From NCBI RefSeq assembly GCF_036013745.1, contig NZ_CP107880.1, positions 3,472,001-3,536,000 of the forward strand: 64,000 nt of DNA, given 5' to 3'. A model generated the notes under the pieces. That model saw only the letters and a program-made list of their open reading frames with translations, was not told where the DNA came from and did not search any database. This DNA comes from Streptomyces sp. NBC_00483. GTDB taxonomy: Bacteria > Actinomycetota > Actinomycetes > Streptomycetales > Streptomycetaceae. The position numbers were made by a program, and so were the translations under genes. This document shows, in pieces, positions 1 through 64,000 of this stretch. Each line of letters starts with the position of its first letter. Position 1 is the stretch's first letter.

Positions 1-1009
1 TCTTGCCCGTGTTGTCGCCGCGCAGTACCCCGAGGAACGCCTCCAGGTTGTTCTCGATGCCCTCGACGAACGTCTCGCGGTACTTGAGCTCGCCCGAGCG
101 GACCCACGCGCCGACCTCCTGCACGAACTGCGGCTGCAGGTCGTAGTGGTCGCCGACGAGGAAGCCCTCGATGCGGCCGCGGGTCTGGATGAGGCGGGAG
201 AGGTTGCGCGGGCCGGGGGCCGGCTCGGTGGCGTTGTAGACGGAGATCGCGCCGCAGATGGCGATGCGGCCGTCGCGGTTCAGGCGCGCGATGGCGGCCT
301 CGAGGTGGTCACCGCCGACGTTGTCGAAGTAGACGTCGACACCGTCGGGAGCGGCCTCCTTCAGGAGGGTGTGGACGTCGCCCGTCTTGTAGTTGAAGGC
401 GGCGTCGAAGCCGTACTCCTCGATGAGCAGCTTGACCTTCTCGTCCGAGCCGGCCGAGCCGATGACCCGCGAGGCGCCCTTGAGCTTGGCGATCTGGCCG
501 ACCTGGCCGCCGACCGCACCGGCCGCGCCGGAGACGAAGACGCTGTCGCCCTCCTTGAAGTCCAGCGTGCGCAGCAGGCCCGCGTAGGCGGTGAGGCCCG
601 TCATGCCGAGGACACCGAGGTACGTGGACAGGGGCGCGGCGTCCGGGTCGACCTTCACGGCCTGCTTCGCGTCGAACGTCGCGTACTCGCGCCAGCCGAA
701 GAAGTGCAGCACATGGTCGCCGACGGACACGCCCTCGTCGTTCGAGGCCAGCACGACGCCGACGGCGCCGCCCTGCATGGCCTTGCCCAGCTCGTACGGG
801 GCGACGTACGACTTCGCGGCGCTCATCCGGCCGCGCATGTACGGGTCCACCGAGACGTACAGGTTCTTGACCAGCACCTGGCCGGGGCCCGGCTCGGCCA
901 CCGGGGCCTCGCGCAGCTCGAAGTCCTCGGGCTTCGGCCAGCCGACAGGACGGCTGGTCAGGACCCACTCGCGGCCGGTGGCGGGGATCTGGGGGGTGTC
1001 GGCGGTCAT
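1..1009 (-). CDS. NADP-dependent CurA-like oxidoreductase, MDR superfamily (3' end cut by window)
   Basis: The protein starts at ATG 1009 (MTADTPQIPATGREWVL) and is cut at the left edge after about 336 residues, close to full family length. It has the VDPYMRGRM segment typical of CurA / leukotriene B4 dehydrogenase-like enzymes, and the nucleotide-binding segment VFVSGAAGAVGGQVGQIAK near residues 165-183. It lacks the zinc-binding cysteines of alcohol dehydrogenases. The family reduces the C=C bond of enones and similar compounds with NADPH in the cytoplasm; the substrate here is unknown. It is divergent from a MarR regulator and shares a palindrome-containing promoter region with it, so MarR-type derepression by an electrophile is likely. 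Confidence 0.9.
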   Translation of the reverse strand, partial: MTADTPQIPATGREWVLTSRPVGWPKPEDFELREAPVAEPGPGQVLVKNLYVSVDPYMRGRMSAAKSYVAPYELGKAMQGGAVGVVLASNDEGVSVGDHVLHFFGWREYATFDAKQAVKVDPDAAPLSTYLGVLGMTGLTAYAGLLRTLDFKEGDSVFVSGAAGAVGGQVGQIAKLKGASRVIGSAGSDEKVKLLIEEYGFDAAFNYKTGDVHTLLKEAAPDGVDVYFDNVGGDHLEAAIARLNRDGRIAICGAISVYNATEPAPGPRNLSRLIQTRGRIEGFLVGDHYDLQPQFVQEVGAWVRSGELKYRETFVEGIENNLEAFLGVLRGDNTGK

Positions 1010-1063
1010 GCGCTGATCCTTTGTCGAGGGGGCGGAAGCACGTGGGCCGAAGCATGCAAGAAA

Positions 1064-1103
1064 TACTTCAGTACCTGAAACAACAATGCTCCTGAATATT
1101 TCA
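1064..1103. promoter_or_regulatory. Candidate MarR operator pair
   Basis: Between the divergent reductase and marR genes lie two inverted repeats with 3-nt spacers: TTCAG-TAC-CTGAA at 1067-1079 and TGAA-TAT-TTCA at 1093-1103. The CTGAA blocks start 17 bp apart. MarR dimers usually bind such short palindromes in divergent promoters, so these are the best operator candidates. Binding is inferred. Confidence 0.5.
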
Positions 1104-1134
1104 TGATGTCAAGCAACTGGGTACGCTGGTGCGT

Positions 1135-1584
1135 ATGGCCGCAACGAGTTCCCCCCGCACGGACCCCCTCACGCTCGAGGTCGTCGAGCTGATCGGGGAG
1201 ATTGTCGCGCGCTACCACCAGGAGTACGAGGAGGCCGCCTCGCGGCACGGGCTCACCGGGGCGCAGGCGCGGGTGCTCGGGCTGCTGTCCCTCGGACCGC
1301 TGCCGATGCGGCAGGTGGCGCAGCGGCTGAAGTGCGAGCCGTCGAACGTGACGGGGATCGTGGACCGGCTGGAGGCCCGCGATCTCGTGGAGCGGCAGCC
1401 CTCGCCGGGCGACCGCCGGGTGAAGGTGGCCGCCGCCACCGCCGAGGGGCGGCGGATCGCGCGGGCCCTGCGTGAGTCGCTCGACTTCGCGCGGGAGCCG
1501 CTGGCCGGACTGTCGCAGGAGGAGCGGGTGGCGTTCCGGGACATGTTGCGGCGGATGCTCGGGACGGACGTCGGGGCGGTCTGA
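1135..1584 (+). CDS. MarR-family transcriptional regulator
   Basis: This 149-residue protein has a MarR-type winged helix. The recognition-helix region is MRQVAQRLKCEPSNVTGIVDRLEARDLVERQ at roughly residues 54-84 (quoted here only as the span PMRQVAQRLK through LVERQ), followed by the wing with a DRR motif (PGDRRVKV). N- and C-terminal helices would form the dimer interface. The start is ambiguous: GTG 1129 lies two codons upstream of ATG 1135 and neither has a clear ribosome binding site. The divergent partner is the CurA-like reductase. This MarR protein probably represses both genes through the palindromes at 1064-1103. The ligand is unknown. Confidence 0.88.
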   Translation: MAATSSPRTDPLTLEVVELIGEIVARYHQEYEEAASRHGLTGAQARVLGLLSLGPLPMRQVAQRLKCEPSNVTGIVDRLEARDLVERQPSPGDRRVKVAAATAEGRRIARALRESLDFAREPLAGLSQEERVAFRDMLRRMLGTDVGAV

Positions 1585-1612
1585 GCCCACCGGCACCACA
1601 CACCGTCCGGCT

Positions 1613-2248
1613 CTACGTACACCACCACAGGAAGCGCTCGCACGACTCCGAAGGGCTCGGCTCCGCCGTGGCCGTGGCGGAGGCCGAGCGGGAGGGTGAG
1701 GGCGTCGGGCGGGAGCTCGTGGAGGAGCGGGGTTCGGACGTGGTCGGGGCGGGGCGCGACGCCCGGTGGGTCGCATCGGCGTCCACAGGGCCCGAGGTCC
1801 GGGTGCGCTCCGGCGGCGCCGTGGCGGGGGCCGACGACGTACGGGAGGCGCGGGACGCGGGTGGGGTGGTGCGCCCGGCCGTGGCGGACGGAGACGTCGC
1901 GTCGGTGTCCTTCGTAGGGGCTGCGGACGTGTCCGGTGCCGCCTGGGTGGTGGCGCCGTCGCCGGAGGGCTCCCCGCCGAGTTCGACGACGCCGAATCCG
2001 GTGCCGCCCACGGCGAGCGCGAGGCCCGCGGCGGCGAGGAGGGTGCGGCCGCGCCGCCGGGAGCGCGACAGGCGGTGGGAGCGGATCCGGGCGGGTATGC
2101 CCTCGCGCTCGTCTTCCCCTTCAACTGCCGCTTCCTGTGCGGCGATTGACTCTCCGTAGGCGCGCACGGCCTCTTCCGGGGTGCCGCACCCCGGGCAGGC
2201 CAGGGCCCCGTTGAGATGTCTGCGGCACGGATGGCAGTAGTCGTCCAT
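1613..2248 (-). CDS. SCO2400-family membrane protein with N-terminal zinc ribbon
   Basis: This 211-residue protein opens with MDDYCHPCRRHLNGALACPG, a CxxC...CxxC zinc-ribbon-like knuckle typical of the Streptomyces SCO2400 family. A basic stretch follows, then one transmembrane segment (TLLAAAGLALAVGGTGFGVV, about residues 69-88). The rest is a long Ser/Thr/Pro-rich, presumably extracytoplasmic tail ending in CERFLWWCT. ATG 2248 is preferred over TTG 2254 because family members begin right at the zinc ribbon. Zinc-ribbon membrane proteins of this layout resemble anti-sigma or sensor proteins, but no function is established. It is divergent from the dehydratase operon. Confidence 0.8.
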   Translation of the reverse strand: MDDYCHPCRRHLNGALACPGCGTPEEAVRAYGESIAAQEAAVEGEDEREGIPARIRSHRLSRSRRRGRTLLAAAGLALAVGGTGFGVVELGGEPSGDGATTQAAPDTSAAPTKDTDATSPSATAGRTTPPASRASRTSSAPATAPPERTRTSGPVDADATHRASRPAPTTSEPRSSTSSRPTPSPSRSASATATAEPSPSESCERFLWWCT

Positions 2249-2366
2249 GAGCAATGGAGGCTAGGCGCGGGGCCCGTGAGAGAAAAAGCCTGTCCTGTGA
2301 AACTTCTGCACGGAACGCGACGCCGATCGACCGGCCACTGATCACTCGCAGACCGGTCCAGACCCA

Positions 2367-2431
2367 TTGACAGCCCCCTGAGGCCGACTTACTGTCTCGC
2401 CAGCATTTCGAACGTGTGACGAAATTTCGAA
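2367..2431 (+). promoter_or_regulatory. Promoter of dehydratase operon with paired TTCGAA operator
   Basis: TTGACA (2367-2372), a 17-bp spacer and TACTGT (2390-2395) form a near-consensus housekeeping promoter. Just downstream lie two identical TTTCGAAC sites. Their TTCGAA cores start at 2407 and 2426, exactly 19 bp apart, over the expected transcription start and 5' leader. The same 19-bp arrangement occurs before the importer gene at 19.9 kb and, in degenerate form, before iclR. A bound regulator here would block transcription. Confidence 0.65.
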
Positions 2432-2451
2432 CAGCACAGGGGGCAACTGCC

Positions 2452-3609
2452 TTGCGGATCACGGGAATCAGCACGCACGTGGTCGGGACTCCGTGGCGGA
2501 ACCTGACCTACGTACAGGTGCACACCGACGAAGGACTCACCGGTGTCGGCGAGACCCGGATGCTGGGCCACACCGACGCACTCGTCGGCTACTTGCACGA
2601 GGCCCAGGCCAACCACATTGTCGGCTCCGATCCGTTCGCCGTCGAGGACCTCGTACGGAGGATGAAGTACGGCGACTACGGCCGGGCCGGCGAGATCGTC
2701 ATGTCCGGCATCGCCGTGATCGAGATGGCCTGCTGGGACATCAAGGGCAAGGCCCTCGGCGTGCCGGTGTGGCAGCTGCTCGGCGGCAAGGTGACCGACA
2801 AGGTCAAGGCGTACGCGAACGGCTGGTACACCACCGAGCGCACGCCGGAGGCCTACCACAAGGCCGCGCAGACGGTCATGGAGCGCGGGTACAAAGCGCT
2901 GAAGATCGACCCGTTCGGCACCGGGCACTTCGAGCTCGACCACGAACAGTCCCTGTACGCCGTCTCGTTGATCGAGGCCGTGCGCGACGCCATCGGTCCC
3001 GAGGCCGAGCTGATGCTGGAGATGCACGGGCGGTTCTCCCCCGCCACGGCGATCCGGCTCGCCCGCGACCTGGCTCCGTTCAACCCGGCGTGGCTGGAGG
3101 AGCCGGTGCCGCCGGAGAACCTCAAGGCGCTGGAGAAGGTGGCCGCGAAGGTGGAGATGCCGGTGGCGACCGGTGAGCGGATCCACGACCGGATCGAGTT
3201 CCGGGAGCTCTTCGAGAGCCAGGCCGTCGACATTCTTCAGCCGGACGTCGGCCACATCGGCGGCATCTGGGAGACGCGGAAGCTGGCCGCCACCGCGGAG
3301 ACGCACTACATGCTGGTCGCTCCGCACAATGTGGGCGGGCCTGTACTGACTGCCGCTTCTCTGCAGGTGGGTTTCTCCACTCCCAACTTCAAGATTCTCG
3401 AGCACTTCAACGACTTCGCGGACGCCGAGATCAAGAAGGTCGTGAAGGGCGCGCCGAAGGTCGTCGACGGCTACTTCGAGCTGTCCCACGAGCCGGGTCT
3501 CGGCGTCGAGCTCGATGTCGACGCGGCGGCCGAATTCCCGCAGCAGCAGGCCCGGTTCGACCTGTGGGCCGAGGGCTGGGAGAAGCGCGACCCGAAGGCG
3601 GCGTCGTGA
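2452..3609 (+). CDS. Enolase-superfamily (mandelate racemase/muconate lactonizing) sugar-acid dehydratase
   Basis: This 385-residue protein begins at TTG 2452, chosen because CAGGGGGC at 2438-2443 sits 8 nt upstream. The N-terminal capping domain is followed by a TIM barrel. The active-site set is visible: E190 and H192 (LMLEMHGRF), E216 (EEPV) and E242 (GERI) as Mg ligands or acid/base, and the D265 (QPDVGHIGG) / H292 (APHNVGGP) dyad. The HG-R and PHN pattern is closest to the galactonate/gluconate dehydratase branch, which dehydrates aldonic acids to 2-keto-3-deoxy acids. The exact sugar acid cannot be read from the sequence. It overlaps the downstream dehydrogenase by 4 bp, so the two form an operon. 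Confidence 0.9.
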   Translation: MRITGISTHVVGTPWRNLTYVQVHTDEGLTGVGETRMLGHTDALVGYLHEAQANHIVGSDPFAVEDLVRRMKYGDYGRAGEIVMSGIAVIEMACWDIKGKALGVPVWQLLGGKVTDKVKAYANGWYTTERTPEAYHKAAQTVMERGYKALKIDPFGTGHFELDHEQSLYAVSLIEAVRDAIGPEAELMLEMHGRFSPATAIRLARDLAPFNPAWLEEPVPPENLKALEKVAAKVEMPVATGERIHDRIEFRELFESQAVDILQPDVGHIGGIWETRKLAATAETHYMLVAPHNVGGPVLTAASLQVGFSTPNFKILEHFNDFADAEIKKVVKGAPKVVDGYFELSHEPGLGVELDVDAAAEFPQQQARFDLWAEGWEKRDPKAAS

Positions 3610-4613
3610 GCTCCGCCGTCGTCGTCGAGGCGCCGGGCAAGCACCGGGTCGTGCCGCACGAGCCCGCGGCGCCGGGCCCCGGCGAGGCGCGGGTGCGGGT
3701 GCACGCCGTGGGGATCTGCGGCAGCGACCGCGAGGTGTACCAGGGCAACAGGCCCGAGGGGTACGTGCGTTACCCGCTGACGCCGGGGCACGAGTGGTCC
3801 GGCGTGGTCGACGCGGTGGGCGACGGGGTGCCGGGGTCCCTGGCCGGGCGGAAGGTCGTCGGCGAGGGGTTCCGCAACTGCCAGGTGTGCGCGCGGTGCC
3901 ATGCCGGTGAGACGACGCTGTGCACCGATGGGTACGAGGAGACCGGGTTCACCCAACCGGGCGCCATGGCCGCGACGTTGACGCTTCCCGCGCGGCTGCT
4001 GCATGTGCTGCCCGACGACGCCGATCTCACCGCCGCGGCGCTGCTCGAACCCGCCGCATGCATCGCCGCTGCCGCGATCAAGGCGGAGGCGAGGCCCGGG
4101 GAGCGGGTCGGGGTGGTCGGGACCGGGACGCTCGGAATGTTCGCCGTGCAGTTCCTCGCGGCGGCCTCGCCGGCGGAGCTGGTGGTGGTCGGTACGCGGG
4201 GCGAACGGGAGCCTCTGGCGCGGAAGTTCGGCGGCACCGATTTCCGGCTGCGTACGGACGTACTGCCGGACGATCTCGACGTGGTCATCGAGACTGCCGG
4301 GTCCGCCTCGGCCGCACGTACGGCCGCGTCGTTGCTGCGGCGGGGCGGGCGGCTCGTGCTCACCGGGATTCCGGCGGCCGGGGCGGCGCAGGGGCTTGAT
4401 CCGACGGATCTTGTGGTGCGGCAGTTGGAGGTGCGGACCGTGTTCGGGGCCGCGGCGGATGCGTGGGGGCATGCGGTGCGGATGTTCGGGGCGGGGTTGC
4501 TCGATCCGTTGCCGCTGGTGACGCATCAGGTGCCGTTGGAGCGGTTTGCCGAGGCGATCGAGTGGGTGGGGGCGGGGGACCCTGCGGTCGGCAAGGTGTT
4601 GTTGCGGCCCTAG
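3606..4613 (+). CDS. Zinc-dependent sugar/alcohol dehydrogenase (MDR family)
   Basis: This 335-residue enzyme starts at GTG 3606 in a GTGA overlap with the dehydratase stop, so it is translationally coupled. The catalytic zinc site is seen as GICGSD (C38) and PGHEWSG. The structural-zinc loop is NCQVCARCHAGETTLC, and the Rossmann motif GVVGTGTLGMFA follows near residue 177. The family oxidises secondary alcohols of sugars or polyols with NAD(P)+. The partnership with an aldonate dehydratase suggests a step in oxidative sugar or sugar-acid degradation. The substrate is unknown. Confidence 0.88.
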   Translation: MSSAVVVEAPGKHRVVPHEPAAPGPGEARVRVHAVGICGSDREVYQGNRPEGYVRYPLTPGHEWSGVVDAVGDGVPGSLAGRKVVGEGFRNCQVCARCHAGETTLCTDGYEETGFTQPGAMAATLTLPARLLHVLPDDADLTAAALLEPAACIAAAAIKAEARPGERVGVVGTGTLGMFAVQFLAAASPAELVVVGTRGEREPLARKFGGTDFRLRTDVLPDDLDVVIETAGSASAARTAASLLRRGGRLVLTGIPAAGAAQGLDPTDLVVRQLEVRTVFGAAADAWGHAVRMFGAGLLDPLPLVTHQVPLERFAEAIEWVGAGDPAVGKVLLRP

Positions 4614-4699
4614 CCGTGGGCGGCTGCGCCTGCGGCGGGCCTTCTTCCCCAATCCCACCCCTTCCCGAAACGGCGCTCCGCGCCCCGTGGTTGAGGTCT

Positions 4700-4746
4700 C
4701 GGGGCTCCGCCCCGGACCCCGCGCCTCAAACGCCGGCGGGGCTGGA
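4700..4746 (+). repeat. Streptomyces-type intergenic hairpin repeat, copy 1
   Basis: This 47-bp copy starts CGGGGCTCCGCCCCGG and ends CGCCGGCGGGGCTGGA. It contains a GGGGC-TCC-GCCCC hairpin and a GCCGGC palindrome. It matches the copy at 54178-54224 (opposite strand) at 46 of 47 positions and resembles the one at 43520-43566. It lies in the 200-bp gap between the dehydrogenase and the U32-like gene and may act as a transcription attenuator. Confidence 0.8.
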
Positions 4747-4815
4747 AATGCCCGACCGCCGCAGGGGCTCAGATGGTCCGAAATGTCGAACGACTCGTAC
4801 TCGTAAAGGAACACC

Positions 4816-5772
4816 GTGACCGACACACCCCGCCGACCCGGCGAACCCGCTCTCTCCGCTCTCGGGCTCAGCGCCCCCGCGCACGAGCCCGGCGACGCCT
4901 CGCCGCACGCCTTCCCCGACGGTGGTACCTGGCGTACCGAGATTCCGTCGGTCGAAGGGCCGGAGGCCGTCGCCACCGTGCTCAAGGAGTCCTCGCGGCT
5001 CGACGTGCCCATTCACCGGATCAGCCAGGGCAGCGGCATCTGGATGCTGCGGGACACCGAGATCCAGGAGATGGTCGAGGCGACCGCCGAAAGGGACATC
5101 GAGCTCTGCCTGTTCACCGGGCCGCGCGGCACCTGGGACACCGGCGCCTCCGTGCGGACCGACTCGGGCGGCGCGGGGTTGCGCGCCCGTGGGCACGACG
5201 CCGTCGCCGGATGCGTCGAGGACGCCGTGCGGGCAACGGAGTTGGGCGTGAAGTGCCTGCTCGTCGCCGACGAAGGTGTGCTGTGGACGCTGCACCGGGC
5301 GCGCAGCCAGGGGATCATCCCCGCCGACACCACGCTCAAGGTGTCCGCGCTCGTCGGGCCCGTGAACCCGGCCGCGTACGCCGTGTACGAGCGGCTCGGA
5401 GCCGACTCGTTGAATGTGCCGAGCGATCTGACGCTCGCGCATCTCACCGAGATTCGGCGGGTCTCCGGGGCGCCCATGGACATGTACGTCGAGGCGCCCG
5501 ACGACCTCGGCGGCTATGTCCGGATGTACGAGATCGCCGAACTGGTGCGCCGCGGCGCCCCGTTGTACCTGAAGTTCGGTCTCGCCAAGGCGCCGGCCAT
5601 CTACCCGTACGGCGCCCAGCTGCGCGACGTCACCCTGGACACCGCCCGCGAGCGGGTGCGCCGGGGCCGGCTCGCGCTCGACCTGCTGGAGCGGCACGGG
5701 GCCGCCGGCGGGATGTCGCCGCTGGGCTCGCGGCTGCCGGGAGCGCTGAGCCGGTTCGACACGGGCCAATAA
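4816..5772 (+). CDS. U32-peptidase-like TIM-barrel protein
   Basis: This 318-residue protein starts at GTG 4816 with AAAGGA five bases upstream. There is no signal peptide. Alternating beta/alpha segments ([93 protein letters not shown]) indicate a TIM barrel of the kind assigned to peptidase family U32. Many U32-type proteins act in RNA or cofactor modification rather than proteolysis. Its place between a sugar-acid dehydratase operon and a sugar importer suggests a carbohydrate-related enzyme, possibly aldolase- or isomerase-like. That is inference. Confidence 0.7.
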
Positions 5773-5818
5773 CTTTCCGGGCACGGAACTTCCCAGAACT
5801 GGACAGGGCCGCGCAGAA

Positions 5819-5843
5819 TCCAACGCATCTGCACTCGTTCAAC
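5819..5843 (+). promoter_or_regulatory. Possible paired operator before the sugar importer operon
   Basis: TCCAAC at 5819 and TTCAAC at 5838 start exactly 19 bp apart, the same spacing as the TTCGAA pairs elsewhere in the window. They match the degenerate half-site found before iclR (TTCAAC). No convincing -35 box was found. This is the weakest member of the set. Confidence 0.35.
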
Positions 5844-5909
5844 CCGCGCTCCGCGCAAGGGACTTCGCACCGCCCGCATTTGTGCACTCACACATCAAGG
5901 ATGATGACC

Positions 5910-7025
5910 ATGCGAAACCGTCGAGCCGTTCTCACCGCGATAGCCGCCTCCGCCTCCCTCGCGCTCACCCTGTCCGCGTGCGGCCAGAGCGGAGAGGGCG
6001 GAAGCAAGGACGAGAAGAAGAGCGCGAAGGGCTCCACCGTCGGCATCGCGATGCCGACCAAGTCCTCCGAGCGGTGGATTGCCGACGGCAACAACGTGGT
6101 CAAGTCGCTGAAGGCGAAGGGCTACAAGACCAAGCTGGCGTTCGGTGAGGACGACCCCGACCAGCAGGTCTCGCAGATCGAGAACATGATCACCCAGGGC
6201 GTCTCGGCGCTGATCGTCGCCTCCATCGACAACAAGTCGCTCACCAACGTGCTGCAGGAGGCGAAGGACGCGAACATTCCGGTGATCGCGTACGACCGCC
6301 TGATCCTCGACTCGAAGAACGTCGACTACTACGCGACGTTCGACAACGAGAAGGTCGGCCAGCTTCAGGCCGGCGCCATCGTCAAGAAGCTGGGCCTCGA
6401 CAGCGGCAAGAAGGGCCCGTTCAACCTGGAGCTGTTCGCCGGTTCCAACGACGACAACAACACCAAGTACTTCTTCAACGGCGCGATGTCGGTGCTCAAG
6501 CCGTACATCGACAAGAAGCAGCTGGTCGTCAAGTCGGGGCAGACCAAGCTCAACCAGGTCACGACGCTGCGCTGGGACGGCGCCACCGCGCAGAAGCGCA
6601 TGGACGACATCCTCACCTCCACGTACAAGAGCGAGAAGGTCGACGCGGTGCTCTCGCCGTACGACGGCATCTCCATCGGCATCCTGTCGGCGCTGAAGTC
6701 CGACGACTACGGCACGAAGGCGAAGCCGTTGCCGGTGGTCTCCGGGCAGGACGCCGAGGTCGCCTCCGTGAAGTCGATCATCGCGGGCCAGCAGTTCTCG
6801 ACCGTCTACAAGGACACCCGCAAGCTCGCCGAGGTCTCGGTGGACATGGTCGACGACGTGCTCAACGACAAGAAGCCGAAGGTCAACGACACCAAGACGT
6901 ACGACAACGGCGCCAAGGTCGTCCCCTCGTACCTGCTGACCCCGGTCAGCGTCGACAAGACCAACTACCAGAAGACGCTGATCGACAGCGGCTACTACAC
7001 CAAGTCCGACCTGGGCCTGAAGTAG
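5910..7025 (+). CDS. chvE: ChvE-like sugar-binding lipoprotein of an ABC importer
   Basis: This 371-residue protein starts at ATG 5910, with AAGGA at 5897-5901 placed 8 nt upstream. The signal peptide ends in a lipobox (TLSAC), so the mature protein is lipid-anchored outside the membrane. The body is a two-lobed type I periplasmic-binding fold with [16 protein letters not shown] at the N-terminus and VASIDNKSL and [12 protein letters not shown] later, as in ChvE / multiple-sugar receptors for arabinose, galactose and glucose-type monosaccharides. The ATPase, permease and mutarotase genes follow directly. The gene symbol is by family resemblance. Confidence 0.9.
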
Positions 7026-7055
7026 ACCGTCCACGCCTCAGAGAAGGGCACGACC

Positions 7056-8606
7056 ATGGCGGGACCCGTCCTGGAAATGCGCTCGATCGTCAAGACCTTT
7101 CCCGGCGTCAAGGCGCTGTCGGACGTCTCCCTGAGCGTCCGCCCCGGCGAGGTCCACGCCATCTGCGGGGAGAACGGCGCCGGAAAGTCCACCCTCATGA
7201 AGGTGCTCTCCGGCGTCCACTCGCACGGAAGTTACGAAGGGGACATCCTCTTCGAGGGAGAACACTGCGAGTTCAAGGACATCAACGCCAGTGAGGCGCG
7301 CGGCATCGTCATCATCCACCAGGAGCTGGCGCTCGTGCCGTTCCTGTCGATCGCCGAGAACATGTTCCTCGGCAACGAGCACGCGAGCCGCGGCTTCATC
7401 AACTGGCACGAGACCCTCGGACACGCGACGCGCCAGCTGCGCCGGGTGGGCCTGAACGAGAACCCCAACACCCGCATCGCGGACATCGGGGTGGGCAAGC
7501 AGCAGCTCGTGGAGATCGCCAAGGCGCTCGCCAAGGAGGTGAAGCTGCTCATCCTGGACGAGCCGACGGCGTCCCTGAACGACGAGGACTCCGACACGCT
7601 CCTCGATCTGATCCTGGAGCTGAAGGATCAGGGCATCACCTCGATCATCATCTCGCACAAGCTGAACGAGATCCGCAAGGTCGCCGACTCGGTGACGATC
7701 CTGCGCGACGGGCGCACCGTCGAGACCCTCGATGTGCGGGCCCCGGAGACCACCGAGGACCGGATCATCTCCGGCATGGTCGGCCGCGACCTGGACAACC
7801 GCTTCCCCGAGCGCACCCCGCACCAGCCGGAGGCGGGCGCGGCGCCCGCCATGGAGATCCGCAACTGGACGGTGCACCACCCCCTCGACCGTGAGCGCAA
7901 GGTCGTCGACGACGTCTCGCTCAGCGTGCGCCGCGGCGAGATCGTCGGCATCGCGGGTCTGATGGGCGCGGGCCGCACCGAGCTGGCGATGAACGTCTTC
8001 GGGCGTACGTACGGCAGGTATGCGGGTGGAGTGGTCCTGAAGGACGGCAAGGAGATCCGGACCAGGCACGTCTCCGACGCCGTCGGCCACGGGATCGCGT
8101 ATGTCACCGAGGACCGCAAGCACTACGGGCTCAACCTGATCGACACCATCGGCCGCAACATCACGATGAGCGCCCTGGACAAGGTCGCCAAGCGCGGGAT
8201 CGTCGACGAGCACGAGGAGCGGCAGGTCGCCGAGGGCTACCGCAAGTCGATGAACATCAAGGCGCCGACGGTGTTCGAGCCGGCGGGCAAGCTGTCGGGC
8301 GGCAACCAGCAGAAGGTCGTCCTCAGCAAGTGGATCTTCGCCGGGCCCGATGTGCTGATTCTCGACGAGCCGACGCGTGGCATCGATGTCGGCGCCAAGT
8401 ACGAGATCTACACGGTCATCGACAAGCTGGCCGCCGAGGGCAAGGCGGTCGTCTTCATCTCCTCCGAGCTGCCCGAGCTGCTCGGCATGTGCGACCGCAT
8501 CTACACGATGGCCGCGGGCCGCCTGACCGGCGAGGTGCCGCGCGCCGAGGCGACGCAGGAATCGCTGATGCGCCTGATGACGAAGGACAAAGAGGTAGCA
8601 CGATGA
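7056..8606 (+). CDS. gguA: Sugar ABC importer ATP-binding protein (GguA/MmsA type, two ABC domains)
   Basis: This 516-residue protein has duplicated ABC domains. The first carries Walker [10 protein letters not shown] (residues 38-46) and Walker [12 protein letters not shown]. The second carries a divergent loop [10 protein letters not shown] in place of a canonical Walker A, then signature [10 protein letters not shown] and Walker [11 protein letters not shown]. This degenerate second site is normal for ribose/xylose/multiple-sugar importers. It powers uptake of the sugar delivered by the ChvE-like protein. The start lies 30 bp after the binding-protein gene with AGAAGGG upstream, and the end overlaps the permease start by 4 bp. 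Confidence 0.93.
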
Positions 8607-9853
8607 GCACGAACGTCACGAGCAAGGTCCCGGCGGACGCGCCACCGCCGCCGCGCAAGGAGGGCGGGGCGGCCGGGGGCGGCCTGCTCCAGCTCGTCGT
8701 CGACGGCATGCGCCGCAATATGCGCCAGTACGGGATGCTGATCGCGCTCGGTCTGCTGGTCGCCGTCTTCGCCGTGTGGACCGACGGCGACCTGATCCTG
8801 CCGCGCAACGTCTCCAACCTGGTGCTGCAGAACAGCTACATCCTGATCCTCGCGATCGGCATGATGCTGGTCATCATCGCGGGCCATATCGACCTGTCCG
8901 TCGGCTCGTTGACGGCGTTCGTCGGCTCGATGGCGGCGGTCCTCACGGTCAGCCATGACATCTCCTGGCCCGTCGCCATGATCCTCTGCCTGGTGATGGG
9001 CGGCATCGCCGGTTCGATTCAGGGCTGGCTCATCGCGTTCGGCGGCATACCGTCGTTCATCGTGACCCTGGCCGGCATGCTGGTGTGGCGCGGGCTCACC
9101 GAGATCCTGCTCAAGGGGCAGACGCTCGGCCCGTTCCCCGACGGCCTGCAGGATCTCGGCAACGGCTTCCTGCCCGCGGTAGGACCGAACACCAACTACC
9201 ACAACCTCACCCTGCTGCTCGGCGTCCTGCTCGCCGCCGCGGTGGTCTGGCAGGAGATGCGCGACCGGCGCCGGCAGCGCGAATTCTCCCTGGACGTCGT
9301 CCCGTTCAACCTGTTCATACTGAAGCTGATCGCGATCGTCGCGGCGATCGCGGTCGTGACGCTGCTGCTCTCCAGCTACAAGGGCACCCCGATCGTCCTG
9401 ATCGTCCTCGGCGTCCTGGTGGTCGGCTACGGCTATGTGATGCGCAACTCGATCTTCGGCCGGCACATCTACGCGATCGGCGGCAATCTGCCGGCGGCGA
9501 AGCTCTCCGGCGTGAAGGACAAGAAGGTCACCTTCTATGTCTTCCTGAACATGGGCGTGCTCGCGGCCCTGGCGGGTCTGGTCGTCGCCGCCCGGCTGAA
9601 CGCGGCCTCGCCGAAGGCGGGGCTCAACTTCGAACTCGAGGCGATCGCCGCGTCGTTCATCGGTGGCGCGTCGATGAGCGGCGGCGTCGGCACCATCCTC
9701 GGCGCGATCATCGGCGGTCTCGTCCTCGGCGTGCTGAACAACGGCATGAACCTGCTCGGCGTCGGCTCCGACTGGCAGTCGGTGATCAAGGGTCTGGCCC
9801 TGCTCGCCGCGGTCGGCTTCGACGTGTGGAACAAGCGCAAGTCCGGTTCGTAG
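8603..9853 (+). CDS. gguB: Sugar ABC importer permease (GguB type)
   Basis: This 416-residue integral membrane protein starts at ATG 8603, which overlaps the ATPase stop (ATGA). A cytoplasmic N-terminal tail rich in Pro and Gly is followed by about ten hydrophobic segments. The family-typical stretch [18 protein letters not shown] lies after helix 2 and [19 protein letters not shown] near the C-terminus. It presumably forms the homodimeric channel of the ChvE/GguA importer. A 16-bp direct duplication (AAGTCCGGTTCGTA) spans its stop codon at 9838-9869, just before the mutarotase gene. Confidence 0.92.
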
Positions 9854-9891
9854 TAAGTCCGGTTCGTTACTCACTTTCAGGAGCCGCACAG

Positions 9892-11064
9892 ATGGAACTG
9901 AGCAGACGTACGGTCATGGCATCCGCCGCGGCGGCCGGTGTCGCAGCCACCGCGCTCGGCGGCACGGCACACGCGTCGGGGAGCACCTCCGCGAACGCGT
10001 CGGGAAGCAGGAAGCCCGTGAAGGAGTCCTTCGGCAAGCTCGCCGACGGCACGAAGATCTACCGCTGGTCGCTGGAGAACGGCGGCACGCGCCTGAAGGT
10101 CCTGAACTACGGCGGCATCGTCCAGTCGCTCGAACTCCCGGACCGGCACGGCCGGTACGTGAACGTCTCCCTCGGCTACGACACCGTCGAGGAGTACGTG
10201 GCGGGCACCACGTTCTTCGGCGCCACCATCGGCCGCTACGGAAACCGCATCGCCAAGGGGAAGTTCACCCTGGACGGCAAGGCGTACCAGGTCTCCGTGA
10301 ACGACGGCGACAACTCGCTGCACGGCGGCGCGAAGGGCTTCAACACCCGGGTGTGGGACATCGAGCCCTTCACCTCCGGCTCCGACGTCGGCCTGCACAT
10401 GCACTACACGTCCGTCGACGGCGAGATGGGCTACCCCGGCACGCTGAAGACGACCGTCACGTACACGCTGACGGCGCGCGGCGACTGGCGCATCGACTAC
10501 GAGGCGACGACGGACAAGGCGACCGTCGTGAACCTCACCAACCACACGTACTACAACCTCGCGGGCGAGGGCAGCGGCACGATCTACGACCACGAGCTGA
10601 CGCTGGCCGCCTCCCGCTACACGCCCACCGACGCGGGGCTCATCCCGACCGGTGAGCTGGCGAAGGTCGCGGGCACCCCGTTCGACTTCCGCAAGGCGAA
10701 GCCCATCGACCGCGACATCCGCGACGCCCACCCGCAGCAGATCCTCGCCAAGGGCTTCGACCACAACTGGGCCCTGGACAAGGGCATCACCGCGAAGCCG
10801 GTCCTCGTGGCGACGCTGCGCGATCCGGCCTCCGGCCGCAGCCTGAAGATCGCCACGGACCAGCCGGGCCTGCAGTTCTACTCGGGCAACTTCCTCGACG
10901 GCACGCTCGTCGGCCAGTCGGGTCGCACCTACCGGCAGGGCGACGGCCTGGCGCTGGAGACCCAGCACTTCCCGGACTCCCCGAACCAGCCGAAGTTCCC
11001 GTCGACGGTGCTGCGTCCGGGCGAGAAGTACCGGACGACGACGGTGCACTCCTTCGGCGTCTGA
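9892..11064 (+). CDS. Secreted aldose 1-epimerase (mutarotase)
   Basis: This 390-residue protein starts at ATG 9892 with AGGAG upstream. An N-terminal twin-arginine signal (SRRTVMASAAAAGVAATALG, cleavage near AHA) predicts Tat export. The mature part is a galactose-mutarotase beta-sandwich with GRYGNRIAKGKF, the catalytic-His region VNLTNHTYYNL, and FDHNWAL. The catalytic Glu is probably in LALETQHFPDSPNQP. It interconverts alpha and beta anomers of the free sugar outside the cell before uptake. It sits 38 bp behind the importer permease in the same operon. Confidence 0.92.
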   Translation: MELSRRTVMASAAAAGVAATALGGTAHASGSTSANASGSRKPVKESFGKLADGTKIYRWSLENGGTRLKVLNYGGIVQSLELPDRHGRYVNVSLGYDTVEEYVAGTTFFGATIGRYGNRIAKGKFTLDGKAYQVSVNDGDNSLHGGAKGFNTRVWDIEPFTSGSDVGLHMHYTSVDGEMGYPGTLKTTVTYTLTARGDWRIDYEATTDKATVVNLTNHTYYNLAGEGSGTIYDHELTLAASRYTPTDAGLIPTGELAKVAGTPFDFRKAKPIDRDIRDAHPQQILAKGFDHNWALDKGITAKPVLVATLRDPASGRSLKIATDQPGLQFYSGNFLDGTLVGQSGRTYRQGDGLALETQHFPDSPNQPKFPSTVLRPGEKYRTTTVHSFGV

Positions 11065-11082
11065 CGACGGTCCGAGCATGTA

Positions 11083-11114
11083 AGTGGCCGGGGCCCTGCG
11101 GGGTCCCGGCCACT
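11083..11114. terminator. Bidirectional hairpin terminator between mutarotase and arabinanase
   Basis: A perfect 10-bp stem (AGTGGCCGGG / CCCGGCCACT) with a 12-nt loop lies between two convergent genes. There is no T-run, as is common in Streptomyces. Confidence 0.75.
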
Positions 11115-11131
11115 CGCATGCCCGGTCCGGC

Positions 11132-12157
11132 TCAGTACGCGACGGGCCAACCACTCCCCCAGTTCAGCAGGTTGACGCCCATCTTGGGCGTCCCGCCGTC
11201 CGTCCCGTCGTAGTAGTGGTAGACGAGCAGATCGCCGTCGGAGTCCGCGAGCACGGACTGGCCGCCGGGCCCGATGTACTTGTCGTGCGTGGCGAGCACC
11301 TCGGTGCCGCCGTTCTCCGTCATCCGGACGCCGTTCTTGTCGACGTAGGGGCCGGTCGGCGAACTCGCCCTGCCCACCTTGATCTTGTACGTGGACGAGG
11401 TGCCGGCACAGCAGGTGTCGTACGAGGCGAAGAGGTAGTAGTACGCGCCGTGCTTGACGACCGCGGGGCCCTCGACGGCCTTGGTGCCGCTCGGGCGCGC
11501 GGCCAGTGACCGCACCGCCTTGTCGGCGGCGTACTGCTTGCCCGTCGACGGGTCGAGCCTGATCATCTTGATGCCGGACGACCAACTCCCGAACGACAGC
11601 CACCACTTGCCGTCGTCGTCCACGAAGAGGTTCGGGTCGATGGCGTTGTACCCGGAGGACGTGGTCGTGGCGTGCACGACGCCGTGGTCGGTCCAGGTGC
11701 CCGGCTGTCCGCTCGGCGAGGACGCGAAGCCGATCGCCGAGTGCGTCGAACCGAAGGTCGAAACGGCGTAGTACATCAGGTACTTGCCGCCGTGGTACGA
11801 GACGTCGGGCGCCCACACGTCCTTGTCGGGGTTGTACGTCGACCACCACGACGGGAGCGTCGTGAAGGCGGCGCCCGCGCGCTTGAACGCCGTGCGGTCG
11901 GTGGAGGTGCGGGCCTCGACGCCGTTGTGCGTGGAGTAGACGACGTAGCCGCTCGACGTCTTGACCATCGACGGGTCGTGCACCGACACATCGCCGGTGA
12001 GCACGCCCGAGCCGGGGTAGGCGGCCTGCGCGCTGGCGGGGACGAGGGCGTAGGCGGTCATGACGGCGGCGGACGCGGCGAGCACCGGGATCAGGCGGCG
12101 CTTGCGCAGGGCGTGACGGCGGACGCGCACTCTTCGCGTGGGGGTTTCATCCTTCAT
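11132..12157 (-). CDS. Secreted endo-1,5-alpha-L-arabinanase (GH43)
   Basis: This 341-residue protein starts at ATG 12157. A basic N-terminus, a hydrophobic core and a cleavage site near SAQA-AYPG form a signal peptide. The five-bladed GH43 domain shows the catalytic residues: Asp in VHDPSMV, Asp in NAIDPNLFVDDDG and Glu in TKAVEGPAVV. WWSTYNPDKDVWAPDVSYH is typical of endo-arabinanases. It cuts the alpha-1,5-arabinan backbone outside the cell. The released oligomers could feed the importer and GH51 enzyme encoded at 15-20 kb. The upstream region contains the 25-bp repeats at 12188-12283. Confidence 0.9.
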   Translation of the reverse strand: MKDETPTRRVRVRRHALRKRRLIPVLAASAAVMTAYALVPASAQAAYPGSGVLTGDVSVHDPSMVKTSSGYVVYSTHNGVEARTSTDRTAFKRAGAAFTTLPSWWSTYNPDKDVWAPDVSYHGGKYLMYYAVSTFGSTHSAIGFASSPSGQPGTWTDHGVVHATTTSSGYNAIDPNLFVDDDGKWWLSFGSWSSGIKMIRLDPSTGKQYAADKAVRSLAARPSGTKAVEGPAVVKHGAYYYLFASYDTCCAGTSSTYKIKVGRASSPTGPYVDKNGVRMTENGGTEVLATHDKYIGPGGQSVLADSDGDLLVYHYYDGTDGGTPKMGVNLLNWGSGWPVAY

Positions 12158-12187
12158 ACCGGTGAGTCGCCGCGGGCGGGGCGGGGG

Positions 12188-12283
12188 TTGCCGGGGGCGG
12201 GGCGGGGATTGCCGCGTCACGCACTCAGCGGGGTTGCCGCGTCACACACTCAGCGGGATTGCCGCGTCACGCACGTCACATTC
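12188..12283. repeat. Tandem 25-bp repeats around TTGCCGCGTCAC
   Basis: TTGCCG recurs at 12188, 12209, 12234 and 12259. The last three copies read TTGCCGCGTCAC in an exact 25-bp register, and the first two are preceded by a GGGCGGGGCGGGG block. They fill the region between the divergent arabinanase and aminotransferase genes. They may be multiple operator sites or simple repeat expansion. Confidence 0.7.
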
Positions 12284-12359
12284 GCCCCACGCGCTGAACA
12301 CCGACCGCCACACCCCCGTACTCATGCCCGACACCCACCCGGCCGATGGGAGGCATGTG

Positions 12360-13577
12360 ATGAGCGGAAGCGTCGTCTCGCTGTTCCAGGGCTCGACGGC
12401 CCACTCCCCGTCCTACGGCCAGCTGACGCGGGCCGGGGCGGGCGGCGGCGACGGCGCGGTCATCGACTTCTGCATCCCGTGCAACCCGTACTTCCCCACC
12501 CCCGCGATGCTGGACGCGCTGCGCGGCCGGCTGCACGAGATCCTGACGTACTACCCCAGCAGCGCCGAGCACATCACCGCCGAGCTGTGCCAGGTCCTCG
12601 GCCTCAACCCGGCGACCGTGGCGATGGGCAACGGCTCGACCGAACTCATCACCTGGATCGACCACTTGCTGGTCCGCGAGTCCCTCGCCGTGCCGGTGCC
12701 GACGTTCGGCCGGTGGACGGACCAGCCCATGGAGACGGGCAAGCGGGTCGACATGTTCCCGCTGCCCGAGCGCGACGGGTTCGCGCTCGACCCGGCCGCG
12801 TACGCGGAGTTCATCCACGCGCGCGGCTCGCGGGTCGCCGTCGTCTGCAACCCGAACAACCCGGACGGCGGCCTGCTCCCGCGCCGGGCCCTGCTCTCCC
12901 TCGTCGACGAGCTGCGCCACCTGGACCTGATCGTCATCGACGAGTCGTTCCTCGACTTCGCCGACGCCGACGGCGGGCAGGACCCCAGCCTCGTACAGGA
13001 GGCGGTACTCCGCCCGAACGTGATCGTGCTGCGCAGCCTCGGCAAGAACTTCGGCCTGCACGGGGTCCGCTTCGGCTACCTGGTCGCGAACCCGGGACTC
13101 GCCGGCCGGGTCCGCACGGCGCTCCCCAAATGGAACCTCAACTCCTTCGCGGAGACGGTCGTCTTCATGCTCCGCGAGCACCGCCAGGAGTACGCCGACA
13201 GCCTCCGCCAGGTGACCCGCGACCGCCAGGAGATGCGCTGGCACCTGGCGCGCCTGCGCCCGCTCACCGTCTACCCCTCGCAGGGCAACTTCCTCTACGT
13301 CCGCCTGCCGGACGGCGTCGACGGCGTGGCGGTCCGCGACCGGCTGCTCGCCGAGCACGGCGTCCTGGTGCGCGAGTGCGGCAACAAGATCGGATCGTCC
13401 AGCAGCTTCCTGCGCCTCGTGGTGCGACCCCAACCGGACGTCCTGCGCCTGGTGGCCGGCCTGGAGTCGCTCATGGGGAGCGGGAACGGAGTCGCCGTGC
13501 CCGAGCTGATCGGAGGGACCACCTACAGCTCGGGCACGGCGGCGGTCGACCGCCTCATCCGGACCACGGGAACGTGA
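12360..13577 (+). CDS. PLP-dependent class I/II aminotransferase, histidinol-phosphate aminotransferase/CobD-like
   Basis: This 405-residue enzyme starts at ATG 12360, with GGGAGG six bases upstream. Fold-type I PLP motifs are seen: N164 in CNPNNPDGG, D194 in VIDESFLDF, the Schiff-base K229 in RSLGKNFGLHG and R in LRLVVRP near the C-terminus. The closest families are histidinol-phosphate aminotransferase and CobD/CobC-like threonine-phosphate decarboxylases. There are no his or cobalamin genes nearby, so the substrate is open. The C-terminal 30 residues after the last conserved block are unlikely to be catalytic. Confidence 0.85.
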   Translation: MSGSVVSLFQGSTAHSPSYGQLTRAGAGGGDGAVIDFCIPCNPYFPTPAMLDALRGRLHEILTYYPSSAEHITAELCQVLGLNPATVAMGNGSTELITWIDHLLVRESLAVPVPTFGRWTDQPMETGKRVDMFPLPERDGFALDPAAYAEFIHARGSRVAVVCNPNNPDGGLLPRRALLSLVDELRHLDLIVIDESFLDFADADGGQDPSLVQEAVLRPNVIVLRSLGKNFGLHGVRFGYLVANPGLAGRVRTALPKWNLNSFAETVVFMLREHRQEYADSLRQVTRDRQEMRWHLARLRPLTVYPSQGNFLYVRLPDGVDGVAVRDRLLAEHGVLVRECGNKIGSSSSFLRLVVRPQPDVLRLVAGLESLMGSGNGVAVPELIGGTTYSSGTAAVDRLIRTTGT

Positions 13578-13578
13578 A

Positions 13579-13637
13579 CCTCAGGGAGCATCAGGGGGCC
13601 TCAGGGAGCTCAGGGAGCTCAGGAAGCCTCAGGGGTT
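13579..13637. repeat. CTCAGGG microrepeat array
   Basis: About seven near-copies of CTCAGGGA/CTCAGGGG run through the gap between the convergent aminotransferase and Rrf2 genes and just into the Rrf2 3' end. No hairpin is obvious. Confidence 0.6.
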
Positions 13638-14093
13638 GCGCCAGGCGGCGGGGTCCTCGGCCAGCTCCTTCACCGGATCCGGCAGCCGGTCGTGCGCGAG
13701 GTCGGCGAGCGTGACGCCCTCCAGGATCTTGCGCACGTTGGCCCGCAGCGCCACCCACAGCGGGAGCAGCGGTTCGGCGGGACCGGTGTAACTGAGCGCG
13801 TTCGGCCGTTCACCCCGCACGGAAACGATGGGCCCCTCCACGGCACGTACGACATCGGCAACGGTGATCTCGGCGGCAGGCCGGGCCAGCAGATACCCCC
13901 CGTTCCCACCCCGCTTGCTCACGACGATGCAGCCGCGCCGCAGATCGCTGAGGATCCCCTCCAGGAACTTGTGCGGAATCTCCTGCGCCGCGGCGACGGC
14001 CTCTGCCTTGATCGGGACACCGTCCCCCTCGGCATGAACGGTGATTTCCAGGCAGGCACGTACGGCGTAGTCGGCGCGGGCGGAGATCCTCAT
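13629..14093 (-). CDS. Rrf2-family transcriptional regulator
   Basis: This 154-residue protein starts at ATG 14093 (MRISARADYAVRACLEI). The Rrf2 winged helix is clear, with QEIPHKFLEGILSDLR as helix-turn-helix and KRGGNGGYLLARP as wing (about residues 37-70). Only two cysteines (C14, C55) are present. The three-Cys loop that ligates Fe-S in IscR/NsrR is missing, so sensing by an iron-sulfur cluster is unlikely. CymR-type Rrf2 regulators also lack it and control sulfur metabolism, which fits the divergent TauE-type sulfur-anion exporter. Confidence 0.88.
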   Translation of the reverse strand: MRISARADYAVRACLEITVHAEGDGVPIKAEAVAAAQEIPHKFLEGILSDLRRGCIVVSKRGGNGGYLLARPAAEITVADVVRAVEGPIVSVRGERPNALSYTGPAEPLLPLWVALRANVRKILEGVTLADLAHDRLPDPVKELAEDPAAWRNP

Positions 14094-14226
14094 GCGCTCA
14101 TTGTGGTGGACGTTCGCGGCGCGCGGTGCGGTGGATCTTGCTTGAGTCCTCCGCGGATCTTCCAGCATCTGGGATACACAGATCTTCCCTACCTTTCCCA
14201 TAGGGATGGTGCGTACAGTCGCGACC

Positions 14227-15171
14227 ATGGATTTCTCATGGGCGATAGTCGTCGCGGGTGCGCTCGTCGGTGTGGCAGTGGGCCTCACCGGCATGGGCGG
14301 CGGCGCGCTGATGACACCGATCATGGTGATGCTGTTCGGCGTCAATCCGACGGCGGCGATCGGCAGCGACCTGGCCACCTCCGTCTTCATGAAGCCCTTC
14401 GGAGCGGCGGTGCACCAGCGGGCGGGAACCGTGCGCTGGGACATCGTGCGCTGGCTGCTGCCGACGGCGATGCCGGCGGCGGTCCTCGGCGCACTAGCCC
14501 TCCAGCTCCTCGGTGACGGAGATCAGCTTCAGGAGCGCGTGAAGTACGTCATCGGCGGCGCGCTCGTCCTGGCGGTCGTGGGCATGCTGGCCCGGATGTG
14601 GCTGGACGCGCGGCGCGGCACGGGCTCCGCCGAGGCCGAGGACGCACACGTGGCGGTCCGCCCGCTGGCCACCCTCACCATCGGCCTGATCGGCGGCTTC
14701 ATCGTCGGCATGACGTCCGTCGGCTCCGGCTCGCTGATCATCGTCATGCTGATGCTGGCGCACCCGCGCCTGAAGGCGAACCACCTGGTCGGCACGGACC
14801 TCGTGCAGGCCATCCCGGTGGTCGCGGCGGCGGCCCTCGGCCACGTGATCTTCGGCGACGTCGCCTTCGGCATGGCGGGCACGCTGCTGATCGGCGCGAT
14901 CCCCGGCGTCGTGGCCGGCGCCCTCCTCTCCACCCGCATCTCCGGCCCGGCCCTGCGCTGGGCCCTGGTGACACTCCTGGCGGGATCGGGCCTGGCGATG
15001 TGGGGCGTGTCGGGAACGCCACTGCTGCTGGTGTGCGCGGCGTTCGCGGCGGTGGGAGTGACGGTCACGCTGCGGGGGCGGCGGCGCTCTCTGGTGGTGG
15101 CGGGCTCGTCGGCACCGGCGCCCGCACCCGACGCAGAGAAGGCCGCATCGGAGGCAGGCTCCAGGGTGTAG
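14227..15171 (+). CDS. TauE/SafE-family sulfite/organosulfur anion exporter
   Basis: This 314-residue membrane protein has about eight hydrophobic helices and two family repeats. The first begins GVAVGLTGMGGGALMTPIM (residues 13-31), and the second GGFIVGMTSVGSGSLIIVML. ATG 14227 is taken as start; ATG 14206 in frame is possible. The short intergenic region shared with the rrf2 gene holds three GATCTT motifs (about 14135, 14156, 14181) that could be regulator contacts. The family exports sulfite, sulfoacetate or thiosulfate-like anions, and the Rrf2 neighbour supports a sulfur role. The specific substrate is inferred only. Confidence 0.85.
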   Translation: MDFSWAIVVAGALVGVAVGLTGMGGGALMTPIMVMLFGVNPTAAIGSDLATSVFMKPFGAAVHQRAGTVRWDIVRWLLPTAMPAAVLGALALQLLGDGDQLQERVKYVIGGALVLAVVGMLARMWLDARRGTGSAEAEDAHVAVRPLATLTIGLIGGFIVGMTSVGSGSLIIVMLMLAHPRLKANHLVGTDLVQAIPVVAAAALGHVIFGDVAFGMAGTLLIGAIPGVVAGALLSTRISGPALRWALVTLLAGSGLAMWGVSGTPLLLVCAAFAAVGVTVTLRGRRRSLVVAGSSAPAPAPDAEKAASEAGSRV

Positions 15172-15188
15172 CCGCGCCGCAAGCGCGG

Positions 15189-15235
15189 GACTGTGACGCG
15201 GAACCACGGAAATATCGTGGTTCCGCGTCACAGTC
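15189..15235. terminator. Perfect 20-bp hairpin, bidirectional terminator
   Basis: The arms at 15189-15208 (GACTGTGACGCGG...) and 15216-15235 are perfect 20-bp complements around a 7-nt AT-rich loop (GAAATAT). They separate the convergent TauE and GH51 genes. This is one of the strongest hairpins in the window. Confidence 0.85.
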
Positions 15236-15247
15236 ACAACTCCACGA

Positions 15248-16753
15248 TCACGCCAACCGGATCACATTCCACGACAGCGGTTCCAGGTCCGCCTTGAGGG
15301 TGCCGTCCTCCAGGACCGTTCCCGTCGCCGCGTGCGGCACCACCCGGTCCGGCTCCGTGAGGGTGTTGCGGGCCTCCGGGTCGGTGTCGGAGAGGACGGT
15401 GTGCTCGACGATGCGTGTGAGGTCGAGGCCGTTCAGGGCGACTTCCAGGGGAAGCGTCTCCGTCTGGCTGCGGTTGACCGCGAAGACGGTGAGCGTGCCG
15501 TCCTCGGCGCGGACCGCCGTGGCGTGCAGGAGGTCGGCCGTGCCGTGGCGCCGCGTGTCGTGGGTGGGGCCCGAGACGCGGACGTCGAGGACCTCGCCGC
15601 GGCCGTACTTCGAGGCCGCCGCGAACGGGTAGAACGTCGTCTGCCGCCAGGCGGGGCCGCCCGGCTCGGTCATGATCGGGGCGATGACGTTGACCAGCTG
15701 GGCGAGGCACGCCACCGTGACGCGGTCCGCGTGGCGCAGGAGCGCGATGAGGAGCGAGCCGAAGACGACCGCGTCCGTCACCGTGTAGACGTCCTCCAGG
15801 AGGCGCGGGGCCTCCGGCCAGTCGAGAGCCGCGACCTCGGACTGGGAGCGCGTCTGGTACCAGACGTTCCACTCGTCGAAGGAGAGGTTGATCTTCTTCG
15901 ACGACTTGAGGCGCGCGCCCACGTGGTCGCAGGTCGCCACCACGTTCTCGATGAACGACTCCATGTCGACCGCGGAGGCGAGGAAGGAGTCCCTGTCGCC
16001 GTCGTGCTCCTGGTAGTAGGCATGGAGTGATATGTGGTCGACGAGGTCGTATGTCTCGGCGAGGACCTTCGCCTCCCACTCGGCGAACGTCGGCATCGAC
16101 TGGCCCGAGCTGCCGCACGCGACCAGCTCCACGTCCGGGTCGATCTGGCGCATCGCGCGCGCCGTCTCCGCCGCGATCCGCCCGTACTCCTCGGCCGTCT
16201 TGTGGCCGGTCTGCCAGGGGCCGTCCATCTCGTTGCCGAGGCACCACAGGCGGATGCCGAAGGGGTCCTTGTCGCCGTGCTCGACGCGGAGGTCGGAGAG
16301 GGCGGTGCCGGCGGGATGATTCGCGTACTCCTGGAGTTCGATCGCCTCGGCGACGCCGCGCGTGCCCAGGTTGAGCGCCATCATCGGCTCGGCCTGCGGG
16401 CCGAGCTTCTTCAGGAACGCGATGTACTCGGACAGGCCGAAGCGGTTCGGCTCCGTGGTGCGCCAGGCCAGGTCGAGGCGGGCCGGGCGGTCCTCGACAG
16501 GGCCGACCGAGTCCTCCCACTTGTAGCCGGAGACGAAGTTGCCGCCGGGGTAGCGGATGGTCGTCACGCCCAACTCGCGTACCAGCTCCAGGACATCGGT
16601 GCGCAGGCCCGCCTCGTCCGCGTGCTCGTGCCCCGGCTCGTAGATGCCGGTGTAGACGCAGCGGCCGAGGTGCTCCACGAACGAGCCGAAGAGCCGGGGG
16701 TTGACCTGGGCGACGGTGAAGGCGGGGTCGAGAGTGAAGCGTGCGGTGCGCAA
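15248..16753 (-). CDS. abfA: Intracellular alpha-L-arabinofuranosidase (GH51)
   Basis: This 501-residue protein starts at TTG 16753, chosen because AAAGGA lies five to six bases upstream. There is no signal peptide, so it acts in the cytoplasm. The GH51 acid/base E175 lies in WCLGNEMDGPWQ and the nucleophile E294 in SFDEWNVWY; a C-terminal beta-sandwich follows the barrel. It removes terminal alpha-L-arabinofuranose from imported arabino-oligosaccharides. It is the last gene of a minus-strand operon behind a binding protein and two permeases, 44 bp after the second permease, and ends at the 20-bp hairpin terminator. Confidence 0.94.
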   Translation of the reverse strand: MRTARFTLDPAFTVAQVNPRLFGSFVEHLGRCVYTGIYEPGHEHADEAGLRTDVLELVRELGVTTIRYPGGNFVSGYKWEDSVGPVEDRPARLDLAWRTTEPNRFGLSEYIAFLKKLGPQAEPMMALNLGTRGVAEAIELQEYANHPAGTALSDLRVEHGDKDPFGIRLWCLGNEMDGPWQTGHKTAEEYGRIAAETARAMRQIDPDVELVACGSSGQSMPTFAEWEAKVLAETYDLVDHISLHAYYQEHDGDRDSFLASAVDMESFIENVVATCDHVGARLKSSKKINLSFDEWNVWYQTRSQSEVAALDWPEAPRLLEDVYTVTDAVVFGSLLIALLRHADRVTVACLAQLVNVIAPIMTEPGGPAWRQTTFYPFAAASKYGRGEVLDVRVSGPTHDTRRHGTADLLHATAVRAEDGTLTVFAVNRSQTETLPLEVALNGLDLTRIVEHTVLSDTDPEARNTLTEPDRVVPHAATGTVLEDGTLKADLEPLSWNVIRLA

Positions 16754-16796
16754 GGTGTTCCTTTCGACGAACTGGTTGATCTTCAGGTGCCGGAGG

Positions 16797-17660
16797 TCAC
16801 TGGCCGGCCAGACCGGTATGGGCCACGCCCGCCACGATCTGTCGCTGGAAGAAGACGAAGACGATGATCAGGGGGAGGCTCGCCATGAGGCCGCCGGCCA
16901 TCAGCTGGGCCCACTGGATGCCGTAGGAGTTCATGATGGTCGCGATGCCGTTGGGCATCGTCATCAGGTCGGGGTTGTTGGTGACCATGTACGGCCACAG
17001 GAAGTTGTTCCACGAGCTGATGAAGGTGAAGATGCCGACCGCCGCGAGCGAGGGGCGGGACAGCGGCAGGATGACGGTGAAGAAGATCCGCCAGCGGCCC
17101 GCGCCGTCGATGGCCGCGGCATCCTCCAGTTCCCGCGGGACGCCCTGGAAGAACTTGTAGAGGATGTAGACCATCGACGCGGGCGCGCACTGCGGCAGGA
17201 TCATGCCCCAGTACGTGTCGACCATCCCCATCTGCTGGACCGTGGTGAAGAGGGGGACGCCGAGGACGGCCGGGGAGATCATGAGGCCCGCCATGACCAG
17301 GCCCATCAGGGCGCCCTTGCCCCTGAACTCGGTGCGCGCGAACCCGTATCCGGCGAGCGCGCTGGTCATCACCACGACGGCCGTGACGCACACGGACACG
17401 ACCACGGAGTTGACGAACCAGTTGGTGATGTTGCCGGTCTCGAAGATGGCGGACCAGGCCTGCCAGGTCCAGTTCTCGGGCAGCCAGTGCGTCGGTGAGG
17501 CGACGGCCTCCGTCTCCGACTTCAGCGACGTGAACAGGGCCCAGACCAGCGGCGACAGGAACACGGCGGACACGGCCACCCCGAGGGCGGTGAGCACGAT
17601 CTGGCTCGGGGTCCAGCCACGGCGGGCCTTGACGCGGATCTGCGGGGCGGTGGTGGTCAT
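16797..17660 (-). CDS. Carbohydrate ABC importer permease (MalG/AraQ type)
   Basis: This 287-residue protein has six hydrophobic segments. The cytoplasmic EAA loop typical of binding-protein-dependent permeases is seen as LEDAAAIDGAGRWRIFFTVILP. It overlaps the upstream permease stop by 4 bp (ATGA at 17657-17660). It is presumed to pair with that protein to form the heterodimeric channel for arabino-oligosaccharides. No ATPase gene is present. Streptomyces importers of this class usually share one MsiK-type ATPase encoded elsewhere, so the absence is expected. Confidence 0.92.
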   Translation of the reverse strand: MTTTAPQIRVKARRGWTPSQIVLTALGVAVSAVFLSPLVWALFTSLKSETEAVASPTHWLPENWTWQAWSAIFETGNITNWFVNSVVVSVCVTAVVVMTSALAGYGFARTEFRGKGALMGLVMAGLMISPAVLGVPLFTTVQQMGMVDTYWGMILPQCAPASMVYILYKFFQGVPRELEDAAAIDGAGRWRIFFTVILPLSRPSLAAVGIFTFISSWNNFLWPYMVTNNPDLMTMPNGIATIMNSYGIQWAQLMAGGLMASLPLIIVFVFFQRQIVAGVAHTGLAGQ

Positions 17661-18601
17661 CGGGCGCCCTCCTCACGGTTGCGCAGCAGCCACATCCGCG
17701 CGAGCGCGACGGAAGCGATGATCACGAAGAAGATGATGGAGGTGGCGGAGGCGTAGCCCACGCGGTAGGCGGTGAAGCCCTCTTCGAGGGTGAACTGCAC
17801 GAAGGTGCGGGTGCTGTCCTCGGGTCCTGGCCCGAAGTCGAACATCACGACCGCCTGGTCGAAGACCTGGAGCGAGGCCAGGATCTGGAGCGCGATGACG
17901 AGTCCGGTGATGTTGCGCAGCATCGGCAGCGTGATGTGGACCATCCGGTGCCAGGCGTTCGCGCCGTCCAACTTGGCGGCCTCGTACAGATGGGCCGGGA
18001 TGCCCTGGAGGGCGGCGAGGTAGAGCAGGAAGCTGAAGCCGGCGGTCCACCACAGGGTGCAGATGACGACGGCGAGCATCGAGTAGGACTTGTCGGCCAG
18101 CCAGGCCGTGTCCAGGCCGAAGACATGGTTGACCATGCCCGCGGTGGGGTTGAACAGCCATTCCCACAGATTGCCCGCGACGGTCGAGGGCAGCAGGAAC
18201 GGCAGGAAGAAGCAGAGCCGCCACAGCCACTTCCCGCGCTCGATGTGGTGCGCCAGCATCGCGAGCAGGAACGCCATGACGGTGATGCAGGGCACGACCA
18301 GGAGCGTGAAGTACGCGCTGTGGCCGAGCGAGTCCCACAGCATGTCGTCCTGGAGTGCCTCGCGGTAGTTGTCGAGGCCGATGAAGCTCGCGCCCTCGCC
18401 GGAGATGTTGGCGTCGGTGAACGAGAGGTACAGGCCGCGCACCACCGGCCAGATCACGAAGAGGCCGAACAGCGCCAGGAACGGCGCCACGAACCAGCCG
18501 CCGTGCTGGAAGCCCTGCTTGCGGCGGCGGACGGTGGCGGCCTTGGTGGCGGACCGCGCGGGCGCCGGGGCGATGACGGTCTGCGGGGTGGTCGTCGTCA
18601 T
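17657..18601 (-). CDS. Carbohydrate ABC importer permease (MalF/AraP type)
   Basis: This 314-residue protein starts at ATG 18601 and overlaps the binding-protein stop by 4 bp. A basic cytoplasmic N-terminus (TVRRRKQGFQ) precedes six hydrophobic helices. The EAA loop reads YEAAKLDGANAWHRMVHITLP. It is the first of two channel subunits in the operon binding protein - permease - permease - GH51, a standard layout for oligosaccharide import with cytoplasmic hydrolysis. Confidence 0.92.
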   Translation of the reverse strand: MTTTTPQTVIAPAPARSATKAATVRRRKQGFQHGGWFVAPFLALFGLFVIWPVVRGLYLSFTDANISGEGASFIGLDNYREALQDDMLWDSLGHSAYFTLLVVPCITVMAFLLAMLAHHIERGKWLWRLCFFLPFLLPSTVAGNLWEWLFNPTAGMVNHVFGLDTAWLADKSYSMLAVVICTLWWTAGFSFLLYLAALQGIPAHLYEAAKLDGANAWHRMVHITLPMLRNITGLVIALQILASLQVFDQAVVMFDFGPGPEDSTRTFVQFTLEEGFTAYRVGYASATSIIFFVIIASVALARMWLLRNREEGAR

Positions 18602-19947
18602 GAGACCGCACCTCCCTGGGCGGCGGTCCTGCCGTCCATCGGGTTCTTCGAGGCGAGGAGCTGGGAGAGGGCGCCCTTGAGGCGCCGGGCGGCGGCCTCG
18701 GGGCTCGCGGAGCCTGCCGACGCGGACATCACGATCGGCCCGGTGCGCTGGCCGAGCAGTCCGGTGGAGCCCGCGAACCACGCCTTCGGCTCGGTCGCCA
18801 TGTGGTTCATCGCGGACACGTACTCGCTCTGCGGCTCCATCTTTCGGTACGCGGCCGATGACAGGGTCGGCGTGTACGCGGGGATGTGGCCGCCGAGGGC
18901 CCACTTCCTGGCGTGCTTGACGATGTACGCGGCCAGTTGGTGGGCGCCCTCGTTGGCGGCGCCGCCGCGCTCCGCCTGGTGCGGGAGGACGAAGGCGTGG
19001 GACTCGGCGTGGGTGGCCTCCTTGCCGAAGACCGGCGGCAGCGGGGTCGCCCCGTACGGCACCTTCGCGGTGTCGAAGACGGGCACCGACCAGTTGCCCT
19101 CCCAGGTGAACGGGGCGCCGTTGACCATCTGTTCGGCGCCCTTGGCCCCCTTGGCGGAGTAGCCGTCGGTGACGTGCTTGCGCAGGAACTCCAGGACCTG
19201 GGTCGCCTTGTCGGTGTCGAAGGTGACCTCGGTGCGGTCGGCGCTGAACCAGGTGCCGCCGAGCTGGGTGTAGAAGGCGACGAACATCCACCACTGGATG
19301 TTGAGGTCCTGGACGTTCAGACCGAGGGTCTGCACACCCTTCTTGGCCGCCTTCTTGGCCTCCTTCAGCACGTCGAACCACTCGTCGGTGGAGGTGACCG
19401 GAACCATCCGTCCTTCGCCGTCGAGCAGCCCCGCCTTCTTCAGCACGTCCTTGCGGTAGAAGCAGAGCTGTACGTGGATGTCGAGCGGCAGGCCGTACAG
19501 CTTGCCGTCGATCGTCGCGCGCTTCCACAGGACCTGGTTGAAGTCCTCCTCCCGCACGCCGTACTTGGCGAGCAGGCCGACGTCCCAGGGATCGAGGAGG
19601 GTTCCGGGCGCGAAGCCGGGGATCCTTCCGAGGTGCATCACGGCGAGGTCGGGGGCGCGGTCCCCTGACGCGGTCATCGCGAGCTTGGAGTAGTACGGAT
19701 TGCCCCACTGGAGCGTGGAGTCCTTCACGTCGATGTCCGGATGCCCCCGACGGAAGTCGTTCAGCATCGAGATCATGTTGTACCCGTCGCCGCCGCTGAA
19801 GAGATTCCAGTAGCGCACGCGGGTGTCCGCGCCAGAGGTGAGCGCGTCGGCGCCCGTGCCCATGGCCGCGAATCCCAGGCTTCCCGCGACCGCCAACCCA
19901 CTCGCACCTGCGAGGAGTTGTCTGCGGTTCAGGCCAGGTCGTCCCAC
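18598..19947 (-). CDS. Extracellular solute-binding protein, family 1 (oligosaccharide ABC importer)
   Basis: This 449-residue protein starts at GTG 19947 with GGGAGGGG just upstream. The N-terminus MGRPGLNRRQLLAGASGLA has twin arginines and a hydrophobic core, so Tat export is likely. No lipobox cysteine is seen, which is unusual for a Gram-positive binding protein. The mature part has the family 1 fold (WNLFSGGDGYNMISMLNDF, QLCFYRKDVLKKAGL, FTWEGNWSVP). It probably captures arabino-oligosaccharides. Its 5' leader is almost the same as that of iclR. Confidence 0.9.
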   Translation of the reverse strand: MGRPGLNRRQLLAGASGLAVAGSLGFAAMGTGADALTSGADTRVRYWNLFSGGDGYNMISMLNDFRRGHPDIDVKDSTLQWGNPYYSKLAMTASGDRAPDLAVMHLGRIPGFAPGTLLDPWDVGLLAKYGVREEDFNQVLWKRATIDGKLYGLPLDIHVQLCFYRKDVLKKAGLLDGEGRMVPVTSTDEWFDVLKEAKKAAKKGVQTLGLNVQDLNIQWWMFVAFYTQLGGTWFSADRTEVTFDTDKATQVLEFLRKHVTDGYSAKGAKGAEQMVNGAPFTWEGNWSVPVFDTAKVPYGATPLPPVFGKEATHAESHAFVLPHQAERGGAANEGAHQLAAYIVKHARKWALGGHIPAYTPTLSSAAYRKMEPQSEYVSAMNHMATEPKAWFAGSTGLLGQRTGPIVMSASAGSASPEAAARRLKGALSQLLASKNPMDGRTAAQGGAVS

Positions 19948-19973
19948 AACCGGCCCCTCCCTACGTCCGATAT

Positions 19974-20031
19974 TTCGAATGCCGCTCGTAACTTCGAACG
20001 GGACCGTAAAATCGAAGCGCTTCCGCGTCAA
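19974..20031 (-). promoter_or_regulatory. Promoter of importer-abfA operon with paired TTCGAA operator and GAAGCGCTTC palindrome
   Basis: On the minus strand TTGACG (20026-20031), a 17-bp spacer and TACGGT (20003-20008) form a strong promoter. The spacer holds the perfect 10-bp palindrome GAAGCGCTTC (20014-20023), the form bound by LacI-type repressors. TTCGAA sites at 19993-19998 and 19974-19979 are 19 bp apart and cover the expected start point and leader. Dual control by an IclR-type and a LacI-type regulator is inferred. Confidence 0.65.
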
Positions 20032-20053
20032 TGGGTCGCACGGGAATGGAGGT

Positions 20054-20096
20054 AAAAAATGCGGGGGGCGCACGACGCGAACGCCGCACGCCCCGC
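20054..20096 (-). terminator. Intrinsic terminator after the SMP-30 gene
   Basis: Read on the minus strand, an imperfect GC-rich hairpin (GCGGGGCGTGCGGCG, TTCG loop, complementary arm; 20061-20096) is followed by a run of six T (20054-20059). This ends transcription of the iclR-SMP-30 operon before the importer promoter. Confidence 0.75.
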
Positions 20097-20126
20097 AGGG
20101 CATCACCGGACTGCCCGGCCGAACTC

Positions 20127-20975
20127 TCAGCCTCCGAAGGCCGGTTGGGCCAAGCCCTGTCCGGCTCCCGACACCACCAGCAGGGACCCCGCGAGCGGCT
20201 CCGGCGCTTCGAGGCCGACCCGCGCCGACGACACGTACAGATCCTTGAGGTCCGCGCCGCCGAAGGCACAGGCCGTGGGGCGGCTCACCGGTAGCGGGAG
20301 CACCCGGTCGAGCTTCCCCTCGGGGGTGTAGCGGCGGATCGCCGCCCCGCCCCACAGGGCCACCCACACGCAGCCGTCCGCGTCGACGGTGAGGCCGTCG
20401 GGAGAGCCGGAGCCTTCCTCGACGACCGCCAACTCCCGCCTTTTGCCGATCCGTTCACCGTCCACGTCGAAGACGTCGATGCGTCCCGTCGGGGTGTCGA
20501 CGTAGTACATGCGCGCGGCGTCGGGGCTCCAGCCGGTGCCGTTGGAGATCGTGACGTCGTCGAGGACCTCGGTCACCGCCCCGTCGGGGGCGACGCGGAT
20601 CAGGTTGCCGCCGCCGGGCGTCTCGTCGTACGACATGGAACCCGCCCACAGCGCGCCGTCGGGGGCCACCGCCGCGTCGTTGCCGCGCCGCCCGGGGACG
20701 GGCTCGCGGTGCAGCCACGTGAAGGCCCCGTCCGGGCCGTAACTGCCCACTCCGTCACGGAGGTTGACGACCAGGCCGCCTCCCGCGCGCGGCTTGGCGG
20801 CGCCCACGTGCTGTTCGGTGGCGAGGACGGTGCGGCGGCCGCTGCCCGGCTCGTAGGTGTGCACGCGGGAGTTGAGGATGTCCACCCAGATCACGCGGCC
20901 CGTGGCCGGGTCCCAGGTCGGGCCCTCGCCCAGCTCAGCAGAGGCTCGCACGGCCTCCTCGACGCGGATCCTCAT
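20127..20975 (-). CDS. SMP-30/gluconolactonase-family sugar lactonase
   Basis: This 282-residue six-bladed propeller starts at ATG 20975 in an ATGA overlap with the iclR stop. The metal-binding Glu lies in ELGEGPTWDP near the N-terminus. Later ligands are the Asn in ISNGTGWSPD and the Asp in SPDGLTVDADG. RGNDAAVAPDGALWAGSM is a family hallmark. Such enzymes hydrolyse aldonolactones to aldonic acids. With a sugar dehydrogenase and an aldonate dehydratase at 2.4-4.6 kb this would fill the lactonase step of an oxidative pentose or hexose route. The pathway assignment is inferred. Confidence 0.88.
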   Translation of the reverse strand: MRIRVEEAVRASAELGEGPTWDPATGRVIWVDILNSRVHTYEPGSGRRTVLATEQHVGAAKPRAGGGLVVNLRDGVGSYGPDGAFTWLHREPVPGRRGNDAAVAPDGALWAGSMSYDETPGGGNLIRVAPDGAVTEVLDDVTISNGTGWSPDAARMYYVDTPTGRIDVFDVDGERIGKRRELAVVEEGSGSPDGLTVDADGCVWVALWGGAAIRRYTPEGKLDRVLPLPVSRPTACAFGGADLKDLYVSSARVGLEAPEPLAGSLLVVSGAGQGLAQPAFGG

Positions 20976-21748
20976 CGCGTCACCCCCCGGTGGCCGAGGC
21001 GCTCGGAGAGATCGGCGGCGCCCTTCGCGGCGAGCCCCGCCAGCTCGTCCTCGCGCGCGTCGCTCCAGCGGATCATCGGTACGGAGATGGAGAGCGCGGC
21101 GACGACCCGGTTGGTGCGGTCGCGTACGGGCGCGGCGACGCACGACACGTCCGAGTTCGACTCGCGGCTCTCCACGGCGATGCCGCGCTCGCGCACCCCG
21201 ACCAGGTGGGTGCGCAGGGCCGCCGGGTCGGTGATCGAGTTCTCGGTCATCGCGACCAGGTCCGCGTCGTCCGGGACCCGCGCGGTCAGCTCGGCCTCGG
21301 ACAGCGACGCGAGCAGCATCTTGCCGACCGACGTGCAGTGCGCGGGGAGGCGGCGGCCCGCGGCGGACACCATGCGCACGGCGTGCGTGGAGTCGACCTT
21401 CGCGATGTAGATGACGTCGGTGCCCTCCAGGATCGCCACGTGGACGGTCTCGTCGCAGGTCTCCGCGACGTCGCGGGCGACGTGCTGCCCCTCGGCGGCG
21501 AGGTCGAGCTGCTCGGCGTACCGGCTGCCGAGCTGGTACGGGCGCACGCCGAGGCGGTAGCGGCCCGGCTGTCCCGGGACCTGCACGATGTACTGGCGGG
21601 CGGCGAGCGTGGTGACCAGTTCGTGGACCGTGGTCCGCGGTAGCTGTAGCTTGCGGACGATGTCGGGGGCGGACAGCGTGCCGTCCCCGTCCAGGAACAG
21701 CTCCAGGATGTCCAGAGCGCGGGTCACGGCTGGTACGAGGCGTCCCAC
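20972..21748 (-). CDS. IclR-family transcriptional regulator
   Basis: This 258-residue protein starts at GTG 21748 behind a GGGAGGGG site. The N-terminal winged helix (LSAPDIVRKLQLPRTTVHELV, roughly residues 26-46) is followed by the IclR effector domain with CTSVGKMLLA, VESRESNSDVSCVAAPV and LSISVP. It is coupled to the SMP-30 lactonase gene. Its own promoter region shares a 36-nt leader (32 identities) and 19-bp-spaced sites with the importer operon, so it probably controls both. Whether it represses or activates is unknown; many family members bind sugar-acid ligands. Confidence 0.92.
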   Translation of the reverse strand: MGRLVPAVTRALDILELFLDGDGTLSAPDIVRKLQLPRTTVHELVTTLAARQYIVQVPGQPGRYRLGVRPYQLGSRYAEQLDLAAEGQHVARDVAETCDETVHVAILEGTDVIYIAKVDSTHAVRMVSAAGRRLPAHCTSVGKMLLASLSEAELTARVPDDADLVAMTENSITDPAALRTHLVGVRERGIAVESRESNSDVSCVAAPVRDRTNRVVAALSISVPMIRWSDAREDELAGLAAKGAADLSERLGHRGVTR

Positions 21749-21762
21749 AACCGACCCCTCCC

Positions 21763-21832
21763 TATGTTCGGTATTTCAACAGACGGTCGGTATCGCGAAC
21801 ATAGGCTAAACACAGGGGCATTGACCGGGCAA
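21763..21832 (-). promoter_or_regulatory. Promoter/operator region of iclR
   Basis: On the minus strand TTGCCC (21827-21832), an 18-bp spacer and TAGCCT (21803-21808) look like a promoter. CGGTAT blocks start at 21769 and 21788, 19 bp apart, each followed by a degenerate TTCGAA (TTCAAC; CGCGAA). An outer perfect 8-bp inverted repeat TATGTTCG (21763) / CGAACATA (21796) encloses them. The layout matches the importer promoter in position relative to the GTG start. Confidence 0.55.
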
Positions 21833-21882
21833 TGGGTGATCCCATGCCCGCTACACGGTCTGCACAGAGTCATCGAGTCCGC

Positions 21883-23112
21883 TCAGACGGGCCCGAGTTC
21901 CCCCCGAAGACGCCGGGCCCGCAGCACCAGTTCCAGCTCGAAGCGGCGGTCCGGGTCGTCGACCTCGTCGCCCCACAGCTCGCGGATCTGGCGCAGCCGG
22001 TAGCGGACGGTCTGCGGGTGGACGCCGAGCCGGGCCGCGACCTCGGGGGCGCCGCCGCGGGTCTCCAGCCAGGCGAGCAGGGTCTCGGCGAGCCGCCGCG
22101 CGTGCGCGGGGCCGCACCGGGTGAGGGGTTCGAGGGCGCGCCGCGCGAGATCGTCGACGAGCTCCTCGGGCTGGAGCAGGACGAGGGCCTGGGTGTGCTG
22201 GGTGCACTGCACCACTTCGGCGTCGGGCAGCAGTCCGCGCTCCATGAGGCCGACCGCGGCCTCGGCCCAGCGCAGCGACTTCGCCGCGTCGGCGGGCGCG
22301 ACGGGCGGCCCGATCGCCCCGGTCCAGCCGGACAGGGCGCGGCGCAGCAGATCGGCGCGGCCCGCGGCGTCGGGTTCGGAAAGGACGAGCCGGGGCCGCT
22401 CCGGCTCCATGTCGAGGAGGACGTCGGCCCCGACGGCGGGGGCGACCGCGTCGCGGGCCGGCCGCAGCAGCACGCCGACGGCGACGTGCGCGGGCACCGT
22501 CCACCCGATGCGCGCCGCCCGTTCGGTGAGTGCCTGGACGGGGTCGCGGGGCACCGCGGTCCGCCCTTCGAGGAGCAGGTCCATCAGCTTGCGCTGCTGG
22601 CGCAGGCGCTCCCCGGCCTGCCGGGCGGCCGCCTCCGCGTAGCCGCGGACCGACTGGTCGACGAGGCCGTCGAGGTACTCGTAGCCGGCCTCCGCGAGTT
22701 CGTACATGGCCGGGGGCGGGATGTGCAGCCGCTGCCCGATGTCGGCGAGGCGGCGCCAGGCCATCTTCACACCGAGCCGGTACATCGCCTGGAGCGAGTC
22801 GAGGGTGCGGCCGTGCAGGGACTGGCCGCGCCCGAACTCCTGGAAGAGCGCCGGGGCCTGGCCCTCCGGAAGGCCGTCCGAGGCCCCGTCGGCGAAGCCG
22901 CGCACGAAGTCCTCGACGGCGCGGCGGATGCCGACGAGGGCCACCGCCTCGCCCGACTCGTCGAGCACGACCGGCAGTTGGGGGAACTCACGGTGGATCT
23001 CGTCGAGGATGTCCCGGGCGAGCCGGGGTGCCTCGTCGAGGGCGAGTGCCACGAACTGCTTGGCCTGGAGGCGCGGCACGTCGCACCATGCGGAGCGAGC
23101 GGTGGCCGGCAC
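21883..23112 (-). CDS. PucR-family helix-turn-helix regulator
   Basis: This 409-residue protein starts at GTG 23112, with AAGGGGG eight bases upstream. An N-terminal helical sensor region (residues 1-160, similar to RsbRD-like domains) is followed by a degenerate GGDEF-like middle domain and a C-terminal PucR HTH: LLAWLETRGGAPEVAARLGVHPQTVRYRLR, given as the span from LLAWLETRG to VRYRLRQI. Relatives regulate purine, polyketide-linked or cell-surface functions. It is 4 bp behind a tiny membrane-protein gene, so they are co-transcribed. The effector and targets are unknown. Confidence 0.85.
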   Translation of the reverse strand: MPATARSAWCDVPRLQAKQFVALALDEAPRLARDILDEIHREFPQLPVVLDESGEAVALVGIRRAVEDFVRGFADGASDGLPEGQAPALFQEFGRGQSLHGRTLDSLQAMYRLGVKMAWRRLADIGQRLHIPPPAMYELAEAGYEYLDGLVDQSVRGYAEAAARQAGERLRQQRKLMDLLLEGRTAVPRDPVQALTERAARIGWTVPAHVAVGVLLRPARDAVAPAVGADVLLDMEPERPRLVLSEPDAAGRADLLRRALSGWTGAIGPPVAPADAAKSLRWAEAAVGLMERGLLPDAEVVQCTQHTQALVLLQPEELVDDLARRALEPLTRCGPAHARRLAETLLAWLETRGGAPEVAARLGVHPQTVRYRLRQIRELWGDEVDDPDRRFELELVLRARRLRGELGPV

Positions 23113-23116
23113 CGGC

Positions 23117-23269
23117 TCAGCCCCCTTGGCCGGGCGTCTCGTAGGTCACCAGGGGCGTATTGGGCTGGTCCGGTGTCGCGTTGATCAGCGCGAGCACGCC
23201 GAAGGCGGCCGCGAAGGCGAGCGCGGCTCCCGTGGCCGCGGACAGCGCGGCGGCGAGCAGTCGGTTCAT
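23117..23269 (-). CDS. Small single-pass membrane protein (50 aa)
   Basis: The 50-residue product starts MNRLLAAALSAATGAALA and has one hydrophobic helix (about residues 5-30), then a polar tail PDQPNTPLVTYETPGQGG. Length and position directly before the PucR gene (4 bp apart) argue for a real coupled gene. The frame stays open upstream, and a GTG at about 23404 would give a 95-residue form. The upstream part has lower GC in third positions, so ATG 23269 is preferred. A possible role is to tether or modulate the regulator at the membrane. The family is not recognised. Confidence 0.65.
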   Translation of the reverse strand: MNRLLAAALSAATGAALAFAAAFGVLALINATPDQPNTPLVTYETPGQGG

Positions 23270-23397
23270 CGCAGGGTCAGCCTCTCGTCCGTGCCCGATC
23301 CGGAGTTCACCGATCGGGGTATCGAGGTCGTTCCCCACCCGTGCGATTGCGACGTACGGCAAGCCGTCCGCCTCAAGTGCCCAGTCTCCACAGGACG

Positions 23398-23427
23398 TTG
23401 ACACTTCGTCAAGAGTACGTCTACGGT
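23398..23427 (+). promoter_or_regulatory. Consensus promoter reading into the inverted-repeat element and DUF3068 gene
   Basis: TTGACA (23398-23403), an 18-bp spacer and TACGGT (23422-23427) match the Streptomyces housekeeping promoter consensus. The predicted start, near 23434, is only a few bases before the first arm of the inverted-repeat element. The -35 box is part of a TTGAC/GTCAA inverted repeat, so a minus-strand promoter here is also possible. Confidence 0.6.
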
Positions 23428-23440
23428 TCCCGGCCCAAAG

Positions 23441-23622
23441 GACCCTTCTGACGGATCCTGCTGGAGTCGCGGGCCCTGGCACGCGCATCTGCGGCGTTGT
23501 CGTCGGTTGCCAACGCTCCGCGTTGACGCCCTCCTCCGCCTTGCAGCTGCACGCACCAGACCCCGCTCGCCTGCACCGCACGTGGACGCCGTCCGCATCC
23601 AGCCTGACCCGTCAGAAGGGCC
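23441..23622 (+). ncRNA. Candidate structured RNA/leader: 26-bp inverted repeats enclosing about 130 nt
   Basis: The left arm starts GGACCCTTCTGACGG (23441) and the right arm ends CCGTCAGAAGGGCCC (23609-23622). The arms pair over about 26 bp with four mismatches, including a perfect 12-bp block. An inner hairpin CAACGC-TCC-GCGTTG lies at 23511-23525. A transcript from the promoter just upstream would fold into a long rod about 180 nt long ending 54 nt before the DUF3068 start. It could be a structured leader, a 6S-like RNA or a miniature inverted-repeat element. No known Rfam family was recognised. This fills most of the 406-bp gap between the small membrane protein and DUF3068 genes. Confidence 0.5.
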
Positions 23623-23675
23623 CTCACCGGCCGCCCGCGAACAGAGCGCGGATGCCCTTCCACCAGGAGTGCCGG

Positions 23676-24686
23676 ATGCGCCGTACAGCCTCACCGTTCT
23701 CGCTGGTCGCAACAGGTCTCGGCACGTTCCTGCTCGTCCTGGCGGGGCTGCTCGCCTGGTACGTGGAGCCGCGCGCCGAGCGCACCAGCATCGACATCGA
23801 CGCGACGACCGTGTTCACCGGAACCGGCAGCTACTTCGACACCGAGAAGATCAAGACCGTACGCGATCGCAAGCTCACCATCACCCGACAGGCCCGCGGC
23901 GACGTGGCCGCGAGCGAGCGCAGCGGCCGGGCGGTCTGGGACGTGACGACGTCCGTCGACACCGCGAAGACCCTCCCGGCGAGCGACCCGCACGACGCAC
24001 TGCAATGGACCCTGGAGCGCTGGGTCACCGACCGGAAGACCAACGCCGCCGTGCACTGCTGCGGCGAGCAGCCCACCTTCAGCGGCGAGGCCTACCTGAA
24101 GTTCCCCTTCAACGTGGAGAAGCGCACCTACACCTGGTGGGACAACACGCTCGGCGCGACGGTCCCGCTCCGCTTCAGCGGCGTGACCAAGGTGCAGGGC
24201 TACGAGGGCTACCGGTTCACCGGCACCGTCGCCCCCGCCAGGACCGGCTCCCGGCTCGTGCCCGGCCGGATCGTGGGGCAGCCGAGCAAGAGCCAGGTCC
24301 TCGCCGAGGAGTGGTACGCCAACCACGGCGTCGAGCTCGTCGTCGACCAGCGCACGGGCCGGGTCCTGTACGCCGCCATCGGCCCGCGCAAGACGCTGCG
24401 CGCACCCGGCACGGACAAGGACGCGGCGGTGCTCCTGGACAGCCGGAAGATCGCGTTCACCCCGGCCACGCAGCGCGACCAGGTGGCGCTGGCCCAGGAC
24501 GACAACGACCGGCTCACGCTGATCGGCACGACGTTGCCGCTGGTGGCGGGGGGTCTGGGTGTGCTGCTCGTGGCGGCCGGCCTGGTACTCGTCGTACGGG
24601 GCAGGGGTGGCAGGCAGGAGCGGGAAGGGTCGGAGCGTCCGGATCCCGATACGTCCCCGACGACCCTGGAAACGTCCACGATGTGA
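23676..24686 (+). CDS. DUF3068 membrane-anchored protein (PorA-like family)
   Basis: This 336-residue protein starts at ATG 23676 with AGGAG six bases upstream. One N-terminal transmembrane segment (VATGLGTFLLVLAGLLAWYV) is followed by a large extracytoplasmic domain with a CC pair (AVHCCGEQ) and aromatic beta-strands (EKRTYTWWDNTLGATVPLRF). A C-terminal helix (LPLVAGGLGVLLVAAGLVLVV) and a short basic cytoplasmic tail complete it. DUF3068 proteins occur in mycobacteria and other actinobacteria beside glycosyltransferase and AftD-type genes; the biochemical role is unknown. Here it heads the envelope glycan gene run. Confidence 0.88.
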   Translation: MRRTASPFSLVATGLGTFLLVLAGLLAWYVEPRAERTSIDIDATTVFTGTGSYFDTEKIKTVRDRKLTITRQARGDVAASERSGRAVWDVTTSVDTAKTLPASDPHDALQWTLERWVTDRKTNAAVHCCGEQPTFSGEAYLKFPFNVEKRTYTWWDNTLGATVPLRFSGVTKVQGYEGYRFTGTVAPARTGSRLVPGRIVGQPSKSQVLAEEWYANHGVELVVDQRTGRVLYAAIGPRKTLRAPGTDKDAAVLLDSRKIAFTPATQRDQVALAQDDNDRLTLIGTTLPLVAGGLGVLLVAAGLVLVVRGRGGRQEREGSERPDPDTSPTTLETSTM

Positions 24687-24804
24687 CGGTACGTCAGTCA
24701 AATACGGACCGAAACTTGTCACGCGGGTGAGTAGCCGCATCGAACAGCGGGGCGAAAACTGTCCCTCCCCACCCCGTGCACAGGCTCCGCACAGCCTCGG
24801 CACC

Positions 24805-24846
24805 GTACCTCCCAGTACACCCAAGTACGCCCGAACACCCGCGTAC
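24805..24846. repeat. GTAC/CCC motifs in 10-bp phase
   Basis: In the 181-bp gap before the glycosyltransferase gene, GTAC occurs at 24805, 24815 and 24825 and again at 24843, each followed within a few bases by CCC. The roughly 10-bp helical phasing could mark a cooperative binding site. Confidence 0.4.
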
Positions 24847-24867
24847 GCCCGACGAGTTGGAGCACCA

Positions 24868-26022
24868 ATGCCCCAGCACGTGCCCCTCCCGCTGCGCGCC
24901 ACGTCGGCCCCACCCGGCGCGCGGCATCCGCAAGCCGACCCCCCGCACCCGCGCCGCATCGTTTTCCTCGCCCACCGCGACCTCGGCAATCCGGCCGCGG
25001 GCGGCTCCGAGCTCCTGGTCGACCGGCTCGCCGACGGACTGACCCGCCAGGGCCACCAGGTGACGCTGCTGTGCGGCGGCCCCGCGGCCTTCCGCGACTA
25101 TCGGGTCGTCTCCGCCGGCGGTGAGCACGCCCACTATCTGCGGGCGCGCTCGGCCTTCGCCCGCCAGGTCGGCGACTGCGATCTGCTCGTCGAGGTCTGC
25201 AACGGGATGCCGTACCTGGCCCCGCTGTGGCACCGCGGCCCCACGCTCTGCCTCGTCAACCACGTCCACACGGACCTGTGGCGGATGCGGCTGCGCGGAC
25301 CACTCGCACCCGCGGCCCACCTCGGCCGAAGACTTGAGCACTGGGCGCTCTCCGGGGCCCAGCGCCGCAATCTGCTCGTGGCCGTCTCGCCGTCGACGGC
25401 ACACGCGCTGCACGCCATCGGCGTGGACCGGGACCGGATCCGCCTCGTGCCGAACGGCGTCGAGGAGCCGGGCCCGAGTGCGGACCGCTCCCCCGAACCG
25501 CTGTTCCTGGCGATGGGCCGGCTCGTCGAGTACAAGCGGATCGATCTGCTGCTGCGCCTGTGGGAACGGGTGCGTCCGGTGACGGGCGGCCGGCTCGTGA
25601 TCGTCGGCGACGGCCCCGAGGCACCGCGCCTGCGCCAACTGGCGGGCAAGGGCGTCGAGTTCACGGGCCATGTCTCCGAGGCCGAGAAGCACCGTCTGCT
25701 CTGCGAGGCCTGGCTGCTCCTCCACCCCTCGGCCGTCGAGGGCTGGGGCCTGGTCATCACCGAGGCGGCGGCGCGCGGCACCCCCGCGGTCGGCTTCGAC
25801 GTGCCGGGCGTGCGCGACTCCGTCGAGGACGGCGCCACCGGGCTGCTCGCGCGCGGCGAGTCGGCCTTCGCGGCGGCCTGGTGCACGCTCGCCCTGTCCG
25901 GGCACCGCCGCGAACTGATGGGCAAGGCGGCCCAGGAGCGGGCCTCCGGCTACCGATGGGCCCACACCGTGCGCCAGTTCGGCGCGGTGGCGGCGGAAGC
26001 GGTGCGGGGCTGGACGCCGTGA
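24868..26022 (+). CDS. GT4-family glycosyltransferase
   Basis: This 384-residue protein starts at ATG 24868 with TTGGAG upstream. It is a GT-B enzyme: the N-terminal domain has IVFLAHRDLGNPAAGGSELL, and the C-terminal domain has FLAMGRLVEYKRIDLLLRLW, VIVGDGPEAPRL and the retaining-enzyme E-x7-E motif EGWGLVITE. The DxD is not required in GT4. It is a cytoplasmic, membrane-associated transferase using a nucleotide sugar, with unknown donor and acceptor. It overlaps the next methyltransferase gene (GTGA), part of a chain of coupled genes ending in the AftD-like protein. Confidence 0.9.
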   Translation: MPQHVPLPLRATSAPPGARHPQADPPHPRRIVFLAHRDLGNPAAGGSELLVDRLADGLTRQGHQVTLLCGGPAAFRDYRVVSAGGEHAHYLRARSAFARQVGDCDLLVEVCNGMPYLAPLWHRGPTLCLVNHVHTDLWRMRLRGPLAPAAHLGRRLEHWALSGAQRRNLLVAVSPSTAHALHAIGVDRDRIRLVPNGVEEPGPSADRSPEPLFLAMGRLVEYKRIDLLLRLWERVRPVTGGRLVIVGDGPEAPRLRQLAGKGVEFTGHVSEAEKHRLLCEAWLLLHPSAVEGWGLVITEAAARGTPAVGFDVPGVRDSVEDGATGLLARGESAFAAAWCTLALSGHRRELMGKAAQERASGYRWAHTVRQFGAVAAEAVRGWTP

Positions 26023-26774
26023 CGGCGGCCACGGGGGTCAAGGGGCGTGCCGGCTTCAGAGATCCGTCGCCGGCCCGCTCGCTCGCGCTCTTCCGGGCGT
26101 TCCTGCGCGAGCAGCGCGACCCCGAGACGTGCTACGCGCTGCTCGCCCGGGACGCCGCCGACCAGGTGGAGGCGTACGGGAAGGTGGCCGGGAAGGTCGT
26201 CGTGGACGTGGGCGGCGGCAGCGGGCACTTCACGCGCGAGTTCCGGGCGCGCGGCGCGCAGGCCCTCCTCTTCGAGCCGGACACCGGGGAGTTGGGCGCC
26301 GACCCGCCGGCGGGCACGGTGGTCGCCGACGGCTATCTGCTGCCGCTGCCCGACGCGTCGGCGGACGTCACGTTCTCCTCGAACGTCCTGGAGCACGTCG
26401 CCGACCGCGACACGTTCGTGAGCGAGCTGATCCGGGTCACCCGGCCCGGCGGCCTGATCTACGTCGCGTTCACCAACTGGCTGTCCCCGTGGGGCGGTCA
26501 CGAGTGGGCGCCGTGGCACTATCTGGGCGCCGACCGCGCGCAGGCCCGCTATCTGCGGCGTACCGGCCGGGCGCCCAAGCACACCCTCGGCGAGAACCTC
26601 TTCGCCCATCACATCGGCCCCACCCTGCGCCATGTGCGCGCCCGCGACGACGTGTCGGTCGTCGCGGCGCGCTCCCGCTACTGGCCGTTCCTCGCGGAAG
26701 CGGTCACGCGGGTCCCCGGCGTGCGCGAGTTCGCCACCTGGAACCTTCTCCTCATCCTCAGGCGGTGTCCATGA
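26019..26774 (+). CDS. Class I SAM-dependent methyltransferase (first of the glycan cluster)
   Basis: This 251-residue enzyme starts at GTG 26019 in a GTGA overlap with the glycosyltransferase stop. SAM-binding motif I is VVDVGGGSGHFTREF (about residues 66-80), followed by an acidic strand end (LLFEPD) and motif with SSNVLEHVADRDTF and RVTRPGGLIYVAF. The context suggests methylation of a glycan or lipid-linked intermediate. A gene pair of this type next to a GT4 and DUF3068 gene is also seen in mycobacteria as I recall it (Rv0224c-Rv0227c). Confidence 0.9.
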   Translation: MTAATGVKGRAGFRDPSPARSLALFRAFLREQRDPETCYALLARDAADQVEAYGKVAGKVVVDVGGGSGHFTREFRARGAQALLFEPDTGELGADPPAGTVVADGYLLPLPDASADVTFSSNVLEHVADRDTFVSELIRVTRPGGLIYVAFTNWLSPWGGHEWAPWHYLGADRAQARYLRRTGRAPKHTLGENLFAHHIGPTLRHVRARDDVSVVAARSRYWPFLAEAVTRVPGVREFATWNLLLILRRCP

Positions 26775-29700
26775 CGACCGTGGTCCAGGCCCCACCCGCC
26801 GCGGCGACGCACCCGGACCCCGAACCGGGTCCGCGTGCGCGCCGCTGGCTGTTCGCGTTCTGGGCCGTGTTGTTCGTCGCGTTCTGCGCGGTGCAGCCGG
26901 GGCGTGCCACGTTCGAGACCAAGCTCGGCGTCTCGCAGGACCCCTGGAAGTTCCTCGGTGACCTCGGGGAGCTGTGGCACGACAGAGCCGGCTTCGGCGG
27001 GATCTCCGACCAGTACATCGGCTACGCGTTCCCGATGCTGCCGTACTACGGCCTGACCGATCTGCTGCAGATCCCGGTGTGGCTGGCCGAGCGGCTGTGG
27101 ATGTCGATCATCGTGACCGTCGCCTTCTGGGGCGCCCTGCGCCTGGCCGAGCGCCTCGGCATCGGCGCTCCGGGCAGCAGGCTGCTCGGAGCGGTGGCGT
27201 ACGCGCTGTGGCCGACGTTCACGATCGTCATCGGCTCGACGTCGGCGGCGGCGCTGCCGGGCGCGTTCCTGCCGTGGGTGCTGCTCCCGCTCACCAACCC
27301 CCGTACGACAGCCCGCATTTCGGCGACCCGGTCGGCGCTCCTGATCCCGTTCATGGGCGGCGTGAACGCGTCCTCGACACTGGCGTCCCTGCTCCCCGTG
27401 GGCCTGTATTTACTCTCCCGGCCACCGTCCGCCCGCAAGCGCCGCCAGATCATCTGGTGGCTCCCCTCGGTGATCCTGGCGACGGCCTGGTGGACGATCC
27501 CGCTCGTCCTGCTCGGCATCCACGGCAATAACTTCCTTCCTTACGTGGAGAGTTCACAGACCACGACCGAGGCCATGTCCGCGACGGAGACGCTGCGCGG
27601 GGCCGGGAACTGGGTGGCGTATCTGCATCTGGGCGACGCCTGGCTGCCCGCTGGCTGGGCCGTGGCGACGTCGGTGGTCGTCATCGTCTGCTCGGCGCTC
27701 GCCGCCGCGATCGGGCTCGCGGGCCTGGCGCGCCGCGACATCCCGGAGCGCCGCTGGCTGCTGCTCACGGTCATGGCGGCGGCCCTCGTCACCCTTGCGG
27801 GATACGGGGGTTCGCTCGGCGCGCCCTTCCACGACACGGTGCAGTCGTGGCTCGACGGGGGCCTCGCCCCGTTCCGCAACATCTACAAGTTCCAGACGGG
27901 AATCGCGCTCGCCCTCGCGCTCGGCATCGCCCACCTCGTGGGTGTGGCCGCCAATCCGCGCGGCGCCCGCCCGGTGCGCGCCCGCCGCTACGCCACGCTG
28001 ATCGCCGCGATCCTCATCGTGCCGGGGCTCGCCTGGCCGTACCTCAACGGCTCGATCCTGCAACCGGGTGCGTTCCAGAAGCTCCCCACGTACTGGCAGA
28101 CGACGGCGAACTGGCTGGAGAAGTACTCGCCCGACTCCCGCGCCCTGGTCGTCCCCGCGACCGCCCACGGCATCTACACCTGGGGCTCCCCCATCGACCA
28201 GCCGCTCGACGTGCTCGCCGAGTCCCGCTGGGCGCAGCGCGACTACGTCCCGTTCGGCACGCGCGGCAACCGGCGCGCCATGGACGCCGTCGAACAGGCC
28301 CTGATGAGCGGCACCCAAGTACCGGGCCTCCAGGACTACTTGAGCCGAGCGGGCCTGCAGTACGTGGTGGTCCGCGGCGACCTCGACCCCGACCAGTTCG
28401 GCTACGTCCCCACGGCCACGGTCAAGCGCACCCTGGCCGAGTCCGGCTATGAGCGCGTCACCGGCTTCGGCCCGCTCACCACGGGCGGCCGCATCGCCGA
28501 GAAGACACCGATCCAGATCGAGGGCCTCTACCCGCGCAGCCGCGCCGTCGAGATCTACGCGCCGCGGGACAACGCCGACCGTCCTGGCCAGGCGGGCCTG
28601 CTCCCGGTCGGGAACACGGCGGAGGTCAGCGGCGGCCCCGAGGCCCTGCTCCGGCTCTCCGCCGACCCGTCCTTCCTGAACCGCCCCGCCGTCCTGACCG
28701 GCGACAACCACCCGGGCATCGGCAACCCCGCCCTGCGCGTGGCCGCCGACGGACTGCGCCGCGCGGACACCCGCTTCGGCCTGGTCAACACCAACACCTC
28801 GTATCCGTACACGCCGAAGGAACGCAACAGCCCGAACGCCTCCGAGAACCCGGACGAGCCGCCGAAGCAGATCCTGCCGACCGACGGCATGACCCATCAG
28901 ACGACGGCGGACATCCAGGGCGCCCGCTCGGTCACTGCGTCCTCCAGCGGCAACTGGCTGCTTCACCTCCCCCAGTTCGACCCGGTGAACGCCTTCGACA
29001 AGGACCCCGACACGGCATGGGTGGAGGGCGCCCCCGACTCCGCCAAGGGCGAATGGGCGCGCATCGGCTTCTCCGCGCCGACACGGATCCCCGCCACCAT
29101 CCATCTGACACCGCTGCCGCAGGACAACGTGCGGGCGGCCCCGACCCGCGTACGGATCGAGACGGACAAGGGCTCCACGACGGCCAACATCCAGCCGAAC
29201 GGCAAACGCCAGGCGATCAAGTCCCCCGCGGGCACCGCGAATTGGCTGCGCGTGACGATCCTCGACACACAGCGCGCCCGCCCCGGGCTCACCGGCGCCG
29301 GATTCACGTCCATCGACATCCCCGGCGTCAGGGCGACCCGCGCGCTGCGCCTTCCGTCCGACTCCGAGCAGGCCGACCAGTACTCCTTCCACCGCGCCAC
29401 GAGCGACGGCGGCCTCACCCTCACCGACACCGAGCGCTCCCTGAACCGCGTCTTCTCGACGACGGGCGAGTCCACGTACGACGTCGAGGCGAAGGCCGCC
29501 CCCACGCCGGGACCCGCGCTCGACAAGCTCCTCTACGACCTGGCCCCCGACCAGCGCCGCAAGATGACGGCGACCGCGGACTCCACGGCCGAGCTGGGCC
29601 TGAACACCACGCCCCGCAACCTCACCGACGGCGATCTGACGACGGCCTGGATCGCGGGCGACGACCCCACGATCCACCTGCGCTGGCCGGACAAGCAGCC

Positions 29701-31024
29701 CGTCTCCACGCTCGTCCTCGCCGGGGCCGGCGGCCTCACCACGCGCCCCGAAAAGATCGAGATCAGCAGCCCGGACGGGGCGGCGGTGGCCGGCGTCGAC
29801 GAGAACGGCGTGGCCCACTTCGACCCCATCACCACGAACCGCCTGGACATCACCATCACCAAGTCGGCCCCGCTCAAGGTCCACAACCCGGTCGCCGACA
29901 AGGACCTGCAACTCCCGGTGGGCCTGACCGAGGCCTACATCCCGACCCTCGACGCCTACCGCGTCGCACAGCCCACGCCCGACCGCAGGTTCAGCCTCCC
30001 CTGCGGCAAGGGCCCGACGATCACGATCGACGGCACCCGCCACCGCACCTCGGCGAGCGGCACCCTGCGCGCCCTGACCGAACGCCGCCCGATCACGGTG
30101 AAACCGTGCGGCGACACCCTGGACCTCCCGGCGGGCCCCCACACCCTGAAGACCTCGCCCGCCGGCCCCCTCTCCCTCACGGACGTCACCCTCACCAACA
30201 CGACAGCCACCACGGAGGCAGCGCCCACCGTCCGCGGTCTCACGGTCCGCGACTGGCTCGGCGACCGCCGCGAAGTACAGGTCGCCGCGGGCGAGGCGAC
30301 GTACCTGACCACGTACGAGAACGCCAACGACGGCTGGGAGGCGACCCTCGACGGCAAGAAGCTGAGCTCGCTGCGCCTCGACGGCTGGCAGCAGGCGTGG
30401 CTGATCCCTGGCGGCTCAAGCGGCACGGTCAAACTCTCCTACGCCCCGGCCCGCACCTACGAGGTGGGCCTGTTCGCATCCGGCGCCGCAATCCTGGTGC
30501 TCGGCGCGCTGTGCCTGTGGCGCAGGCGGGACACGGAACAGGAGCCCCCGGCCGCACCACCACCCCCCGGCTGGATCATCGGCACGGCCCTGCTCACAGT
30601 CATCGGCATCGTGATCGCGGGCCCCTGGGCGGCCCTGGTCCCGGCCCTCGCCCTCCTGGCCTGGAAACGCCACGCACTCCTGATCCCGATCGCCTTCGCG
30701 GCGATGACGGCGGCAGGCGCGGTGGCAGCAACAGGCGCGGGAGAACCGGTCCGCGAGGGCGCGGGCGCCTACAGCACGGCAGCCCAACTCCTGGCGCTGG
30801 TCGCCCTGTTCGCGGCGCTGGTGACGTTCACGCTGCCCAATCAAGCCCGCCTTTCGGACGAGAGCCAGCGGGGTCCGGGGCAGAGCCCCGAGTCCGCACC
30901 CCCCGGGGGCGCAGCCCCAACGACGGGACGGGAAGGGGAGGAAGGGGCGACTCCCCCGGACCCGACTCCGGACCGCACCCCCACGCTCCCGCAGAAACCC
31001 ACAACCCCGGGGAGCGCCCCATGA
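26771..31024 (+). CDS. AftD-like alpha-(1->3)-arabinofuranosyltransferase family membrane protein
   Basis: This 1417-residue protein starts at ATG 26771, overlapping the methyltransferase stop (ATGA). The N-terminal half has about ten or more hydrophobic helices of GT-C type, beginning RRWLFAFWAVLFVAFCAVQP. The large extracytoplasmic part contains two F5/8-type (discoidin/CBM-like) modules marked by DKDPDTAWVEG (near residue 740) and DGDLTTAWIAG (near 950). Further helices lie near the C-terminus (FASGAAILVLGALCLW onward). Relatives add arabinofuranose from decaprenyl-phosphoarabinose to cell-wall arabinan in mycobacteria. Streptomyces lack classical arabinogalactan, so the acceptor is unknown. 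Residue 214 is encoded by TTA (27410-27412), which implies bldA dependence. The last 55 or so residues are Pro/Gly-rich and encoded by repeat-like DNA. Confidence 0.85.
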   Translation: MTTVVQAPPAAATHPDPEPGPRARRWLFAFWAVLFVAFCAVQPGRATFETKLGVSQDPWKFLGDLGELWHDRAGFGGISDQYIGYAFPMLPYYGLTDLLQIPVWLAERLWMSIIVTVAFWGALRLAERLGIGAPGSRLLGAVAYALWPTFTIVIGSTSAAALPGAFLPWVLLPLTNPRTTARISATRSALLIPFMGGVNASSTLASLLPVGLYLLSRPPSARKRRQIIWWLPSVILATAWWTIPLVLLGIHGNNFLPYVESSQTTTEAMSATETLRGAGNWVAYLHLGDAWLPAGWAVATSVVVIVCSALAAAIGLAGLARRDIPERRWLLLTVMAAALVTLAGYGGSLGAPFHDTVQSWLDGGLAPFRNIYKFQTGIALALALGIAHLVGVAANPRGARPVRARRYATLIAAILIVPGLAWPYLNGSILQPGAFQKLPTYWQTTANWLEKYSPDSRALVVPATAHGIYTWGSPIDQPLDVLAESRWAQRDYVPFGTRGNRRAMDAVEQALMSGTQVPGLQDYLSRAGLQYVVVRGDLDPDQFGYVPTATVKRTLAESGYERVTGFGPLTTGGRIAEKTPIQIEGLYPRSRAVEIYAPRDNADRPGQAGLLPVGNTAEVSGGPEALLRLSADPSFLNRPAVLTGDNHPGIGNPALRVAADGLRRADTRFGLVNTNTSYPYTPKERNSPNASENPDEPPKQILPTDGMTHQTTADIQGARSVTASSSGNWLLHLPQFDPVNAFDKDPDTAWVEGAPDSAKGEWARIGFSAPTRIPATIHLTPLPQDNVRAAPTRVRIETDKGSTTANIQPNGKRQAIKSPAGTANWLRVTILDTQRARPGLTGAGFTSIDIPGVRATRALRLPSDSEQADQYSFHRATSDGGLTLTDTERSLNRVFSTTGESTYDVEAKAAPTPGPALDKLLYDLAPDQRRKMTATADSTAELGLNTTPRNLTDGDLTTAWIAGDDPTIHLRWPDKQPVSTLVLAGAGGLTTRPEKIEISSPDGAAVAGVDENGVAHFDPITTNRLDITITKSAPLKVHNPVADKDLQLPVGLTEAYIPTLDAYRVAQPTPDRRFSLPCGKGPTITIDGTRHRTSASGTLRALTERRPITVKPCGDTLDLPAGPHTLKTSPAGPLSLTDVTLTNTTATTEAAPTVRGLTVRDWLGDRREVQVAAGEATYLTTYENANDGWEATLDGKKLSSLRLDGWQQAWLIPGGSSGTVKLSYAPARTYEVGLFASGAAILVLGALCLWRRRDTEQEPPAAPPPPGWIIGTALLTVIGIVIAGPWAALVPALALLAWKRHALLIPIAFAAMTAAGAVAATGAGEPVREGAGAYSTAAQLLALVALFAALVTFTLPNQARLSDESQRGPGQSPESAPPGGAAPTTGREGEEGATPPDPTPDRTPTLPQKPTTPGSAP

Positions 31025-32322
31025 CCACCCTGGACCGCCCCGCCCGGGGCAACCACGGCAACCGGCCCACCCGCATCCCCTTCCCAACGGTCGACGAAGT
31101 CTCCCGCCACTGCCTCCAGGACCGCGAACCGGAAACCGTCCACATCGAGATCCACCTCACCGCCCGCCTCGACCCCACCCGCCTCACCCACGCCTTCACC
31201 GATGCCCTCCACCACCACCCCCGCATCCTCATGCGCGAGGCCCCCCGCCACTGGTACAGCAGCCGCTACGAGTGGGAACTGACGCAAACCCCGGACGTAC
31301 CACCCGTCTCCTTCCCGGCCCCCACCCCGAACGCCCTGCACGAGGCCCGCACCCGCTCCCTCGCCGACGCCCCACCCCTCACCGCCTCCCCACCCATCCG
31401 CCTGGAGGCGGTGGAGGACCCCGGGACCGGGAACACCGTCCTGTTCGTCACCATCAACCACACGGCCCTCGACGGCCCCGCCTGCCTGCGCGTCATCGCC
31501 ACCGCGGCGGAGCTCTACGCCGGCCGCGACAACTCCCCGCCACCCACCACTCCCCCGCTCCTGAGCCCACGCCCCCCACAGCCCCCGCCCTCCCCCTGGT
31601 CCCGCCCGGCCCGGGTCTCCGCCGGCACCCCCGACCCCCGCCCCGGCAACGGCCTCGTGGTCACCGAACTGTCGGTGCCCCGCCGCCCGAAGGGCGCCCC
31701 GTACACGGTCAACGACCAGCTGATGGTGGCCACGGCCCGCACGATCGCCGACTGGAACGAGGAGCACGGCACCCACCACACCCGCCGCCCCCTGCGCGTC
31801 ACCATGCCGGTGGACGACCGCCCGCGCGACACGACGATGCCCATCGGCAACGGCACACGCCTGGTGGAAGTGGCCCTCACACCAGCCGAGTTGGAGAAGG
31901 ACACCCCCGCCCTCCTGCGTCTCACGGCCACCCGCACCGCGACCCTCAAGTCCCAGCCCAGACCCCAACTCGGCCACGGGGCAGCATTGTTGACCAGCCC
32001 GTACGCCCCGGTGGCCTGGCGCGCCGCCGCCACCCGCGCCCTGCGCACGGTGGCGGCGCCATGGACGTCGACCACCCTGCTCAGCAACATCGGCCGCGTC
32101 CCCTACCCGCTGGACTTCGGCGACGGCGGCAAGGCCCGCGCCGTCTGGTTCTCGGCCCCGGCCCGGATGCCGCGCGGCCTCACCTTCACGACGGCGTCCA
32201 CGGCGGGCCGGCTGCACCTGGCCCTGCGCTGGTCGCGCACCCTGCTCGGACCCGGAGACGGGGCCCGCCTGCGCGACCTCTTCGAGCAGCACCTCCACGC
32301 GACGCAGGAGGAGGCACCATGA
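31021..32322 (+). CDS. Condensation-domain/PapA-like acyltransferase
   Basis: This 433-residue protein starts at ATG 31021 in an ATGA overlap with the AftD-like gene. It has the two-lobed condensation-domain fold with the active-site variant NHTALDG (near residues 147-153). This keeps the catalytic second His and the Asp-Gly but has Asn in the first position. The downstream DFG motif is PLDFGDGG, resembling the DFGWG of this superfamily. No carrier or adenylation domains are present. It may be a stand-alone O-acyltransferase like mycobacterial PapA proteins that decorates a glycan or lipid. Acyl donor and acceptor are unknown. Confidence 0.8.
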   Translation: MTTLDRPARGNHGNRPTRIPFPTVDEVSRHCLQDREPETVHIEIHLTARLDPTRLTHAFTDALHHHPRILMREAPRHWYSSRYEWELTQTPDVPPVSFPAPTPNALHEARTRSLADAPPLTASPPIRLEAVEDPGTGNTVLFVTINHTALDGPACLRVIATAAELYAGRDNSPPPTTPPLLSPRPPQPPPSPWSRPARVSAGTPDPRPGNGLVVTELSVPRRPKGAPYTVNDQLMVATARTIADWNEEHGTHHTRRPLRVTMPVDDRPRDTTMPIGNGTRLVEVALTPAELEKDTPALLRLTATRTATLKSQPRPQLGHGAALLTSPYAPVAWRAAATRALRTVAAPWTSTTLLSNIGRVPYPLDFGDGGKARAVWFSAPARMPRGLTFTTASTAGRLHLALRWSRTLLGPGDGARLRDLFEQHLHATQEEAP

Positions 32323-33065
32323 CCACGCACCCCGAACTCGAAGCCCCGCCAAAGGACTTGAGGGACTTCTACGAGAATCCGGCCGTCCCGGTGGCCTCCG
32401 GCACCCCCCGCACCCGCCGCCAGGCCCGCATCCTCGCCACCGCCCTGTCCGGCACCCGCCGCGCCACCGTCCTGGACATCGGCTGCGGCGACGGCACGGC
32501 CGCGGCCACCACCGCCCGCCTCCTGCCAGGACCCGACGAGCACCGCCTCATCGGCATCGACTGGTCGCAGGACGCGCTGCGCCGCGCGGCCCTCCGCGTC
32601 CCCCGGGTCGTACGCGGCGAACTCACGGGCCACGGGCTGCCGTTCGCGGACGCGTCCGCCGACGCGGTCCTCCTCTCCGAGGTCGTCGAGCACCTCGTCG
32701 ATCCCGACGCCGCGCTCGACGAGATCCACCGCGTCCTGCGCCCGGGCGGCCATCTGATGCTGTCCACCCCGAACCTGGCCGCCTGGTACAACCGGGCCCT
32801 GCTCCTCGCCGGCGTACAGCCCGTCTTCTCGGAGGTGAGCCTGCGCGCGATCCACGGCAGGCCGGGCACCGAAGTGGTCGGCCACCTGCGCCTCTACACC
32901 CCCCGCGCCCTGAAGGAGTTCGTCGCCGCGTCGGGCTTCGAGGTCGTACGCCTCGCAGGGGCTCCGTTCCACGGGGTGCCCCGCCCGCTGCGCCCCCTCG
33001 ACCGGCTCGCCTGCGCGGCCCCGTCCCTCGCCTCGATCCTTCTCCTGCACGCACGAAGGACGTGA
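32319..33065 (+). CDS. Class I SAM-dependent methyltransferase (second of the glycan cluster)
   Basis: This 248-residue protein starts at ATG 32319, again overlapping the upstream stop by 4 bp. Motif I is TVLDIGCGDGTAAATT, followed by LIGIDWSQDALRRA, VLLSEVVEHLVDPDAAL and RVLRPGGHLMLSTPNL. The UbiE/Methyltransf_11-like fold suits a small-molecule or glycan O-methyltransferase. A Trm112-family protein is encoded two genes downstream. Trm112 activates several methyltransferases by direct binding, so this enzyme, the FkbM enzyme or the one at 26019 may be its client. Confidence 0.9.
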   Translation: MTTHPELEAPPKDLRDFYENPAVPVASGTPRTRRQARILATALSGTRRATVLDIGCGDGTAAATTARLLPGPDEHRLIGIDWSQDALRRAALRVPRVVRGELTGHGLPFADASADAVLLSEVVEHLVDPDAALDEIHRVLRPGGHLMLSTPNLAAWYNRALLLAGVQPVFSEVSLRAIHGRPGTEVVGHLRLYTPRALKEFVAASGFEVVRLAGAPFHGVPRPLRPLDRLACAAPSLASILLLHARRT

Positions 33066-33071
33066 GCGGCG

Positions 33072-33986
33072 ATGCCCGCCGTGGCATGGGGAGTCGGCGC
33101 GGCACTGCTCGCCAACACGCTCTACAGCGTGGGCTTCGTCCTGGAGAAGCGGGCCCTCACCCGGCTGCCCGAAGTGAGCGTGCGCCGCCCCGCCCACCTC
33201 CTGCGGCAGGTGGTGACGAGCCCGCTGTGGCTGGCCGGATCCATCGCCCTGGCCTCCGGCTTCGGCGCCCAGCTCGCCGTCTACCGGACGCTTCCCATCG
33301 CCGCGGCCCAGGGAATCTTCGTCTCCGGCCTGGTCATCCTCCTGCTCCTGTCGGCCCGGCTCCTCGGCGAACGCACCTCGGGCCGCGAGCGCTACGCCAT
33401 CGCCGCGATCCTGGCGGCGCTGCTCATGGTGGTGCTCTCGCTCGAACAGGACGCGGACGCGGTGGGGCACCGCTCCCCCGCACCCCTCATCCTCCTGGTG
33501 TGCGTGCCCTCGCTGGCGGCGGGCCTGTCCCTGTACGCCGCCGCGGAACGCCGCGCGCGGCACCGCCACCGGCTCCCGACCACGGGCGTCGAGTACGGGG
33601 TCGCGGTGGGCCTGCTCTACGGGGTCAGCTCGCTCGCCATCAAGGGCGTGTCGGGCGTACTCCCGGACATCCCGGCCCTGTTCGCGTCCCCGTACCCGTA
33701 TCTGCTGATGTGCACGGGCGCGTTCGGGCTCGTCATGTCGCAGGCGGCCCTGCAACGCTGCCGCGCCTCGCTGATCGTCCCGGTGTGCACCACGGTGACC
33801 TGCCTGTTCACGGCGGTCCTCGGCACGCTCGCGTTCGGCGAGTCGCTGCCCCACGAGCCGGTGCGCCTGACGCTGCGCCTGACGGGCACGGCCCTCGCGG
33901 TCGCCGTGCTCCTCCTGATGCCGAAACACGATGCCCCCACACAACCGGACCAAGAACCAAGGGAGTTGCTCCCGCATGAACCCTGA
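33072..33986 (+). CDS. DMT/EamA-type multi-spanning membrane protein
   Basis: This 304-residue protein has nine to ten hydrophobic segments arranged as two related halves. Typical drug/metabolite-transporter features are ANTLYSVGFVLEKRAL in helix 1, RTLPIAAAQGIFVSGLVILLLLSARLLGERTS, and in the second half CRASLIVPVCTTVTCLFTAVLGTLAFGE (described as the stretch from CRASLIVP to AFGE). It may export or flip a metabolite or lipid-linked precursor of the cluster. The start at ATG 33072 is 6 bp after the methyltransferase stop. Its end overlaps the Trm112 gene by 11 bp. Confidence 0.82.
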   Translation: MPAVAWGVGAALLANTLYSVGFVLEKRALTRLPEVSVRRPAHLLRQVVTSPLWLAGSIALASGFGAQLAVYRTLPIAAAQGIFVSGLVILLLLSARLLGERTSGRERYAIAAILAALLMVVLSLEQDADAVGHRSPAPLILLVCVPSLAAGLSLYAAAERRARHRHRLPTTGVEYGVAVGLLYGVSSLAIKGVSGVLPDIPALFASPYPYLLMCTGAFGLVMSQAALQRCRASLIVPVCTTVTCLFTAVLGTLAFGESLPHEPVRLTLRLTGTALAVAVLLLMPKHDAPTQPDQEPRELLPHEP

Positions 33987-34218
33987 CGACCCGCTGCTCA
34001 AGATCCTCGCCTGCCCGCTCGACAAGGGGCCCCTGCTCCTGCTGCCCGCACCGGAAGGGAACACGGGCGACAGCCTCTACAACCCCCGGCTGCACCGCCG
34101 TTACCCCATCGTCGACGGCATCCCGCAGCTCCTCCCTTCGTCCGGCGAACAGGTGGCGGAAGGCGAGCACGAGCAGCTCCTGCAACGGGCCGAGCAGGCG
34201 AAACGGGCGCTGCCATGA
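33976..34218 (+). CDS. Trm112-family protein
   Basis: This 80-residue protein starts at ATG 33976, with GGGAG ten bases upstream inside the preceding gene. The Trm112/YcaR signature is clear: LLKILACPLDKGPLLLL at the N-terminus and RRYPIVDGIPQLLP in the middle. Only one Cys is present, so the zinc knuckle of eukaryotic Trm112 is missing, as in many bacterial members. Trm112 proteins stabilise and activate SAM methyltransferases. Its position between two methyltransferase genes suggests that job here. The stop overlaps the FkbM gene start by 4 bp. Confidence 0.9.
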   Translation: MNPDDPLLKILACPLDKGPLLLLPAPEGNTGDSLYNPRLHRRYPIVDGIPQLLPSSGEQVAEGEHEQLLQRAEQAKRALP

Positions 34219-35039
34219 CGACACTCGCCGCCCGGATCGCCCCCTGGCTGCCCGCCCGGCTGACCGCGGCGACGGCCCGCGCCCTGTACCCGCGCTTCGA
34301 GCCCGAGCTGACCCGGCTCGCCGACATGCTGCCCGCCGCCGGGGCCTGCGGCACGGCGGTCGACGTCGGCGGCTGGTACGGCCCGTGGACCCACCGCCTC
34401 GCGGGCCCGGCCCGCCGCGTGATCACCCTCGAACCGGTCCCGCACCTGGCCCGGGTGCTCGCCGCGTCCGCGCCGGCGAACGTGCGGGTCGTCCGAGCCG
34501 CCGCCAGCGACCGCCCCGGCACGGCCCCGCTGTGGCAGCCGCCGCACGACGAGCGCGGCGAACGCGGGGTGTCCTCGCTCGTCCGCCGCGACGACCTGCA
34601 CGCACCGACCGGCCGCGAGGTGCCCTGCGTGACCCTGGACGAACTCGCCCTGCGCGACGTCGACTTCATCAAGATCGACGTGGACGGGGCGGAGCTGCGA
34701 GTCCTGCGCGGCGCCCGCACCCTGCTCGCCCACGACCGGCCCGCCCTCTTCATCGAGCTGGAGACCCGCATCCAGCCGATCACCCCGGTCGTCGCCCATC
34801 TCCGCGCCCAGGGCTACGAGGGCTGGGTCCTGCCGGAGACCGACTGGCTACCCCTGCCCTCCTACGATCTGGCGGCCCATCAGCGCGGCACCTCCCACAT
34901 CGCCTCGCAGGGCCTGCTGCGCCGCGCCCTCACCCCGACAAGACGCCGCCCGCGGTACGTGAACTCGGTGCTGTTCCTTCCGGACGGGCGGGCCCCCGGC
35001 GACGTACGCCACCATGGAGCGCATGCCCGCACCAGCTGA
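34215..35039 (+). CDS. FkbM-family methyltransferase
   Basis: This 274-residue enzyme starts at ATG 34215 in an ATGA overlap with the Trm112 gene. Motif I is AVDVGGWYGPWTHRLAG (about residues 55-71). The FkbM domain hallmark is VDFIKIDVDGAELRVLRGA, followed by ALFIELETRI. FkbM enzymes O-methylate sugars, polyketides and glycans. In this cluster a sugar O-methyl transfer on a surface glycan is the simplest idea, without direct proof. Confidence 0.9.
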   Translation: MTTLAARIAPWLPARLTAATARALYPRFEPELTRLADMLPAAGACGTAVDVGGWYGPWTHRLAGPARRVITLEPVPHLARVLAASAPANVRVVRAAASDRPGTAPLWQPPHDERGERGVSSLVRRDDLHAPTGREVPCVTLDELALRDVDFIKIDVDGAELRVLRGARTLLAHDRPALFIELETRIQPITPVVAHLRAQGYEGWVLPETDWLPLPSYDLAAHQRGTSHIASQGLLRRALTPTRRRPRYVNSVLFLPDGRAPGDVRHHGAHARTS

Positions 35040-35601
35040 GCCCTTCACCCCGCTGGACTTCCAACTGGTCCTGCTGCGCCGCATGGCCGACCACAACCCG
35101 GACCTTGTGGAGACCGCCCGCGCCGACCTCGGTGCCTCCGTCGCCGAGATGCGGGAGGCGAACCGCCGCTGGCAGGCGAAGCTGCACTCCCGCCACCCGC
35201 AGGCGGCGGTCTCCCGCTACCGGTCCGTGCTCGGCGCCCCGGAGCGCACCCTGCTCCGCAAGGTCGGCGACCTGGAGTGCGAGGCGCTGCTGTGGCCGGT
35301 GCCGCTCTGGCCCGACCTGCGCTTCGAGGTGCTGCTCGCCCCCACGGGCGGGATCTGGAACGAGTGGCTGATCCGCACCCCCGGCACCCCGGGCCCGGCC
35401 CTGCGCACCCTCGCCGATCTGACGCCCTGGTCCTGCACGGTGGACGAGGCGGCCCGCGCCTTCGCCCCGGCCCGCCCCCTCGAAGGCTCGGCGCCCACCC
35501 GCTGGGGCCTGGCGTTCCACGCCCCGGACGAGGCGGGGACGCCCCGCGAGGTGCGGGCGGAGTTCACCTGGGGGCTGCTCCAGCGCTGGTACGAGGCCTG
35601 A
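35014..35601 (+). CDS. Conserved hypothetical protein at end of glycan cluster
   Basis: This 195-residue soluble protein was not recognised. It has no signal peptide or membrane helix. The N-terminal half is helical and charged (FQLVLLRRMADHNPDLVETA, MREANRRWQAKLHSRHPQ); the C-terminal half is rich in Trp and Pro (EALLWPVPLWPDLRFEVLLA). It overlaps the FkbM gene by 26 bp, so it belongs to the same transcript. ATG 35023 is an alternative start. The long overlap and GC-rich third positions support it as real. Confidence 0.75.
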   Translation: MERMPAPAEPFTPLDFQLVLLRRMADHNPDLVETARADLGASVAEMREANRRWQAKLHSRHPQAAVSRYRSVLGAPERTLLRKVGDLECEALLWPVPLWPDLRFEVLLAPTGGIWNEWLIRTPGTPGPALRTLADLTPWSCTVDEAARAFAPARPLEGSAPTRWGLAFHAPDEAGTPREVRAEFTWGLLQRWYEA

Positions 35602-35760
35602 GATTCACCCGCGAGGCCCATCCGGAATACGAACACAAAAAACGAACAGGGGCGCAGTTGTTCCCTTGAACAGGTGGTCGTAGCCGAAGAGTTTGCATGG
35701 GGCGTACGTGAACAACGATGCTTACGGTGCGCAAGCAACGGGCTGCAGACCGTAGCGACC

Positions 35761-35828
35761 GCATCGCGATGCACATCTCAAGTCCCAAGTCCCATATGCA
35801 CTTTGCATCACCGATGCACTTTGCATCA
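35761..35828 (+). promoter_or_regulatory. Tandem palindromic operators before a 19-aa peptide gene
   Basis: ATGCACTTTGCATCA occurs twice, perfectly, at 35796-35810 and 35814-35828, an 18-bp period. Each copy contains the inverted repeat ATGCA-CTT-TGCAT. Just upstream lies a perfect 12-bp palindrome GCATCGCGATGC (35761-35772), and a further TTTGCAT at 35691. The second copy ends 6 bp before the AGGAGA ribosome site. A repressor binding here would cover the leader. The surrounding 35602-35848 region has no other gene and is less GC-rich than its neighbours. Confidence 0.65.
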
Positions 35829-35848
35829 TCGCTAGGAGAACGCGTCAC

Positions 35849-35908
35849 ATGAACGTCATCACCGACATCGTCGCCGGCCTCGCCCACTTCCTCGGCTGGC
35901 TGGTGTAA
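35849..35908 (+). CDS. 19-residue hydrophobic peptide
   Basis: The frame ATG 35849 to TAA 35908 encodes MNVITDIVAGLAHFLGWLV. AGGAGA lies nine bases upstream, tandem operators lie immediately before it, and a strong terminator starts 20 bp after the stop, so it looks like a complete one-gene transcription unit. The peptide could form a short amphipathic or membrane-inserting helix with one acidic residue and an aromatic C-terminal end. Possible roles are a membrane-active toxin-like peptide, a signalling peptide or a small membrane-protein partner of the mbl product encoded next. The family is not recognised with certainty. Confidence 0.65.
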   Translation: MNVITDIVAGLAHFLGWLV

Positions 35909-35927
35909 CACCGTCGGACACCGAAGC

Positions 35928-35962
35928 GGCGCCGTCTCCCACGTCCCACGGGAGGCGGCGCC
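35928..35962 (+). terminator. Terminator of the 19-aa peptide gene
   Basis: A hairpin with 13-bp arms (GGCGCCGTCTCCC / GGGAGGCGGCGCC, one T-G pair) and a 9-nt loop lies between the peptide gene and mbl. It has no T-run. Confidence 0.75.
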
Positions 35963-36084
35963 CCGGCGTTTGTGGACCCGCCCGGCCTACTCCAACGAGC
36001 GCCCTCCCGCGCGCGACCGCAGGATGCCAGAAGGGTCGCCGCCCGGCGAGCCCACCACGGTCCGCGCTCTCGGGAGGATCTGCC

Positions 36085-37122
36085 ATGACCGCCAGTCTGG
36101 AGCAGTTGCGCCGCTGCCACTTCGCCGTCGATCTCGGTGCCGCGCGCACCCGCGTGTATGTGAAGGGCGCGGGCCTCGTCGTCGATGAACCGAGCGCGGC
36201 GGCGGTCAACACCCGCACCGGCGCGCTGATCGCGGTCGGCGAGTTCGCCGAGAAGATGACAGGCCGCACCCCGCACTACATCCGCGTCGTGCGCCCGGTC
36301 TCCGGCGGCACGGTCGTCGACATCGAGATGGCCCAGCGGATGCTGCGCCACCTGCTCGGCGACAAGCTCCGCCGCACCCTTCGCCGCAAGCCCCGCCTCC
36401 GTGCGGCGGCCGCCATCCCGCACGACGCGGACCCGCTGGCCCAGCGCGCCGCCGTCGAGACCCTCATCGGCCTCGGCGCCCGCCGGGTCGAGCTGGTCGA
36501 CACCCTGATCGCTGCCGCAGTCGGCTGCGGCCTCCCGGTGGAACAGCCCGAGGCCACGATGATCATCGTCTGCGGCGCGGCCACCACCCAGATCGCGGTC
36601 CTCTCGCTCGGCTCGATCGTGACGGCCGCCCGGATCCCCGTCGGCGGCGACGCCATCGACCACGCGGTCGTCCAGCACCTGCGCCAGCACCACGCGCTGA
36701 TGCTGCCGTCCCAGTCCGTACGCCCCCTGCAACTCGCCCTGAGCGGCAACGGCCTCACCCCGCAGGGCCCGGAGCAGACCGAGATCCACGGCCGCGACGT
36801 GGCGACGGGCCTGGCCCGCTCCGTACATGTGGACACCGCCGCCGTGCGCAGCGCGATCCACACCCCGCTGACCGCCGTCCTCGACGGCATCGGCAGGGTG
36901 CTGCGCGACTGCCCGCCCGACCTGGTCGCCGACCTCACGGAGCGCGGCATCATGATGGTCGGCGGCTCCGCCCTGCTGCCCGGCCTCGACCAGATGCTGC
37001 GGTCCGCGACGGGCGTCCCGGTGCACATCGCCGAGCGCCCCGACGTGTGCGCGGTGCGCGGGCTCGGCGAGATGCTGGAGGGCAGGATCCAGCCGATGTC
37101 CCTGAGCCCCCTGACCGACTGA
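36085..37122 (+). CDS. mbl: MreB-like actin homologue (Mbl type)
   Basis: This 345-residue protein starts at ATG 36085 with GGGAGG seven bases upstream. Actin-superfamily ATP-binding motifs are present: phosphate-1 HFAVDLGAARTRVYVKG, phosphate-2 MIIVCGAATTQIAVLS and adenosine MMVGGSALLPGLDQML. KPRLRAAAAIPHDADPLAQRAA is an MreB-type segment but lacks some canonical residues, as in the shorter Streptomyces Mbl. The product acts in spore-wall and sporulation septum assembly together with MreB in Streptomyces. No mreC/D or rod genes follow, so this is the separate mbl locus. A strong terminator follows. Confidence 0.88.
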   Translation: MTASLEQLRRCHFAVDLGAARTRVYVKGAGLVVDEPSAAAVNTRTGALIAVGEFAEKMTGRTPHYIRVVRPVSGGTVVDIEMAQRMLRHLLGDKLRRTLRRKPRLRAAAAIPHDADPLAQRAAVETLIGLGARRVELVDTLIAAAVGCGLPVEQPEATMIIVCGAATTQIAVLSLGSIVTAARIPVGGDAIDHAVVQHLRQHHALMLPSQSVRPLQLALSGNGLTPQGPEQTEIHGRDVATGLARSVHVDTAAVRSAIHTPLTAVLDGIGRVLRDCPPDLVADLTERGIMMVGGSALLPGLDQMLRSATGVPVHIAERPDVCAVRGLGEMLEGRIQPMSLSPLTD

Positions 37123-37164
37123 CCGCGCACACCCCCGGGCATCGAGCCCGCCCATCGGATGACA

Positions 37165-37197
37165 GATGGCCCGTCACGGTTTCCGTGACGGGCCATC
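37165..37197 (+). terminator. Perfect 15-bp hairpin after mbl
   Basis: The arms GATGGCCCGTCACGG and CCGTGACGGGCCATC with a TTT loop form a perfect stem 43 bp after the mbl stop and before the convergent tRNA gene. It probably works on both strands. Confidence 0.8.
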
Positions 37198-37245
37198 AGG
37201 TTACGTACGAGCTGGTCGCATCGTTTCTGCGCCGCGTACTTGCGG

Positions 37246-37319
37246 TGGGGCGGGTGGGACTCGAACCCACGGCCGACGGATTATGAGTCCGCTGCTCTAA
37301 CCGGCTGAGCTACCGCCCC
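37246..37319 (-). tRNA. tRNA with CAU anticodon (Ile2 or elongator Met)
   Basis: The 74-nt cloverleaf starts GGGGCGGTAGCTCAG, has a 7-bp acceptor stem (GGGGCGG/CCGCCCC), an anticodon loop CTCATAA and T-arm GGTTCGAGTCC. CCA is not fully encoded. The anticodon is CAU, and it lacks initiator features. The extra-loop and anticodon-stem bases lean toward the isoleucine (lysidine-modified) form, but elongator methionine cannot be excluded. Confidence 0.9.
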
Positions 37320-37451
37320 GTCTCAGCGTGGCGCGTACAAGTGTGCGCGCCGTCTGCCGCAGCATAGCCGCTCATACGATCTCCTGCCTCGGATGGTCCG
37401 GCTCTGCACGACCATGAGGACTCCCCGCGCGCGCGGACGGTTCCACCAGGC

Positions 37452-37484
37452 AAGAAAAAGCCCTCCGGAGTGGACTCCGGAGGG
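37452..37484 (-). terminator. Intrinsic terminator of the tRNA-Asn pair
   Basis: A perfect 11-bp hairpin (CCCTCCGGAGT / ACTCCGGAGGG, 37461-37484) is followed on the minus strand by CTTTTTCTT (37452-37460). It lies 12 bp after the 3' end of the last tRNA-Asn. Confidence 0.85.
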
Positions 37485-37496
37485 ACTTGTTCACAG

Positions 37497-37569
37497 CTCT
37501 CCCGACTGGACTCGAACCAGTAACCTGCCGGTTAACAGCCGGCTGCTCTGCCAATTGAGCTACAGGAGA
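37497..37569 (-). tRNA. tRNA-Asn (GTT), distal copy
   Basis: A 73-nt cloverleaf starts TCTCCTGTAGCTCAATTGGC with anticodon GTT in loop CTGTTAACC. Its acceptor stem TCTCCTG/CGGGAGA differs from the neighbouring copy by compensating changes. CCA is not encoded. Confidence 0.95.
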
Positions 37570-37574
37570 TCGAG

Positions 37575-37647
37575 CTCCCCCGACTGGACTCGAACCAGTA
37601 ACCTGCCGGTTAACAGCCGACTGCTCTGCCAATTGAGCTACAGGGGA
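37575..37647 (-). tRNA. tRNA-Asn (GTT), proximal copy
   Basis: A 73-nt cloverleaf starts TCCCCTGTAGCTCAATTGGC with anticodon GTT and acceptor TCCCCTG/CGGGGGA. Only 5 bp separate it from the distal copy, so the two are a recent tandem duplication and one transcript. The 180 bp between it and the YtxH-like gene holds no gene that I can see. Confidence 0.95.
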
Positions 37648-37827
37648 ATGACCTCGTTGCTTCGAACGAACCCACCTGGGTACTCACCAGGCGGCGTGCG
37701 CTCGCTGCGACACATACATTAGCGCAAGGTGGGGGGTGCTCCGCCAATCGGTATCCCTCAGGTGATCAACAAGCTCCACGATGACCGCACTGACCACGAC
37801 GCCTCACTACGGAAAGGGTGGCCGACC

Positions 37828-38139
37828 ATGCGCTATCGGCTCACATTCATCGCAGGTCTGGCCCTGGGCTACGTGCTGGGCACGAGGGCAGGTCGCGAGC
37901 GCTACGAGAAGCTGAAGAAGTCCGCGCGCGAGATCGCCCAGAACCCGACCGTGCGCAATACGGCGGAGACGGCGGCGCAGCAGACGCGGAACGTCGCGGG
38001 CAAGGCCTTCCACTCGGTGAGCGAGAAGGTCGAGAGCAAGGTTCCGGACTCGGTCGCCGACCGGGTGCGCACGCTGCGCGAGCGCGGCGGCAGCGCCGAC
38101 GGCGGGGCGACCGACGACTGGGGCACCAGCAACACCTGA
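37828..38139 (+). CDS. YtxH-like small membrane protein
   Basis: This 103-residue protein starts at ATG 37828 with AAAGGG nine bases upstream. The N-terminal MRYRLTFIAGLALGYVLGTR is one short hydrophobic helix with the GYVLGTRAGRERYEKL pattern typical of YtxH-like proteins. A long charged helical region (EIAQNPTVRNTAETAAQQTR) and a disordered acidic tail follow. Such proteins are linked to stress and the cell envelope in other bacteria. The role here is unknown. Confidence 0.8.
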   Translation: MRYRLTFIAGLALGYVLGTRAGRERYEKLKKSAREIAQNPTVRNTAETAAQQTRNVAGKAFHSVSEKVESKVPDSVADRVRTLRERGGSADGGATDDWGTSNT

Positions 38140-38206
38140 CGCCCCGGACCCTACGGCGCGAGCCCGACGGCACAGATTCCTCCGGCGGTACGGCAGAATT
38201 TCAGTC

Positions 38207-39637
38207 ATGGGGATAGTCGCCGGGCTGGACAGTTCGCCCGAATTTACGCGCATAGTCGTTTGTGACGCCGACACCGGGGCCGTGCTGCGGCAGGGGTACG
38301 CCCCGCACCCGCTGGAGGCACCGGAAGGCGGCGGACGGCCGTCCGACGTGGATCCCCAGGCGTGGCTGCTCTCACTCGGCGAGGCCGCCGGCGGCGGGCT
38401 GCTGGAGAGCGTGCAGGCCATCGGGGTCTCCGCGCAGCAGAACACCGTGGTGCCGCTGGACGCGCAGGGCAACACCGTGCGCCCGGCCCTGGTCGGCGGG
38501 GACAAGCGGGCGCAGGTCGCGGCCGCGGACCTGATCGACCGGCTCGGCTCGCGCGAGGCGTGGGCCGAGGCCGTCGGGACCGTGCCGCAGGCGGCGCTGC
38601 CGGTGACCAAGCTGCGCTGGCTTGCGCGCAGCGAGCCGGAGAACGCGGAGCAGGTGGCCGCCCTGATGCAGGCGCACGACTGGCTGGTGTGGCAGCTGCT
38701 CGGCCGGCCCGCGCGCCGGACCACCGACCGCGGCGGGGCCTCCAGCACCGGCTACTGGTCGGCGGCGACCGCCGCGTGGCGGCCCGATCTGGTGGAGCTT
38801 GCGCTCGGGCACCAGGTGGCGCTGCCGGAGGTGATCGGCCCCGGTGAGGCGGCCGGGCGGACCCCTGAGGGCCTGGTCATCTCGGCCGGGACCGGGGAGA
38901 CGATGGCCGCCGCGTTCGGGCTCGGCGTGCAGTCCGGGGACGCCGTGGTCTCGCTCGGGGCATCGGGCTCCGTGATGGCCGTGCACCACGAGGCGCTCGT
39001 GGACTCCAGCGGCTCCATCACCTCGCTCGCCGACGCGACCGGAATGCATCTTCCCGTCGTGCATACGTCGAACGCCGTACGGGCGCTGCGGGGCACGGTC
39101 GAGATGCTGGGGCTCGACGGAGGCCTGGAGGAGCTGTCCGAGCTGGCCATGAAGTCGACGCCGGGCGCCCACGGACTCGTACTCCTGCCCTATCTGGAGG
39201 GCGAGAAGACGCCGAATCTGCCGCACACCGCGGGGACGCTGAGCGGGCTGCGAAGAGAGTCCATGAAGCCCGAGCATCTGGCGCGGGCCTCCTTCGAGGG
39301 CATGCTGTGCGGGCTCGCCGACGCGATGGATGTGCTGCGTGGGCGTGGCGTGGAGATACGGCGGGTGTTCCTGCTGGGCGCCGCCGCCGAGCTGCACGCG
39401 GTGCAGAGCGTGGCGCCGGCCGTGTTCGGGGCGCAGGTCGTGGTGCCGCAGCCCGCGGACTACGCGGCGATCGGCGCGGCGCGACAGGCCGCGTGGGCGC
39501 TGAACGGGCAGTTGCCGCAGTGGCAGGGCGCGGCCGCGCAGGTCTTCGAGGCGGGCGACGAGCTGCCGGTGGGCCAGGCGGTGCGGCAGCAGTACCGGGC
39601 CGTACGGGACCAGATCCACCCCGGCGCGTTCGCCTGA
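38207..39637 (+). CDS. FGGY-family carbohydrate kinase (xylulokinase-like)
   Basis: This 476-residue protein starts at ATG 38207 with no strong ribosome site. Its two ribonuclease-H-like domains carry GIVAGLDSSPEFTRIVVCD (phosphate 1), QAIGVSAQQNTVVPLDAQG and VISAGTGETMAAAFGLGVQ (adenosine/phosphate 2). DAVVSLGASGSVMAV and FLLGAAAELHAVQSVAP lie toward the C-terminus. It phosphorylates a ketopentose or polyol, probably D-xylulose, using ATP. No xylose isomerase is in the window. The gene stands alone between the YtxH-like gene and the ABC exporter pair. Confidence 0.87.
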   Translation: MGIVAGLDSSPEFTRIVVCDADTGAVLRQGYAPHPLEAPEGGGRPSDVDPQAWLLSLGEAAGGGLLESVQAIGVSAQQNTVVPLDAQGNTVRPALVGGDKRAQVAAADLIDRLGSREAWAEAVGTVPQAALPVTKLRWLARSEPENAEQVAALMQAHDWLVWQLLGRPARRTTDRGGASSTGYWSAATAAWRPDLVELALGHQVALPEVIGPGEAAGRTPEGLVISAGTGETMAAAFGLGVQSGDAVVSLGASGSVMAVHHEALVDSSGSITSLADATGMHLPVVHTSNAVRALRGTVEMLGLDGGLEELSELAMKSTPGAHGLVLLPYLEGEKTPNLPHTAGTLSGLRRESMKPEHLARASFEGMLCGLADAMDVLRGRGVEIRRVFLLGAAAELHAVQSVAPAVFGAQVVVPQPADYAAIGAARQAAWALNGQLPQWQGAAAQVFEAGDELPVGQAVRQQYRAVRDQIHPGAFA

Positions 39638-39810
39638 CACCGGTGCGGCGGCCGGACTTTGAGCACTCTTGGATAAATCGGTTGAGGTAACGCGGGTGGA
39701 GTGTCGGACGATAGGGCTCCATGCGTCGCCGTAGTGACAGACGGCGCGCGCGGCGATCCCCCTCCCCGCTCACCGCTCCCACCCCGACCGCCGACCACGA
39801 GAGACCGAGC

Positions 39811-41550
39811 GTGCTCATAAAACTTCTGCGGACCTATCTCCGTCCGTACAAGAAACCCATCGGGCTGCTGGTGCTGCTGCAGTTCCTGCAGACCTGCGCC
39901 TCGCTGTATCTGCCCACCCTGAACGCCGACATCATTGACAACGGTGTCGTGAACGGCGACACCGGCTACATCCTGGAGTTCGGCGCCCTGATGCTGGGCG
40001 TCACCGTCGTCCAGGTCGTCTGCAACACCGGCGCCGTCTACTTCGGCGCCCGGACCGCCGCGGCGGTCGGCCGGGACCTGCGGGCGGGGATCTTCGACCG
40101 CGTGCAGTCCTTCTCGGCCCGCGAGGTCGGCCAGTTCGGCGCCCCTTCGCTGATCACCCGCACCACGAACGACGTGCAGCAGGTCCAGATGCTGGCCCTG
40201 ATGACGTTCACGCTGGTGGCCTCGGCGCCGATCATGTGTGTCGGCGGCGTCGTCATGGCGCTCGGCCTGGACGTGCCGCTGTCGGGCGTGCTGCTCGCCG
40301 TGCTGCCCGTCATGGCGATCGTCCTGTCGCTGATCATCCGCAAGATGCGGCCGTTGTTCCGGTCCATGCAGGTCAAGCTGGACACGGTGAACCGGGTGCT
40401 GCGCGAGCAGATCACCGGCAACCGCGTCATCCGCGCCTTCGTCCGCGACGACTTCGAGAAGGACCGGTTCGGAGCCGCGAACCGGGACCTGACCGATGTG
40501 TCGGTCGCCACCGGCCGGATCATGGCACTGATGTTCCCGTTCGTGATGACGATCGTGAACGTCGCGTCCATCGCCGTCGTCTGGTTCGGCGCGCACCGCA
40601 TCGACAGCGGCGGCATGCAGATCGGTGACCTGACCGCGTTCCTCGCGTATCTGATGCAGATCGTGATGAGCGTGATGATGGCCACGTTCATGTTCATGAT
40701 GATGCCGCGCGCCGAGGTGTGCGCCGAGCGCATCCAGGAAGTGCTCGGCACCGATTCGAGTGTGGTGCCGCCACGGCCCGACGCGTCGGTGCGTGAACTG
40801 CGCCGCCACGGCCATCTGGAGCTGCGGGGCGCCGACTTCGGCTACCCGGGCGCCGAGGAACCCATCCTGCGCGGCATCGACATCACGGCCCGCCCCGGCG
40901 AGACCACGGCCATCATCGGGTCGACCGGCAGCGGCAAGTCGACGCTGCTCGGCCTCGTGCCGCGGCTGTACGACACCACGGCCGGCACGGTCTACGTGGA
41001 CGGCGAGGACGTCCGCGGGATCGACCCGGCACTGATGGCGAAGACGGTCGGGCTCGTGCCGCAGAAGCCGTACCTGTTCTCCGGCACCGTCGCCACGAAC
41101 CTGCGCTACGGCAATCCGGACGCCACCGACGACGAGCTGTGGCACGCGCTGGAAGTGGCGCAGGCCAAGGGGTTCGTCGGCAAGCTGGAGAGCGGGCTCG
41201 ACGCACCCATCACGCAGGGCGGTACCAACGTCTCCGGCGGTCAGCGCCAGCGCCTCGCCATCGCGCGCACGCTGGTGCAGCGGCCGGAGATCTACCTCTT
41301 CGACGACTCGTTCTCCGCGCTCGACTACGCGACCGACGCGGCGCTGCGCCGGGCGCTCGGCGAGGAGACCGCCGAGGCGACCGTGGTGATCGTGGCCCAG
41401 CGGGTCTCGACGATCCGCGACGCCGACACGATCATCGTGCTCGACGAGGGCCGCGTCGTCGGCACCGGACGCCATCACGAGCTGATGGCCGACAACGAGA
41501 CGTACCGGGAGATCGTTCTCTCCCAGCTGACGGAAGCGGAGGCCGCCTGA
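39811..41550 (+). CDS. ABC exporter half-transporter A (membrane domain + ATPase, degenerate catalytic residues)
   Basis: This 579-residue protein is placed at GTG 39811 (VLIKLLRTYLRPYKK). The frame is open 30 codons further upstream but that part is basic and unlike the family. Six membrane helices precede the ATPase with Walker A IGSTGSGKST, signature VSGGQRQRLA and Walker B IYLFDDSFSALD. Asp replaces the catalytic Glu and Gln replaces the switch His (VAQRVST). It overlaps half-transporter B by 1 bp (TGATG) and should form a heterodimer with it. The substrate is unknown. Confidence 0.9.
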   Translation: MLIKLLRTYLRPYKKPIGLLVLLQFLQTCASLYLPTLNADIIDNGVVNGDTGYILEFGALMLGVTVVQVVCNTGAVYFGARTAAAVGRDLRAGIFDRVQSFSAREVGQFGAPSLITRTTNDVQQVQMLALMTFTLVASAPIMCVGGVVMALGLDVPLSGVLLAVLPVMAIVLSLIIRKMRPLFRSMQVKLDTVNRVLREQITGNRVIRAFVRDDFEKDRFGAANRDLTDVSVATGRIMALMFPFVMTIVNVASIAVVWFGAHRIDSGGMQIGDLTAFLAYLMQIVMSVMMATFMFMMMPRAEVCAERIQEVLGTDSSVVPPRPDASVRELRRHGHLELRGADFGYPGAEEPILRGIDITARPGETTAIIGSTGSGKSTLLGLVPRLYDTTAGTVYVDGEDVRGIDPALMAKTVGLVPQKPYLFSGTVATNLRYGNPDATDDELWHALEVAQAKGFVGKLESGLDAPITQGGTNVSGGQRQRLAIARTLVQRPEIYLFDDSFSALDYATDAALRRALGEETAEATVVIVAQRVSTIRDADTIIVLDEGRVVGTGRHHELMADNETYREIVLSQLTEAEAA

Positions 41551-43475
41551 TGAGTGGGCCCATGGGGCGGATGGCGGCCGGTGCGCCCGGTTCGCGTTCG
41601 ATGGACTTCAAGGGGTCCGGCAAGCGGCTCCTGAAGCGGCTCGCCGCACACCGCACGGCGGTGATCGGGGTGCTCGTCTCCGTCGTGATCAGCGTCGGCC
41701 TGTCGGTGGTCGGGCCGAAGATCCTCGGCCACGCCACCGATCTGCTGTTCGGCGGGATCATCGGCGGGCAGATGCCGGCCGGGCAGACCAAGGAACAGGT
41801 CCTCGATGGCCTGCGCGCCAAGGGTGACGGCGGCATGGCCGACATGCTCGGCGGCGTCGACTTCACGCCGGGACAGGGCGTCGACTTCGGCGCGATCGGT
41901 GAGGTGCTGCTGCTCGGCCTCGCCGTGTTCGCCGTCGCGGGGCTGACGATGATGATCGGCACCCGGCTCGCCAACCGGACGATCAACCTGGCCGTGGGGC
42001 AGCTCCGTGCCGAGCTTCAGGGCAAGCTGTCGCGGCTGCCGCTGTCGTACTACGACCAGCAGAAGCGCGGCGAGGTACTGAGCCGGGCGACCAACGACAT
42101 GGACAACCTCGGGCAGACGCTCCAGCAGACGATGGGGCAGATGCTCAACTCGCTGCTGACCGTCATCGGTGTGCTCGCGATGATGTTCTGGATCTCCTGG
42201 CTGCTCGCGCTGGTCGCGCTGGTGACGGTGCCGCTGTCGGTGTTCGTCGCGGCGAAGGTCGGCAAGCGGTCGCAGCCGCAGTTCGTGCAGCAGTGGCGGG
42301 CGACCGGCGCGCTCAACGCGCACATCGAGGAGATGTACACCGGCCACAACCTGGTGAAGGTGTTCGGGCGGCAGGACGAGTCGGCGGAGCTGTTCGCCGA
42401 ACAGAACGACGCGCTGTACGAGGCGTCGTTCAAGGCGCAGTTCAACAGCGGCATCATGCAGCCGCTGATGTTCTTCATCTCGAACCTGAACTATGTGCTG
42501 GTCGCTGTCGTGGGCGGATTGAGGGTGGCCAGTGGGTCGCTGTCCATCGGTGATGTGCAGGCGTTCATCCAGTACTCGCGGCAGTTCTCGATGCCGCTGA
42601 CGCAGGTCGCGTCGATGGCGAACCTGGTGCAGTCGGGTGTCGCTACGGCCGAGCGGGTCTTCGAACTGCTCGACGCGGAGGAGCAGTCGGCGGAGCCGGT
42701 GCCCGGCGAGAAGCCGGACAACCTGCGCGGGCACGTCGAGTTCGAGCACGTGGCCTTCCGCTACGAGAAGGACACGCCGCTCATCGAGGACCTGTCGCTG
42801 ACGGCCGACCCCGGTCACACGGTGGCGATCGTCGGGCCGACGGGCGCGGGCAAGACGACCCTCGTCAATCTGCTGCTGCGGTTCTACGAGGTCACGGGCG
42901 GGCGCATCACGCTCGACGGCGTCGACATCGCGAAGATGTCGCGGGAGGAGCTGCGCGCCGGGATCGGCATGGTGCTCCAGGACACCTGGCTGTTCGGCGG
43001 GACCATCGCGGAGAACATCGCGTACGGGGCCCCGAAGGACGTCACCCGCGAGGAGGTCGAGGAGGCGGCGAAGGCCGCGCACGCCGACCGGTTCATCCGG
43101 ACGCTGCCCGACGGGTACGACACCGTGCTCGACGACGAGGGCACCGGCGTCAGCGCGGGTGAGAAGCAGCTGATCACCATCGCGCGGGCGTTCCTGTCCG
43201 ATCCGGTGATCCTCGTGCTCGACGAGGCGACCTCCTCCGTCGACACCCGGACCGAGGTGCTGATCCAGAAGGCGATGGCGCGGTTGGCCTCCGGCCGGAC
43301 GTCGTTCGTGATCGCGCACCGGTTGTCGACGATTCGGGATGCGGACACGATTCTCGTGATGGAGAACGGGGCGATCGTGGAGCAGGGCTCGCACGAGGCG
43401 CTGGTCGCTGCGGATGGGGCGTATCAGCGTTTGTACGAGGCGCAGTTCGCGCAGGCGGTCGCCGAGGTCGACTGA
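41550..43475 (+). CDS. ABC exporter half-transporter B (membrane domain + ATPase, canonical Walker B)
   Basis: This 641-residue protein starts at ATG 41550, overlapping the partner's stop. An extracytoplasmic insertion of about 60 residues (GGQMPAGQTKEQVLDGLRA region) sits between helices 1 and 2. The ATPase has Walker A VGPTGAGKTT, Walker B VILVLDEATSSVD with the catalytic Glu, and switch His in IAHRLST. Its signature is altered to VSAGEKQLIT. Paired with half A it gives one working and one degenerate ATP site, as in TM287/288 and BmrCD. Such pumps export drugs or lipids. Confidence 0.92.
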   Translation: MSGPMGRMAAGAPGSRSMDFKGSGKRLLKRLAAHRTAVIGVLVSVVISVGLSVVGPKILGHATDLLFGGIIGGQMPAGQTKEQVLDGLRAKGDGGMADMLGGVDFTPGQGVDFGAIGEVLLLGLAVFAVAGLTMMIGTRLANRTINLAVGQLRAELQGKLSRLPLSYYDQQKRGEVLSRATNDMDNLGQTLQQTMGQMLNSLLTVIGVLAMMFWISWLLALVALVTVPLSVFVAAKVGKRSQPQFVQQWRATGALNAHIEEMYTGHNLVKVFGRQDESAELFAEQNDALYEASFKAQFNSGIMQPLMFFISNLNYVLVAVVGGLRVASGSLSIGDVQAFIQYSRQFSMPLTQVASMANLVQSGVATAERVFELLDAEEQSAEPVPGEKPDNLRGHVEFEHVAFRYEKDTPLIEDLSLTADPGHTVAIVGPTGAGKTTLVNLLLRFYEVTGGRITLDGVDIAKMSREELRAGIGMVLQDTWLFGGTIAENIAYGAPKDVTREEVEEAAKAAHADRFIRTLPDGYDTVLDDEGTGVSAGEKQLITIARAFLSDPVILVLDEATSSVDTRTEVLIQKAMARLASGRTSFVIAHRLSTIRDADTILVMENGAIVEQGSHEALVAADGAYQRLYEAQFAQAVAEVD

Positions 43476-43519
43476 CGCCCGGGTCCGCCTGATCTCTTGC
43501 CCCGTCGGGGTTGCGGTCG

Positions 43520-43566
43520 CGGGGCTCTGCCCCGGGCCCCGCGCCTCAATCGCCGGCGGGGCTTGA
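43520..43566 (+). repeat. Streptomyces-type intergenic hairpin repeat, copy 2
   Basis: This is a 47-bp relative of the copy at 4700-4746, starting CGGGGCTCTGCCCCGG and containing CGCCGGCGGGGCTTGA. A partial further copy (CGCCGACGGGGCTTGA) follows within 25 bp. It lies in the 124-bp gap between the ABC exporter and the convergent sigma-factor gene, where it may act as terminator. Confidence 0.75.
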
Positions 43567-43599
43567 TTGGCCGAACCGCCGACGGGGCTTGATGTGGAA

Positions 43600-44922
43600 C
43601 TAGTCCAGGTAGCCCCGCAGTTGGTCCGCGAACGCGTGGTCGCGGAGTTTGTTCAGGGTTTTTGATTCGATCTGGCGGATGCGCTCGCGTGTGACGCCGA
43701 AGATGCGGCCGATCTCCTCCAGCGTGCGGGGGCGGCCGTCGGCGAGGCCGTAGCGGAGCTGGACGACCTTGCGTTCGCGCTCGCCGAGCGTGGAGAGCAC
43801 GGCTTCCAGGTGTTCGCGCAGCAGGAGGAACGCCGCCGATTCCACGGGGCTCGTGGCGTCGCCGTCCTCGATGAGGTCGCCGAGCGCCACATCGTCCTCC
43901 TCGCCGACGGGGGCGTGGAGGGACACCGGCTCCTGAGCGAGGCGCAGCACTTCGCTGACCCGCTCGTGCGTCAGGTCGAGGTGGACGGCGACTTCCTGAG
44001 GGGTCGGCTCGTAACCGCGCTCCTGCAGCATGCGGCGCTGCACGCGGACGACCCGGTTGATCAACTCGACGACGTGGACCGGGACCCGGATGGTGCGCGC
44101 CTGGTCGGCGAGGGCGCGACTCATCGCCTGGCGGATCCACCAGGTCGCGTACGTCGAGAACTTGTAGCCGCGGGCGTAGTCGAACTTCTCGACCGCGCGG
44201 ATCAGGCCGAGATTGCCCTCCTGGACCAGGTCGAGCATGGTCAGGCCGCGGCCCACGTACCGCTTGGCGACGGAGACGACCAGGCGCAGGTTCGCCTCGA
44301 TGAGGCGGCGCTTGGCCATCCGGCCCATGACCACCAATTTGTCGAGGTCCAGGGCGAGTTGGGAGTCGAGGTCGGGGGCGTGGGCGAGCTTCTCCTCGGC
44401 GAACAGGCCCGCCTCGACGCGCCGCGCGAGGTCCACTTCCTCGGCCGCGGTGAGCAGCGGGATCCGGCCGATCTCGCGCAGATACTGCCGGAACAGGTCG
44501 GAGGACGGACTGGCGCTTTCGGTGCGGGCGCCGCGCACCGGTTCGGGCGGGTCCACGGACCCCTGGGGGCCGGCCGGTTCTTCCGGCTCGGCCTCGGGAT
44601 GGTGCTCGACGCGGCTCTGCGAGGGCACAGAAGCCAGCACGTCGCCCTGCGGCACGGCACCCTTGGGCGCGGCTTCGGGTTCGGCGAGGGCCTGCGCTGT
44701 GCTGTCGCTCTGGGTGAGGGTCTGGGTCTGCACGGGGGCGACCTCCAAAGTGATCGCATCTGAGGCGTGCGGCAGGGGGGCGGGAACGACGGCCTCGCCG
44801 CTGTCCGTCCCGTACGCGATGAGCGGAACCGCGGGGGTGTCGGACCCGTTGTCCGGGCTCCGGCCGCGCTCCGAGGACTCAGGCACCGCAACCCAGTGTG
44901 GAGTACGACACAGTGCCGCCAC
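43600..44922 (-). CDS. hrdA: Primary-like sigma-70 factor (HrdA type)
   Basis: This 440-residue protein has a long Pro/Glu-rich, probably disordered N-terminus. Region 1.2 ([19 protein letters not shown]) follows, then region 2 ([39 protein letters not shown]), region 3 ([19 protein letters not shown]) and region 4 with the -35-binding HTH ([18 protein letters not shown]). Regions 2 and 4 are fully conserved with the vegetative factor. The start is uncertain: GTG 44922 has no ribosome site, and a GTG 13 codons downstream is possible. Neighbouring dnaG/dgt matches the hrdA locus of S. coelicolor as I remember it; non-essential in that species. Confidence 0.85.
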
Positions 44923-45039
44923 GAGGGGCGTGCGTTGACTTTTTGAGTCCGGTGCGTGACCGCGTGGTTACCGTGCTGGACGGTTACCCGCCTTTCCCGG
45001 ATCCGAACAGCCGCAAACGGCGCATCGGAGTGCGGGCAC

Positions 45040-46947
45040 CTACAGGGCTTCCGCGCCCCGCTCGCGCAGCGCCTGGCCGTACTGCTGGAGCACCCACAAC
45101 TCGCTCTGCACCGTGGCCAGTTGGTGCGGGTCGCCGCCCGCGCCGAGGCGGGTGAGCGTGCCCTGGACGTCCCGGATGCGGCGGTCGACGGCCCGCTTGC
45201 GCACGGTCACCAGCTGCTCCCCCGCGTACGCCTCGTCCACGGTCTTGCGGCGGATGGCCTCGACGGCGAGCTCGGTCACCATCGCCCGCACCGCGTCGTC
45301 GGGCGCCGCCTCGCGCACCGCGATCAGGTACTCCTGCGGGTCGTGGACGCCCTGCTCGGCGCCGCCCGCGTCCATGACGGCCTGGCGGACGGCGGCGTAC
45401 GGGTCGGCCGTGAACTCGTCGACCCCGTACGCGTCGAAGGCAGGGGACACCAACTGCGGGTACTGCAAGGCGAGTTTGAGCAGTTCGCGTTCGGTCGTGA
45501 ACACCGGGTTGCGCAGGGTGAGTGCCGGTCCGCCGAAGGGGCGGGTCGTGGCGGCGGCGGGGTCGGCCCCCGGACCGCCGCGCCCGGCGGCGGGCGCTGG
45601 CCCGCGGCCACCGCGCTCGCGGGCCCAACGGGCGAGCTGCCCCACCCGCTTGACCACGAACTGGGTGTCGAGGATGCCGAGCATCCCGGCGAGCTGGACC
45701 GCGACCTCGTGCTGCGAGGCACTGTTCTTGATGCGGGCGACGACGGGCGCCGCCTCGTCGAGCGCGGCGGCGCGGCCCGCCGGGGTCTCCAGGTCGTACC
45801 GGGCGACGATCTGGCGGAGCGCGAACTCGAAGAGCGGCGTGCGGGGTTCGGCCAGTTCGGCGACCGCGTCGTCGCCCTTGGCGAGGCGCAGGTCGCACGG
45901 GTCCATGTTGTCCGGCGCGATCGCGATGTACGTCTCGGCGGCGAACTTCTGGTCGTCCTCGAAGGCGCGCAGGGCGGCCTTCTGGCCCGCCGCGTCGCCG
46001 TCGAAGGTGAAGATCACGCGCGCCGAGCCGTTGTCCATCAGGAGCCGGCGGAGGATCTTGATGTGGTCGCCGCCGAACGCCGTGCCACAGGTGGCGATGG
46101 CGGTGGTGACGCCGGCCAGGTGGCAGGCCATCACGTCCGTGTACCCCTCGACGACGACGGCGCGGGAGGACTTGGCGATGTCCTTCTTCGCGAGGTCGAT
46201 GCCGTACAGGACCTGGGACTTGCGGTAGATCGGCGTCTCGGGCGTGTTCAGGTACTTCGGCCCGTTGTCGTCCTCGCGCAGGCGGCGGGCGCCGAAGCCG
46301 ACGACCTCGCCGCCGATGTCGCGGATCGGCCACATCAGACGGCCGCGGAACCGGTCGATGGGGCCGCGGCGGCCCTCCTGGGAGAGCCCGGAGAGCAGGA
46401 TCTCCTTGTCGCTGAAGCCCTTGCCGCGCAGGAAGCGGGTGAGGTGGTCCCAGCCCGCCGGGCTGTAGCCGACGCCGAAGTGCTGGGCCGCAGCCTGGTC
46501 GAAGCCGCGCTCCGCGAGGAACTTGCGGCCGATCTCGGCCTCGGGCGACTCCAGCTGGTCGACGTAGAACTGCGCGGCGACCTTGTGCGCCTCGACGAGG
46601 CGGATGCGCTCGCCGCGCTGGTGGGTGGGGTTGTACCCGCCCTCCTCGTAGCGCAGCGTGATGCCCGCCTGACCGGCGAGGCGCTCCACCACCTCGGAGA
46701 AGGAGAGGTGGTCGACCTTCATCACGAATGTGATGGTGTCGCCGCCCTCCTGGCAGCCGAAGCAGTGGAACAGGCCCTTACTGGGGCTGACCTGGAAGGA
46801 CGGGGACTTCTCGTCGTGGAACGGGCACAGACCCTTGAGGTTTCCGCCGCCCGCGTTGCGCAGTTGCAGGTACTCGGACACCACGGCGTCGATCGGGACC
46901 GCGTCCCGAACCGCCTTCACGTCCTCGTCATTGATCCTGCCTGCCAC
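45040..46947 (-). CDS. dnaG: DNA primase
   Basis: This 635-residue protein starts at GTG 46947. The N-terminal CHC2 zinc-binding domain is seen as LCPFHDEKSPSF with FHCFGCQEGG (residues 41-66). The catalytic TOPRIM domain has VVVEGYTDVMACH and FTFDGDAAGQKAA (about residues 265-325). The C-terminal DnaB-interacting helical region follows a Gly/Ala/Pro-rich linker (GRGPAPAAGRGGPGADP). It makes RNA primers at the replication fork. It is the only primase gene in the window and is followed by the sigma-factor gene in the same orientation. Confidence 0.97.
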   Translation of the reverse strand: MAGRINDEDVKAVRDAVPIDAVVSEYLQLRNAGGGNLKGLCPFHDEKSPSFQVSPSKGLFHCFGCQEGGDTITFVMKVDHLSFSEVVERLAGQAGITLRYEEGGYNPTHQRGERIRLVEAHKVAAQFYVDQLESPEAEIGRKFLAERGFDQAAAQHFGVGYSPAGWDHLTRFLRGKGFSDKEILLSGLSQEGRRGPIDRFRGRLMWPIRDIGGEVVGFGARRLREDDNGPKYLNTPETPIYRKSQVLYGIDLAKKDIAKSSRAVVVEGYTDVMACHLAGVTTAIATCGTAFGGDHIKILRRLLMDNGSARVIFTFDGDAAGQKAALRAFEDDQKFAAETYIAIAPDNMDPCDLRLAKGDDAVAELAEPRTPLFEFALRQIVARYDLETPAGRAAALDEAAPVVARIKNSASQHEVAVQLAGMLGILDTQFVVKRVGQLARWARERGGRGPAPAAGRGGPGADPAAATTRPFGGPALTLRNPVFTTERELLKLALQYPQLVSPAFDAYGVDEFTADPYAAVRQAVMDAGGAEQGVHDPQEYLIAVREAAPDDAVRAMVTELAVEAIRRKTVDEAYAGEQLVTVRKRAVDRRIRDVQGTLTRLGAGGDPHQLATVQSELWVLQQYGQALRERGAEAL

Positions 46948-47002
46948 GCGGCAATTCTACGGGCCGCCACTGACACTTCTGTCACCGCTCCAGAAGATCA
47001 AC

Positions 47003-48268
47003 TCACTGGTCCAGAAGATCACCGAGCGGAACCGACGGGTCCGAAAGGCGCTCGACCCCGGGCCTGGCCCCGGACCTGATCAGCCGCTGGATCTGCTCCG
47101 TGACGTCCCACACATTCACGTTCATCCCCGCGAGGACCTGTCCGTCCTTCAGCCAGAACGCGATGAACTCGCGCTTGCCCGCGTCCCCGCGCAGCACCAC
47201 CTGGTCGTACGAGCCCGGGGGCGCCCAGCCCGAGTACTCCAGGCCCAGGTCGTACTGGTCGGAGAAGAAGTAGGGCACGCGGTCGTAGCTGACGTCCTTG
47301 CCGAGCATGGCGCGGGCCGCGGCCGGCCCGCCGTTCAGCGCGTTCGCCCAGTGCTCGACGCGCAGTCGGTCGTCGAAGAGCGGGTGCCGGACCGCCGCCA
47401 CGTCGCCCGCCGCGTAGATGTCGGGGTCGGAGGTGCGCAGCGTCGCGTCCACGGCGATGCCGCCGCCGTGCGCCCGGTCGGCGAGCTCGAGGCCCGCGGC
47501 CTCGGCGAGCCCGGTGCGCGGGGCGGCGCCGATCGCGGCCAGCACATCGTGCGCCGGGTGCTCCTCGCCGTCGTCGGTGAGGGCGGCGAGGACCATGCCG
47601 TCCTGGCCGGTGATCTCGGTGAGCCTGGCGCCGAAGTGGAAGCGGACGCCGTGGTCGCCGTGCAGCTCGGCGAAGATCTGGCCGACCTCGGGGCCGAGCA
47701 CGGAGTGCAGCGGCGTGGCCTCCGGCTCGACGATGGTGACCTCCGCACCGTACTCACGGGCGGCCGCGGCGACCTCCAGGCCGATCCAGCCGGCGCCGGC
47801 GATCACCAGGTGTCCGTTGTCCCTGCCGAGCGAGGCCAGCACGCCCTTGAGACGCTCGGCGTGGGCGAGGCGGCGCAGGTGGTGGACGCCCGCGAGGTGG
47901 GTGCCGGGGATGTCGAGGCGGCGCGGCTCCGCGCCGGTGGCGAGCAGCAGCTTGTCGTAGCGGACGACGGTGCCCTCGCCGAGCCGCACGGTCTTCTCCG
48001 CGCGGTCGATCGTGGTGACCGTCTGGCCGAGGTGCAGCTCGATGTCGTTGCTCGCGTACCAGGCCGGTTCGTGGACGAAGACGCTGTCGCGCTCCTCCTT
48101 GCCCTGGAGGTAGCCCTTCGACAAGGGCGGTCGTTCGTACGGGTGGTCCCGTTCGTCACCGATGAGGATCACCCGCCCGGTGAACCCCTCCGAGCGAAGT
48201 GTCTCGGCGGTCTTGGCTCCGGCGAGCCCTCCCCCGACGATGACGAACGTCTGGTCCGCGTCGACCAC
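47003..48268 (-). CDS. FAD-dependent NAD(P)H:ferredoxin-type reductase
   Basis: This 421-residue protein starts at GTG 48268, chosen because a perfect AGGAGG lies six bases upstream. FAD-binding TFVIVGGGLAGAKTAETL opens the protein, the NAD(P)H site is HLVIAGAGWIGLEVAAAA, and the second FAD motif is DIYAAGDVAAVRHP. The layout is that of putidaredoxin/rhodocoxin reductases that serve P450 or dioxygenase ferredoxins. No P450 or ferredoxin is adjacent, so it may act with partners encoded elsewhere. Confidence 0.9.
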   Translation of the reverse strand: MVDADQTFVIVGGGLAGAKTAETLRSEGFTGRVILIGDERDHPYERPPLSKGYLQGKEERDSVFVHEPAWYASNDIELHLGQTVTTIDRAEKTVRLGEGTVVRYDKLLLATGAEPRRLDIPGTHLAGVHHLRRLAHAERLKGVLASLGRDNGHLVIAGAGWIGLEVAAAAREYGAEVTIVEPEATPLHSVLGPEVGQIFAELHGDHGVRFHFGARLTEITGQDGMVLAALTDDGEEHPAHDVLAAIGAAPRTGLAEAAGLELADRAHGGGIAVDATLRTSDPDIYAAGDVAAVRHPLFDDRLRVEHWANALNGGPAAARAMLGKDVSYDRVPYFFSDQYDLGLEYSGWAPPGSYDQVVLRGDAGKREFIAFWLKDGQVLAGMNVNVWDVTEQIQRLIRSGARPGVERLSDPSVPLGDLLDQ

Positions 48269-48346
48269 TTGATGCCTCCTCATTGCCATGCCGTCATATG
48301 CGAGCGTCCCGCACGCAGCGTAATGCGGGAAGGGGGCGTGGCCCGA

Positions 48347-49678
48347 TCAGGGCATCTTTTCGTCACGCCCAGTGGTCGCGTCTTCCTCTCGATGATGCCC
48401 GGCGACGGTAAGCCGCGCGTGAAGGGAACGGGCCGAGGCGTCGGTCAGGGAGGCGATCTGGTCGATGATCACCCGCTTCTTCGCGCGGTCGTCGGGCGCC
48501 GCGTCGAAGAGGGCGCGGAACTGCGGGTCGAGGCCGTCGGGCGCGCGGGCGACCAGCGCCTGCGCCAACTCGGCGACCACGATGCGCTGGTCGGCCCGGA
48601 GCCGCTCCTGCTGGGGGCGCTGCATCACATACCGGTCGGCGACCGCCTTGAGCACCGCGCACTCGTAGCGGGCGGCGCGCGGGACCACCAGCTCGGCCAC
48701 GTACCGTGTCAAACGGCCCGTGCCGTATCTCGCGCGTGTCGCGCCCTCGGCGGCGAGGCAGAAACGCCCGATCAGCTGGCTGGTCGCGTCCTTGAGCCCG
48801 GCCTGGGCGACCGCAGTGCCGTCGTAGCCGTGCGGCCACCACTCCTGGTCGAGGAGGCGGTCGAGGGCCGCGGAGAGCTCGGCGGGATCCGTGCCCTCGG
48901 GAACGTAGCGTCCGATGGCGACGGCGAAGATGTCGGCGCGCTCGGGCTCGGCGTGCAGCACGTTCGGATCCAAGTGTCCCGCGTGCAGGCCGTCTTCGAG
49001 GTCGTGCACGGAGTACGCCACGTCGTCCGACCAGTCCATGACCTGCGCCTCGAAGCAGGTGCGGCGGCCGGGAGACGTCTTCCTGATCCAGTCGAAGACC
49101 GGCCGGTCGTCCTCGTAGACCCCGAATTTCAGCGACTCGGGGTCACTGGGGTGCTCGCCGCGCGGCCACGGGTACTTCGTCGCGGCGTCCAGCGCGGCCC
49201 GCGTCAGGTTGAGTCCTACGCTGGTCAGCCGGCCGGAACTGTCGCTGCGCGCGAAGCGCTTGGGCTCGATGCGGGTCAGCAGACGCAGCGACTGCGCGTT
49301 CCCCTCGAAGCCGCCGCAGTCCTCCGCCACCTCGTTGAGCGCCTGCTCGCCGTTGTGCCCGAAGGGCGGGTGGCCCAGGTCGTGCGAGAGGCAGGCCGTC
49401 TCGACGAGGTCGGGATCGCAGCCGAGCGCGGCGCCCAACTCCCGCCCCACCTGGGCGCATTCGAGGGAGTGCGTGAGCCGCGTGCGCGGGCTCGCGTCCC
49501 AGTGGTGGCCGAGGGTGCCCGGCGTGACGACCTGGGTCTTGCCCGCGAGGCGGCGCAGCGCCGACGAGTGCAGCACCCTGGCCCGGTCGCGCTGGAACGC
49601 CGTGCGCCCCGGGCGCTTGTCGGGCTCGGGGGCCCAGCGCTCGACCGCCACCTCGTCGTATGTGTCGCTGCCTTCCAT
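48347..49678 (-). CDS. dgt: Deoxyguanosinetriphosphate triphosphohydrolase-like protein
   Basis: This 443-residue HD-domain enzyme starts at ATG 49678. Metal ligands are visible: H in [15 protein letters not shown] in [16 protein letters not shown] and the distal D in [38 protein letters not shown] at the N-terminus is typical of the family. It hydrolyses dNTPs to nucleoside and triphosphate. It lies beside dnaG, as in many actinobacteria, fitting a role in replication precursor balance. Confidence 0.93.
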
Positions 49679-49724
49679 GTCCTGACAGTAAGGGCAGCCA
49701 CCGACAACCGGGGTCTGCGGCGGC

Positions 49725-50609
49725 TCAGACGGACGCGGTCTGCGCCACCGTGGCGTACGCCGTCGTGGCCGGTGCCCGGTCGTAGCGGTGCAGGACGAGG
49801 CGGGCCAGGGCCGGGTGGGTGCCGAGCGGGGCCGCGGCGATGCCGGGCGCGGCCGCGGCGGTCTCCGTGGCGAAGCGGCCGGGGGCGGTGAAGTACGAGG
49901 CGACGGCGATCCGGTCGCGGCCGCGGGCGGCGAGGGAGCGGGCGGCCGTGGCGACGTCGGGGGCGGAGGCGGAGGCGTAACCGGGGACGACGGGGACGCC
50001 GAGGCGGTCGGCGAGGAGACTGGCGGAGGCACGAACGTCCTGGGCAGCGCGGGGGTCGCGGGACCCGGCGGCGGCGAGGACGACTCCGGCGCGGCGGCGG
50101 TCGCGGTCGGTGGTCCGCTCGGGCCAGCCGGCCTCGACGAGCCGGTCGTGGAGGGCGTCGACGAGCAGCGGGTGCGGGCCGAGCGGGTCCGCGACGCGGG
50201 TGCGCAGGTGCCCGGCGGCGTCGGCGGCCCGCGGCAGATCGTGCTTGACGTGGTGGCCGCGGGAGAGGAGCAGCGGCACGAGGACGGCCCGGCCCGCGGG
50301 CAGGTCGGCGAGGGTGTCGCTCAGCAGCGGCTCGTTGAGCTCGATGTGGCCGAGGCGGACCGTGAGGCCGGGGCGTCGCTCGCGTATCCGCTCGACGAGC
50401 TCGGAGACGGTGGCCAGGGCCCGTGGGTCGCGGCTGCCGTGCGCCACGAGCACGAGGGCGGGCGGCTGCCGGTGCCCGCGCAGCGGGGACACGTGGCTGA
50501 GTCTGCTGCCGAGCTGGTCGCTGATCATGGTGAGGAGTCCCGCCGTGCCGACTGTGTGATCGAGGTAGGTCGTGCCGTGGTCCATGGGGCCGTACGACTC
50601 GTCCGTCAT
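49725..50609 (-). CDS. Sirohydrochlorin chelatase (CbiX/SirB-like)
   Basis: This 294-residue protein has two tandem chelatase halves. The first has the catalytic His in [15 protein letters not shown] (about residue 56) and [11 protein letters not shown]; the second has [15 protein letters not shown], where His is lost. That is usual for fused CbiX-type proteins with one active site. It inserts Fe2+ into sirohydrochlorin to give siroheme. The nitrite reductase encoded at 61.5 kb needs siroheme and the nitrate reductase gene is close by, so it probably serves nitrogen assimilation. Co2+ insertion for cobalamin is the alternative. The N-terminal 45 residues are not conserved. Confidence 0.85.
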
Positions 50610-50767
50610 GAACAGATCGTGCCGGTCCCCGGTTGCCGGGCTGTTGCCGGGCGGTGACGGGTGGTTGCCGGTCGTTCACGGGGCGGACCGCGCGGCGGTG
50701 AGCAACCACGCGGCCGCGCCGCGCGTCTCCTGTCAGCACCGAACCACGCCTGCCCCGGGGGTCCCGA

Positions 50768-51454
50768 ATGCGTCTGCCACGTCCACGCCTGCCGCGTACG
50801 AGGAGGGCGCAGCACAGGACGGTGCAGGTGGTGATGGCGGTCTGTGTGCTGGCGCTGCTGCCGGCGACCTGGCTGTTCGTGTCGACCGGGGACCGGCTGC
50901 GGACGGTGGCGGACGCGCCGCGCGGCGAGGTGGCCGTGGTGTTCGGTGCGGGCCTGTGGAACGGGGAGCCCTCGCCGTACCTGGCGCACCGGCTCGACGC
51001 GGCGGCCGAGCTGTACCGCACCGGAAAGGTCCGCGTGCTCCTGGTCACGGGCGACAACAGCCGCGAGGAGTACGACGAACCCGACGCCATGCGCGCGTAC
51101 CTGACCCGCCACGGGGTGCCGTCCCGGGCCGTCGTCAGCGACTACGCGGGCTTCGACACCTGGGACTCCTGCGTCCGCGCGAAGAAGATCTTCGGCGTCG
51201 ACCGCGCCGTCCTCGTCACCCAGGACTTCCACGCGCGGCGCGCGGTGGCGCTGTGCGAGGCCGCGGGCGTCTCCTCGTACGGGATCGGGGTCGCCGAACC
51301 GCACGACGTGACCTGGTACGCGGGCGGGGCGCGGGAGACGCTCGCGGCGGCGAAGGCGGCGCTCGACGTGGTGGTGCGTCCTGATCCGCACTTCCTGGGA
51401 CGCGAGGAGCAGGGCGTGCGCGAGGCCCTGGGCGCGACCTCACGCCGTCCGTAG
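50768..51454 (+). CDS. SanA/YdcF-family (DUF218) membrane protein
   Basis: This 228-residue protein starts at ATG 50768 with GGGGG upstream. One N-terminal transmembrane helix (VVMAVCVLALLPATWLFV) anchors an extracytoplasmic DUF218 domain: EVAVVFGAGLWNGEPSPYLAHRL, VLLVTGDNSREEYDE and VLVTQDFHARRAVALCEAAG are hallmarks. E. coli SanA contributes to envelope barrier function (vancomycin exclusion) through an undefined activity. Here it is a single gene between the chelatase and nitrate reductase genes. Confidence 0.88.
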   Translation: MRLPRPRLPRTRRAQHRTVQVVMAVCVLALLPATWLFVSTGDRLRTVADAPRGEVAVVFGAGLWNGEPSPYLAHRLDAAAELYRTGKVRVLLVTGDNSREEYDEPDAMRAYLTRHGVPSRAVVSDYAGFDTWDSCVRAKKIFGVDRAVLVTQDFHARRAVALCEAAGVSSYGIGVAEPHDVTWYAGGARETLAAAKAALDVVVRPDPHFLGREEQGVREALGATSRRP

Positions 51455-51472
51455 GACGGCCGGGAGATGCTC

Positions 51473-51488
51473 GTTCCGGCTACGTAAC
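51473..51488 (-). promoter_or_regulatory. Possible GlnR half-box before the nitrate reductase gene
   Basis: Read on the minus strand, GTTAC-N6-GGAAC matches the GlnR a-site GTNAC-N6-GAAAC with one mismatch. The next two 11-bp blocks match poorly. It lies 47-62 bp before the start codon, a suitable place for activation. GlnR control of the assimilatory nitrate reductase gene is known in S. coelicolor. Confidence 0.4.
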
Positions 51489-51534
51489 CTCCAGGCGCGC
51501 CGACCGGCAACACACCCGGCGCACCCTCAGGGGC

Positions 51535-53634
51535 ATGCTCAACACCACGGCGACGCCCACCCACTGCCCGTACTGCGCCCTGCAGTGCGGCATGAACGTG
51601 CTGCCCGGCACCGAAGGGCCCACGGTCGAGGGTCGCGCGGAGTTCCCGGTCAACCAGGGCGCGCTGTGCGGCAAGGGCCAGAGCGCCGCCTCCGTGCTCT
51701 CCTCCCAGGTGCGGCTGACGGAGCCACTGGTCCGCAGCCCCGCCACCGGTCGGCTCACACCCGCCACCTGGGAGGAGGCCCTGGACAAGGTCGCGGACGG
51801 TCTGGCACGCGCGCGTACCGGGCACGGTCCGGACGCGTGCGGGGTGTTCGGCGGGGGCGGCCTGACGAACGAGAAGGCGTACGCGCTGGGCAAGTTCGCC
51901 CGCATCGTGCTCGGCACGTCGCAGATCGACTACAACGGCCGGTTCTGCATGTCGTCGGCGGCGGCCGCCGGGCAGAAGGCGTTCGGCCTGGACCGGGGTC
52001 TGCCGTTCCCGCTGGAGGACATTCCGCGTACGGGCTGCGTGATCCTGGTCGGCTCGAACCTGGCCGAGACCATGCCCCCGGCCCTGCGCTACCTCAGCGA
52101 ACTCAAGGCCAACGGCGGCACGTTGATCGTGATCGACCCCCGCCGTACCCGCACCGCGGACCAGGCGGACCTGCACCTGGCGCCCCGCCCCGGCACGGAC
52201 CTGGCGCTCGCGCTCGGGATGCTGCACCTGGTGGTCGCGGAGGGCCGGGTCGACGAGGAGTACGTACGCGGCCGTACGCAGGGGTGGGAGGAGGCCCGTT
52301 CGGCGGCGATGGCGCACTGGCCGGAGTACGTGGAGCGGGTCACGGGCGTGCCGGTGCCCCAACTGCGCGAGGCGGTCGGCCTGTTCACGGCGGCCGAGCG
52401 GGCGATGGTCCTCACCGCGCGCGGGCCCGAGCAGCAGTCCAAGGGCACGGACACGGTCGGCGCGTGGATCAACCTGGCGCTCGCGACGGGGCGGCCGGGC
52501 CGGCCGTACTCCGGTTACGGGTGTCTGACCGGCCAGGGCAACGGTCAGGGCGGCCGCGAACACGGCCAGAAGGCGGACCAGTTGCCCGGCTACCGCAAGC
52601 TCACGGATCCGGCGGCGCGGGCGCATGTGGCGGAGGTCTGGGGTGTGGACCCGGACACGCTGCCGGGCCCTGGGCGGTCGGCGTACGAGTTGCTCGACGC
52701 GCTGGGCGGTGACATCCGGGCGCTTCTGCTGATGGGCTCGAACCCGGTGGTCTCGGCACCGCGGGCGACACATGTCGAGTCCCGGATCCGCTCCCTGGAC
52801 TTCCTGGCCGTCGCCGATGTCGTCCTCTCCGAGACCGCCGAACTGGCCGACGTGGTCCTGCCGGTGACGCAGTGGGCCGAGGAGACGGGCACGGTGACGA
52901 ACCTGGAGGGGCGGGTGCTGCTGCGGCAGCGCGCCCTGACACCCCCTCCGGGGGTGCGTACGGACCTTTATGTCCTCCAGGAACTCGCGGCCCGTCTCGC
53001 ACCCGACCTGGAGAAGGGCTTTCCGACGGATGCGCGGGAGGTGTTCGACGAGCTGCGGCGGGCGTCGGCGGGCGGTCCTGCGGACTACTCCGGGATCAGC
53101 TACGACAGGCTGGCCGAGGGCGAGGGAATCTTCTGGCCGTGCTCCTCCGACGACGCGGCCGCCGACGCCGACGGCCCCGGCACGCCGCGACTCTTCCTCG
53201 AACGGTTCGCCACGGAGGACGGGCGGGCGCGGTTCGTGCCGGTGACGCATCGGCCCGCGGCGGAGGAGCCGGATGCGGAGTATCCGCTGTATCTGACGAC
53301 GGGGCGGGTCGTGGCCCAGTACCAGTCCGGGGCCCAGACGCGGCGGGTGCCGGAGCTCAACAAGGCGGCTCCCGGGGCGTTCGTGGAGCTGCATCCGCGG
53401 CTGGCGGGGCGGATCGGGGTCGCGCAGGGTGACGTGGTCGCGGTGACGTCGCGCCGTGGCCGGGTCGAGGCTCCGGCCCATCTCACCTCCACGATCCGCC
53501 CGGACACCCTCTTCATGCCGTTCCACTGGCCGGGGGCGGGGCGGGCCAACACCCTGACCAACCCGGCACTCGACCCCACGTCCCGCATGCCGGAGTTCAA
53601 GGTGTGTGCGGTGCGGGTGGAGCGGGTGGGGTGA
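51535..53634 (+). CDS. nasA: Assimilatory nitrate reductase, molybdopterin-dependent catalytic subunit
   Basis: This 699-residue protein starts at ATG 51535. The N-terminal [4Fe-4S] cysteines are C11, C14, C18 and C45 (HCPYCALQCGM ... GALCGKG). The body carries molybdopterin-guanine-dinucleotide oxidoreductase motifs (CGVFGGGGLTNEKAY, GSNLAETMPPALRYL, VIDPRRTRTADQADLHL, MGSNPVVSAPRA). The C-terminal MGD-binding domain has YLTTGRVVAQYQSGAQTRR and MPFHWPG. No Tat signal is present, so the enzyme is cytoplasmic and assimilatory. The extra C-terminal BFD-like cluster of longer NasA forms is absent. It reduces nitrate to nitrite for NirB. The electron partner may be the flavoprotein at 60.3 kb. 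Confidence 0.92.
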   Translation: MLNTTATPTHCPYCALQCGMNVLPGTEGPTVEGRAEFPVNQGALCGKGQSAASVLSSQVRLTEPLVRSPATGRLTPATWEEALDKVADGLARARTGHGPDACGVFGGGGLTNEKAYALGKFARIVLGTSQIDYNGRFCMSSAAAAGQKAFGLDRGLPFPLEDIPRTGCVILVGSNLAETMPPALRYLSELKANGGTLIVIDPRRTRTADQADLHLAPRPGTDLALALGMLHLVVAEGRVDEEYVRGRTQGWEEARSAAMAHWPEYVERVTGVPVPQLREAVGLFTAAERAMVLTARGPEQQSKGTDTVGAWINLALATGRPGRPYSGYGCLTGQGNGQGGREHGQKADQLPGYRKLTDPAARAHVAEVWGVDPDTLPGPGRSAYELLDALGGDIRALLLMGSNPVVSAPRATHVESRIRSLDFLAVADVVLSETAELADVVLPVTQWAEETGTVTNLEGRVLLRQRALTPPPGVRTDLYVLQELAARLAPDLEKGFPTDAREVFDELRRASAGGPADYSGISYDRLAEGEGIFWPCSSDDAAADADGPGTPRLFLERFATEDGRARFVPVTHRPAAEEPDAEYPLYLTTGRVVAQYQSGAQTRRVPELNKAAPGAFVELHPRLAGRIGVAQGDVVAVTSRRGRVEAPAHLTSTIRPDTLFMPFHWPGAGRANTLTNPALDPTSRMPEFKVCAVRVERVG

Positions 53635-53646
53635 CGTTGCTGCGCG

Positions 53647-53817
53647 GCACCGGGTTCCTGTCACCTGCGCCGGGGCGGGGGCCCTCGTGCGTGGTGCGCG
53701 GCACCGGGGTCTCGCCATGTCGGCCGGGGCCGGGGCCCTCGTAGCCTGGCGCGCCGCACCGGGGTCTCGCCACCTTGTCCGGGGCCGGACCCCTCGTAAC
53801 TGGCGCGCCGCACCGGG
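53647..53817. repeat. Tandem 54-55 bp repeats after the nitrate reductase gene
   Basis: GCACCGGG begins units at 53647, 53701, 53756 and 53810, a period of 54-55 bp. The units share GCACCGGGGTCTCGCCA and CCGGGGCCGG-CCCTCGTA blocks, with the first more diverged. They start right after the nitrate reductase stop in a 726-bp stretch without genes. Confidence 0.75.
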
Positions 53818-53972
53818 CGCCGCCTTGCCCACCCTGCCGCCCCAGGCGGCAGATTGCCCAAGTCGGTGACGGCCGGCCGTAGGCCTGCGCGGCACGTTGG
53901 CCTGGGCGGGCACCCCGTCGGGCCGACGCCCCCGGAGGGGGCGGGTGGTGGGAGATGAGCGGGGCAAATCAA

Positions 53973-54130
53973 GCCGCTGCAGCGGGCGCGTAATTCAGGC
54001 CGCTGCGGTGGGTGGGCAATTAGAGCCCCTGCGGCGATTGAGCAGCGGGGTTCGGGGCAGAGCCCCGATCTTTTGAGCCGCTGCGGCAGGCGGGCAATTC
54101 GAGCCCTGCGGCGGGTGGGCACATCAAGCC
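53973..54130. repeat. 26-bp-period GCCGCTGCGG repeats interrupted by a GGGGCAGAGCCCC hairpin
   Basis: Units starting with GCCGCTGC/GCCCCTGCGG and ending in GGGCAATT-(C/A)GAG occur at 53973, 53999, 54025, 54077 and 54103, all in a 26-bp register. A hairpin segment (core GGGGCAGAGCCCCGA, 54054-54068) occupies the one 52-bp step. The same 15-bp core is found inside the AftD-like gene at 30877-30891. The rest of the gap, 53818-53972, shows no gene. Confidence 0.7.
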
Positions 54131-54177
54131 CCGCCGTCGGACGAGACTCGCGGGGTCCGGGGCGGAGCTCCGATCTT

Positions 54178-54224
54178 TCCAGCCCCGCCGGCGTTTGAGG
54201 CGCGGGGGCCGGGGCGGAGCCCCG
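54178..54224 (-). repeat. Streptomyces-type intergenic hairpin repeat, copy 3
   Basis: Read on the minus strand, this 47-bp copy starts CGGGGCTCCGCCCCGG and matches the copy at 4700-4746 at 46 of 47 positions despite 49 kb between them. It lies about 135 bp before the metalloprotease start. Confidence 0.85.
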
Positions 54225-54360
54225 TGGCGTAGGCAGAGGTGACCCGGTCCTTCACAGGGCCGACACCGCGGATCCATGGACTCCATTTGTCATGACCGCC
54301 TAAAACTGAACCAGCGTCAGGAAGTTGCCGCTCATCTCACCGTCCCCACGGAGCCGCCTG

Positions 54361-55950
54361 ATGAGACACATACGGACCACATCGCGCCTCACCACCGGCA
54401 TCACCACCCTGGCCACCCTCCTCGCCGCCACCCTCGCCCTCGCCCCCACGGCGACCGCGGCCCCCTCCGCCACCACCGCCGAGGCCACCTCCGTACGGGA
54501 CGTGATCACCGACCCCGACGGGACCCGGCACACCCGTTACGACCGCACGTACGGTCAACTCCCCGTTCTCGGCGGGGACTTCGTCGTGCACCAGACCGCG
54601 GACGGCACGTACGAGGGCACCGACCGCGCCGTCTCCGGCAGCGTCTCCGTCCCCACCACCACGCCCCGCCTCTCCGCCCCCAAGGCCGCGGACCTCGCCA
54701 CGACGCTCCTGCGCGAGGCCAACCCCGGCAGGGTGCTCCACAGCCTCATGGCCAAGCCGCAACTCGTCGTGGACGCACTGCACGGCAGCCCCAAACTGGC
54801 CTGGCGGACGACCGCCGCCGCGAAGGACTCGCTCGGCAACCCCATGGCCCGCACCGTCCTCACCGACGCCACCACCGGCGCCGGGATCGACGCCTGGGAC
54901 AGCCTCGAAACCGCCACCTCCGCCGCGGCCACGGGCGACGGCCGCTCCCTCTACTCCGGCACCGTCCCCCTCACCACCACCGGCGCCTCCTCCGGCGGCT
55001 ACCAGCTCGACGACTCCACCCGCGGCAACACCTACACCGGCGACGCCGCCAACAAGACCGACACCTGCATCCTCGGCATCTGCCTGGAGCGCGCCCCCGC
55101 CAAGGTCTACAAGGACGCCGACAACCACTGGGGCACCGGAAAGACCGCGGACCGGAGCACGGCCGCCGTGGACGCCCAGTACGGCACCGACCAGACGTGG
55201 GACTACTACAAGGACGTCCACGGCCGGATCGGCATAGCCGACGACGGCAAGGGCTCGTACAACCGCGTCCACTACGGCAAGGACTACAACAACGCCTTCT
55301 GGGACGACAACTGCTTCTGCATGACGTACGGGGACGGCGACGGCAAGACGTTCGGCCCGCTGGTCGCCCTCGACGTCACGGGCCACGAGATGTCCCACGG
55401 CGTCACCTCCTCCACCGCGGCCCTCACCTACTCCGGCGAGTCCGGCGGCCTCAACGAGGCCACCTCCGACATCTTCGGCACGCTCGTCGAGTTCCACGCG
55501 AAGAACGCCTCCGACCCCGGCGACTGGCTCATCGGCGAGAAGATCGTCAAGCCCGGCGCGAAGACAGCGGCGCTGCGCTTCATGGACAAGCCGAGCCGCG
55601 ACGGCAAGTCGGCGGACTGCTGGAACTCCGACGTCGCCGGCCTGGACGTGCACTACTCCTCCGGCGTCGCGAACCACTTCGCGTATCTGCTCGCGGAGGG
55701 CAGCGGCCCGAAGACGATCGGCGGCGTCCACAACGACAGCCCCACGTGCGACAAGTCGAAGCTCACCGGCATCGGCAAGGAGAAGCTCGGCAAGATCTGG
55801 TACCGCGCGCTGACCATCTACATGACGTCGTCGACGGACTACAAGGGCGCACGCACGGCGACGCTGAAGGCCGCCAAGGACCTGTACGGGGCGGACAGCA
55901 AGGAGCACGCGGCGGTCGCGGCCACCTGGTCGGCCGTGGCGGTGAACTGA
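54361..55950 (+). CDS. Secreted M4-family (thermolysin-like) metalloprotease
   Basis: This 529-residue protein starts at ATG 54361 with GGAG seven bases upstream. The signal peptide runs RHIRTTSRLTTGITTLATL to TATAAPS. An FTP propeptide domain (RYDRTYGQLPVLGGDFVVHQ) acts as inhibitor/chaperone. The catalytic domain has zinc motif VTGHEMSHGVTS (HExxH) and third ligand Glu in GGLNEATSDIFG about 20 residues later, with H in VHYSSGVANHFAYL as transition-state residue. It is an extracellular neutral protease. Upstream are the hairpin repeats; downstream a 228-bp gap holds a CCGGCG-GACA-CGCCGG hairpin and a TGACGTCA palindrome. Confidence 0.95.
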   Translation: MRHIRTTSRLTTGITTLATLLAATLALAPTATAAPSATTAEATSVRDVITDPDGTRHTRYDRTYGQLPVLGGDFVVHQTADGTYEGTDRAVSGSVSVPTTTPRLSAPKAADLATTLLREANPGRVLHSLMAKPQLVVDALHGSPKLAWRTTAAAKDSLGNPMARTVLTDATTGAGIDAWDSLETATSAAATGDGRSLYSGTVPLTTTGASSGGYQLDDSTRGNTYTGDAANKTDTCILGICLERAPAKVYKDADNHWGTGKTADRSTAAVDAQYGTDQTWDYYKDVHGRIGIADDGKGSYNRVHYGKDYNNAFWDDNCFCMTYGDGDGKTFGPLVALDVTGHEMSHGVTSSTAALTYSGESGGLNEATSDIFGTLVEFHAKNASDPGDWLIGEKIVKPGAKTAALRFMDKPSRDGKSADCWNSDVAGLDVHYSSGVANHFAYLLAEGSGPKTIGGVHNDSPTCDKSKLTGIGKEKLGKIWYRALTIYMTSSTDYKGARTATLKAAKDLYGADSKEHAAVAATWSAVAVN

Positions 55951-56178
55951 CCGGGCATCACCCGGGCGCCACCTCCGTCACCCGGTCGCACGCCTCCCCG
56001 CCCGCTTCGGGTACTTTCCGGCGGACACGCCGGTGACCTGCTGGAACGTACCCGTCGGGCCGTCAGAAGTACTGCCTACGCAGGTGTCATGACGTCACAT
56101 CAGGAGGCGGGCGGCCACGACTGGCACTTACCTCGACCTTGGCAGGGCGCGCCCGTCGCCCGCGAAGGAGCTTGGACG

Positions 56179-56724
56179 ATGCGCGTGCGCAGGGGCATGG
56201 GCCGACCGCTGACCGCGGCGGCGTTCCTCACCACCGCGGCCACGACGGCGATGCTCGCCGTCGCCGCCCCTGCGACCGCCGCGCAGGGCGGCCTGGAGGT
56301 CTACCCGGCGACGGCTGCCCCGGGCGACCGCGTCACGGTGGACACCACCGCGTGCGGCGGGAGCGACACGGCCACCGGTGACGCCAGCGCGGTCGGCGCG
56401 GGCACCTTCACACTGGCGCCGGCCACCCCGAACGCCTCGAACGCCAGGGGTCGCTTCCGGATCCCGGTGTCCGCGCAGCCGGGAACGTACGAGATCGTCG
56501 CGAAGTGCGCGAGCGGCCCCGAGGTGACGGGCGACCTCATCGTCTCCGTGACCGGCACCGGCGCCTCCGTGGCCCAGCTCCCCAGGGGCCACGTGAACAC
56601 GGGCGTCGGCGGCGCGCTCGGCCCCGAACCCACGCGGACCTCCGCGGGCGTGGCGGCGCTGGCGCTGGCCGCCGCGGGCGGCACCTGGCTGCTGCACCGC
56701 AGGGCACGCGGCGACCGCATCTGA
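56179..56724 (+). CDS. Secreted C-terminally anchored protein linked to a sortase
   Basis: This 181-residue protein starts at ATG 56179, with GAAGGAG eight bases upstream. The signal peptide ends near ATAAQG. The middle is a small Ig-like beta domain with two Cys (TTACGGSDT, EIVAKCASG), likely disulfide-bonded. The C-terminus has LPRGHVNTGVGGALG, a hydrophobic helix and a basic tail HRRARGDRI. The layout resembles a cell-wall sorting signal but no LPxTG or LAxTG is present, so membrane anchoring is more likely. The class F sortase gene follows within 72 bp. Confidence 0.8.
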   Translation: MRVRRGMGRPLTAAAFLTTAATTAMLAVAAPATAAQGGLEVYPATAAPGDRVTVDTTACGGSDTATGDASAVGAGTFTLAPATPNASNARGRFRIPVSAQPGTYEIVAKCASGPEVTGDLIVSVTGTGASVAQLPRGHVNTGVGGALGPEPTRTSAGVAALALAAAGGTWLLHRRARGDRI

Positions 56725-56796
56725 GCCCGGTCCGCCCCCTCTCCCCCTCCCCACGAAGTACCGCCCCGTGAAGAACTGCGAGGAACCCCAGCCCCC

Positions 56797-57453
56797 ATGC
56801 GCAACCCCAAGCGCACCGGCACCCGCCCGCGCGCCACGCACCGCGTGAACTCCGCCATAGGAGCAGCCACCACCCTGGCCCTCGCCGCCGGCGCCTGGCT
56901 CCTGGCCAGCGGCGCGGAGGGGCAGCCGCCGCCCCAGCCGTCCGCCGCGCAGGCCCGCGTCGACCGGGACCGCGAAGCACCGGCCGCCGCTCCCCTGGCA
57001 CCGTCCCCGCCGGACCGCGTCCGCATCCCGTCGATCGAGGTCGACGCCCCGCTGATGGGCCTGGAGCTGACCCGCTCCGGCAGCCTCGACGTGCCTCCGG
57101 CCGGCAACAAGAACCTCGCGGGCTGGTACGAGGCGGGCACCAAACCCGGCGAGACGGGTACGGCTGTGGTCGCGGGCCACGTCGACAACGCGCGCGGCCC
57201 GTCCGTCTTCTACGCCCTGGGCTCGCTGAAGCGTGGCCGCACGATCGAGGTGGAGCGGCGGGACGGTTCGGCCGCGGTGTTCACGGTGGACGCGGTCGAG
57301 GTGTACGACGCGAAGCACTTCCCCGACGCGAAGGTCTACGGCGCGGCCCGCCGCCCCGAACTCCGGGTGATCACGTGCGGCGGACCGTACTCACGCAAGA
57401 CGGGCTACCAGGGGAACGTCGTCGTCTTCGCGCACCTGACGGGCAGCCGGTAG
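56797..57453 (+). CDS. Class F sortase
   Basis: This 218-residue protein starts at ATG 56797. One N-terminal signal-anchor helix (AATTLALAAGAWLLASGAEG) precedes a Pro-rich linker and the sortase domain starting RIPSIEVDAPLMGLEL. The catalytic His is in VVAGHVDNARG, the Cys in LRVITCGGPYSRKTGYQGN, and the Arg is probably in that same loop. Class F sortases are common in actinobacteria, and their substrates are poorly known. Pairing with the secreted protein just upstream suggests that as substrate or partner. Confidence 0.9.
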   Translation: MRNPKRTGTRPRATHRVNSAIGAATTLALAAGAWLLASGAEGQPPPQPSAAQARVDRDREAPAAAPLAPSPPDRVRIPSIEVDAPLMGLELTRSGSLDVPPAGNKNLAGWYEAGTKPGETGTAVVAGHVDNARGPSVFYALGSLKRGRTIEVERRDGSAAVFTVDAVEVYDAKHFPDAKVYGAARRPELRVITCGGPYSRKTGYQGNVVVFAHLTGSR

Positions 57454-57475
57454 CCGCGCCCAAAAGGGAGTCGGC

Positions 57476-58258
57476 TCACGCCACCCACTGCTCGTACGCC
57501 ATCTTCACCACCAGCGCGCACACCACCGTCAGCAGCACCACGCGCACGAACCCGGCGCCCCGCTTCAGCGCGGTGTGCGCGCCCACCATGCCGCCCGCCA
57601 GGTTGAACACCGCCATCAGGCCCGCGAGCTGCCAGTACACCTGGCCCTTCCAGGCGAACATCGCCAACGCGCCCGCGTTGGTGCAGCAGTTGACGATCTT
57701 CGCGGTGGCGGAGGCGGTGACCAGGTCGAGGTGGAGGATCGCGGTCAGGGCGAGGACCAGGAAGGTGCCGGTGCCCGGCCCGATCAGGCCGTCGTAGAAG
57801 CCGATGCCGAGGCCCGCGAAGCCGATGGCGGCCCAGATCCGGCGGGGCGAGGCGGGGATCGCCGTCGGCGCCGTGCCGAACGCCGGGCGGAAGATCACGA
57901 ACGCGCCCACCGCCACGAGCACCACCATCACGACCGGCTTGAGGACCTCCGTGCTCATCCCCGTCGCGAGCAGCGCCCCGCCGGTCGACCCGACGAGCGC
58001 GGCCGTGCCGATGCGGACGGCGAGTCGTACGTCGACGGGGGCCTTGCGGGCGTAGGTGACGGCGGCGCCGGTGGTGCCGACGATGGCGACGGCCTTGTTG
58101 GTGCCGAGGGCGTGGCCCGCCGCGGCGGAGTTCGGCAGACCGAGGAGAAGGGCCGGGAGCAGGAGCAGTCCGCCGCCGCCCACCACCGCGTCGACCCAGC
58201 CCGCCGCGAGCGCGGCGACGCACAGGACGACGACGGTGGTCAGGGATATGTCAGGCAT
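57476..58258 (-). CDS. TauE/SafE-family membrane permease
   Basis: This 260-residue protein starts at ATG 58258 (MPDISLTTVVVLCVAALA). It has about eight hydrophobic helices and two family repeats: GWVDAVVGGGGLLLLPALL near residue 20 and GFYDGLIGPGTGTFLVLAL near residue 150. It is a second TauE-type protein in the window but only distantly similar to the one at 14.2 kb. Sulfite or organosulfonate export is the usual role; no sulfur genes are adjacent. It is convergent with the sortase gene, 22 bp apart. Confidence 0.88.
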   Translation of the reverse strand: MPDISLTTVVVLCVAALAAGWVDAVVGGGGLLLLPALLLGLPNSAAAGHALGTNKAVAIVGTTGAAVTYARKAPVDVRLAVRIGTAALVGSTGGALLATGMSTEVLKPVVMVVLVAVGAFVIFRPAFGTAPTAIPASPRRIWAAIGFAGLGIGFYDGLIGPGTGTFLVLALTAILHLDLVTASATAKIVNCCTNAGALAMFAWKGQVYWQLAGLMAVFNLAGGMVGAHTALKRGAGFVRVVLLTVVCALVVKMAYEQWVA

Positions 58259-58268
58259 GATCAGGACT

Positions 58269-58505
58269 CTACGGATCCGCCGCCTGCACGGCCCACGGCC
58301 CCCTGGAAGGCTGAGCTGGATCTGAGGGTTCCGTACCGGTATGTGGGACGGCCCGGTCGGGGGCCGGGGGCGCCGCCGGTTCGACGGTGAGCGCGAGGCA
58401 CGCCGCGACCACGGCGCTGGCCGAGGCGAGCCCGGCGGTGAGCCTGCGACGGGCCTGGACGGTGGGGGCGTGTGCGGTGCGGGTGGGTCTGGTGTGGCGG
58501 CCCAT
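58269..58505 (-). CDS. Small hypothetical exported/membrane protein
   Basis: This 78-residue frame between the ferric-reductase-like and TauE genes starts at ATG 58505 with a GGAGAAGAG stretch about 14 bases upstream. It has a basic N-terminus, one hydrophobic helix (LTAGLASASAVVAACLALTV) and a Pro-rich tail. It has the look of a small exported protein co-transcribed with the upstream gene. Support is limited to position, frame and the helix. Confidence 0.45.
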   Translation of the reverse strand: MGRHTRPTRTAHAPTVQARRRLTAGLASASAVVAACLALTVEPAAPPAPDRAVPHTGTEPSDPAQPSRGPWAVQAADP

Positions 58506-58563
58506 GGCGGTGTGTCTTCTCTTCTCCGGGAGAGGGGGCGGGGCTGGGCGTGGCGTCGCGTGG

Positions 58564-60018
58564 TCAGTACGTGAAGGACTCCGCGTATATGCGGCTCTCG
58601 GGGACGCCGGCCCTGTTCAGTGCCGCCGTCGCCGTCGTCGTCATGCCGGGCGGGCCGCACAAGTAGACGTCGTGGTCCGCGAGTTCGGGCACGAGGTCGC
58701 GCAGGGCCCCCGGGGCGAGGGAGTCGAAGGCCGCACCCGAGGGGCCGAGGAGATAGTGCAGGGCCGCCTTGCGGGTGCGGGCGATGGACTCCAACTCCTC
58801 GCGCAGGACCAGCTGTTCGGCGCTGCTCGCGCGGTAGAGGAGCGTGATGTCCCCGGGTTCGCCGGGGAGCGTCTCGAACAGCGCCCGCAGCGGCGTGATG
58901 CCCACTCCCCCGGCCAGCAGCAGCACCTTGCGCCGGGTGCGGCGGTGCGCCGTGAGCGCGCCGAACGGTCCGGTCGCGACCACCCGCACCCCGGGCCGCA
59001 GCCTCCGCACCCGGCGGGTGTGGTCGCCGACGGCCTTCACGGTGATCCGGACGTGGTCGCCGTCGACCGGCGCGGACAGGGAGAACGGCAGCGCCGTGTG
59101 CCACAGCCGCCGCGTCAGGAACCGCCAGCGCAGGAACTGGCCCGGCTCCGCGCGCAGCAGGCCCAGGTCGGTGCCGCGCATCAGGACCGAGGCGACGCCG
59201 GGGCCCTCCTGCCGTACGTCGACGATCCGCAGCCGGTGCCGCAGCGCCTGCCGCACCGGCACGACCAGCCGGTACCAGACCAGCAGCACCGCGACGGTGG
59301 CGTGCAGCAGCGTCCAGAATCCGAGGCTGAGCGGGCTGGACGCGATGTCGGGTCCTGAGAGCTGGTGGGCGAAGGCCAGCGCCGCGGCGACGTACGTCAG
59401 CAGGTGCAGCCCCTGCCACGCGCCGTGCCCGACGCGGCGGCGGACGGCGCGGGCGCTGCTCACGCCGACCGCGGCGAACAGCACGGTGCCGGCCGCTGCG
59501 GCGGCGAGCCCCGGGTAGCCGAGCAGCTCGGTGACCGTGCCGACCAGGTCGGTTCCGGTGTGCGCCGCGTACCCGCACAGGGCGAGCAGGACGTGGGCGG
59601 CGCAGAGGGTGAGGACGTGGCGGCCGCCGCGCGCGTGGTGGCGGGCGAGCCGGTCGGCTCCGATGCCGTGCTCGACGGCGGGCACCCGGGCCATGAGGAA
59701 GAGCATGACCAGGATTCCGTACCCGGCGAGCAGGCCGGTCAGATGGGCGCCGGTCGTGAACAGCGCGTCGATCCGTGCCGAGGGGCGGACCTGCGCCATC
59801 CACAGAGCGGTCACGAGCAGCGCGCCCGCGCGGATCCCCGCCCGCAGCTGGTGCGCGGTGAGCCGGGCGGGCGCGGCGGGCCGCACGCGGGGTGCCCTGC
59901 GGGGGCGCGGCGGGATCGGCGGTGCCTTGCGGCGCCGCTCGGTCTGCCTGCGGTAGGACGCCAGAGCGGGGTAGCGGGCGAGTTCGTGGTCGACGGCCTT
60001 GGTGGTCACGACCGGCAC
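58564..60018 (-). CDS. Ferric-reductase-like flavocytochrome (membrane b-type heme domain + FAD/NAD reductase)
   Basis: This 484-residue protein starts at GTG 60018. A basic N-terminus is followed by six hydrophobic helices with spaced histidines (RLARHHARGGRHVLTLCAAH; GAWQGLHLLTYVAAALAFAH) for two b-hemes. The C-terminal half is a ferredoxin-NADP reductase module: FAD-binding WHTALPFSLSAPVDGD, NAD-binding LLLAGGVGITPLRALFETL and CGPPGM near the end. It moves electrons from NAD(P)H across the membrane, for ferric reduction or another acceptor. A small exported protein and a TauE permease follow on the same strand. Confidence 0.88.
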   Translation of the reverse strand: MPVVTTKAVDHELARYPALASYRRQTERRRKAPPIPPRPRRAPRVRPAAPARLTAHQLRAGIRAGALLVTALWMAQVRPSARIDALFTTGAHLTGLLAGYGILVMLFLMARVPAVEHGIGADRLARHHARGGRHVLTLCAAHVLLALCGYAAHTGTDLVGTVTELLGYPGLAAAAAGTVLFAAVGVSSARAVRRRVGHGAWQGLHLLTYVAAALAFAHQLSGPDIASSPLSLGFWTLLHATVAVLLVWYRLVVPVRQALRHRLRIVDVRQEGPGVASVLMRGTDLGLLRAEPGQFLRWRFLTRRLWHTALPFSLSAPVDGDHVRITVKAVGDHTRRVRRLRPGVRVVATGPFGALTAHRRTRRKVLLLAGGVGITPLRALFETLPGEPGDITLLYRASSAEQLVLREELESIARTRKAALHYLLGPSGAAFDSLAPGALRDLVPELADHDVYLCGPPGMTTTATAALNRAGVPESRIYAESFTY

Positions 60019-60207
60019 ACTAGGCTCGACGGACCCCGGATTTCGGCTGGTCAGCGCCGTACGAACGATCCTTAAGGCGCCCTTGAGGACGGACTGAACA
60101 CGGGTTAAGCCATCGACGGCGAACGACCCTCACCAGGCCCCTCACAGACCCGCCGCCGCGCCCGTACGGAACCCTCACACCGCCACCCGCCCCCCGCTGA
60201 GCGCAGC

Positions 60208-60245
60208 GTTCCTCGTGGGAAACGAAGGAGACGCCACCGAGAAAC
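60208..60245 (+). promoter_or_regulatory. GlnR-like box before the flavoprotein-nirB operon
   Basis: GTTCC-N6-GAAAC-N6-GACGC-N6-GAAAC keeps the exact 11-bp register of the actinobacterial GlnR box (GTNAC-N6-GAAAC twice). Both GAAAC blocks are perfect and 22 bp apart; the GTNAC blocks are degenerate (4/5 and 3/5). It ends 24 bp before ATG 60269. GlnR activates nirB in S. coelicolor under nitrogen limitation. Confidence 0.6.
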
Positions 60246-60268
60246 ACCCGCCACGCACGCTGCGATAC

Positions 60269-61528
60269 ATGACCGCACCGTACGAGCACGACGACGCCAC
60301 GACCGGCCCCGGCCGCGTCGTCGTCATCGGCACCGGCCTCGCCGGGACCCGTATCGCCCACCGCCTGGGCGAGCGGGCCATGCTGATCGGCGAGGAGGCG
60401 CACGCCCCGTACAACCGCGTGCTGCTCGCGGAGGTGCTGGCCGGGACGTACGCGCCGGAGGTCATCGAGCTGCCCCGCGCCACCGTTCCGCACCTGCGCA
60501 CCCGCGCCGTCCGGATCGACCGCGAGCGGCGGCTCGTCCAGTGCGAGAACGGGGACGAGGTCGCATACGACACCCTCGTCCTCGCCACCGGCTCGAACCC
60601 GGTACTGCCCCCGCTGCGCGGCCTGTTCGCACCCGAGGCCACCGAACTGCCGGGCGGCGTCCACGCGTTCCGCACGATGGACGACTGCCTGGCGCTGTCC
60701 GAGGCCGTCACCGATGGCACCCGCGCCGTCGTCATCGGCGGCGGCCTCCTCGGCGTCTCGGCGGCCCGCGCGCTCGCCCGGCGCGGCGCGCAGGTGGTCC
60801 TCACCCAGCAGTCCGAGCGGCTCATGGAGCGCCAGCTCGACCCGAACTCCTCCGAACTCGTCCGCCGCCACCTCACCGCGCTCGGCGTGGAGATCCACAC
60901 CGAGTGCCGGGTGCGCGGCGTCGGCGTCGTCGAAGGACACGTGCGCCGCGTCGAGCTGCACGACGGCTACGTGCTCGGCACCGACGTCACCGTCCTCGCC
61001 TGCGGCGTCCGCCCGCGCGCCGGTCTCGCGCAGGCCGCGGGGCTCGACGTCCGCAAGGGGATCGTCGTCGACGACGCGCTGCGCACCAGCGATCCCCGCA
61101 TCCGCGCGGTCGGCGACTGCGCCCAGCACGCCGACACCGTCTACGGCCTCGCGACGCCGGCCCTGGAACAGGCCGACGCGCTCGCCGACCTGCTGACCGG
61201 GGCCGACGCGGGGCACCCCGGGTACACCGGCACCCGCACCCTGACCCGGCTCACCCTCCCGCACGAGGCCGGCCCTCTGGACCTCGCCGCGTTCGGCGAG
61301 ACCGAGGCGCTGCCCGGCGACGACGTCGTGCAGCTCGCCGACGCCACCCGCGGCACGTACCGGAAGGTCGTCGTGCGCGGCGACCGGCTGGTCGGCGGGG
61401 TGCTGATCGGGGAACTGACCACGGTCGGCGCGCTCGCACACGCCTGGGAGTCCGACGAATCACTGCCCGCCGACGACGCTGTCGGCGCGCCTCTGCTGCA
61501 CCTGCTCACCCACGACGGAGGCCTCTGA
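60269..61528 (+). CDS. FAD-dependent NAD(P)H oxidoreductase of the nitrite reductase operon
   Basis: This 419-residue protein starts at ATG 60269 without a ribosome site, so translation may be leaderless. FAD-binding RVVVIGTGLAGTRIAHRL, NAD(P)H-binding AVVIGGGLLGVSAARAL and IRAVGDCAQHADTVYGL are present. It resembles the N-terminal flavin module of NirB without its Fe-S and siroheme parts. It may carry electrons to the nitrate reductase, which has no reductase partner next to it, or assist NirB. The stop lies 1 bp before the nirB start, so the genes are coupled. Confidence 0.88.
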   Translation: MTAPYEHDDATTGPGRVVVIGTGLAGTRIAHRLGERAMLIGEEAHAPYNRVLLAEVLAGTYAPEVIELPRATVPHLRTRAVRIDRERRLVQCENGDEVAYDTLVLATGSNPVLPPLRGLFAPEATELPGGVHAFRTMDDCLALSEAVTDGTRAVVIGGGLLGVSAARALARRGAQVVLTQQSERLMERQLDPNSSELVRRHLTALGVEIHTECRVRGVGVVEGHVRRVELHDGYVLGTDVTVLACGVRPRAGLAQAAGLDVRKGIVVDDALRTSDPRIRAVGDCAQHADTVYGLATPALEQADALADLLTGADAGHPGYTGTRTLTRLTLPHEAGPLDLAAFGETEALPGDDVVQLADATRGTYRKVVVRGDRLVGGVLIGELTTVGALAHAWESDESLPADDAVGAPLLHLLTHDGGL

Positions 61529-61529
61529 C

Positions 61530-64000
61530 ATGCCGACCGACAAGGCACTGCCCACGATCGTCCTCATCGGCCACGGCATGGTCGGCCAGCGTTTCCTCGA
61601 GGCCGCCGCCGAGCGCGGGCTCACGGACTCGCACCGGGTGGTCGTCCTGTGCGAGGAGCCGCGTCCCGCCTACGACCGCGTGCACCTCACCTCGTACTTC
61701 TCGGGCACCACGCCCGAGGAACTCTCCATGACGGACCCGGAGTTCATCGAGAAGCACGGCATCGAGCTGTACGTCGGCGACCCCGCCGTGGTCGTCGACC
61801 GCGAGTCCCGCGTCGTGCACGCCCGCTCCGGGCTCAAGGTCCCCTACGACACGATGGTCCTTGCCACCGGCTCGTACCCGTTCGTCCCGCCAGTGCCCGG
61901 CAAGGACGCGACCGGCTGCTTCGTGTACCGGACGATCGAGGACCTGTACGCGATCGAGGAGTACGCGAAGAACAACGCGACGGTCGGCGCCGTGGTCGGC
62001 GGCGGCCTCCTCGGGCTTGAGGCCGCGGGCGCGCTGCAGGGGCTCGGACTCGCCACCCACATCGTCGAGTTCGCGCCGCGCCTGATGCCGGTGCAGGTAG
62101 ACGAGGGCGGCGGCGCGGCCCTGTTCAAGACCATCAGCGACATGGGGCTCGACGTGCACACGGGCGTCGGCACCCAGGAGATCGTCACGGGCGAAGGGGA
62201 CGCGGTGCGCGGCATGAAGCTGTCGGACGGCAGCGAACTCGCCACGGACCTCGTCGTCTTCTCCGCCGGCGTCCGCCCCCGCGACCAACTCGCCCGCGAC
62301 ATGGGCCTTCTCGTCGGGGAGCGCGGCGGCATCACCGTCGACGAGCGGTGCCGCACCAGCGACCCCGACATCTTCGCGATCGGCGAGTGCGCGCTGGCCT
62401 CGGACGGCCGGGTGTACGGGCTCGTGGCCCCCGGCTACGAGATGGCGCTCGCGGTCGCCGACACCATCGCCGACGAGGACGCGTCGTTCACCGGCGCCGA
62501 CCTCTCCACCAAGCTGAAGCTGCTCGGCGTCGACGTCGCCTCGTTCGGCGACGCGCACGGCGCCACCGACGGCTGCCTCGACGTCGTCTACTCGGACTCG
62601 CGCTCGGGCACGTACAAGAAGCTCGTGATCGGCGGCGAGGGCGAGCTGCTCGGCGGCATCCTCGTCGGCGACGCGGAGGCGTACGGGACGCTGCGCGCGC
62701 TCACCGGGACCGTGCCGCCGATCGCCCCGGAGCAGCTGGTCCTCCCTGCGGGCGCGGGCGCACCTGCCCAGCTCGGCCCGGAGGCGCTGCCCGACGAGGC
62801 CGTCATCTGTTCCTGCCACAACGTCACGAAGGGCGCGATCTGCGAGCACACCTCGCTGCCCGAGGTGAAGAAGTGCACCAAGGCCGGTACCGGCTGCGGG
62901 AGTTGCGTCAAGCTCATCGGCCAGCTGCTGCCGAAGAGCGGTGACGACGGGCTGTGCGGCTGCTTCAAGCACACCCGCGAGCAGCTGTACGAGATCGTGC
63001 GCGTCAAGCGGATCACGACGTACGCCCAACTCCTCGACGAGCACGGCCGGGAGGGTGCGCGCGGCGGCGAGGGCTGCGAGATCTGCAAGCCGACCGTCGG
63101 CTCGATCATCGCCTCGCTCGCCCCGTCGATCGGCGCGGACGGCTACGTCCTCGACGGCGAGCAGGCCGCCCTCCAGGACACCAACGACCACTTCCTCGCC
63201 AACCTCCAGAAGAACGGTTCGTACTCGGTCGTGCCCCGGATCCCCGGCGGCGAGATCACCCCCGAGAAACTGATCGTGATCGGGGAGGTCGCGCGGGACT
63301 TCGGTCTCTACACGAAGATCACGGGCGGCCAGCGCATCGACCTGTTCGGCGCGCGGGTCGACCAACTGCCCATGATTTGGGCCAGGTTGGTGGACGCCGG
63401 CTTCGAGTCCGGGCACGCGTACGGCAAGGCGCTGCGGACCGTGAAGTCGTGCGTGGGGCAGACCTGGTGCCGTTACGGGGTGCAGGACTCGGTCCGGATG
63501 GCGATCGACCTGGAGCTGCGCTACCGGGGCCTGCGAGCACCGCACAAGCTGAAGTCGGCGGTCTCCGGGTGCGCCCGCGAGTGCGCGGAGGCCCAGTCGA
63601 AGGACTTCGGCGTCATCGCCACGGCCAACGGCTGGAACCTGTACGTGGGCGGCAACGGCGGCATGACGCCCCGTCACGCCGACCTGCTGGCAAAGGACTT
63701 GAGCGACGCCGAGCTGATCCGGCTGATCGACCGGTTCCTGATGTTCTACATCCGCACCGCCGACCGCCTGGAGCGCACCGCGACCTGGCTGGAGCGGATC
63801 GAGGGCGGGCTCGACCACGTACGGGACGTCGTCGTGCACGACTCGCTCGGCATCTGCGACGAGCTCGAAGCCCTGATGCGGGCGCACGTCGCGCACTACC
63901 GCGACGAGTGGGCCGAGACCATCGAGGACCCCGAGCGCCTCTCCCGCTTCGTCTCCTTCGTCAACGCCCCCGACACCCCGGACCCGACGGTCCGCTTCAT
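61530..64000 (+). CDS. nirB: Assimilatory nitrite reductase large subunit (3' end cut by window)
   Basis: The gene starts at ATG 61530 with CGGAGG eight bases upstream; 823 codons are in the window, with only the C-terminal tail missing. The order of domains is as in NirB: FAD/NADH module (IVLIGHGMVGQRFLE, GAVVGGGLLGLEAAGAL, DIFAIGECALASD), a BFD-like [2Fe-2S] domain (ICSCHNVTKGAICEH and GCGSCVKLIG near 426-465), a second BFD-like segment, and the siroheme/[4Fe-4S] reductase with SCVGQTWCRYG (about 640) and SGCARECAEA (about 680). It reduces nitrite to ammonium with NAD(P)H. nirD is expected just beyond the edge. Confidence 0.95.
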   Translation, partial: MPTDKALPTIVLIGHGMVGQRFLEAAAERGLTDSHRVVVLCEEPRPAYDRVHLTSYFSGTTPEELSMTDPEFIEKHGIELYVGDPAVVVDRESRVVHARSGLKVPYDTMVLATGSYPFVPPVPGKDATGCFVYRTIEDLYAIEEYAKNNATVGAVVGGGLLGLEAAGALQGLGLATHIVEFAPRLMPVQVDEGGGAALFKTISDMGLDVHTGVGTQEIVTGEGDAVRGMKLSDGSELATDLVVFSAGVRPRDQLARDMGLLVGERGGITVDERCRTSDPDIFAIGECALASDGRVYGLVAPGYEMALAVADTIADEDASFTGADLSTKLKLLGVDVASFGDAHGATDGCLDVVYSDSRSGTYKKLVIGGEGELLGGILVGDAEAYGTLRALTGTVPPIAPEQLVLPAGAGAPAQLGPEALPDEAVICSCHNVTKGAICEHTSLPEVKKCTKAGTGCGSCVKLIGQLLPKSGDDGLCGCFKHTREQLYEIVRVKRITTYAQLLDEHGREGARGGEGCEICKPTVGSIIASLAPSIGADGYVLDGEQAALQDTNDHFLANLQKNGSYSVVPRIPGGEITPEKLIVIGEVARDFGLYTKITGGQRIDLFGARVDQLPMIWARLVDAGFESGHAYGKALRTVKSCVGQTWCRYGVQDSVRMAIDLELRYRGLRAPHKLKSAVSGCARECAEAQSKDFGVIATANGWNLYVGGNGGMTPRHADLLAKDLSDAELIRLIDRFLMFYIRTADRLERTATWLERIEGGLDHVRDVVVHDSLGICDELEALMRAHVAHYRDEWAETIEDPERLSRFVSFVNAPDTPDPTVRF

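Follow-up and report, generated by a model that had tools for sequence, protein, structure and literature searches.

The mbl gene (MreB/Mbl) of the window, by which we mean the whole 64,000-nucleotide stretch of Streptomyces sp. NBC_00483 analysed here, is preceded by a short gene, pepX, with its own ribosome-binding site and hairpin terminator (Table 1). The frame runs from an ATG at 35849 through 19 sense codons to a TAA at 35906-35908 and encodes the peptide MNVITDIVAGLAHFLGWLV. The terminator is an inverted repeat with arms at 35928-35940 and 35950-35962 that are 92% complementary. A sequence-only reading had described a ribosome site, 19 codons, a stop and a hairpin ahead of mbl, and each of these parts was found in place.

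General scans contributed little at this locus. The pepX hairpin was not among the entries of a T-tract terminator scan over 34500-37500, and a generic sigma-70 scan of the same interval reported no promoter-like site. Rfam at the gathering threshold gave no match at the pepX locus; its sole matches in the window were three tRNAs. The three tRNA genes lie downstream of mbl on the minus strand (37246-37319, 37497-37569 and 37575-37647), two of them in close tandem. The 195-aa protein encoded upstream of pepX had no Pfam match.

Table 1. Features of the pepX locus, in positions of the window
Feature	Position	Strand	Basis
Gene for 195-aa protein upstream of pepX	35014-35601		Relatives in 14 of 20 regions compared
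Element A, GAACA / TGTTC / GAACA half-sites CGAACAGGGGCGCAGTTGTTCCCTTGAACAGGTG, candidate regulator-binding site	35643-35676	+	Conservation in alignment
Predicted -35 hexamer TTGCAT, 18 bp from -10	35693-35698	+	G at third position in 72 of 83 cassettes
Predicted -10 hexamer GATGCT	35717-35722	+	A2 and T6 shared by 81 of 83 cassettes
Block B, near-palindrome CGGGCTGCAGACCG in predicted 5′ leader	35739-35752	+	At most 2 substitutions in 83 of 86 cassettes
Two GTCCCA copies in leader	35782-35794	+	All 83 cassettes with block B have GTCCC between it and the start codon
Tandem 18-bp repeat, ATGCACTTTGCAT twice	35796-35831	+	In 1 of 86 cassettes; the 'operators' of the sequence-only reading
Ribosome-binding site AGGAG	35834-35838	+	AGGAG ahead of start in 84 of 86 cassettes
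Frame for 19-aa peptide MNVITDIVAGLAHFLGWLV with stop, almost certain pepX homologue	35849-35908	+	Same family as S. venezuelae PepX (PMC9769785)
Hairpin terminator, loop GTCCCA at 35943-35948	35928-35962	+	GTCC-loop hairpin in 83 of 86 cassettes
mbl (MreB/Mbl), neighbour outside the pepX unit	36085-37122	+	Pfam PF06723, E = 2.4e-108

Conservation and distribution of the frame

A 19-codon frame alone carries no weight, and relatives were therefore sought in other genomes. A degenerate peptide pattern, allowed at most one mismatch, matched once in each of 116 genus genomes out of 392, and a reversed control pattern had no match among the same 392 genomes. A sequence model covering the ribosome site, frame and terminator gave one match of at least 69 bits in 65 of 199 genus genomes, and 64 of these frames were intact; from there the scores fell to 39.6 bits. 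At E <= 0.01 the model listed 109 of the 199 genomes, those beyond the 65 being weak. Three hits below 40 bits were inspected (L225 to L227) and contained no intact frame, and none of this class was counted. The model had been built as a covariance model (R1) whose structure was poor, RNAalifold having been run on a misaligned hairpin, and it was used as a sequence model only. By a hand tally, 59 of the 65 genomes were found by both model and pattern, five carried variants that the pattern misses, and one (G052) had a frame broken by a stop.

A DNA search with positions 35690-35975 of the window matched 100 of 199 genus genomes at E <= 1e-3, a number that overstates prevalence since some matches were short and unrelated. 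All 30 loci returned by this search, the window's own included, encode a 19-aa peptide of one pattern. Secondary hits of 81% in two genomes (query 165-207), and one of 96% in a third, were rejected; each falls within a different long coding frame (open stretches of 373 to 608 codons). Beyond the genus, pepX was found in 2 of 93 genomes from the rest of the family, and the peptide pattern, with at most two mismatches, had no match in 354 genomes of the class outside the genus. Within the genus, about two thirds of the searched genomes have no pepX, so that any role it plays must be dispensable; the gene itself appears dispensable and appears to decay repeatedly.

Among 80 larger regions that were fetched, 76 had an intact frame. 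The four others were the broken strong model hit in G052 and weak hits of 37-40 bits in G191, G157 and G153. In G052 (L218, near 7000), a pepX frame with a stop is followed by a hairpin with a GTCCCA loop. In G153 (L227, G153:C46:43000-57000, near locus position 7000), only the hairpin is left, behind a carboxyltransferase gene.

The coding signal was analysed in 86 distinct cassettes with 77 distinct coding sequences and 65 distinct peptides. Over the 77 coding sequences, 13 of 19 columns were invariant at codon position 2, against 4 at position 1 and 3 at position 3. The pN/pS ratio was 0.53, which is not low in itself, and 79% of pairwise amino-acid differences replaced one hydrophobic residue by another. 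Residues T5, A9 and G16 were invariant, and G10, W17, L18, H13 and N/D2 nearly so. The cassettes had been chosen with a loose 19-residue filter, so the evidence for a constant length comes from the independent model search, in which 64 of the 65 strong hits encode 19 residues. To judge from these patterns, the pepX frame is under selection for its hydrophobic pattern, and the gene in the window is real, far beyond chance. The sequence-only reading had staked the gene on conservation of the frame between species, and on this point it held.

Homology to PepX of Streptomyces venezuelae

A full-text search with pieces of the peptide led to a published sequence, fMNVITNLLAGVVHFLGWLV (PMC9769785, PMC11256431), that of PepX from S. 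venezuelae NRRL B-65442 (RS03776; papers of 2022 and 2024). Three of our loci (L103, L105 and L108) encode a peptide identical to it. In larger regions from the genomes of the first two (L131 and L133), the identical peptide is flanked by genes for YceG and an ABC transporter, matching the paper; Pfam on the L131 copies gave PF02618 (YceG) and PF00005/PF00664 (ABC transporter). The window peptide differs from published PepX at 5 of 19 residues and is identical at 14. For example, residue 6 is D in the window and N in S. venezuelae. Both peptides have 19 residues and the start and end pattern MN..T..AG..HF.GWLV, and the window peptide falls within the 19-aa class MN[hydrophobic]2 T [DNH] .. A G .. 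H F [VLI] G W L V. In alignments, the control elements of the window cassette are common to the group with the identical published peptide; the genomes of this group have the leader palindrome and the GTCCC-loop terminator as in the window. Since the published sequence is the peptide of these three loci, and that of the window is alike, the window almost certainly carries a PepX homologue. The two differ in address, the window gene lying between the 195-aa gene and mbl and that of S. venezuelae between YceG and ABC transporter genes, and the leader is longer in the window, with a private tandem repeat.

Passages of PMC9769785 describe PepX as a linear ribosomal 19-residue peptide with N-formyl-methionine and a main LC-MS peak in S. 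venezuelae, where ethanol shock lowered both the pepX gene and the PepX peptide. According to sections of PMC11256431, PepX is produced abundantly but reaches the medium only in traces, constitutive overexpression of pepX had no clear metabolite outcome, and deletion of the frame except its first and last codons had modest metabolite effects; at 18 h, 224 genes were up and 486 down in the deletion, ECF sigma factors included. The same sections mention an unannotated PepX homologue in S. coelicolor M1154, with an N-formylated abundant product reported (data not shown), in line with the earlier claim that gene finders can miss such genes. A passage of PMC13136089 speaks of PepX homologues as frequently seen, with a role so far without explanation. 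Our other searches of the open-licence PMC literature added no further reports on the window pepX gene. Asn or Asp after the initial Met is expected to block removal of the Met, which agrees with the full-length peptide reported.

Control elements and RNA motifs

Upstream of the frame, element A was present with at most 3 substitutions in 78 of the 83 cassettes with block B, and in 77 its spacing from block B was constant at 80-81 nt. With the predicted promoter between the two, the transcript would start near 35729. In three cassettes block B reads CGGGATGCATACCG instead of CGGGCTGCAGACCG; both halves of the dyad were altered together, as for a DNA site bound by a dimer. In the genome of the window, element A and the 30-base block B had one match each at up to 3 mismatches, and no further copies of either were found in this genome beyond the pepX locus. 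These single matches pointed to no particular regulator; LexA-, ECF- and OsdR-type sites were considered. In one region (G089, L158) there is no frame, but the -10, the first half of block B and some of element A remain.

The sequence-only reading had placed tandem operators ahead of the frame. The direct repeats of ATGCACTTTGCAT are present, beginning at 35796 and 35814, but they occur only in the window among the 86 cassettes and lie downstream of the predicted promoter. Sequence upstream of mbl was also compared in other genomes, in 80 stretches of 1.5 kb or, in nine cases, less, and none of them had the tandem. With no counterpart in other cassettes or mbl upstream stretches, it was rejected as a conserved control site, and if the promoter prediction is right, its position in the leader makes it no classical promoter operator. 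We read it as a probable local duplication in the leader. A looser form, ATGCANNNTGCAT, occurs at one further place in the same genome. The control parts that are conserved are instead the GAACA-type upstream site, the predicted promoter of sigma-70-like form, the palindrome of 14 bp, and GTCCC in the leader and the terminator loop. On these elements, pepX is probably an autonomous transcription unit of about 300 bp, made up of the upstream site, the sigma-70-like promoter, leader, ribosome site, frame and terminator.

The recurrence of GTCCC raises the question of whether the RNA itself acts. The transcript of about 200 nt might have a trans-acting function of its own, exerted by block B or by the C-rich GUCCC motifs, and yield the peptide besides; RNAIII/hld and SgrS/SgrT are analogies for such dual function. 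The leader motif was present in 83 of 83 block-B cassettes against 8% expected in shuffled leaders. GTCC-loop hairpins with at least 13 pairs, counting G-T pairs and tolerating one mismatch, were found in 83 of 86 cassettes, which have 75 distinct terminator hairpin sequences, whereas 3 of 55 control hairpins had GTCCC in or close to the loop; the cassettes are related, and these counts are not independent. The motif was predicted to be exposed in the loop (mean unpaired probability 0.83) and partly so in the leader (0.57), compared with 0.38 overall. Block B, however, was no more exposed than average (0.38), and the 48 compact leaders gave no convincing consensus structure. The GTCCC motifs could also be protein sites on RNA or DNA. 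We consider a dual-function RNA unlikely. Its likeness to RNAIII/hld of Staphylococcus aureus would be, at most, one of function, in that a short RNA whose exposed loops are rich in C also encodes a small amphipathic peptide with an N-formyl group; the pepX RNA is much shorter.

Pairing of the leader GUCCC with the 3′ arm of the terminator was considered by eye and dropped because changes in the arm are not accompanied by changes in the leader. In another region (L161, G155:C13:68000-75000, at about 3220-3260), a hairpin behind another gene has a GTCCCA loop, so pepX is not alone in having this loop. The published deletion, confined to the frame, is thus silent on the RNA; the peptide and RNA readings can be separated by experiment. 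If the RNA did act, an abundant transcript would regulate other mRNAs in trans while the peptide coats the inner membrane, and the expression changes of the frame-only deletion would reflect only half of pepX function.

Genomic addresses and possible function

Selection of the 80 larger regions was by hand: the top matches of the DNA search supplied 20, the pattern search most of the other 60, and model hits and a class-wide search the rest, so the numbers of addresses among them do not give prevalence. In 26 regions, the window included, pepX was at address I, with 195-aa, AMP-binding, carboxyltransferase, S8 peptidase and Mbl genes in varying subsets. Address II, with ABC transporter and YceG genes, was found in 22, and four more were similar, YceG being unscored there. 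Five others lay near the same flavin-monooxygenase-like gene, seven at address III, two and two at two more addresses, and eight were single. One copy behind each label was checked by Pfam, with L131 used for MarR, ABC transporter, YceG and FMO-like, and L124 for AMP-binding, carboxyl transferase and peptidase S8. In a tree of 76 cassettes, from a quick search with some flank beyond the cassette included and several long branches, addresses clustered strongly, with 10 changes compared with 40.6 in shuffles. This clustering suggests mostly vertical descent with rare moves.

The varied addresses bear on three explanations that tie pepX to a neighbour. The sequence-only reading had inferred a developmental membrane role from the place before a spore-wall actin gene; PepX would then be a partner of Mbl in spore-wall synthesis. 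The two genes are adjacent in this genome, and Mbl lay within 7 kb of pepX in eight other regions, but this makes only 9 of 80 regions with the window's own, and elsewhere the neighbours are unrelated, in either orientation. Nor is synteny with mbl kept: the peptide was encoded within 1.5 kb upstream in only 3 of 80 mbl loci of other genomes (nine stretches were shortened by contig ends). The interval from the 195-aa gene to mbl contains AMP-binding, carboxyltransferase and peptidase genes in relatives such as L125. They are absent from this interval of the window, which leaves pepX beside mbl. On this comparison the adjacency is an accident of this genome and not conserved, PepX is not part of the Mbl machinery, and a developmental partnership with Mbl is highly improbable.

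A short frame with a hairpin ahead of a gene could also be an upstream ORF or attenuator controlling mbl. The downstream genes vary, however, the unit also precedes unrelated genes or converges on them, and its hydrophobic pattern is kept by selection, and we give this explanation almost no credence. The third explanation, an idea of the 2024 paper (PMC11256431), is that PepX works with one of its neighbours there, the YceG transglycosylase or the ABC transporter. Both neighbours are present at the 22 hand-picked address II regions, and the four similar ones add to these, but the window and 25 other regions have another address without these genes, and at address II the cassette is opposite to both genes in 16 of 22 and parallel in 6. 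We consider this partnership very unlikely; the variety of addresses and orientations weakens it along with the Mbl link. The frame, ribosome site and terminator are kept across species while neighbours vary, and to judge from these regions the pepX unit is independent of its neighbours. The description as a self-contained micropeptide gene was therefore borne out.

The helical hydrophobic moment at 100 degrees was in the top 5% of shuffles for all 65 distinct peptides, whereas that at 160 degrees, a beta-type control, was so in none. All 65 would thus be amphipathic as helices, which upholds the earlier view of a membrane-type peptide. On a helical wheel, the polar or small residues N2, T5, D/N6, A9, H13 and G16 fall on one side. 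A net positive charge was absent from 64 of 65 peptides. The peptide may lie in plane at the inner surface of the cell membrane, with the hydrophobic side of the helix in the lipid and the small or polar side facing out, and may adjust the membrane or a membrane protein there; loss of pepX would then be sensed by envelope-sensing regulators. Jointly, PepX identity and this membrane-surface helix mechanism seem fairly probable to us. Against the mechanism stand the absence of a predicted transmembrane helix and the modest metabolite effect of the deletion, both as given in sections of PMC11256431 (2024), the many genomes without the gene, and the unremarkable pN/pS. A conserved binding face of the helix was rejected for want of statistical support, the conservation moment at 100 degrees having p = 0.32; among the six angles tried, 90 degrees had p = 0.04 and the others 0.29 or more. 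SpoVM-type membrane-surface peptides are likewise small amphipathic helices that could sit in the plane of the membrane, but PepX has no known scaffold role and, in 64 of 65 peptides, no net positive charge.

A short, hydrophobic, amphipathic peptide might instead disrupt membranes, as a type I toxin or as an antimicrobial or surfactant of the phenol-soluble-modulin kind. N-formylation of the homologue, described in part of PMC9769785, would fit, but the same peptide is abundant under normal growth with only traces in the medium, according to sections of PMC11256431, and nearly all of the distinct peptides lack a net positive charge. Membrane disruption is thus improbable in our view, and we retain the membrane-surface helix.

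PepX is among the main peptides in extracts of a model Streptomyces and is without known function. With 86 distinct cassettes compared, pepX becomes a testable unit. The comparison suggests that YceG, the ABC transporter and Mbl are poor guides to the function of PepX, that selection keeps its hydrophobic pattern and amphipathicity, and that pepX has fixed control and RNA motifs that the published frame-only deletion left in place.
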